A stretch of DNA of 29,068 nt from a virus, in the IMG/VR virus record IMGVR_UViG_3300047496_000111, positions 1 to 29,068 of that record. One strand, 5' to 3'. Position 1 is the stretch's first letter. Each line of letters begins with the position of its first letter. The translations under genes and the position numbers were made by a program. Positions 1 to 29,068 of the stretch are shown here, one piece after another. A model generated the notes under the pieces. It saw only the letters and a program-made list of their open reading frames with translations. It made no database searches and was not told the DNA's origin.

Positions 1-162
1 CCGTGCGGCGTCCCCTGCGGCGTCCTCTGCGGCGGCCTGTGCGGCGGCCTGTGCGGCGGCCCGTGCGGCGTCCCCTGCGGCGGCCCCTGCGGCGGCCCCT
101 GCGGCGGCCCGTGCGGCGTCCCCTGCGGCGGCCCCTGCGGCGGCCCCTGCGGCGGCCCCTGC
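1..162. repeat. 12-bp GC-rich tandem repeat inside the Ala-repeat gene
   Basis: About 13 tandem units of a 12-bp word (GCGGCGGCCCCT on the plus strand, with GTC, CTG and CCG variants) run from the window start to 162. Each unit is exactly four codons, so gain or loss of a unit keeps the minus-strand gene in frame. The variants are ordered: Gly/Asp/Arg units lie near the start of the tract and Gln/Glu units further on. This suggests repeated local duplication. The array continues beyond the window. Confidence 0.9.
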
Positions 163-501
163 TTTTTCTTTTATCTTGCCTTTGGCGAACTTACGTGCGG
201 CTTCGATTGCCTTGCGAGGACGTTTATCATCTGGGTATTCCTCCTCGTACAAATGCAGAACGCGTTCGGCACAATCGGCCGCCAGCAACCGAGCCATTTC
301 TTGATGCTCTTTTGGCAATGCCCGCAAGCACCAGAACACATCATCCACGCTATTGCTTTTAGCAATCTGATTAAACGTCAGCGCTTCATCATCGGCTTTG
401 GTTTTGCCAAGCGACTTAAGAAGCTTGTCCCATCCGTCTTTGCACGGCGAATGAATGCGGATCATGTTTAGAGTAATAGTTATTTTCATCTTTGTGGTCA
501 T
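1..501 (-). CDS. Alanine-repeat protein (phage/bacterial 'putative immunity'-like family), 3' end outside window
   Basis: The gene reads leftward off the window start: 167 codons are visible without a stop. The start at 501 is preceded by GGAAGGAAAC at good spacing; a second Met lies four codons on. Residues about 1-110 form a compact domain that includes DDVFWCLRALP, a CAERVL segment and YPDDKRPRKAIEAARKFAKG. This pairing of a short Cys/Trp domain, an RPRKAIEAAR motif and an Ala tail recurs in phage and bacterial proteins often labelled putative immunity protein; that label comes from family memory and has not been tested here. From residue about 114 the protein becomes four-residue units (AAAG, AAAQ, DAAR), encoded by about 13 copies of a 12-bp repeat. 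Function unknown. It is the most distal gene seen in the leftward operon. Confidence 0.75.
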   Translation of the reverse strand, partial: MTTKMKITITLNMIRIHSPCKDGWDKLLKSLGKTKADDEALTFNQIAKSNSVDDVFWCLRALPKEHQEMARLLAADCAERVLHLYEEEYPDDKRPRKAIEAARKFAKGKIKEKAGAAAGAAAGAAAGDAARAAAGAAAGAAAGDAARAAAQAAAQAAAEDAAGDAAR

Positions 502-553
502 GATAGTTTCCTTCCGTGTTTCAGTCTTAGCATATGTACTAAGCGTATCAAGT

Positions 554-712
554 TTAGTCAAGCGCGTTCTTGCGCTCCGCAGGACGAATGTCGGGGACAA
601 ACCGGAAGTCGGTCGCGTCGACCTCGCGAATGTCGTAGGCGAGGCCGCGCAGTTTCTGAATCTCCTGATCCTGCGCGGCCTGCGCTAACGCTTTGAGTTC
701 GTCGGGGCTCAC
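554..712 (-). CDS. Small unknown protein, 52 aa
   Basis: A short leftward gene with a GTG start that overlaps the stop of the preceding gene by four bases (GTGA), a classic coupled start. The product begins MSPDELKALAQAAQDQEIQK and ends ERKNALD. It is charged, probably helical at the N-terminus, and has no membrane segment or recognisable motif. Coupling to the 709-879 gene is the main support, together with normal codon use. I do not recognise a family. Its stop lies about 50 bases before the Ala-repeat gene start. Confidence 0.6.
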   Translation of the reverse strand: MSPDELKALAQAAQDQEIQKLRGLAYDIREVDATDFRFVPDIRPAERKNALD

Positions 713-879
713 GCGTGCACCCGCTCGAGCCGTCCGCTGGCGATGACCATCTGCGCGCTGCGCTTCTTCGCCGCGTCGCGGGTAGTCTCCTCCATCGCAT
801 GCGCCAGTTTTAGTATCTCCGTGTGCAGGCGCGTCATAAATTCCACATCGTCACATTGGTAGGTGAGTTGGTATTTCAT
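709..879 (-). CDS. Small unknown protein, 56 aa
   Basis: Leftward gene with an ATG at 879 preceded by GGAGATTACGCT, a good ribosome binding site at about 8 bases. The product starts MKYQLTYQCDDVEFMTRL and continues into an amphipathic, probably helical stretch (EILKLAHAMEETTRDAAKKR). It has one Cys, no signal peptide and no membrane segment. It shares the GTGA overlap with the next gene downstream, so the two are likely co-translated. No family recognised. Confidence 0.65.
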   Translation of the reverse strand: MKYQLTYQCDDVEFMTRLHTEILKLAHAMEETTRDAAKKRSAQMVIASGRLERVHA

Positions 880-900
880 AGCGTAATCTCCATTGGTTAA

Positions 901-1140
901 TTATTTATTAAGTAATTGCCATGCATGAAACGAAAGCGGCACGCGGTTAGCCTGCTCCTGCCTGTCATAATAGGCGTTGTAGGCCATGAGGATGCTCTCC
1001 TCAGGCATGGCCGTCGCCCGCCGCTCCACTTCTGCCTCGATTGCATGCAGCGCCGTCGCGTGTTTGGCAATGCGCCCCCTGTGCCACCGGGCTTGGCTGG
1101 CAAGGTCAGTCGGGGTCAATTCGGTCAGGTCAATAGGCAT
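901..1140 (-). CDS. Small unknown protein, 79 aa
   Basis: I chose the ATG at 1140 because AAGGAGG stands ten bases upstream of it; a longer frame back to 1179 has no such site and would overlap the gene upstream. The product starts MPIDLTELTPTDLASQARWH and ends FHAWQLLNK. It is predicted mostly helical (RIAKHATALHAIEAEVERRA), with no cysteines and no membrane segment. It sits five bases after the stop of the 110-aa gene, in the same leftward operon. Function unknown. Confidence 0.7.
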   Translation of the reverse strand: MPIDLTELTPTDLASQARWHRGRIAKHATALHAIEAEVERRATAMPEESILMAYNAYYDRQEQANRVPLSFHAWQLLNK

Positions 1141-1145
1141 GGTCT

Positions 1146-1478
1146 TTATGCCTCCTTGCGCGGTTTGAAGGCTTCCCACGTGTCATAAGACCCGCTGTGC
1201 GCATCCACGTAGCCCTGCACATAGCCAAGCAACGCGTCACGGTTTGCGAAGTGCAGCTGCTTGGGCACGCAATGGTTATGATCAAAAAGCCAGATGCTCA
1301 CAGTGCCGCGAATATCCATTTTACCAAACGCCACGCTTTTTACCTGATATTCCGCAAGCAGGTTGCTGAATGCTTGCAGCTTGTGCATCCAATAGGCTTT
1401 GTTATCCCCGGGCAGTCGCATGTGGTTAATGCTGAAAGGCATCTTGTGAGTGCCGTCATCGTTTAATTGCGTTTTCAT
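1146..1478 (-). CDS. Unknown protein, 110 aa
   Basis: Leftward gene starting at 1478 with AGAGGACG upstream. The product starts MKTQLNDDGTHKMPFSINHM and has mixed alpha/beta character, with aromatic-rich strands (VSIWLFDHNHCV) and a helical end (YDTWEAFKPRKEA). Three His residues and one Cys are scattered rather than in a metal-site pattern. It is separated from the next gene upstream by about 90 bases that hold only tiny frames. I do not recognise the family; its small size and position suit an early or host-modulating phage gene. Confidence 0.7.
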   Translation of the reverse strand: MKTQLNDDGTHKMPFSINHMRLPGDNKAYWMHKLQAFSNLLAEYQVKSVAFGKMDIRGTVSIWLFDHNHCVPKQLHFANRDALLGYVQGYVDAHSGSYDTWEAFKPRKEA

Positions 1479-1567
1479 AGTCGCGTCCTCTTCTAGTGGT
1501 TAAGCTCATCAGTGCCCGCATGACGGACAGACGCCCCTGCCTTTTCGGGCTTGAGGAGCGTTTCGCT

Positions 1568-1963
1568 TTAATTGACGATTGCCTCATAGAGTGCCGCGCG
1601 AGCGGATGGGGCCAGCCCGTTTATGAACTCCTGCACCGCCCAGCATTTTAGCTGCGCATATTCGCCCCGGTGCAGGCAAATGAATCCAAGCAGCTCTAAA
1701 CCATGCTGGTCATGCAGCCGCACCGCGAACGCATCCCCTTCCTGTTTCGTAAGTGCGTGGATATGGCGTGCGGTTTGAGGCTCCAATGCGCTTTTAATTT
1801 CTGCAAGCAGAAACTCACAATCCTTTTTCCACACATTTTGCGCCGCCAGCTTTTCGGCTATGTTGCCGCTTTTAGGCTTTTGCGTAATGAGAAAGTTATA
1901 ACGGGCAATCAGCGCTGCTTCTTTTGTGTATGACGATAAATTATAAATGATGGGTTGAAACAT
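1568..1963 (-). CDS. Unknown protein, 131 aa
   Basis: Leftward gene starting at 1963 behind AAGGAACC. The product starts MFQPIIYNLSSYTKEAALIA. It has a helical middle (NVWKKDCEFLLAEIKSALEP) and a beta-rich segment (GDAFAVRLHDQHGLELLGFI), then a helical C-terminus (AVQEFINGLAPSARAALYEA). Two Cys and several His residues are present but form no metal motif. No signal or membrane segment. Function unknown. It follows the XRE-like regulator by ten bases in the same operon. Confidence 0.7.
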   Translation of the reverse strand: MFQPIIYNLSSYTKEAALIARYNFLITQKPKSGNIAEKLAAQNVWKKDCEFLLAEIKSALEPQTARHIHALTKQEGDAFAVRLHDQHGLELLGFICLHRGEYAQLKCWAVQEFINGLAPSARAALYEAIVN

Positions 1964-1973
1964 GATAGGTTCC

Positions 1974-2219
1974 TTATGCTTTGAGGGTTGAGAGATATGC
2001 TACCAGTTCGGGCTTTTGCAAAAAGCTGTCATCGACGCGGATAAAATAGACGCTGATCAGCCCGGTCATGGCCCATTGCAATGTGCGCGTCACCTCGCCA
2101 CGTTTTTCGGCACGTTGTACGGTGGCCAGATGCACACCGAGGAGGTCCGCCAGTTGCTCGCGTGTAATATCGAGCTTAACCCTGAGGGCTTTCAGGTCAA
2201 AGGGTACTGTTGTCTTCAT
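1974..2219 (-). CDS. XRE/Cro-like helix-turn-helix DNA-binding protein
   Basis: An 81-aa product whose residues about 10-42 match an XRE-type helix-turn-helix: LRVKLDITREQLADLLGV followed by HLATVQRAEKRGEV, the usual 'xxLTQeqLAxllGVsxxTVxRwE' arrangement. The C-terminal half (about 45-81) is unlike the DNA-binding part and may dimerise. The start at 2219 has AGGAGCGGACA upstream, and that site overlaps the stop of the preceding gene. It is the only clear transcription factor in the window and lies 400 bases from a promoter region packed with dyad sites, so self-regulation through those sites is a reasonable inference, not shown. Confidence 0.8.
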   Translation of the reverse strand: MKTTVPFDLKALRVKLDITREQLADLLGVHLATVQRAEKRGEVTRTLQWAMTGLISVYFIRVDDSFLQKPELVAYLSTLKA

Positions 2220-2228
2220 TGTCCGCTC

Positions 2229-2426
2229 CTACGCCATGGCCACGCGCAGATACTCGCGCGTGATTCGGTTTTTGAAAAGATGCTGGCCCACTTCGTCGCA
2301 CATATACATATAGCGGCCCGCAAAATTCGCAGCCTCCAGTTTGTCGCTTAAAGCCCCTGAGGCAATGGCCGCGGCAAAAGCCGTTTCCGGGTGAGTAAAA
2401 GGTATGTCATTAAAAATAGGTTGCAT
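2229..2426 (-). CDS. Small unknown protein, 65 aa
   Basis: I chose the ATG at 2426 because GGAGG precedes it by seven bases; an upstream Met at 2462 lacks a good site and would overlap the neighbouring gene. The product starts MQPIFNDIPFTHPETAFAAA and ends NRITREYLRVAMA. Features are an Ala-rich helix, two Met/Tyr pairs (RYMYMCDEV) and one Cys. It resembles the short 'MxPIFNDIPF' proteins found near phage regulators, but I cannot assign a function. It is two bases downstream of the operon's first gene. Confidence 0.65.
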   Translation of the reverse strand: MQPIFNDIPFTHPETAFAAAIASGALSDKLEAANFAGRYMYMCDEVGQHLFKNRITREYLRVAMA

Positions 2427-2428
2427 GA

Positions 2429-2581
2429 CTATGCCTCCATGCCGTTGAGGATGGATGCGCACTCAAGTTGGCGTACCAGCTCGCGGGCCCAAGCCAAGGC
2501 ATCGGCATCCTTGCCGCAATTTTTGTAAGCAATGGCTTTTGCCAGGCACTGATTTACTTTCGAACGGTCAATGTTAGACAT
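2429..2581 (-). CDS. Small unknown protein, 50 aa, first gene of leftward operon
   Basis: Starts at 2581 with AGAGGATTT upstream, giving MSNIDRSKVNQCLAKAIAYK and ending CASILNGMEA. A longer in-frame extension to 2719 would run through the promoter and dyad sites and is very Cys/Trp/Ile-rich, so I rejected it. The product is likely two or three helices with three Cys residues. It sits about 50 bases downstream of the leftward promoter at 2629-2656. Function unknown. Confidence 0.6.
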   Translation of the reverse strand: MSNIDRSKVNQCLAKAIAYKNCGKDADALAWARELVRQLECASILNGMEA

Positions 2582-2628
2582 AATGTTAAATCCTCTTAGA
2601 GTTAAAATGCAAAACAAGTTGCAAGGCC

Positions 2629-2656
2629 AAGATAGCAGGTTATAGCATTTTGTCAA
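2629..2656 (-). promoter_or_regulatory. Sigma70-type promoter for the leftward operon
   Basis: On the minus strand TTGACA (2656-2651) is followed after 16 bases by TATCTT (2634-2629). This is a near-consensus host promoter pointing at the gene starting at 2581. A copy of the dyad (2642-2656) covers the -35 hexamer and part of the spacer, as an operator would. No experimental start site is known. Confidence 0.6.
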
Positions 2657-2948
2657 AATAAAAATAGCAACATGCCACATTTTTAAACAAAATGCTACTT
2701 TACGAGCGTTCAATTTCATGCAGCATGAACATATAACAGTAGTTTGGTGTGTGGCGGTGAGAGCGAGTTTGAGCCCTGTTTTTTGTCATACTGCAAACTA
2801 CTTAAAAAATTTCTATCAAAATATTTTTTTTTGTGTTTTGTAGCATGCTGTTACATGTAGCATTATGCTGTTGTTTTTAGGGCCGCACATGCACAAAATC
2901 TTTTAACTGCGATTTTTCTTTATGAACCTTATTAAAAAACTATAAGTA

Positions 2949-3020
2949 GTATAAGTAGTAAACTGGAACGCTGGCTCACTGGGGCTCCGAACTACTTACA
3001 TTTTTCCATACTACTTATAC
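2949..3020. repeat. 12-bp inverted repeat, TATAAGTAGTA family
   Basis: GTATAAGTAGTA at 2949-2960 is perfectly complementary to TACTACTTATAC at 3009-3020, with 48 bases between. An overlapping direct copy of TATAAGTAGT begins at 2941, and shorter ACTACTTA words occur at 2797 and 2991. This family differs from the GTAGCA dyads and sits in the gap between their clusters. Confidence 0.65.
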
Positions 3021-3023
3021 AGT

Positions 3024-3052
3024 TTGACGGTCGATGTAGCATTTTGTTTAAA
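3024..3052 (+). promoter_or_regulatory. Candidate rightward promoter overlapping a dyad
   Basis: TTGACG (3024-3029), a 17-base spacer and TTTAAA (3047-3052) point toward the late genes. The dyad at 3036-3050 lies in the spacer and -10. The first gene starts about 420 bases downstream, so any transcript would have a long leader containing the rest of the dyads. The hexamers are only moderate matches. Confidence 0.4.
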
Positions 3053-3471
3053 AATGTAGCATGTTGTCGACAAAATGTAGCATGTTGCTACATAGGTCAT
3101 ATAAGCCGAATAGCACATGAGTCTTAAATTGCGCAAATTGTTTAAAGTGCATGTAGCATCTTGTTACAAATAGCATTATGCTAGCTTAGTAGCAAATTGT
3201 TACTGCATAACTTTAGCGCGTTGCGACAAGTAGCATAATGTTACATTGTGCAAATTGTTACTGCAGCGGTGCCGGCGCGTAACTTGGGAAACATCGGGGG
3301 TAAAAAGGCGAAGCGATTTCTTTTTATTAACGTATCTTCAATCCCGCGCAATTTTCAAAATTTCACCGCGCAGAAGTATAAACACTTAAAACGCACCGCC
3401 TCCACCCCATAAATTTTCCACTTGCATCCCCGCGCCATATCGTTAAAATTAAATCTCACCTCGAGGTTCAC

Positions 3472-4005
3472 ATGAGCACAGACCGCGCCGAAAATTCAGT
3501 TGAGCTGACCGCGGTCGGGCCCACCATTCTTTGGCGCAACGCGTCAAACCAATACAAAGGGGTTGGGACAAGTAATCCGTTACCCGTGACGGCAAGTGGC
3601 GCAGTGAGTTTGGCAGGAGGAAACGCCAACATTGGTGTTGTGTACCTTGGGCAAAGCGCAACAGCCAGTGGGCCAATTTTGCGTTACAAACTTTTATCCG
3701 CAGCCTCGACAAACTCCACGCTGATACTTTCCGGGCAACATAAAGTTCTCGGGTACAGTTTCTGCAATACCGGGGCCAGCTTCGCCTTTTTAAAACTTTA
3801 CAACAAAGCAACAGCCCCAACGGTCGGCACGGACACGCCCGTTGAAACGATCGGCATCCCGCCAAACAGCACCGCGGTGTTATTCAACCCGATCGGGGTA
3901 TCGTATTCGCTGGGGATCGGGCTTGCGGTCACGGGAGGCTATGCGGACGCCGACACCACAGCCGTGACGGCGGGTCAGGTCATTGGAAGTTTGTTCTATG
4001 TCTAA
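3472..4005 (+). CDS. Probable virion-associated structural protein, 177 aa
   Basis: First gene of the rightward block, with GAGG five bases before the ATG. The product is beta-rich, Thr/Ala/Gly-rich and without Cys clusters or membrane segments. Its middle, residues about 90-145, has the pattern YSFCNTGASFAFLKLYNKA followed by TAPTVGTDTPVETIGIPP, which I know as a recurring phage beta-sandwich ('...YNKATAPTVGTDTPVLTI...') in small head or tail-surface proteins. The exact role is not known. It overlaps the next gene by eight bases. Confidence 0.65.
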   Translation: MSTDRAENSVELTAVGPTILWRNASNQYKGVGTSNPLPVTASGAVSLAGGNANIGVVYLGQSATASGPILRYKLLSAASTNSTLILSGQHKVLGYSFCNTGASFAFLKLYNKATAPTVGTDTPVETIGIPPNSTAVLFNPIGVSYSLGIGLAVTGGYADADTTAVTAGQVIGSLFYV

Positions 4006-4198
4006 TGCGCAATTTGCGAGTGCGCTGCCGTCCGATGCACCGCCTGAGGCCGCGCGGCTTTCCGCGGCTATCGGGAATGAGATCGGAACAGTTGACAATC
4101 AATGGCAGGTAGACGATATTGAATATGTTTCAGTGGTCTTTGCCGTCTATGGCGCGGAGGTCACAGGATTGCCCGCCAATTGTTTTGTCCTGACGTGA
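3998..4198 (+). CDS. Small unknown protein, 66 aa
   Basis: I chose the ATG at 3998 (MSNAQFASALPSDAPPEAAR), which overlaps the stop of the preceding gene and has GGAAG upstream, over a Met at 3983 with no site. The N-terminal third is Ala/Pro/Ser-rich; the rest (VDDIEYVSVVFAVYGAEVTG) looks beta-rich. No motif recognised. It is coupled to the 177-aa structural-type gene and lies 11 bases before the next gene, so it probably belongs to the same head or packaging group. Confidence 0.6.
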   Translation: MSNAQFASALPSDAPPEAARLSAAIGNEIGTVDNQWQVDDIEYVSVVFAVYGAEVTGLPANCFVLT

Positions 4199-4209
4199 AG
4201 GAGATACCC

Positions 4210-4602
4210 ATGTCGACCCAGATGCCCGATAGCGCAGAACATAACGCAGGCGTGGATCCCGAACCCGCGGACACCCAGACGATCAACGTGCCGGATGAAG
4301 GCGGCAATTCGGACGTCAATTCAGCGGACGAAGAACCGGCGAGTGAGACGGACGACGAGGACCCTACGCCCCCGCTGGCCCCGACCCCAGCGGATACCGC
4401 CATTGGCACGACTGCAGTAACCACGAAGGATACGACGCCGGTGGTGCACGAGCTGAAGGTGAACACTACGGCAACCCAGACGGACATTGCGGTTAAGATC
4501 TTCCACGAAGCGGAAGGCTGGATTGTCAAGCGGCTTGTATTGACGGGCAAGCTGACATCGGCAAAATTGTCCGAGGTTCTGGCCGACGTTCGGAACTGGT
4601 GA
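4210..4602 (+). CDS. Unknown protein with acidic N-terminal half, 130 aa
   Basis: Starts at 4210 behind AAGGAGATACCC. A longer frame from 4180 lacks a good site. Residues about 5-75 are a disordered Asp/Glu/Pro/Thr-rich segment (SADEEPASETDDEDPTPP). Residues about 80-130 form a compact domain (TDIAVKIFHEAEGWIVKRLV, then LTSAKLSEVLADVRNW). The position two genes before TerL is where a small terminase subunit often lies, but there is no helix-turn-helix and I do not assign that role. Its stop overlaps the next start by one base. Confidence 0.65.
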   Translation: MSTQMPDSAEHNAGVDPEPADTQTINVPDEGGNSDVNSADEEPASETDDEDPTPPLAPTPADTAIGTTAVTTKDTTPVVHELKVNTTATQTDIAVKIFHEAEGWIVKRLVLTGKLTSAKLSEVLADVRNW

Positions 4603-4820
4603 TGGCGCGGCGCGAGTACCGTTACGTTAAGTCGTCGAATATCCAGGGCGTCGCGTACGATTACGACACGCGGGATATGCATGTCCAGTTTGTAAGCGGG
4701 ACGGAATACCGCTACGAAGGTGTGGATCCGGAGGATTACGACGGGCTGGTCAGCGCCGCGTCGCCGGGGCGATACCTCCATGACAATATCAAGGATCAGT
4801 ACAGCGCCACCCGGGTCTGA
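4602..4820 (+). CDS. KTSC-domain protein, 72 aa
   Basis: The whole product fits the KTSC domain (Pfam KTSC): YVKSSNIQGVAYDYDTRDMH near the N-terminus, then FVSGTEYRYEGVDPEDYDG and a C-terminal SPGRYLHDNIKDQY. The domain is common as a short stand-alone protein in phages and bacteria; its biochemical role is not established. I chose the ATG at 4602, which overlaps the preceding stop (TGATG); a GTG one codon earlier is also possible. It ends one base before TerL, so it probably belongs with packaging or early head genes. Confidence 0.85.
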   Translation: MARREYRYVKSSNIQGVAYDYDTRDMHVQFVSGTEYRYEGVDPEDYDGLVSAASPGRYLHDNIKDQYSATRV

Positions 4821-4821
4821 T

Positions 4822-6792
4822 ATGACGCGCCGTCAGACACTGCTTACGCTTTTTAAAACGAACCGGGTACTGGCGCATGAGTATCTGTTTCGTCATCGCC
4901 ACAAGGAAATCACGCCGCCGTTCCATGAAGAGATGATCGGGCTGCTCAATTGCGATCACCCGCTGGTGGCGCTCGAAGCGTTTCGGGGCGGGGCGAAATC
5001 GACGCGGGCGGAAGAGGACGCGTTGCTCAAAGCGCTGTTCAAAGAAGAAGAATTTATTTTGATCGTGGGCAATTCATGGTCTTCCGCCTGCGAGCGACTG
5101 GCGACGATCCGCCAGGAACTTGAGACGAACGATGCGCTCATTGATTTGTTCGGCGATCAAAAATCTTCCCCGTGGTCTGCCGACGAGCTGGTGCTGGCCA
5201 ACGGCGTCAAGTTGCAGGCACTCGGCGCGCGCCAGTCGATGCGGGGCGTCAAGCACAACAGCGAGCGCCCGACCTACGGCCTGATTGACGATCTCGAGGA
5301 CGAGGAGAGTGTTGCAACCGAGGAGAGCAGGCGCAAGACGGAGCGATGGCTCAACGGGACATTCCGCCCAGCACTCAACCCCAAGACGGGCAAGATTCGA
5401 TTCATCGGCACGGCGTTGCACCCCAAGGCGCTGATCGAGAAGAAATGCAACGACCCTCAGTGGCTGTCGCGCAAGTTTCCGATCTGCTATATTGACGAGC
5501 AGACCGGGCAGGAGCAGGCAACCTGGCCGGACAGGTTCCCCATGGAGTGGATTGTGGCGACGCGTCAGGATTATATCGGGAGCGGCAACCTCACGGAGTT
5601 TGAGCAGGAGTATATGTGTCGGGCCGAGGATGAAGCAGGCAAACCCTTCCAGGCCAGCATGATACGTGTTGCGGCGGCGCCGGCGGTCTACATGCCGATC
5701 GACATTATTGTTGACCCGGCACGCACGATCAAGCAACGCAGCGCGCGCACGGGGTACGCGGCGACAAGCTGGCTTGGCAATCATCTGTACGTGCATGAGG
5801 CCTTCGGAGCGTTTCATTTGCCGGACCAGTTGATCAACACGGTCTTTGAACTCAATGCGCGCTACAACCCCGCCCAGATCGGGATCGAAAGCAATGCGCT
5901 CGAAGAGTTCATCATGCAGCCGCTGCGCGCCAAAGCCATTGAACGGGGCATTAGCCTGCCATTGGTCGACTTGCGGGCGCCCAACGATAAGGACGGATTC
6001 ATTAAAGGCTTGCAGCCGTTCTACAAGGCAGGCGCAGTGACGCATGTCAAACATCTGCCAGACCTCGACCAGGAGCTTCTGCAGTTCCCGACCGGACGCA
6101 AGGATGTGCCCAACGCGCTGGCGTACGCGCCGCGCATGCGGGCGGGACGGCCGGTCTATGAGGATTTCACCGGTGAGCATATTGCGCCGGTACTTGAGGT
6201 GCATCCCGGGTCGCCCAAGTGGTTGGCCGTCTCTGCGCGCCCGGCGATGGTGTGCGCGGCGCTCATGCAGCATATCAACGGAGTGCTGCGGGTCTACGCC
6301 AACTGGGTGGTCGACAAGCCGCCGCTCGAGTGCCTGACAAGCATCGTCTGCGAAGCGGCTATGGCAGCCGAAGGTCCCCTGAAGCTTATCGCGCCGCTTG
6401 AACAGTTTGATCGCTACACCAACCAGGGCCTGCCTGCCGCGTTCCGGCAGCACAATTATGTTGTGACGCGCGGCGGCTATGCATCGAAGGCAGAAGGAAT
6501 ACTCAAGAACTTTCTGATAAGTCGCCCGCGCGGCGAGCCTGCTTTCATGGTCGCGGAAGAAGCGCGGTGGACCATCAACGGGCTGGCACGCGGCTATGCG
6601 CGGGCGCTCGGCAAAGGCGGCGTGCTTGCGGATCATCCGACGGATAATCAATACTGCGTGCTCGGGGAAGCGATCGAGGTTTTTGCGGCGTATGTTGAAC
6701 GCGCTGGCAAAGCAGATGACAATATGACAGAAGCACGCTATGCTATCGCATCCGATGGACGTCGATTCATGACAAGTTTGCCGAGGCGATAG
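4822..6792 (+). CDS. terL: Terminase large subunit (packaging ATPase and nuclease)
   Basis: Motor of DNA packaging, acting at the portal of the empty capsid. The start at 4822 (MTRRQTLLTLF) is one base after the KTSC stop; a 34-codon upstream extension lies inside the KTSC gene and was rejected. The Walker A is FRGGAKST (residues 54-61), the Walker B YGLIDDLED (152-160) and the coupling motif FIGTAL (194-199). An RNase H-fold nuclease follows, with probable metal ligands D298 (IIVDPART), E356 (IGIESNALEEF) and D428 (GRKDVPNAL). The product is 656 aa, longer than the usual 450-550. Residues about 450-640 look like a second RNase H-type module without the first acidic residue (LAVSARPAMVC). That second reading is inference. 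Confidence 0.92.
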   Translation: MTRRQTLLTLFKTNRVLAHEYLFRHRHKEITPPFHEEMIGLLNCDHPLVALEAFRGGAKSTRAEEDALLKALFKEEEFILIVGNSWSSACERLATIRQELETNDALIDLFGDQKSSPWSADELVLANGVKLQALGARQSMRGVKHNSERPTYGLIDDLEDEESVATEESRRKTERWLNGTFRPALNPKTGKIRFIGTALHPKALIEKKCNDPQWLSRKFPICYIDEQTGQEQATWPDRFPMEWIVATRQDYIGSGNLTEFEQEYMCRAEDEAGKPFQASMIRVAAAPAVYMPIDIIVDPARTIKQRSARTGYAATSWLGNHLYVHEAFGAFHLPDQLINTVFELNARYNPAQIGIESNALEEFIMQPLRAKAIERGISLPLVDLRAPNDKDGFIKGLQPFYKAGAVTHVKHLPDLDQELLQFPTGRKDVPNALAYAPRMRAGRPVYEDFTGEHIAPVLEVHPGSPKWLAVSARPAMVCAALMQHINGVLRVYANWVVDKPPLECLTSIVCEAAMAAEGPLKLIAPLEQFDRYTNQGLPAAFRQHNYVVTRGGYASKAEGILKNFLISRPRGEPAFMVAEEARWTINGLARGYARALGKGGVLADHPTDNQYCVLGEAIEVFAAYVERAGKADDNMTEARYAIASDGRRFMTSLPRR

Positions 6793-8919
6793 ATGAAAAT
6801 TAAGGAACTGCCGAGTGACGAGCCGGAGGACAACGACGAAGACGATGCGGTCGACGTTGATCTTGAGGACCGCTCGAAGGATTATTCCGAAGTAAAATAT
6901 GTTCAGAAGCAACTCGCAAAAATTTATACAGTTGTCGAGAAAGCATTTGAAGATAAACAGGATCAGACAAACCTCGTTGAAGAGTGCTGGGATATTTATA
7001 ACTGCACCCTCAATGAGAATCAGGCGTATATCGGCACGTCGCAAATTTATGTGCCGATTGTGCGCGACGCGATGGCTGCGCGTGAGACGCGCTTCATTAA
7101 CATGCTATTCCCGCAGTCGGGCCGTTATGCCGACGTCATTGCGGAAGACGGCCATACGCCGTATGATTTGATTGCACTGCTTGATTACTATGTCTCGCAG
7201 GCGAAGCTGCGCAACAATATTGTTCCCGCCATGATTCGCGCGGGCGACATCAGCGGCAACTATGCACTTTATGTTGAATGGGGCTCAAACTCGCGCTTTA
7301 TCGTCAGCAAAGAAAAAGTGCCTGAAATTTTAGTTGAAGGCAAACCTGTTGACGGCAGTCCTGAATACGATGACGTGACCTACGAAGAAGTCAAAGACCA
7401 GAAGATGGTGGTGAGCGTGCTTGATGTGCGCAATCTTGCGGTGCTGCCAACACAGGTCGACGATATTGAAGATGCGGAGATTGTTGCGATTGCATTGCGC
7501 TATACGGAAGAAAAAATTAAGCAGTGCATCCGCGACGGCATCTTTACAAAAGAAGCAGGCAAAGCGCTCCTGCGCAACATGATGTCGACGACCAGCGCGG
7601 TCAATCAAACCAACACTGCAAAGAAAGCGGCATCGGCCGCGGGCGTGAAGACCGATAGCAAGGGCAACAAGACGGCACTTATTTATCAAGTTTGGACAAA
7701 GCTGAAGCTTAAAGGCGAGCAGCGCATGATGGTGGCGCATTTTGCGGGGCAGGATCTTTATCTGGGTTGCAAACGCAATCCTTATTGGAACGACCGGGTG
7801 CCGGTGTTGCTGCAAGCTGTCGAGAAGGAAGGTGATTCCATCTGGGGCAAGTCGCAGGTCGAGCCGGTTAAAGCCATGCAGTACGGCGCCAATGACGCTG
7901 CCAATATGGGCATGGACTCAGCGCAGTATGCGCTGCTGCCGATTGTGATGACTGACCCGGAGAAGAATCCGCAAGTGGGCTCAATGATCCTTAGCATGGC
8001 GGCCATCTGGGCGACGGACCCTAACTCGACCAAATTTGCAAACTTTCCGGCGTTGTGGAAAGATTCAATGTCGCTTGTGGCAAATTTGAAAGAGCAGATT
8101 CAGCAGTCGCTCGGCGTCAATGCATCAATGATCCCTCACGGCAACGGGGCAAAGAAGCCTTCTCAGGCGGAAGTGGCGCAAGCGCAGCAGGTCGCGCTCG
8201 AGAGCGTCAACGATAATATTTCTATCCTTGAAGCAATTTTATCACAGCTGCTTGAATGGTGCTACGATCTGGATTATCAGTACCGCACAAAAGCGATCAC
8301 GGTTAAGAAGTTCGGACAGCTGGGCTTACAGGCTTCGATGGATCAGGTCGAGCCGTTTCAAACGCGCCAGCGCCTGACATTCAAATGGTATGGCGTTGAA
8401 GCGACCAAAGCAATGCAACAGGTTCAGCAAATGATTTCGTGGGGCAACGTGCTTAAAGGCATGCCGCCGCAATTGCTCAATGGGCGCAAGGTGGATCTGG
8501 GGCCGATGCTGGAATATATTACGGAAGTAACGTGCGGACCACGCATTGCGCCGCATGTGCTTGTTGATCAGCGGCATCAATTGAGCGTTGATTTTGAAAT
8601 GGAAAATGAGCTGATGGAAAATATGTTCCCTGTGCAAGTGCATGACATGGACGACGATGTTGCGCACATCCAGGCACACATGGCAAAGTACCAGCAGCAT
8701 CCGATTGAATATATCAAAGGCCACATCCTTGAACATATTCAGCAGCTGAAAAAGAAAGCAGCTGCGCAACAGCAAAGCGCACTGCCTGCGCCCGGCGGAC
8801 AAGGCGGCGCAGGAGGCGCTCCGCGGTCGGGCGCGCAAGTGCAGCCACCTACCGGCGCGCAAAACCCTCCCGGTGCTGTACATCCTGACCAGATGCCGAT
8901 GGCACCTCCGCGCAAGTAG
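6793..8919 (+). CDS. Portal protein
   Basis: The 708-aa product has the length and position of a podoviral portal, the dodecameric ring at the capsid vertex that TerL docks onto. The start follows the TerL stop directly, with GAGG upstream. An acidic N-terminus (EPEDNDEDDAVDVDLEDR) leads into the wing and stem (VPIVRDAMAARETRFINMLF). The region DISGNYALYVEWG and the later NASMIPHGNGAKKPSQAEVA are typical of this portal class. The C-terminus is Gln/Ala/Gly/Pro-rich, disordered and probably inside the capsid. The assignment rests on context and overall pattern rather than on a catalytic motif. Confidence 0.88.
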   Translation: MKIKELPSDEPEDNDEDDAVDVDLEDRSKDYSEVKYVQKQLAKIYTVVEKAFEDKQDQTNLVEECWDIYNCTLNENQAYIGTSQIYVPIVRDAMAARETRFINMLFPQSGRYADVIAEDGHTPYDLIALLDYYVSQAKLRNNIVPAMIRAGDISGNYALYVEWGSNSRFIVSKEKVPEILVEGKPVDGSPEYDDVTYEEVKDQKMVVSVLDVRNLAVLPTQVDDIEDAEIVAIALRYTEEKIKQCIRDGIFTKEAGKALLRNMMSTTSAVNQTNTAKKAASAAGVKTDSKGNKTALIYQVWTKLKLKGEQRMMVAHFAGQDLYLGCKRNPYWNDRVPVLLQAVEKEGDSIWGKSQVEPVKAMQYGANDAANMGMDSAQYALLPIVMTDPEKNPQVGSMILSMAAIWATDPNSTKFANFPALWKDSMSLVANLKEQIQQSLGVNASMIPHGNGAKKPSQAEVAQAQQVALESVNDNISILEAILSQLLEWCYDLDYQYRTKAITVKKFGQLGLQASMDQVEPFQTRQRLTFKWYGVEATKAMQQVQQMISWGNVLKGMPPQLLNGRKVDLGPMLEYITEVTCGPRIAPHVLVDQRHQLSVDFEMENELMENMFPVQVHDMDDDVAHIQAHMAKYQQHPIEYIKGHILEHIQQLKKKAAAQQQSALPAPGGQGGAGGAPRSGAQVQPPTGAQNPPGAVHPDQMPMAPPRK

Positions 8920-8929
8920 CAATATGATT

Positions 8930-8959
8930 TTGATTGCAAGTAGCTAAACGTATGATACT
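8930..8959 (+). promoter_or_regulatory. Weak promoter candidate before the scaffold gene
   Basis: TTGATT at 8930-8935 is followed by TATGAT at 8951 (15-base spacing) or GATACT at 8954 (18-base spacing) in an AT-rich stretch after the portal gene. It would drive scaffold and capsid, which phages often need in excess. Neither -10 is well spaced, so this is only a suggestion. Confidence 0.25.
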
Positions 8960-8978
8960 ATTTTGATACTTCCGCTTA

Positions 8979-9043
8979 ATCCCCGTAAGGGATCGCATCG
9001 AGTCACTGCCGTTAGCAGTTCACGCGTCGTTACCGTTAGTAAC
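8979..9043 (+). other. Three tandem mini-hairpins with near-identical loops
   Basis: Between portal and scaffold lie three perfect 5-bp stems with 5-nt loops: ATCCC-CGTAA-GGGAT (8979-8993), ACTGC-CGTTA-GCAGT (9005-9019) and GTTAC-CGTTA-GTAAC (9029-9043). Starts are 26 and 24 bases apart. The stems differ in sequence but the loops are nearly constant (CGTAA, CGTTA, CGTTA), which suggests the loop is what is recognised. The last one ends three bases before the CATAGGAGTAGGAC leader of the scaffold gene. Confidence 0.7.
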
Positions 9044-9045
9044 CC

Positions 9046-9062
9046 CATAGGAGTAGGACATG
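9046..9062 (+). promoter_or_regulatory. Repeated ribosome-binding leader CATAGGAGTAGGACATG
   Basis: This 17-base stretch, including the start codon, is identical before the scaffold gene (9046-9062) and the 168-aa head gene (11599-11615). A shortened relative, CATAGGAGGACACAATG, precedes the gene at 12146. Conservation beyond the AGGAG core suggests either duplicated gene starts or selection for strong initiation of head genes. Confidence 0.6.
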
Positions 9063-9830
9063 GCTGAAGATTTAGAAGAAGATGATTTGCATAACGATCC
9101 TTCCGACGAACCGGAAGGAGAAGAAGACGAGGTTACTGAAGCGGAAGACGTCGAAGAAGACGACACGAAGCAAGAAGAAAGTGACGCTGAGGAAGAAGAT
9201 ACAGTTGCTGGCGCAGCAGGAAAAGGCGATGAGGAGCCTGCCCCCCAAAGCCGCGCCGCAGCTCGGATTTCAAAATTAAACCGCGAGCTGCGCGAAGAAC
9301 AAGCGCGGCGGATTAAAGCGGAAACACTAGCTGAGGAACGCGCGCGAGGCGCGGCGCCTCAAAATGGAGGGACTGAAGAAGCTCGCCGGGCGCGAGAAGA
9401 GAAACTGGCCTTAATGGATCCGATTGAGAAAAGGGAATTTCTCAATCAGGAAAAATTAGCGGACATGGAGTTTAAGGTGCAGGTGTCCGAGCTTCGGACG
9501 GCTGACATGCTGGATAAAAACAGCTACCAGATGCAAGCCGCGAGCAATCCGCTTTACGCTAAGCACCAGGCAGATGTTGAAGCCCGCCTTGCTTCGGAAC
9601 GCCGCGCTGGTCGTAACTGGACCCGGCAGGATATTTTGGAAAAGATTATCGGGGAGAAAGCCTTGAAAACGAAACCAGACGCGAAACAAAAAGACGCCGC
9701 GGCTCGACGGGTAAACTCTTCAAAAGCAAATTCTGTTTCGGCCCGAAGCAATGTTTCTAAGCCGAGCCGGAATCGTGGGGACGACAGCCTCGAAGATCTT
9801 GAGGCCCGACTCGAGAACGTACATTTTTAA
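9060..9830 (+). CDS. Capsid scaffolding protein
   Basis: A 256-aa protein directly before the capsid gene, the usual place for scaffold. Residues 1-65 are extremely acidic (DLEEDDLHNDPSDEP and more). Residues about 68-125 are a charged coiled coil (RISKLNRELREEQARRIKAE). The C-terminus is basic and Ser/Lys/Arg-rich, ending DDSLEDLEARLENVHF. An acidic, helical protein with a basic end that binds capsid subunits is the standard scaffold design. The ATG follows AGGAGTAGGAC. Translation may be influenced by the three hairpins just upstream. Confidence 0.82.
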   Translation: MAEDLEEDDLHNDPSDEPEGEEDEVTEAEDVEEDDTKQEESDAEEEDTVAGAAGKGDEEPAPQSRAAARISKLNRELREEQARRIKAETLAEERARGAAPQNGGTEEARRAREEKLALMDPIEKREFLNQEKLADMEFKVQVSELRTADMLDKNSYQMQAASNPLYAKHQADVEARLASERRAGRNWTRQDILEKIIGEKALKTKPDAKQKDAAARRVNSSKANSVSARSNVSKPSRNRGDDSLEDLEARLENVHF

Positions 9831-9849
9831 CCGCTGAGGCCGTTGGTGG

Positions 9850-9865
9850 CTAAGGCATAACTTAG
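9850..9865 (+). other. Small hairpin overlapping the capsid gene leader
   Basis: CTAAG-GCATAA-CTTAG forms a 5-bp stem with a 6-nt loop, and its last bases run into the AGGAG ribosome site of the capsid gene. It resembles the mini-hairpins before the scaffold gene in size but not in loop sequence. It could modulate initiation; a chance stem of this size is also possible. Confidence 0.4.
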
Positions 9866-9874
9866 GAGTTACCA

Positions 9875-11224
9875 ATGGGTCAAACTAACCAGTCGAGCAC
9901 ATTTGCGGCTGATATTGAGAACTATATTCAGAAGAAGACTTTGCCGCTCGTGCAACGTCAGCTCGTGCTGTATCAGTTTGGGCAACAATTGCGACTTGAG
10001 AAAAACCGCGGCACGACCTATACTGCTTCGCGTTACGACCGCGTAAACCTGCCGTTCGCACCGCTCTCCGAAGGAGTGCCGCCGACGGGTGAGCAAATGA
10101 CCCTAGTTCAAGTTTCGGCAACCGCGCAGCAATGGGGTGACACGATCACCGTGACTGATGTTGCCGATATGACCATTAAGCATCCGCTGTTCCAAACGGC
10201 GATTAAGCTGATCGCGATGCAGATGTCAGAAACGCTCGAGCGCAACACGGCTAACAACTTGCTCGCCGGTTCCCAGATCAATTACGTCAACAGCCGCGGG
10301 AGTCGTGCCGCGCTTGTGGCCGGGGATGTGCTGAACACCCACGAAGTAAACCGCGCGGTCGGCGCATTGCGTACCATCGGGGCACCTGAATACAACGGGC
10401 AACGCGAAGAAGACGCAAAAGTTACGGCTGGGAAGCCTTCGATGGCTTCAAAAGATCCGCGTGGGTTCCAACATTATGTTGGCGTCATGCACACCTTGGT
10501 TGAACAGGATCTGGGGGAAAACCCTTCGATCGTGCTGGCTTGGACTTACAGCGATATTAACCGACTCTACAACAACGAAGTAGGTGCTTGGCGCGGCGTC
10601 CGTTGGACCCGCTCAAACATGGTGCCCTATTTTGTTGGCAACACCACTACCACCGGCACTGGCGCCACCACTGGCGGCGCGCTTGCAGCGGCCAGCTACT
10701 ACCTCATTTGGACCGGCTCGGTGGCGCAGAACGGCTACGAGCAACAAATTTATCAAGTGTCTTCCGCAATTACGGTAGGCGGCTCCGGCAACGGCTCGAT
10801 CACAACGACCACGCCAAACGTCCCGGGCTATACTTGGAACGTTTACATTGGCACCAGCACCACTCCGACCAACCTAGGCGTCACCGCTTCAGGCCCGACG
10901 AGCGGTCCGTTGGCCGGCCAAGCTGTGAGCATTCCGTCCAACACGGCGGTTACGATCACGGGCGTTGGCGTTTCCCGCACTCCTCCCGCGGCTCCGGCCA
11001 ACGGCGTGACAGTCTTCCCGTCCTTCATCTTTGGCGAAGATTCTTACGGGCAAGTAATGCTTGATGATCCGAAAATGACGTACCTTCAAACGGCCGACAA
11101 ATCTGATCCGCTGAACCAATTGCGGATCGTCGGCTGGAAAGTATTTTACGGCACCATCATTCTCAACCAAAACTTTTTTATGCGGATCGAATCCACGTCG
11201 GCCTTCACCGCAACCTTCGGTTAA
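9875..11224 (+). CDS. Major capsid protein, N4-gp56 type, with Ig-like insertion
   Basis: The 449-aa product shows the N4-gp56/HK97-fold pattern. An N-terminal helix and E-loop region contain RYDRVNLPFAPLSEGVPP (residues 54-71), followed by QWGDTITVTDVADMTIKHPL. The C-terminal part reads YGQVMLDDPKMTYLQTADKS and IVGWKVFYGTIILNQNFFMR. Between residues about 255 and 378 lies a Thr/Gly/Ser-rich stretch that splits the fold. Its strands (YYLIWTGSVAQNGY, NVPGYTWNVYIGTSTTPTNL) resemble an Ig/FN3-type surface domain. The ATG is preceded by TTAGGAG, and a strong hairpin follows the gene. Confidence 0.9.
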   Translation: MGQTNQSSTFAADIENYIQKKTLPLVQRQLVLYQFGQQLRLEKNRGTTYTASRYDRVNLPFAPLSEGVPPTGEQMTLVQVSATAQQWGDTITVTDVADMTIKHPLFQTAIKLIAMQMSETLERNTANNLLAGSQINYVNSRGSRAALVAGDVLNTHEVNRAVGALRTIGAPEYNGQREEDAKVTAGKPSMASKDPRGFQHYVGVMHTLVEQDLGENPSIVLAWTYSDINRLYNNEVGAWRGVRWTRSNMVPYFVGNTTTTGTGATTGGALAAASYYLIWTGSVAQNGYEQQIYQVSSAITVGGSGNGSITTTTPNVPGYTWNVYIGTSTTPTNLGVTASGPTSGPLAGQAVSIPSNTAVTITGVGVSRTPPAAPANGVTVFPSFIFGEDSYGQVMLDDPKMTYLQTADKSDPLNQLRIVGWKVFYGTIILNQNFFMRIESTSAFTATFG

Positions 11225-11241
11225 ATTCCTCCCGGATGGGG

Positions 11242-11265
11242 TGGGGGCAGGGAAACCTGCCCCCA
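11242..11265 (+). terminator. GC-rich hairpin after the capsid gene
   Basis: A perfect 10-bp stem, TGGGGGCAGG with CCTGCCCCCA, is closed by a GAAA tetraloop and followed by TCTTTCTT. It is a likely terminator or attenuator that lowers downstream transcription relative to capsid. It may also protect the 3' end of capsid mRNA. The following T tract is interrupted, so read-through is probable. Confidence 0.75.
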
Positions 11266-11294
11266 TCTTTCTTAAGTATAAAGAAAGGATTTTT

Positions 11295-11603
11295 ATGGCT
11301 TTACTTACGGCAGGAACAGCGGCCACAACCACGCTTCGCGCGCTGCTTGTTACGGGCAACATGGCGGCGCCCGGAACAAACATACAGAATGTCGCATTGT
11401 TTAATGCGGCCGTGAAAGGACAAAACACACAGGCAAATCTCGAACCAACGGCATTTTCGCCTGACGGTTTACTTTTTCTTCCTGAGAAGCGCGGCGTGAT
11501 TCAATGCCGTCCAGGGGATTATATTATGGTTGACCCGACTTCGGGTTGGCCTATTGTTGTATCTGCGCAGGCAGTAACAGGCGGCGGATTCGTTCATTCA
11601 TAG
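11295..11603 (+). CDS. Small head protein, possibly decoration, 102 aa
   Basis: First gene after the capsid hairpin; the ATG at 11295 follows AAAGGATTTTT. I rejected an upstream Met at 11241 that lies inside the hairpin. The product starts MALLTAGTAATTTLRALLVT, is Ala/Gly/Thr-rich and beta-rich later (RGVIQCRPGDYIMVDPTSGW). It has no membrane segment. Position just after the capsid gene suits a decoration or head-completion protein, but I see no motif that proves it. Confidence 0.6.
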   Translation: MALLTAGTAATTTLRALLVTGNMAAPGTNIQNVALFNAAVKGQNTQANLEPTAFSPDGLLFLPEKRGVIQCRPGDYIMVDPTSGWPIVVSAQAVTGGGFVHS

Positions 11604-11612
11604 GAGTAGGAC

Positions 11613-12119
11613 ATGACTAATAAGGATGGCAGCGGCAAAAAGGTAGATGAAAAGCTGAAAGAAGCTTTGAAGATTGGAGATGCTAAACCGGAACACGTCA
11701 CCAAGATTAAGTTTTCGACGGCGACCGAAGATCTTAGCGAAGAAGAACTTTCAGCGCTTGACGCCGAGATCGAAGCAGAGATCGTTAAAGAATTGAAGCT
11801 TGCTAAGATTAAGGAATATAAAGAAAGTAAAAAGCAAGAGGCGAAAAAGCAAAAGCTGTTTAAACACGGCAAAGATGAAGCGGGCGACGACACTGAGGTC
11901 GTGCTGCTTACTTTGGCGCCCCATATGCCTTTTATCCGTTTGGATGGCGCGACTTATTATCCTGGCCGGGCGTATCGTCTAAGCCGCGGCAAGGCAGCCG
12001 TGTTGAAGGAACAAATGTACCGCGGGGATCTTCATGATAACGAGATCGCTGGCAAGAACATGAAAGCTTTCTATGGGCACCGCCCGGAAAATCGCACGAT
12101 CAATCCGAACTCTTTATAG
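11613..12119 (+). CDS. Conserved-looking head-region protein with coiled coil, 168 aa
   Basis: The ATG at 11613 lies in the repeated CATAGGAGTAGGAC leader. Residues about 1-90 are highly charged and helical (KKVDEKLKEALKIGD, and a Lys-rich run near 64-85). Residues about 95-168 form a compact domain: VVLLTLAPHMPFIRLDGATY, then YPGRAYRLSRGKAAVLKEQM and KAFYGHRPENRTINP. I recognise the C-terminal style from phage head-tail regions but not a function. Confidence 0.65.
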   Translation: MTNKDGSGKKVDEKLKEALKIGDAKPEHVTKIKFSTATEDLSEEELSALDAEIEAEIVKELKLAKIKEYKESKKQEAKKQKLFKHGKDEAGDDTEVVLLTLAPHMPFIRLDGATYYPGRAYRLSRGKAAVLKEQMYRGDLHDNEIAGKNMKAFYGHRPENRTINPNSL

Positions 12120-12145
12120 AGTTCAAAACGCCATAGGAGGACACA

Positions 12146-12544
12146 ATGGCAGAAGAAAAAGAGAAACGAGAAACAGGCTATGCTTTTAATTACATTGCGG
12201 ATTTCGGGGCTGGTCAACAGCTTCAAATCACGGGCAGTTTTCCAAAAGACGTGACGGAAAAAGAGATCAGCGTGGAAGTTAAAAAGTTCCGCAACGTGAT
12301 TGAGAAAAACCGGACACAGTCGGGACTTCGTGATTTGCAGGACCGGGTCAATGGATTTGAAAAAACCATTTTCAATCTGCAAGAAACACTGGCTGAGATG
12401 GACGAGCGCAACAAAGGACGGCAGATTCCGTCGAGCGAGAAAAATGCGCGTGAGCAAACGCTCACAGGCATTGCCCATAACATGCGCGAGTTGGAGCAAG
12501 CTCGGAAACTCCTTGCGGAGAAGAAGGCAGAAATAGAGGATTAA
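12146..12544 (+). CDS. Coiled-coil protein, 132 aa
   Basis: The start at 12146 is preceded by ATAGGAGGACACA. A short beta-type N-terminal segment (GYAFNYIADFGAGQQLQIT) leads into a long helical part, residues about 38-132, with heptad spacing (VNGFEKTIFNLQETLAEMDE; LAEKKAEIED). No membrane segment. The gene lies between head and tail genes and its stop touches the next start, so it may assist head-tail joining; that is inference. No family recognised. Confidence 0.6.
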   Translation: MAEEKEKRETGYAFNYIADFGAGQQLQITGSFPKDVTEKEISVEVKKFRNVIEKNRTQSGLRDLQDRVNGFEKTIFNLQETLAEMDERNKGRQIPSSEKNAREQTLTGIAHNMRELEQARKLLAEKKAEIED

Positions 12545-13264
12545 TTGTATTCAGCGCGACAGCTTGTAGCACTGGCCTGCCAGATTGCCAAAGTCAACAA
12601 CGGCATGGCAACGCAGGTCGGCCAGTTTCTTAACATGATCCTTGCTGATTACGCACAGGTTATGGACATTGATACCGTGCGCAAGACAACAACGTTCGCT
12701 GTCACTTCTCAAAACACAGGCGTTGGAATTACAAAATCAGGCTATCTTTTGCCGGTCGACTATTTGCGCGAAGTGCAGGTGTTTTATAACATCGACGGAA
12801 CAATTTTTGATTTGGACCAGATATCACTTGAAAAATACTACACGTTGTTTCAAGGCACCGGCGTTGCGGATTATCCTGAATCTTACGCCACGGATATATC
12901 AGATCAAGCCGTCGCGGAGTACGGCGCGCCAATTCTTTATTTTTGGCCTCCTCCGGCAATTGCACTGGAAGTCAATTTGCTTTATCGCCCGCAAACGAGC
13001 GACATCACAAACCCTGAGACCAGTTCTGTCGTCCCTTGGTTCCCTAATCAGCGGATTCTTTTAAAGGATCTTGTTTCGGAAACGATGATGCTCGGGGATG
13101 ACTCGCGCAAAGAAAGTGTCGACAAAGAAATTGAAAGGCGCATGCGCAAATTTCTTATCATGAAGGACGACTCAACCGGCTTTGCCGTGAACGTTAAGTT
13201 GGATCGGCAGCTTTTCAGGCCTAAAAACAATTTGCCGCCGACTAAACAAACCAGCATTTTCTGA
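12545..13264 (+). CDS. Probable head-tail adaptor / tail tubular A-like protein, 239 aa
   Basis: I placed the start at a TTG immediately after the preceding stop, with AGAGGATTAA as the ribosome site; the first ATG in frame is far inside. The N-terminal helices (RQLVALACQIAKVNNGMATQ, VGQFLNMILADYAQVMDI) and the later mixed strands fit the size and order of podoviral adaptor proteins that bridge portal and nozzle. VDYLREVQVFYNIDGTIFDL is a typical segment. It is followed by the nozzle-like gene after eight bases. The role is inferred mainly from position. Confidence 0.55.
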   Translation: MYSARQLVALACQIAKVNNGMATQVGQFLNMILADYAQVMDIDTVRKTTTFAVTSQNTGVGITKSGYLLPVDYLREVQVFYNIDGTIFDLDQISLEKYYTLFQGTGVADYPESYATDISDQAVAEYGAPILYFWPPPAIALEVNLLYRPQTSDITNPETSSVVPWFPNQRILLKDLVSETMMLGDDSRKESVDKEIERRMRKFLIMKDDSTGFAVNVKLDRQLFRPKNNLPPTKQTSIF

Positions 13265-13272
13265 GGCCTGCG

Positions 13273-15300
13273 ATGCCTTCACCGCGCGAACAACCGCTAC
13301 GCTGGCTGCCTCGGGGCGTATCTGATGCGCAGGATGGCGACAACGTCTCCGCTGGCGCGATGCTCGCGCTGACGAATCTTCTTTTTGACCCCGGCACGCC
13401 CGGTGTTTATGTGTGTCGTCCTGCCAATACCGTTTTGTCTTCCTTCGCAGGCTTTAGTTCTCCGGGAGTGATTAGCGCAGGCTTTATTTTAAACGGTATT
13501 CTTTATGGCATGGTGGCTACAAGTTCACCCGCCGGTAAAGACTACCCTTTTGCTTATAACATTTCATCCGGCGCTTTTCTTACTATCAGCGGCGTGACAA
13601 GTGCAAAATGCCCCACAACGCAGCCTACAACGGGCGACTGGACTCCGCCAACCATTGATGCCATCGGGACTAAAATCATTGTGACGCACCCGGGCTTCAG
13701 CTATGTCTCGGGGCAAGCGTTCGGCTATTTTGACATCTCGAATTTTAGTCTCACGACGACAGGCGATACGACTTCAGGATCGCCCACGATCACAGGCAAT
13801 CCCAGCACGATTGGCCTCGCCCCGGGATACCCCATCACAGGGACTGGCATTCCTGCAAATACAACAATTGTAAATTATGTTCCTTTCAGTTTGACCACTA
13901 CAGGCACGATAACAAGCGGCACCTCTAATATTACGAATGTGGCTAATACGACGGGGCTCGCGGTAAATCAGGCGATTTCCGGTTTGGGCATTCCCAGCGG
14001 GGCCGTTATTTCCGGCATCTCGGGCACCACGGTGTCGATGAATCTGAACGCCACGGCTACGCAAACGGCTGAATCCATTTTCTTTACCGGGGCCACAATT
14101 ACGCTTTCGGCCAACGCAACGGCGTCAGCCAACAACGTTTCTTTGACAGCCACAGGCGGCACACTGGCTTCCCCACTTTGGGCAACAGGAAATACAACGG
14201 GGCAGGTTCAAATTGCCGGAGTTGCCGCGGCGGTAAAAGCTTTCAGCAATCGGCTTTGGTTTGCGCAGTCCAACAATTTGGTTTTTACCGACACGCTTTC
14301 TTTGAATGTCAGCAATGCGAGCGGCGTACAAGTGCTGACTGTGGGCGACAGCACGCCTATTACCGCGCTGGGCGGATTGCCCGAATACACTTCCAGCGCA
14401 GGGATATTGCAGGCCTTGGTGCCGTTCAAGGAAAGTTCTATATGGCAGATCAATGGAGACATAGCGCTTAACAACTTGGCGCTGAATAATTTGCACAGCA
14501 CGATCGGAACAAAAGCCCCGCGTTCTTTAGCTTTGACCCCCGACGGGCTTTCGTTTATGACGGTGGACGGCATTCGCATCGTGACGCTTGTGGGCAGCGT
14601 ATCGGAAGTCAACACGGACCTCGCAATTCCTTTTATTTATGCTCAAACGCCCTCCCGGGTTGCGGCCTGTTTCAATGCAGATAATTACCGGATCTGCACT
14701 AAAAATACCAAAGTGCTTAATTCGCCCTATCAAGAGTATCATTACAATGCCAAATACGCGAGCTGGACAGGCCCGCATACTTTTCCTTATGATTTAATTT
14801 TGCCTTATCAGAATAATTTTATTGTGTTCAGTAACGCGCATCCCGGGCAAATGTTCAAAGCGTATTCCGTGCTTGATCGCAATAGCGAAGGCAATACTTT
14901 TGTCGAGTTGGGTACGCAGTTAATGTGGCAGTATCAAACGGTGCCAATGACCGACGTCAACAATATGTATGCCAATTGTTGCGTGCGTTCAACGCTCGAC
15001 ATGGCGTTGCCTTCAACCGGCGACACGTATATTTTTCAAGCGTGGGATTCAAACACGGGAGTTGTCGCGCAAGCTGTTTTTACGGTTCCTTTCAGCGAAG
15101 CCGTTTGGGATGCATTCAACTGGGGTGATGGCACTGAATGGGGCGCACAGCAACTCGGGCTGCAACCCATTACTATTCCGTGGACAGAACCGCCGATTTT
15201 TAATAGACTGTCGTTTGAGGGTAGCGGCAATAGTTCACTCGGGCTAAAGCTTGGGAGCCTTTACACCGGGTATGAAAAACTGGGGTATCTGAAACAATGA
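13273..15300 (+). CDS. Tail nozzle / tubular B-like protein with duplicated inserted modules
   Basis: The 675-aa product begins with GVSDAQDGDNVSAGAMLALT and continues as strand-rich segments that look like a propeller. In the second half, segments such as FKESSIWQINGD, LALTPDGLSFMTVDGIRI and YNAKYASWTGPH are typical of podoviral nozzle proteins that gate DNA exit. Residues about 158-285 hold two copies of a module starting FSLTTTG..TSG, with GTGIPANTTIV and GLGIPSGAVIS as matching cores; the first copy is shorter. These modules are probably surface-exposed inserts. The stop overlaps the next start by four bases (ATGA). Confidence 0.72.
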   Translation: MPSPREQPLRWLPRGVSDAQDGDNVSAGAMLALTNLLFDPGTPGVYVCRPANTVLSSFAGFSSPGVISAGFILNGILYGMVATSSPAGKDYPFAYNISSGAFLTISGVTSAKCPTTQPTTGDWTPPTIDAIGTKIIVTHPGFSYVSGQAFGYFDISNFSLTTTGDTTSGSPTITGNPSTIGLAPGYPITGTGIPANTTIVNYVPFSLTTTGTITSGTSNITNVANTTGLAVNQAISGLGIPSGAVISGISGTTVSMNLNATATQTAESIFFTGATITLSANATASANNVSLTATGGTLASPLWATGNTTGQVQIAGVAAAVKAFSNRLWFAQSNNLVFTDTLSLNVSNASGVQVLTVGDSTPITALGGLPEYTSSAGILQALVPFKESSIWQINGDIALNNLALNNLHSTIGTKAPRSLALTPDGLSFMTVDGIRIVTLVGSVSEVNTDLAIPFIYAQTPSRVAACFNADNYRICTKNTKVLNSPYQEYHYNAKYASWTGPHTFPYDLILPYQNNFIVFSNAHPGQMFKAYSVLDRNSEGNTFVELGTQLMWQYQTVPMTDVNNMYANCCVRSTLDMALPSTGDTYIFQAWDSNTGVVAQAVFTVPFSEAVWDAFNWGDGTEWGAQQLGLQPITIPWTEPPIFNRLSFEGSGNSSLGLKLGSLYTGYEKLGYLKQ

Positions 15301-16106
15301 CTATATCGCCAAGCTATCCCGATCTGCTGCAAAACGGCAACCCGGCGGATGCTTCGCAGGTCATGGCGGACTTCTATCAAATACAGAACGATGTCAATGC
15401 TAACGCTGCAGCGAGCGGCGCGAATACCGATATTACCTCGCTGACAGGTCTTACGACCCCGCTTGGCATTGCGTTTGGCGGCACGGGTGCCTCGACCGCC
15501 TCCGCAGCTTTGCTTGCGCTTGCCGGGGCTCCTTTGGCGTCTCCTGCTTTCACGGGCACGCCCACCGCGCCAACTCCCTCACCGGGCGATAACTCAACTA
15601 ATCTTGCGACCACCGCTTTCGTGGCGGCTCTTATTGCCTCTCAGGTTTTTGTCGCCCCCGGCACTGTAGTTGCTTATGCGGGAGCAACAACGTCTCCGCC
15701 CGGCGGATATTTGTTTTGCGACGGGTCTGCCGTAAGCCGCACGACGTACGCCAATTTATACGCCGCTATCGGGGGAACCTGGGGTAATGGCGACGGCAGC
15801 ACAACTTTTAATGTCCCTGACATGCGCCGACGCGTACCCATGGGGTCCGGTGGCAGCGGCCCCTCTATCGGCAATACCGTCGGATCATACGGCGGGGAAG
15901 AAACACACCAGTTGAATGTTAGCGAAATGCCTTCGCACACGCACCCGATTCAATGCTCGCCCAGCGATGCGGGTTTCGGCAATTCTTTCGGCACGAATGG
16001 CCCGTACACTGGCAGCCCGGTATTAGCGACGCAATCGACCGGGGGTAATGGCGCGCACAATAACGTGCAGCCTTCGGCCATCATGCAGTATTACATAAAA
16101 ACATAG
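15297..16106 (+). CDS. Tail-collar domain fibre protein
   Basis: The 269-aa protein has an N-terminal attachment segment (residues 1-40, SYPDLLQNGNPADASQVMAD) and a short shaft with a GIAFGGTGAST-type repeat. From residue about 125 it carries a phage tail collar domain: SPPGGYLFCDGSAVSRTTYA, then GNGDGSTTFNVPDMRRRVPM. It ends with the His motif MPSHTH and QPSAIMQYYIKT, usual for this family. It is translationally coupled to the nozzle gene, which makes it likely to sit at the tail tip or collar. It may recognise the host or hold a second fibre. Confidence 0.88.
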   Translation: MTISPSYPDLLQNGNPADASQVMADFYQIQNDVNANAAASGANTDITSLTGLTTPLGIAFGGTGASTASAALLALAGAPLASPAFTGTPTAPTPSPGDNSTNLATTAFVAALIASQVFVAPGTVVAYAGATTSPPGGYLFCDGSAVSRTTYANLYAAIGGTWGNGDGSTTFNVPDMRRRVPMGSGGSGPSIGNTVGSYGGEETHQLNVSEMPSHTHPIQCSPSDAGFGNSFGTNGPYTGSPVLATQSTGGNGAHNNVQPSAIMQYYIKT

Positions 16107-16112
16107 GGCTTT

Positions 16113-16286
16113 ATGACTGAGCAAAATCAAGATGAGGCCATCATTGAATTGAAGGACGTGCTTAAGCGATCTGAGCGCAAGCGGATTGATGCTTTGGTTG
16201 ACGCGGTACTGAATGGCAATACCGATGGCCTTCGTGCCATTCAAGCAGATGTATTGCTTTTAAGGCAGCATTTAACCGACTGGTAG
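16113..16286 (+). CDS. Small helical protein, 57 aa
   Basis: Short gene with AGGG four bases before the ATG. The product starts MTEQNQDEAIIELKDVLKRS and ends RQHLTDW; it is charged and probably all helix, with no membrane segment. It lies between the collar fibre and the lysis genes, six bases after one and seven before the other, so it is in the same transcript. Function unknown; it may partner the membrane-anchored 82-aa protein that follows, since both have helical parts. Confidence 0.6.
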   Translation: MTEQNQDEAIIELKDVLKRSERKRIDALVDAVLNGNTDGLRAIQADVLLLRQHLTDW

Positions 16287-16293
16287 GGCAAAG

Positions 16294-16542
16294 ATGGAAA
16301 AAGACCCGGTTGAGGCAATTTGGAATAAAGTGCGCCCTTACTGGCACATCGCCACATTTGTGATTACGATCGCCGTTATCTGCGGAATGAAATGGTCTGA
16401 AGTAAATACGTATGACAGCCGCATCATCGCTTTGGAATTGTGGCGCGTGGACGTTTCGCAAAACATGGCGACGATGCAACAAGAGATTCACGATATTCAT
16501 GAGCGGGTGCTTTCGCCTGAACTGAACGATCGGAGACGGTAA
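16294..16542 (+). CDS. Single-pass membrane protein with helical tail, 82 aa
   Basis: Residues about 19-33 (IATFVITIAVICGMK) are one membrane segment. A helix with heptad spacing follows (RIIALELWRVDVSQNMATMQ, then QEIHDIHERV). This small anchored coiled-coil layout recalls XhlA-type lysis accessory proteins, but the membrane segment here is N-terminal, so that name is not secure. It starts the cluster of membrane and lysis genes; its stop overlaps the next start by one base (TAATG). Confidence 0.6.
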   Translation: MEKDPVEAIWNKVRPYWHIATFVITIAVICGMKWSEVNTYDSRIIALELWRVDVSQNMATMQQEIHDIHERVLSPELNDRRR

Positions 16543-17087
16543 TGCTTTTTCCAATCTTGACAGCATGCTTTTTAATCGGCGCGATCGCGGGGCGCATCCG
16601 CGGCGCTGGGCTTGTCAGCGACATCGTGGCACGCTTTATTGTTTGGGGCGCGCCGGTAGGACTTCTTGTTTATCTCACCTCTATGGATCTTTCTGCCGCG
16701 GGTATAGCGCTTATCGCAGCCGGCCTCGGCGCGTCCCCAGGCTACTGGGGCAATTTTGATTTGACAGTCCCCGCCAATTGCACCTGGCACAATTACGCAA
16801 AGCTCTCGGTCATGGGGATGTTCCGCTTTTTTGTTTTATTTGCAACAGCCTTGCCTTTTTATTATTTTGCTGACGATGCTCTAAAGCTTAATCCCTGGGC
16901 CATTTTGCCCGGTGTTTTGGGAGGCTTAGCATTTGTTCCAGCCTACTTAGCCGGTATTCAAATTGCTGACCGAGTACAACTCCCCCTGCTCGCAGTTTTC
17001 TCTGAGTGGGGGGAATTTTTATTCTGGGGCAGTATTTACACCGCGTTAGCGGCGGGACTAATTTTAGCAGACGGGTTAAATTTATGA
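16542..17087 (+). CDS. Multi-pass membrane protein in the lysis cluster, 181 aa
   Basis: Hydrophobic throughout, with about five likely membrane segments: residues 3-20, 30-47, 50-65, 88-107 and 120-145, plus a C-terminal one (FWGSIYTALAAGLILADG). An intervening loop holds GYWGNFDLTVPANCTWHNYA. It is longer than usual holins (60-150 aa). It lies directly before the endolysin with a four-base ATGA overlap, so a role in lysis timing is plausible, but the smaller protein at 17452 is the better holin candidate. Confidence 0.6.
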   Translation: MLFPILTACFLIGAIAGRIRGAGLVSDIVARFIVWGAPVGLLVYLTSMDLSAAGIALIAAGLGASPGYWGNFDLTVPANCTWHNYAKLSVMGMFRFFVLFATALPFYYFADDALKLNPWAILPGVLGGLAFVPAYLAGIQIADRVQLPLLAVFSEWGEFLFWGSIYTALAAGLILADGLNL

Positions 17088-17455
17088 CTGACCGGAGCCT
17101 TGATGACCTGCATCCTCAGCTGCGCCCTCTGTGCGTTAATTTTCTAGCGGAATGCAAAACAGAAGGGCTGAATGTCATTGTCACGGAAACGTGGCGCGAT
17201 CCGGCGCGCGAAGACGCACTACATGCGGAAGGGGTGACCGCAGCAACTGGCGCAACGACAAAGCATAGTTTCATGCTCAACGGCCGCCCCGCCAGCAAAG
17301 CTTTTGATTATGCGGTGCTTGATGAAGATAACCGCATGGTGCAAGACGGCACGGACGAGCGTTACAGTTTAACCGGGTTAATCGCGGGCAAGCTGGGACT
17401 TATCTGGGGCGGGCATTTCAGCCATCCCGATTATGACCATTGCGAGATACCATGA
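17084..17455 (+). CDS. Endolysin, M15-type peptidase (L-alanyl-D-glutamate-like)
   Basis: The 123-aa product matches the VanY/M15 zinc peptidases used as phage endolysins, which cut peptide cross-links of peptidoglycan. Seen directly are VIVTETWRDPAREDALHAEG (strand and R-containing motif), TKHSFMLNGRPASKAFDYAV with probable zinc ligands H61 and D75, and DYDHCEI with H119. The usual SxHxxGxAxD motif has an insertion here. There is no signal peptide, so release should need a holin. The start at 17084 overlaps the upstream stop by four bases. Confidence 0.85.
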   Translation: MTDRSLDDLHPQLRPLCVNFLAECKTEGLNVIVTETWRDPAREDALHAEGVTAATGATTKHSFMLNGRPASKAFDYAVLDEDNRMVQDGTDERYSLTGLIAGKLGLIWGGHFSHPDYDHCEIP

Positions 17456-17661
17456 TTAAAATGCACGCCAGCATTCCTGAAGCATTAAAGCATCCGACGA
17501 CCTGGGCAGGCTTCGCTGGCGTACTGACGCCCGTGGCTTCGGCGCTTGAGGGCGTGATGCAGCACATTGTGTGGGGCGCAGTTGGCGCTTGCGGTATGGT
17601 GGGCGTTTTGCTAAAGTCTCCAAATACGCCTGAGCCCCCGGACACGGAGCCCAAACCATGA
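17452..17661 (+). CDS. Holin-like small membrane protein, 69 aa
   Basis: Chosen start at 17452 overlaps the endolysin stop (ATGA). The product has two hydrophobic segments, residues about 17-32 (TTWAGFAGVLTPVASA) and 38-55 (IVWGAVGACGMVGVLL), and a polar Pro-rich tail (KSPNTPEPPDTEPKP). Two short membrane spans plus placement between endolysin and spanins fit a class II-type holin. No family-specific motif confirms it. The stop overlaps the Rz start by four bases. Confidence 0.65.
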   Translation: MIKMHASIPEALKHPTTWAGFAGVLTPVASALEGVMQHIVWGAVGACGMVGVLLKSPNTPEPPDTEPKP

Positions 17662-17897
17662 ATGCCTATCTTATACTCGGCGCTTTCCTTTTAGGCTTGG
17701 CGCTTGGTGCCCTTGGCGAATACAAGTGGCATATGGCTGCCGAAACGGTTGACGCGCAGCATGAAACCGCGACAGCCCAGAAGGGCGAAGCCAACATCAT
17801 TCACGACACGCAAGTCATCTATAGGACAATCCATGACTCGAAAGATAAGTGTGCCGGGGCTACTGTGCCTCGCGCTGTTAATGAGCAGCTGCGCTAA
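17658..17897 (+). CDS. Rz: i-spanin (Rz-like)
   Basis: The 79-aa inner-membrane spanin has an N-terminal membrane anchor (residues 2-20, NAYLILGAFLLGLALGALG) and a periplasmic stretch. It ends CAGATVPRAVNEQLR, matching the common Rz ending 'CA..VP..V...LR'. It is shorter than most Rz proteins and has only a limited coiled coil. Together with Rz1 it would fuse inner and outer membranes in the last lysis step. The Rz1 gene starts inside it in another frame. Confidence 0.8.
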   Translation: MNAYLILGAFLLGLALGALGEYKWHMAAETVDAQHETATAQKGEANIIHDTQVIYRTIHDSKDKCAGATVPRAVNEQLR

Positions 17898-18015
17898 TAC
17901 AGTCGCCCCCTGCCCAAAGCGCCCTGAATATACCGGCACCACGTGGGGCGATGTCGCGGCATATTTAAAGCAGCTGGAAGGCCTTTATGACAGTTGCAGC
18001 CGCAATCGCGGATAA
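17833..18015 (+). CDS. Rz1: o-spanin lipoprotein (Rz1-like), embedded start
   Basis: The 60-aa lipoprotein begins MTRKISVPGLLCLALLMSSC; this is a signal peptide with lipobox LMSSC and lipid-attachment Cys20. Three further Cys residues and a short Pro-containing mature part (PCPKRPEYTGTTWGD) follow. The start lies inside Rz, which it overlaps by 65 bases in a different frame, the classic overlapped Rz/Rz1 layout. It shows that the host has an outer membrane. The 3' end overlaps the next gene by 29 bases. Confidence 0.85.
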   Translation: MTRKISVPGLLCLALLMSSCANTVAPCPKRPEYTGTTWGDVAAYLKQLEGLYDSCSRNRG

Positions 18016-18463
18016 CGTTGTCGTTCAACGCGAGTTATTCTATGAGATCATGCGTGAGCTTCCTCCGCTTTTTATTGCAGAGTGGGAAGAAGCTGGTCGG
18101 GGAGAGCAACGCCAACAACTCAATCCGGCATGGGACAAATACATCGCGCTTGAACTTCAAGGCATCCTTACGCTGCACACGATGCGCGACCGCGGCAAAC
18201 TCATCGGCTATGTTTTCAACATCATCTATCCGCATCTGCATTTTGCGGATACTGTTTACGGGTACATTGATGCGTTGTATGTGCTGCCGGAGTATCGCAA
18301 CACGGATGGCCCCGAAGAGATGCTGCTGCTTAACGAGTTGTTTTTGCGCGGCGAAGGGGTTGCGCGGATTCAAATTGCCGTACCGCCTGCCAAGTGGCTT
18401 TACAAACTTGTAAAAAAGCTGCAATATATTCGCACGGAAGTCATTCACATGAAATGGTTATAG
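17987..18463 (+). CDS. GNAT-like acetyltransferase-fold protein, 158 aa
   Basis: The ATG at 17987 lies within the end of Rz1 and has GGAAGGCCTTT upstream. The layout is that of a GNAT domain: helices at residues 10-60, strand GKLIGYVFNII (70-80), strand GYIDALYVLPEYR (92-104), then a cofactor-loop region NTDGPEEMLLL and a final strand (VEVIHMKW-like, actually TEVIHMKWL). The loop lacks the full R/QxxGxG/A consensus, so catalysis is uncertain. Similar small proteins occur in phage late operons with unknown targets. It lies just before the ejection genes. Confidence 0.65.
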   Translation: MTVAAAIADNVVVQRELFYEIMRELPPLFIAEWEEAGRGEQRQQLNPAWDKYIALELQGILTLHTMRDRGKLIGYVFNIIYPHLHFADTVYGYIDALYVLPEYRNTDGPEEMLLLNELFLRGEGVARIQIAVPPAKWLYKLVKKLQYIRTEVIHMKWL

Positions 18464-18464
18464 C

Positions 18465-19376
18465 ATGGCCAGCGCTGTCGGCGGACTAGCATCTAGCATT
18501 TTCGGCAGCACGCCGTCACCGAGCAGCTCGGCGGTTCAACTGCCGGGGCTGGCGTCGGATGCCAATACGTTCAACAGCACGGTCAATTCGCGGCTGAACA
18601 ATAATCCGTATGACACCTATTCGCCACAGGCAACGGCAACGTTCAACGCGGCCTATAATAACCCGTATGCTTCCACGTATCAAAATTCCGCCAACCAAGC
18701 GGGGGCACAATACGGCTCGACCGGCACTGCCGATATGACTTCAGCAAATACGCTGACCGGCGCGGGCAACACAGGCACGGCGGCGGCAATTCAGCTTCTT
18801 CAAATGGGCTACGACCCGCAGAACGCGCTTTATAATCAGCAGAAACAGCAAAGCGCAGACACGGCAAACGCGACTAATGCGGCAACAGGGCTGACTTCAA
18901 GTCCGTATGGCGCCAGTGTTGCCAATAACGCGGCAACCAATTTTAATAATAGCTGGCAGAATCAACAATTGCAGCGCGCCATTCAAGCGCTTAGTGGCTA
19001 CACTTCCGGCGTCGCAGGCGCGAGTTCAGATTACTCCAACGCCAATACGCTCGGCAATGCGGGCGCTTCAGCGACGGCGCAAGCCGGCGCAGTGCCGTAC
19101 GCGGCCAGCACGGATGTTACGAATCAACAATCGACCGCGCTGCAGAACCTGCTATCTGTTCTTGGGAATAGCGGCGCAGGGGCCTTCGATCAAAGCACGC
19201 TGACTGATTTGATGGCGTATCTGCAGACGGGCGCAAAGCAACAAAGTACGCTTTATAATAACGAGCTTGATGCGTCCAACGCTTCTAACGCTGGCATTGG
19301 ATCTGACGTGAGCAATGCTATTTCTTTAGCCTCTAACCCAACTCTTAGTTCTTTAATTTCCTCAGCTTTCTTTTAG
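18465..19376 (+). CDS. Ala/Asn/Ser/Gln-rich probable internal virion protein, 303 aa
   Basis: Starts one base after the preceding stop. The product begins with MASAVGGLASSIFGSTPSPS and is low-complexity: Ala, Asn, Ser, Gln and Thr dominate, and there are no Cys, few charges and several Tyr. Segments like YNNPYASTYQNSANQAGAQY and LQMGYDPQNALYNQQKQQS look helical and flexible. This composition and the position among three consecutive large late genes fit podoviral ejection proteins. No enzymatic motif is seen. Confidence 0.6.
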   Translation: MASAVGGLASSIFGSTPSPSSSAVQLPGLASDANTFNSTVNSRLNNNPYDTYSPQATATFNAAYNNPYASTYQNSANQAGAQYGSTGTADMTSANTLTGAGNTGTAAAIQLLQMGYDPQNALYNQQKQQSADTANATNAATGLTSSPYGASVANNAATNFNNSWQNQQLQRAIQALSGYTSGVAGASSDYSNANTLGNAGASATAQAGAVPYAASTDVTNQQSTALQNLLSVLGNSGAGAFDQSTLTDLMAYLQTGAKQQSTLYNNELDASNASNAGIGSDVSNAISLASNPTLSSLISSAFF

Positions 19377-19384
19377 GTATCCCC

Positions 19385-20347
19385 ATGGCCAGTTTTGCAG
19401 CAGGAGTTCAAGGAACACAAGGCGCCGCAGCGGCAGGCAACGCGTACTATGCGTTGCAGCAGCAGGCGCGCGATCAGGCGGCACAAGCGCAATTGGCGCA
19501 AATGATTAAAGCCTATGCTGCGCAGCAAGGGGGCGCTCCATCCGCCCCAACGATACCCGGTGGCGCTATTCAGCCTGGTGGTGTGTCCCCGCTGGGCGGT
19601 GCCGCGCCATCGCCAGCCGGAGGCATGCCTGGTGGTGCTGGACCCTCTGCCCCCATGGGCGGCATGCCTTCACCCAGCGCGGCACCGCAAGCGAGGCCTC
19701 AGCAACCGCCCATGTCTTCGGCCCCGGGGGGTCTAGATATTTCACGCATTGTAAACTCGCTCCCTCAAGGCGGATCGGGCAATATGGTTTCGCGCGCGAT
19801 GGCTGGCGGGCAGGACGGGATTAATGGGGCGGCGCTGGAACAGATGTTGCGCATCCTGCAGCCGCAGGCAAACAATGCGACACGGGTAGAGATTGGCAAC
19901 GCCCGAAATCAAACTTCTGAAGACAACACGGTTAAGCGCGTTACTGCTGAAGAACGCGGGCAAGACAAACGTGCAGATTCTGCTGCTGGGCATGATAAAA
20001 CGTCTTCCACAAATGCGATGATGCGCGCCACTGCGGAAGCAAAGAAAATGACCGGCGACGAGCTTTCAAAGCAATTTACCAGCTTGGGCAATGTGCTTGC
20101 ACATATGGCGCCCGATAATCCGCAATATAATGAGATTACGGCCAAGTATGCCGCCGTTGGCGCTGAACTTAATGAGCGCCGTCAAAAGCAGGGATTATCT
20201 GCAAAGGACGTTTCTATCCCCGGCGCGGCGGCAGGGACCTCGGATAATGCAACACCTCCCGCGTATTCGCAGGAGGACTTGGAATATACCGCAAAACAAA
20301 ACAACATGACAGTTGACGAGGTGAAAAAGAAATTAGGGGTTAACTAA
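19385..20347 (+). CDS. Pro/Gly-rich probable internal virion protein, 320 aa
   Basis: Residues 1-47 are an Ala/Gln helix (NAYYALQQQARDQAAQAQLA). Residues 50-115 are a Pro/Gly/Ala/Ser linker with several GGMP and GGA units. Residues about 160-320 are helical and charged, ending EYTAKQNNMTVDEVKKKLGV, a motif like a small helical domain often found at phage protein C-termini. Likely packed with the neighbouring large protein and ejected with DNA; this is inference from context. The stop overlaps the next start (TAATG). Confidence 0.58.
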   Translation: MASFAAGVQGTQGAAAAGNAYYALQQQARDQAAQAQLAQMIKAYAAQQGGAPSAPTIPGGAIQPGGVSPLGGAAPSPAGGMPGGAGPSAPMGGMPSPSAAPQARPQQPPMSSAPGGLDISRIVNSLPQGGSGNMVSRAMAGGQDGINGAALEQMLRILQPQANNATRVEIGNARNQTSEDNTVKRVTAEERGQDKRADSAAGHDKTSSTNAMMRATAEAKKMTGDELSKQFTSLGNVLAHMAPDNPQYNEITAKYAAVGAELNERRQKQGLSAKDVSIPGAAAGTSDNATPPAYSQEDLEYTAKQNNMTVDEVKKKLGVN

Positions 20348-23300
20348 TGCCGACTGATCTGCTCGCGCCCGCACCGGCCGCCCCCGTCGATTTATTGGCA
20401 AATAAGCCAAAAGATTTGTTGGCTGCTAAACCTGCGCCAATAATGCCTGCGGATAAATCTAAGGAGGTTTTAAATCTTTTTGACCCGCCGAGTACCCTTA
20501 AGCCCGCTATATCCAATGATAAGCCAAAAGATTTGCTTGCGCCGGCGCAGCCGCGCAAAGCGCCTACGGCAAAAGATAAGCCGTGGTGGATCAGCCCCGT
20601 CAGCGCTTTCAACGATGTGAAGGATTATGTAAAGCGCGGCGTTGAAACCGGCGTCAAGACGGCGATCAACCCGGAGAAGTCGAAGCTGCCTGACAACCAG
20701 GCGGACGAGCTTGCCGCGTCGATGTTCGACACGCCTGTCCCTGCCGGCTCAGGCAATCGCTTGATGACCGATGTCAAGCGCCCGCTGGGAGTCGCCGAGG
20801 CCGTGACAGCCCCGGCGGGAGCTATGTTTCATGCGGGCGTATCAAAGCCCATCGAACGCGCCACGGGTCTTAAAGCGGAGTACACCGATCTTGCCCAGAT
20901 GTTCACCCCCGCTGGAGTGGCGGGCGCAGCGGGCGCCATCGGGCGGGTCAAAAAGGCCATAGGCGAAACGGAAAAAATTGTAGGCCCCGCCATCCGTTCG
21001 GGCAAGCGGCTGCTTGAAGGCGTTGATCACGAGGCGATCCGGGCGGCGCACCCCAGCGTCAAAGGCAAAGAGGGATTCATTACCAGCACAGGACGCTTTG
21101 TGCAACGCGATGAAGCGGCAAAGATTGCAACTCAGGCAAAGCAACTTACGAAGGGCACCACGACAACGTTGCTGCACACTTCCGAACTTAAACCGGACAG
21201 TGCTTTTCAGAAGGGTTTGAAAAACATAGAGAAAATTTTCTCCCCGACAACGGTCAGCAAAAGTGCCAAGCAGACGGAAGGTATTGTGCGCGAGGCGCGC
21301 GGCACCGCTGAACAGCGCACGGCACAAGCGAGCCATGAAATTAATAGCGTGGCAAAAGAAGTAAACACTGCATCGCCTCAGGACCAACGCAATTTTGTAA
21401 ATTATGTTGAGACACGTTCCAAGGGCACAAAACTAAAAAATCCGAAATTGCAGAAAGCGGCTGACACGGTACGCGACGTTTATCAACGGGTGCGCAAGCA
21501 GCTTGAGCAATCGCCGCACACTGACAAGATGGGCTTCATTCAGGATTATTTTGTTCACCAGTGGAAGAATCACGCAAAAGCTCAGGCATTTGCCGCACAA
21601 TGGATTGCCAAGGCGGGCAATGCCAAAAACACTTTGAAGCGTTCGCTGCCTACAATTGAGGACGGTTTGAAGGCAGGGCTTGAGCCCGTGCATGAGAACC
21701 CGCTTGATGCAACCCTGCATTATGTGGGCAACATGCAAAACTACCTCGCTACGAAAGAGATCAACGCGGCAATGAAAGCGCAAGGCATGCGCAAATTTTT
21801 CCCTAAAGGCAAGCAGCCCGCCGGGTGGGTTGAGCTTAAGGGCCCCGGCAATCAGGTGCTTTATACTGCGGCCGATGCAAAAAAACAGAAAGGAGCTTAC
21901 GCCGGGATCAATCAGGCCTATGCCCCTGAGGATGCCGCGCGTGTTTATAACCGCTACTTTGGCCCTGGGTGGACAGGACCTATGGGGGATGTCTACCGCA
22001 TGGGGCGCGCCTTAGTTAATGCCCCGACGCAGCTGCTGCTTGGTTTAAGCGGATACCATTACCGGCTTATTTCTAACGAAGCCACGGCGTCAGCTTTCGC
22101 CGAAGGGTTGGGACGCGCGGCGCGCGGCGACATCAAAGGCGCCGCCAAGTCTGTCGCTAAAGGCACGCCCGGGATTGGCGGCGCACTTGCAGTGCGGCAG
22201 GGGCGACGGATTGAGAAGGCGTATCTCGACCCGAACTCAAAAGACCCCGTCGTCCGCATACTGACTAAAGCCGGCGCGCGCCTCACGGGGCTTGACCGCA
22301 GCATGAAGGCATCCAGCGCCGATACATTATGGGAGTCTTGGCGCAAAGGAACAACAAAAGCCGAACTGGCGGCGGGCATTAAGCACATCAAGGATTCGGA
22401 TGGGCCGGCGCAAGGTGCGGCGCGCACGTTCGGTTTCGCCGCCCGCAACATCGGCAAGTTAATGGATAGCGCGGCCTATCCGCTATTTGCCAAAACGATC
22501 CCGTGGATAAAAAATTCAGTCAATTACGACGGCGTTGCGGACTGGATGAAGGCGCACCCTAACGCTTCGGAATCCGAGATTGTGGCCGCCGCCCGCGACA
22601 TTGTGGACAGCACGGACAACCGCTTTGGCGAAATGATTCAGGACAATCTATTCTGGGATAAAAAGTTTAAGCAAACGGTTCAGTTGATGGTCTTGTCGGT
22701 CGGCTGGGATCTTGGCACCGCCCGCGAGATCATCGGCGGCACGAAGGATCTGTCGAAGTGGATTTCAGGGAGCGGCGAATTAACCCCGCGCGCCAAGTAT
22801 GTTATTGGCGCGCCCATCGCCCATATGCTCAATGCGTCCGTTTACCAATACCTAAAAACGGGTCAAGGGCCGCAGGTGCCACAGGATCTGGTTTACCCCC
22901 GCACCGGAGGGCAGACCGAAGAGAGCCCGGGCACGCCCTATGCAAAAGCAGTGCCCGAGCGCTTGCGCCTGCCAAGTCAAATGAACGATGTGTTGAAAGC
23001 CCAGCGCGACCCTGTCGCTTATCTCGAAGACAAAATGGCGCCGCTGTGGAAAATTGTGGGGTCCATGGCCACGAACTCTGACTGGCGCGGCGATCCAATC
23101 TCCTACCAATTTGAGCAGAACGCGCCGCAGGGGCTGCAGGCGTACGCTGGCTATTTGCTCGACCGCACAACCCCGATCAGTGTTATGAATGCGACGAAAG
23201 GGCAAAAAACGAAATCAGCCATCGGTCCTGTGGAAGGCATCATGGGTAGTAACCCTGCGGGCATGCGCGATCGCGATCCTGCAGGCTTTAGGAAAATGAT

Positions 23301-23373
23301 GGATGCCAAAGAAAAAGAACGCGAGCAAAAAGCGATGAAGTATAAAGCGCGGCAGGAAGGCACGACAAAATGA
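20347..23373 (+). CDS. Large internal virion / ejection protein, 1008 aa
   Basis: The longest gene in the window, in the place and of the size of podoviral ejection proteins that form a channel across the cell envelope. Residues 1-70 contain four DLLA motifs (4-7, 15-18, 23-26, 62-65) in a Pro/Lys/Ala-rich, disordered stretch. Near residue 230, HPSVKGKEGFITSTGRFVQR followed by DEAAKIA resembles a motif widespread in phage virion proteins. The remainder is mostly helical, with some hydrophobic segments (PTQLLLGLSGYHY). I see no lysozyme or peptidase motif. The stop overlaps the next start by four bases. Confidence 0.68.
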   Translation: MPTDLLAPAPAAPVDLLANKPKDLLAAKPAPIMPADKSKEVLNLFDPPSTLKPAISNDKPKDLLAPAQPRKAPTAKDKPWWISPVSAFNDVKDYVKRGVETGVKTAINPEKSKLPDNQADELAASMFDTPVPAGSGNRLMTDVKRPLGVAEAVTAPAGAMFHAGVSKPIERATGLKAEYTDLAQMFTPAGVAGAAGAIGRVKKAIGETEKIVGPAIRSGKRLLEGVDHEAIRAAHPSVKGKEGFITSTGRFVQRDEAAKIATQAKQLTKGTTTTLLHTSELKPDSAFQKGLKNIEKIFSPTTVSKSAKQTEGIVREARGTAEQRTAQASHEINSVAKEVNTASPQDQRNFVNYVETRSKGTKLKNPKLQKAADTVRDVYQRVRKQLEQSPHTDKMGFIQDYFVHQWKNHAKAQAFAAQWIAKAGNAKNTLKRSLPTIEDGLKAGLEPVHENPLDATLHYVGNMQNYLATKEINAAMKAQGMRKFFPKGKQPAGWVELKGPGNQVLYTAADAKKQKGAYAGINQAYAPEDAARVYNRYFGPGWTGPMGDVYRMGRALVNAPTQLLLGLSGYHYRLISNEATASAFAEGLGRAARGDIKGAAKSVAKGTPGIGGALAVRQGRRIEKAYLDPNSKDPVVRILTKAGARLTGLDRSMKASSADTLWESWRKGTTKAELAAGIKHIKDSDGPAQGAARTFGFAARNIGKLMDSAAYPLFAKTIPWIKNSVNYDGVADWMKAHPNASESEIVAAARDIVDSTDNRFGEMIQDNLFWDKKFKQTVQLMVLSVGWDLGTAREIIGGTKDLSKWISGSGELTPRAKYVIGAPIAHMLNASVYQYLKTGQGPQVPQDLVYPRTGGQTEESPGTPYAKAVPERLRLPSQMNDVLKAQRDPVAYLEDKMAPLWKIVGSMATNSDWRGDPISYQFEQNAPQGLQAYAGYLLDRTTPISVMNATKGQKTKSAIGPVEGIMGSNPAGMRDRDPAGFRKMMDAKEKEREQKAMKYKARQEGTTK

Positions 23374-24680
23374 AAATTTTAGTGATCGACAGCCAAGCTG
23401 CGAGTCTCGACTGGACCATGCGCTGTATGGCGGACGGGCACAAAGTAAAGTGGTATGTGCCACCGGACGAGAAAGTAAAGAACGTCGGCAAGGGCATCGT
23501 CGAACGCGTCGACGACCCCAGTGACTGGTATCGCTGGGCCGACATGATCTTTTTCTCCGACAATACCAAATATATTCTCTATGCCGATGCGTGGCGCAAG
23601 CAGGGCATTCCCGTCATCAGCGCCTCGGCGGAGACAGCGGACTGGGAGCTTGACCGTGATATGGGGCAGAAAGTGATGCAGACTGCCGGCATTGACGTGC
23701 CGCCGTTCAAACCCTTCACCGACTACGACGCGGCCATTGCCTATGTCAAAAAGACCATGGGGCGGTTCGTCAGCAAACCCAGCGGCTCAGCCGACAAAGC
23801 GCTGAGCTATTGCTCAAAGAGCCCCGAGGACATGGTCTATATGCTTGAGCGGTGGAAGAAGCTTAGCAAGTTGAAGACGCCTTTTGTACTGCAAGAGTTT
23901 ATTGCTGGGACGGAGATGGCGGTCGGCGCCTGGTTCGGGCCGGGCGGTTTTAGCCGAGGGTGGTGCGAGAACTGGGAATTTAAAAAACTCATGAACGATG
24001 ACAAGGGCGTGGCGACCGGCGAGCAAGGCACCATCCTGCGCTATGTGGCCAAGTCACATCTGGCCCGCAAGGTGTTGCAGCCGCTCGAAGATGCGCTGGC
24101 CAAAGCAAAATATGTCGGCTATATTGATGTCAACTGTATCATCGATGACGAAGGTAATCCATGGCCGCTGGAGTTTACCATGCGCCCCGGTTGGCCCACA
24201 TTCAATATCCAGCAGGCATTGCATGAAGGAGATCACGCCACATGGCTGATGGATCTATGGGAGGGCAAGGATGCCCAGAACTGGAAGATGAACACGGTCG
24301 CTGCTGGGGTGGTCCTCTCGATTCCCGACTATCCGTACTCACATCTGACCCGCAAGGAGGTGAACGGTGTGCCGCTCTACGGGGTAACACCTGCAATCGA
24401 GCCGTACTTGCATCTATGCGAGATGCAGAAGGGAGAAGCGCCGCACCGGGAGGGGGAGACGATCGCGAACAAACCCTGCTTCACGACGGCGGGGGATTAC
24501 GTGTTGGTGGTCAGTGGCACGGGACAAAGCGTGAGCGAAGCCACGAGGCAATCCTACAAGCGCTTAGAGAAATTGAGCCTCCCGAATTCCCCTATGTACC
24601 GGACGGATATCGGGAACCGACTGAAACAACAACTGCCCCTGCTGCAATCGAACGGGTACGCGACGGGGATGAGTTACTAA
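23370..24680 (+). CDS. PurD-like ATP-grasp ligase
   Basis: The 436-aa product resembles phosphoribosylamine-glycine ligase (PurD/GARS), which joins an amine and a carboxylate using ATP. A Rossmann-type N-domain starts MKILVIDSQAASLDWTMRC. The ATP-grasp part has FVSKPSGSADKALSY (K136), LQEFIAGTEMAVGAW (about 175-188) and GYIDVNCIIDDEG. The metal motif is EFTMRPG (E268); canonical PurD has Asn where Thr271 stands. The C-domain ends with YRTDIG (410-415), as in PurD. It is coupled (ATGA overlap) to the ejection gene, so it is expressed late. Purine synthesis is one option; ligation of an amino acid to another acceptor is another. The substrate cannot be told from sequence. Confidence 0.78.
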   Translation: MKILVIDSQAASLDWTMRCMADGHKVKWYVPPDEKVKNVGKGIVERVDDPSDWYRWADMIFFSDNTKYILYADAWRKQGIPVISASAETADWELDRDMGQKVMQTAGIDVPPFKPFTDYDAAIAYVKKTMGRFVSKPSGSADKALSYCSKSPEDMVYMLERWKKLSKLKTPFVLQEFIAGTEMAVGAWFGPGGFSRGWCENWEFKKLMNDDKGVATGEQGTILRYVAKSHLARKVLQPLEDALAKAKYVGYIDVNCIIDDEGNPWPLEFTMRPGWPTFNIQQALHEGDHATWLMDLWEGKDAQNWKMNTVAAGVVLSIPDYPYSHLTRKEVNGVPLYGVTPAIEPYLHLCEMQKGEAPHREGETIANKPCFTTAGDYVLVVSGTGQSVSEATRQSYKRLEKLSLPNSPMYRTDIGNRLKQQLPLLQSNGYATGMSY

Positions 24681-24709
24681 GCGAGAATACCTCCGCCTTT
24701 GACGAGCTG

Positions 24710-24961
24710 GTGGCCAAAGCCATGCTTAAGCTCAATGAGCTTCTGGACATTGAATTGCCGCGGCGCGGGGACGAGGACTACCAACGAGTGATGTCCATCC
24801 AGAAAGATGCAGCCGTGTCCGTTTTGGGCGCCGGATTAAAAGCCGATGAGAACCGCTTCCGCCGGCGCAATAGCAATGTGCTCAATGATTTATTTGCCCA
24901 ACTGCAGCGCGATAAGATACTGACGATTGAAGGTGAAGTCGATCAGGTGTTTGCAGGATAA
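24710..24961 (+). CDS. Small helical protein, start uncertain
   Basis: The frame ends LTIEGEVDQVFAG and includes LNELLDIELPRRGDEDYQRV and SIQKDAAVSVLGAGLKADEN. It reads like a real helical phage protein, with the 'QKDAAVSVL....DENRFRRR' pattern I associate with small phage proteins sometimes near terminase genes. I placed the start at GTG 24710 (83 aa); an ATG at 24722 is the alternative. Protein-like sequence continues upstream into the PurD gene (DELLSENTSAFDEL) without a usable start, so the true start or expression mode is open. Its 3' end overlaps the convergent gene by 19 bases. Confidence 0.5.
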   Translation: MAKAMLKLNELLDIELPRRGDEDYQRVMSIQKDAAVSVLGAGLKADENRFRRRNSNVLNDLFAQLQRDKILTIEGEVDQVFAG

Positions 24962-25293
24962 GCGGGCCGCGTGGGCAGAGGCGTTGAAGCATCGCCGCTT
25001 GCCGCTGCGATAATGGCGCGCAGCGCGGCGACGTAGGTTTGCCATTCCGCAGGAAAAGCCGCGCCGGCTTTTAAGCAGCGCAACGCCGCCATGTCGGAGG
25101 CGTCGAGCGCAAACTTTGCATTTTTTTGGTAGGTGCCCCAGGCATTTGCCGGGTCGGGATCGGGCACGTTGCCCTCTGCCGTCCAGGTTTGATAGGCCGC
25201 AAGATCTGCGTTGGCAGGGTCGGCAGAATCAATAGCCACTCCGTCCGAGACTCGAATAATCGTACAGCCGCTATAGCGATATTGAGCCGTCAT
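24943..25293 (-). CDS. Probable tail-fibre assembly / chaperone-like protein, 116 aa
   Basis: Leftward, starting at 25293, 14 bases after the fibre stop. The pattern fits small fibre-assembly proteins: a beta-type start (MTAQYRYSGCTIIRVSDGVA), then YQTWTAEGNVPDPDPAN, like the 'Y..Wl..GN.p.p' motif, and a C-terminal WQTYVAALRAI followed by a Pro-rich PTRPAYPANT. Such proteins help fold or trimerise the adjacent fibre. A longer frame to 25467 runs antisense through the fibre gene and was rejected. The ribosome site is weak, which suggests coupling to the fibre gene. Confidence 0.65.
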   Translation of the reverse strand: MTAQYRYSGCTIIRVSDGVAIDSADPANADLAAYQTWTAEGNVPDPDPANAWGTYQKNAKFALDASDMAALRCLKAGAAFPAEWQTYVAALRAIIAAASGDASTPLPTRPAYPANT

Positions 25294-25307
25294 TTTGCTA
25301 ACCCCGC

Positions 25308-26816
25308 TTAAGATGATTTTTCTACTTTTAAAAACGCCGCCACCAGCACCGACGGGGTTGCCCCGGAGACATTCTGCGCAAACTGCATCGTCACGGTGCC
25401 TGCCGCATTTACCGTAAAGGCGCCGTCGAAATAAAAATTGCCGGCGATTGTCGATGTTAAAAAGCAAATAGCCCCGGGTCCGCCGTTGTTGAAAGACCCA
25501 ACGAAACTTCCAGCTGAATCAATCCAGCCCGTTGCCCGGTATGAAGCAAAGGTTGCTGTGCCGCCGAGGCCAACCTGCAAACCGAAAGCATTGCTGGAAG
25601 TATAATTCCCCCAGCCGATAAATGTATAGGTGCCGGCTGCCTGCACATTAAAAGATATGCCGGAAATATTGGTGAGCGTGTTGCTATTCGTCGCCGTAGC
25701 CGAGCCTTGCAGTGTCGTGACCGACGAGACGGAGTAAGGCGAGCCCGTGGTTCCTGCGCCGCCAATCGCGATGTTACTGCCCGCGCCGATATTAGCGGCT
25801 ATGCTTCCGACTGTGGCTGCGCTCCCCGTAATGCTGCCGCTGGCAAACACCGCCCCGCCCGTGCCGACGCCATCAGTAAGAGACGCGAGCAGTTGGGCCG
25901 AAGTAAAAGAACCCGATTTTGTGCCATAGAGCGTGCCACTGGTGGGGAGCGTTATGCTCGTTGCTGCAGTCACCGTCAGCGTTGTGGCGAAGGCGCCGCT
26001 GATCGTCAAGGTGCTCGAGGCATTGTTTGCGACTCCGGTGCCGCCGTTTGCAGGAGGCAGAATGCCCGATACCGCAGAAGTCAAAGCGACTTTACCCCAT
26101 GATGGCGCCACGCCAACGCCGCCGGAGAGAAGCACGCTGCCTGTTGCAACGTCGGCTAGGCGCGAGAGCGCCGTTGTGGTGCTGGCGTAAAGCAAGTCGC
26201 CTATCGCATAGGTAGTCTGGCCAGTGCCGCCTTTGACAGCGCTGATGGCCGTTGCATTCCACGTCCCCGTCGCGATGGTGCCGAGCGTTGTTATGGATGT
26301 TTGTCCCACATAGGTGGGGTCAATAGCAAGGGTGGTTGTCGGGCTGGCCGTTGTTGCGGTAATCTGGCCGGTGGTGCCGAGGATTGTTTGATCGCCCGTG
26401 TTGGTGCCCGACAGATTGGCGCCGCTGATATTGCCCGTTGCCGTTAAAGAAGTGAAAGCACCTGTAGCCGGTGTCGTTGCGCCGATCGGAGTATTGTTGA
26501 TTGATCCGCCCGTGAGCAGTGCTCCGGTCAGTGCCTTATTCGTGAGTGTCTGGGTTGCCGTCAATGTGACGATTGTGTCGCCGTTGATGGCTCCGGTCAA
26601 CGCGGTGAGTGCGGTAAACGCTCCCGCTGCCGGTGTCGTTCCTCCGATAACCGAGCTGTCGATCGTGACGCCGGTGATCGTGCCGCCGGTGATGTGAATG
26701 TTGGTCGGGTCGGCAATGCCCGTGAGTAGGGTATTGATCTGGTCAATAAGCCCGTTGAGGGCGCTTTGAACGCGATCGGCGCTAACCGGCAGGCTGATCA
26801 GAGGTATGAGTTGCAT
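25308..26816 (-). CDS. Long tail fibre or spike with repeats and a C-terminal beta-sandwich
   Basis: I chose ATG 26816 (MQLIPLISLPVSADRVQSAL) because GGAGG precedes it; 502 aa. An N-terminal attachment helix (DQINTLLTG) is followed by a Thr/Gly/Ser/Ala-rich shaft. The shaft has repeated units such as GGTTPAAGAFTALTA and GATTPATGAFTSLTATG, and GGTGQTTYAIGDLLYAS-type turns common in fibres. The last about 130 residues (SGISFNVQAAGTYTFIGWGN to VAAFLKVEKSS) look like a C1q/TNF-like jelly-roll receptor-binding domain. Its start lies within the 3' end of the preceding small gene (35-base overlap). Confidence 0.8.
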   Translation of the reverse strand: MQLIPLISLPVSADRVQSALNGLIDQINTLLTGIADPTNIHITGGTITGVTIDSSVIGGTTPAAGAFTALTALTGAINGDTIVTLTATQTLTNKALTGALLTGGSINNTPIGATTPATGAFTSLTATGNISGANLSGTNTGDQTILGTTGQITATTASPTTTLAIDPTYVGQTSITTLGTIATGTWNATAISAVKGGTGQTTYAIGDLLYASTTTALSRLADVATGSVLLSGGVGVAPSWGKVALTSAVSGILPPANGGTGVANNASSTLTISGAFATTLTVTAATSITLPTSGTLYGTKSGSFTSAQLLASLTDGVGTGGAVFASGSITGSAATVGSIAANIGAGSNIAIGGAGTTGSPYSVSSVTTLQGSATATNSNTLTNISGISFNVQAAGTYTFIGWGNYTSSNAFGLQVGLGGTATFASYRATGWIDSAGSFVGSFNNGGPGAICFLTSTIAGNFYFDGAFTVNAAGTVTMQFAQNVSGATPSVLVAAFLKVEKSS

Positions 26817-27012
26817 CGAGGGCGGCCTCCGGGGCGGGTTGCGTGCTTCCGGCACTCGCATATTGTTGCGACATGACCTGACCTTTCAGGCCCATCCACA
26901 ACGTGATGCTTTGCTCAAGAGGCAATTTGCCCAAAGCAACACCGATCAGATCCGCTTCGTCAGAAGTAATCGTGATGGTGTATGCATCGGGGCGATTGGT
27001 AGGCGTCGTCAT
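26782..27012 (-). CDS. Small unknown protein before the fibre, 76 aa
   Basis: Starts at 27012 with GGAGGACACACC upstream. Product: MTTPTNRPDAYTITITSDEA, then a helix (DLIGVALGKLPLEQSITLWM), and a polar C-terminus. It overlaps the fibre gene by 35 bases and follows the 117-aa virion-type gene by 24 bases, in which GGTTA-ATTTC-TAACC could form a small hairpin (minus strand). It is likely a virion or fibre accessory protein by context; no family recognised. Confidence 0.6.
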   Translation of the reverse strand: MTTPTNRPDAYTITITSDEADLIGVALGKLPLEQSITLWMGLKGQVMSQQYASAGSTQPAPEAALDATHTSDQPAG

Positions 27013-27036
27013 GGTGTGTCCTCCATGGGTTAGAAA

Positions 27037-27390
27037 TTAACCAACGATGTTGTAGTTGTATACCGAGGTATCACCCGCCGCGGCCTTGACCGTGAAGCCT
27101 GTGCCGGGCGTGATCGTTGCGAGATACGGCACAGCAGCAGGAGTGCCGCCAACTGTTTTTAACGTAATCGAAATGATGCTGTTCGCGTCTACGTTGGTAT
27201 TCGCCACAGTGACGGCGGTCGCGCCGTTAGCGGTGAATGTGCCCGTCGAAGTCGCCGCGGCGGAAGCCGGTGCAACCTGGGACGCAATCAGCTCAAGCAA
27301 TTGGTTCAGGTTATCGACAAAGAATTCTGCCGGCTGCGGGCCGGGGATAAGGGCGAGGGGGAAGATCGATGCACCGTTGGGGGCTGCCAT
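27037..27390 (-). CDS. Virion-type beta-sandwich protein, 117 aa
   Basis: Starts at 27390 with AAGGAGCATTACC upstream. A helical N-terminus (QPAEFFVDNLNQLLELIASQ) leads into a beta-rich domain: TFTANGATAVTVANTNVDAN, then ISITLKTVGGTPAAVPYLAT and GTGFTVKAAAGDTSVYNYNI. I know this C-terminal pattern as a small phage structural domain attached to many fibre and tail-surface proteins. Here it stands on its own next to the fibre operon, so it may be a fibre adaptor. Confidence 0.7.
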   Translation of the reverse strand: MAAPNGASIFPLALIPGPQPAEFFVDNLNQLLELIASQVAPASAAATSTGTFTANGATAVTVANTNVDANSIISITLKTVGGTPAAVPYLATITPGTGFTVKAAAGDTSVYNYNIVG

Positions 27391-27412
27391 GGTAATGCTC
27401 CTTGCGAAATAT

Positions 27413-27451
27413 TCAGTTTGATAAAAGCTACTCTAACATATTGCAAACTGA
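27413..27451. promoter_or_regulatory. 8-bp inverted repeat in the leader of the fibre operon
   Basis: TCAGTTTG (27413-27420) is complementary to CAAACTGA (27444-27451), with 23 AT-rich bases between. It fills most of the 61-base gap between the DUF927-like gene and the fibre operon. It could be an operator or a weak hairpin. I see no clear promoter in the gap, so the fibre operon may be read from upstream. Confidence 0.4.
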
Positions 27452-29068
27452 TTACAAGGCCGCTGTTGCAGGTTTTTCATCGTCGTTGGCCGGAGCCACC
27501 AATTGCGGCATCCCGTTGATTTCCGGATGATTCATGTTTATCTCCCAGACAAACACGCGGCTGCCGGGGTAGTCAGTGCCGGCCGCGAGCGTGACCTGTT
27601 TATTTTTGCTGCGCAAAACCCCTGCTTTTTGCAATTCCTGTGCCAGGGTGCCGGCGTGGTAGCCGGTTTTGCGCAGCCACTCGCGAAGAACCTGCTGTGA
27701 AATATACAAAGTGCCGGTATCTTTTTCGAGCCGCATGACGAGACGATGCGATGGGTAGCGCGTGACCTGAGCGGGCTTGCGAGGCAGGAAAGCGCTTTCG
27801 ACAACAAGGCAATCCATTATGGCTTCGGCAATGAATTCGTTTATTAGTTCGATCGGACGTTGACCCTCGAGATTTTCGGCGCGCGCGCGGGCGAACTCAA
27901 GCGCCCATTCCATTATCCGCTTTGTGTCAAAACTAAGCAGGCCGATGGCGTTCAAAATAAGCGCCGCCATGTGATTGCATGCCATCAGATAAACGATATA
28001 ACGGTCGCGTGCGGCAGTCTCAAGCAGCGTCTGGTAGTGCGTCACCAACGTATCAAGGGACGCCTTTACCCATTCGAACATCCCCGGCGTGGACATGATG
28101 GCGTGAATGAACTCGCGGCCCGCGATGCCGCAGTTGTCAAGCATGGCGCCCGTGATCTTCGAAAACTCTTTGAAGGCTTCCTTGTCCGTCGGGGCGGGCA
28201 CGCTGATCTCGAAGATCCGCGCCATGGCCCCTTGGTCGCTGCTGGTGCGGATAATGTCCGCGAGTGAGTGGTTCGAGGCGGAGATCATGAAAGTTTGAAA
28301 GCGATCGTTTTTATATGCCACCACCCCGGTGCGATCAGATCGATTTTTATCTTTGCCTCCAACGAAACGTTTGAGGCTTGCGGACTCCTTGTGCGGGTCG
28401 TTATTGCCCATCTCTTCCTCAAGCACAACGAGGTGACAAGCCTTAGTGATAATGTTGAACTTGGCATTTTCCGTATCCGCACCGGATACGGACAACGCAT
28501 CAAACACACCCCATACGCTGGCGGCCGCTTGCAACGTGTTGGTTTTGCCGAAGCCAGACCCTTGCGTATGCAGCGCGAGGACAGCGCCGCCGTCAGTCGC
28601 ACCCGCTACCAAGGACAACAAAGGTGCCGCAAAGCTGGTGATGAGGCCGAAGCCCATCGCCTCGAAGCCGGGGCGGAAAAGATTGTTCCCCGCAATGGAC
28701 CATGCTTGCCGCGAAGCATTCTTGGGCACCCGCATCGCCCGCTGCCTGGGTTCCAACGCCTCGTCGCCGTAAGCATATTCCGTTGCGCCTCCGCGGCGGA
28801 TAAGAGAGTTGCCGACAAGGAAAGCATTAAAATTATCTTTCCAGCCAAATTGTTCATAGCGAATTGCGTCCATCTTCTGTCCTTTCATTGCAATAGAGGC
28901 AGCGCGCACGTAGTATTTAAACAGCTTGGGATTAATGATTTCCGTGCAGTTGCTTCCCATAATCGAGAGCCACGCCGCGCCGTCAAAAGCTTCCCGAGAA
29001 ATTAAAAAATCGTGCCAGCCATTATGGGGATGATAAGCCATGAAGGAATACGATTCCTTGTTTTCCCG
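27452..29068 (-). CDS. DUF927-like P-loop helicase/primase-type protein, 5' end outside window
   Basis: Reading continues past the window end in frame (RENKESYSFMAYH...), so the Met at 29041 is probably internal and the N-terminal part is missing. The visible 538 codons contain Walker A QGSGFGKT (numbered from that Met, 160-167) followed by NTLQAAASVWG, and Walker B HLVVLEEE (203-210). A sensor-type FMISASNHS follows, and then an arginine-finger candidate in GAMARIFEI. The phrase GKTNTLQAAASVWG is characteristic of DUF927 proteins, which accompany primase domains in phages and plasmids. A winged-helix-like segment near the C-terminus (TLYISQQVLREWLRKTGYHA) may bind DNA. Role: probably DNA replication. 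Confidence 0.82.
   Translation of the reverse strand, partial: RENKESYSFMAYHPHNGWHDFLISREAFDGAAWLSIMGSNCTEIINPKLFKYYVRAASIAMKGQKMDAIRYEQFGWKDNFNAFLVGNSLIRRGGATEYAYGDEALEPRQRAMRVPKNASRQAWSIAGNNLFRPGFEAMGFGLITSFAAPLLSLVAGATDGGAVLALHTQGSGFGKTNTLQAAASVWGVFDALSVSGADTENAKFNIITKACHLVVLEEEMGNNDPHKESASLKRFVGGKDKNRSDRTGVVAYKNDRFQTFMISASNHSLADIIRTSSDQGAMARIFEISVPAPTDKEAFKEFSKITGAMLDNCGIAGREFIHAIMSTPGMFEWVKASLDTLVTHYQTLLETAARDRYIVYLMACNHMAALILNAIGLLSFDTKRIMEWALEFARARAENLEGQRPIELINEFIAEAIMDCLVVESAFLPRKPAQVTRYPSHRLVMRLEKDTGTLYISQQVLREWLRKTGYHAGTLAQELQKAGVLRSKNKQVTLAAGTDYPGSRVFVWEINMNHPEINGMPQLVAPANDDEKPATAAL

Follow-up and report, generated by a model that had tools for sequence, protein, structure and literature searches.

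The question raised by this locus is what purpose is served by 13–14 near-identical symmetric sites in a 620-base control region (2641–3262) that separates the leftward from the rightward genes in an uncultured phage. The window, meaning the whole stretch of DNA analysed, is 29,068 bp long and is the entire IMG/VR record, a fragment with both ends open. Profile searches of the record identify a tailed phage by gene content, with a rightward structural arm encoding a terminase, a portal-like head-tail adaptor, a major head protein, a tail collar protein and an endolysin, and with a leftward arm present at both record ends (small early ORFs at 1–2581 and a DUF927 primase-helicase at 27452–29041). 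Long relatives found through TerL or the major head protein are mostly 41–46 kb in length. One of them, G007, carries an exact repeat of 123 bp at its ends, which fits a complete and circularly closed sequence of 41.6 kb and implies that roughly 12 kb is missing from the present record; the missing part is probably most of the leftward arm. A TerL search of genome contigs did not find a host or prophage. The structural arm ends with a PurD-like (GARS) ATP-grasp protein (23370–24680) that is kept in relatives, and a KTSC-domain protein (4602–4820) directly upstream of the terminase gene is kept in most of them. Tandem repeats are present in the leftward arm of the record (1–170) and of relatives G001, G002, G003 and L042, and fall in Ala-rich coding frames in the record (AAAG repeats), G002 and L042. 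The features around the control region are as follows.

1974–2219, minus strand: candidate binder, an XRE-type HTH protein (81 aa) encoded by the third leftward ORF of the operon
2229–2423, minus strand: second leftward ORF, about 64 aa, no family match
2429–2581, minus strand: first leftward ORF, 50 aa, no family match
2629–2656, minus strand: predicted sigma-70-like leftward promoter, TTGACA-N16-TATCTT, with TG before the -10
2641–2699: putative operator cluster 1, dyads 2641–2657, 2663–2679 and 2683–2699, spacing 22 and 20
2738–3017: copies of ACTACTTA at 2797 (+), 2943 (-), 2952 (-), 2991 (+) and 3010 (+), with a degenerate copy near 2738 (-), in an inverted-repeat arrangement
2839–2872: putative operator cluster 2, dyads 2839–2855 and 2856–2872
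3035–3092: putative operator cluster 3, dyads 3035–3051, 3055–3071 and 3076–3092
3152–3262: putative operator cluster 4, dyads starting at 3152, 3169, 3188, 3229 and 3246, with a weak dyad at 3212
3472–4005, plus strand: first rightward ORF, structural arm, 177 aa, no family match

The consensus of the array is a 17-bp dyad, TGTAGCAWNWTGYTACA, that is essentially absent from the 29 kb record outside 2641–3262. The sites form clusters of 3, 2, 3 and 5–6, with neighbour steps of 22 and 20, of 17, of 20 and 21, and of 17, 19, 24, 17 and 17 bases; further weak dyads occur at 2574 and 3129. An earlier sequence-only reading had described about fifteen dyads spaced by 17–24 bases. The array is real and its spacing is borne out by the measured steps, but the count was slightly high, with 13 clear copies and one to three weak ones. 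The five copies that it listed with both arms intact correspond to the five exact matches to GTARCA-N3-TGYTAC in 29,068 bp, all of them in the array (2840, 3077, 3153, 3189 and 3230), so that the motif shows no dispersal over the record, a point which that reading had proposed as a check. Its perfect palindrome at 3075–3093 likewise agrees with the sequence, ATGTAGCA-TGT-TGCTACAT, which has perfect 8-bp arms. Allowing up to two mismatches gave ten matches, all within 2664–3244, compared with 2.3 ± 1.5 (largest 7) in shuffles. A palindromic EM search of 2582–3471, which was not seeded with this pattern and used 100 first-order Markov shuffles as control, recovered 12 sites with an objective of 99.3, against 26.3 ± 3.4 (maximum 34.4) for the shuffles, placing the palindrome score of the region ∼21 standard deviations above them. 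Palindrome searching also catches coding tandem repeats (in Ala-rich genes and others), and these were disregarded. The pattern search with shuffles and the EM search constitute the non-circular evidence for the array; a weight matrix built from the 13 sites gives 14 places scoring at least 12 in the whole record, all within 2550–3270, a count with some circularity, since these same sites went into the matrix.

Internal copies within the region suggest that the array grew through local duplications, some direct and some inverted. The left triple (cluster 1) is an inverted near-copy of the triple at 3035–3092, with 2668–2698 being a 97% inverted copy of 3036–3066, spacer included. In direct orientation, 2839–2869 is an 87% copy of 3152–3182 (31 nt), and a 16-nt stretch at 3192–3207 is repeated exactly at 3250–3265.

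The position of the array relative to predicted promoters bears on its function. The leftward promoter listed above, with its TTGACA starting at 2656 and its TATCTT ending at 2629, is the best minus-strand sigma-70-like match in the record (10/12, rank 1). As had been claimed, its -35 lies under a dyad: the 2641–2657 site covers both the -35 element and the spacer, and two further dyads follow upstream in two-helix-turn steps. On the rightward side, TTGCGA-15-TACATT (3221–3247) does lie inside dyads, but it is weak as a promoter and comparable to TTGCAT-16-TAAAAT (3422–3449) outside the dyads, and a plus-strand promoter scan produced no rightward candidate that stands out.

None of 40 TerL relatives has the exact dyad motif. 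Relatives at 50–62% TerL identity lack it, but several of them carry a dyad array of their own at the corresponding switch point. In three relatives (G005, G007 and G010) the array adjoins a leftward HTH gene. G005 has five TTATCACAAATTGTGATAA-type dyads (palindrome score 73.7, compared with 23.9 ± 3.5 in shuffles) in an array that begins where a leftward YdaS/HTH_3-like gene starts; G007 has TGTCATATGACA/TATGACA dyads beside an HTH_3 gene, with 10 of the 17 genome-wide half-sites within 345 bp; and G010 has TGTCAGAATGAC and GTCATGGTGA repeats, also beside an HTH_3 gene. A gapped-palindrome test was moderately significant for G002, marginal for G004 and G007, and not significant for G001, G003 and G008. 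Dyad arrays thus appear, from sequence comparison, to recur at this point in the group, being seen in some members. Conservation of the sites in related phages that keep the flanking genes had been put forward as a check on the array. The exact sites are not kept, but this is a weak test, because no relative found retains the leftward genes (2229–2581) next to the array. In a wider scan for adjacent dyads, 36 contigs were matched, of which a few lambdoid ones (L077, L048 and perhaps L067) are informative and several others are repetitive DNA. In L077 and L048, which are unrelated viral contigs, TAGCA-N3-TGCTA-type dyads adjoin a repressor gene that is CI-like as judged by eye, and the presence of near-identical dyads next to such genes supports the reading of the array as operators.

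Other elements were observed in the control regions of the group. By eye, a short TAACTTGGG...GGGGG-like element lies at ∼3275–3310, immediately to the right of the array and followed by an A/T run; it is common to the same place in relatives and is possibly a packaging or origin element. A GC-rich element of ∼120 nt (GGAACCGG...CCGGTTCC-like) lies upstream of the rightward genes in L013 (8180–8300), L015 (4820–4935) and the G004 control region; an Rfam search gave no match for it in L013 or L015.

The candidate binder named by the sequence-only reading was the XRE-like protein at 1974–2219, and as a candidate it is sound. It matches HTH_3 (E-value 3.8e-6) and a PHROG transcriptional repressor family (E-value 6.6e-6), is the only HTH_3 match found in the record, and is modelled as a lambda-repressor-like HTH fold (pLDDT 78). 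A structure search pointed to the folds of HipB, restriction-controller C proteins, Aca1 and CylR2, with Foldseek E-values of 0.1 or worse. The relatives speak against the assignment. The homologues of this protein in G005 and G007 are encoded by a gene separate from the HTH gene beside the dyads, and they have a nearly identical recognition helix although their dyads differ, so that in those phages the dyads are probably bound by a protein outside this XRE family. The recognition helix has diverged in the present record (VHLATVQRAEKRG). A search of viral contigs with the XRE protein returned no loci, as did one with the protein encoded at 1568–1963. Among the proteins of the record, the XRE protein is the most probable binder, with its chance of being the actual one put slightly below even; failing that, the array would be bound by a regulator whose gene lies in the portion of the genome that the fragment lacks.

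Control by a protein that recognizes symmetric sites, one of the readings offered earlier, is supported by the promoter overlap, the operator-like spacing and the phage-specific arrays in relatives. The layout makes it fairly likely that the array consists of operators for a small dimeric HTH regulator (Cro/CI-like) from the leftward early operon, which probably also controls the rightward side. Dimers would fill adjacent sites about two helix turns apart and, once bound, would block the leftward promoter, resulting in autorepression, while the right-hand clusters would also repress or time transcription that heads rightward, toward the structural genes. The many sites could make the switch steep and dose-dependent, and looping may take place between the inverted clusters at 2641–2699 and 3035–3092. 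An uncultured phage group would in this way gain a defined transcription switch point, together with a large natural operator array usable for tests of cooperative binding, and turnover of operator sequences at a fixed position among related phages would make regulator–operator co-evolution testable from sequence.

Alternative explanations for the array differ in what they make of its surroundings. Functionless repeats arising by chance or from low complexity might be expected in a region that is AT-rich and partly built by local duplication, but the excess over the first-order Markov shuffles, the symmetry retained in diverged copies and the promoter overlap allow this explanation to be practically dismissed. 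Clustered symmetric sites also resemble centromere clusters, and a partition centre, with a parS-like cluster in a plasmid-like prophage, had been among the earlier suggestions. It is unsupported and very improbable, since ParB_N (PF02195) was found in none of the 12 records searched (the incomplete record and 11 relatives; positive controls matched), the sites overlap a promoter and their sequence varies between relatives. The same 12 records, again with positive controls matching, contain no S24 (PF00717), tyrosine integrase (PF00589) or serine recombinase (PF00239) match; no lysogeny gene having been found, a lambda-like lysogeny switch is unsupported. If complete genomes of the group also lack lysogeny genes, the array would represent an unusual expansion of operators in a strictly lytic setting.

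A replication origin draws on a second repeat family, ACTACTTA, which was absent from the sequence-only reading and is interleaved with the dyads. All five exact copies in the whole record lie within 2797–3017, and no 8-mer exceeded four copies in 500 shuffles. The dyads or the ACTACTTA repeats would serve as initiator iterons, with opening beside AT-rich DNA and use by the DUF927 primase-helicase encoded in the leftward arm. The AT-richness of the region, the central position of the ACTACTTA repeats and their occurrence in both orientations are in keeping with an origin, as is the GC skew of five relatives treated as circular, in which the minimum is at or near the switch point and the maximum is near the convergent junction; the skew equally fits strand-biased coding, which switches at this point. 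IHF-consensus sites (WATCAANNNNTTR) are present in the control regions of G001–G005 and G007 (12 in six regions, compared with ∼0.1 expected per region), but the window has none, and IHF therefore plays no part in the explanations offered. Against an origin, iterons normally run as direct repeats in a single orientation, a predicted promoter is overlapped by the dyads and no initiator was identified in the record; an origin alone is considered distinctly unlikely. If there is an origin here at all, ACTACTTA is a better iteron candidate than the dyads. A combination of the two functions, with the dyads as operators, the ACTACTTA inverted repeats as origin and a regulator that also times replication, would account for the presence of two distinct, intermingled families of repeats in the region, and several relatives likewise possess another short repeat family in addition to their dyads; among relatives, the ACTACTTA sequence is retained only in G003, and there in part, and the combination is considered unlikely, though not negligible. 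(TAAGTAGTA also recurs in G003.) There is an outside chance of a more general arrangement, in which phages without detected lysogeny genes would carry a dense operator array and a separate inverted-repeat origin, one small early HTH protein would stop early transcription and time replication, and site and regulator would be replaced together at a fixed position.

With operators for a small dimeric regulator as the preferred reading, the array can be compared with known systems. HipB, the restriction-controller C proteins, Aca1 and CylR2 regulate their own operons via palindromic operators and use far fewer than 13–14 sites; in the structure search the 81-aa protein weakly matches the folds of these small XRE autorepressors, whereas the array has a far higher site number. 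The stoperators of mycobacteriophage L5 are similar to the array in that many copies of one repressor site occur in a phage. However, L5-type sites number more than 20, are asymmetric 13-bp sequences scattered genome-wide and are bound by a monomer (PMC9283540), whereas the sites described here are symmetric and confined to 2641–3262, and this class was rejected. Lambdoid phages have six 17-bp operators in lambda and five 16-bp operators in N15 and phiKO2, the repressors of the latter two also being without a cleavage site (PMC4997575). Like lambdoid CI/Cro operators, the array has symmetric sites of ∼17 bp that are grouped, closely spaced and overlap an early promoter, and clusters 1 and 3 are likewise triples. 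Of the divergent promoters, the predicted leftward one is overlapped and the rightward candidates are weak. The differences are that lambdoid operators number five or six rather than 13–14, and that a CI-type S24 repressor and an integrase were not found in this incomplete record. By its layout, the array thus appears most like a lambdoid operator region, albeit one that is unusually rich in sites.
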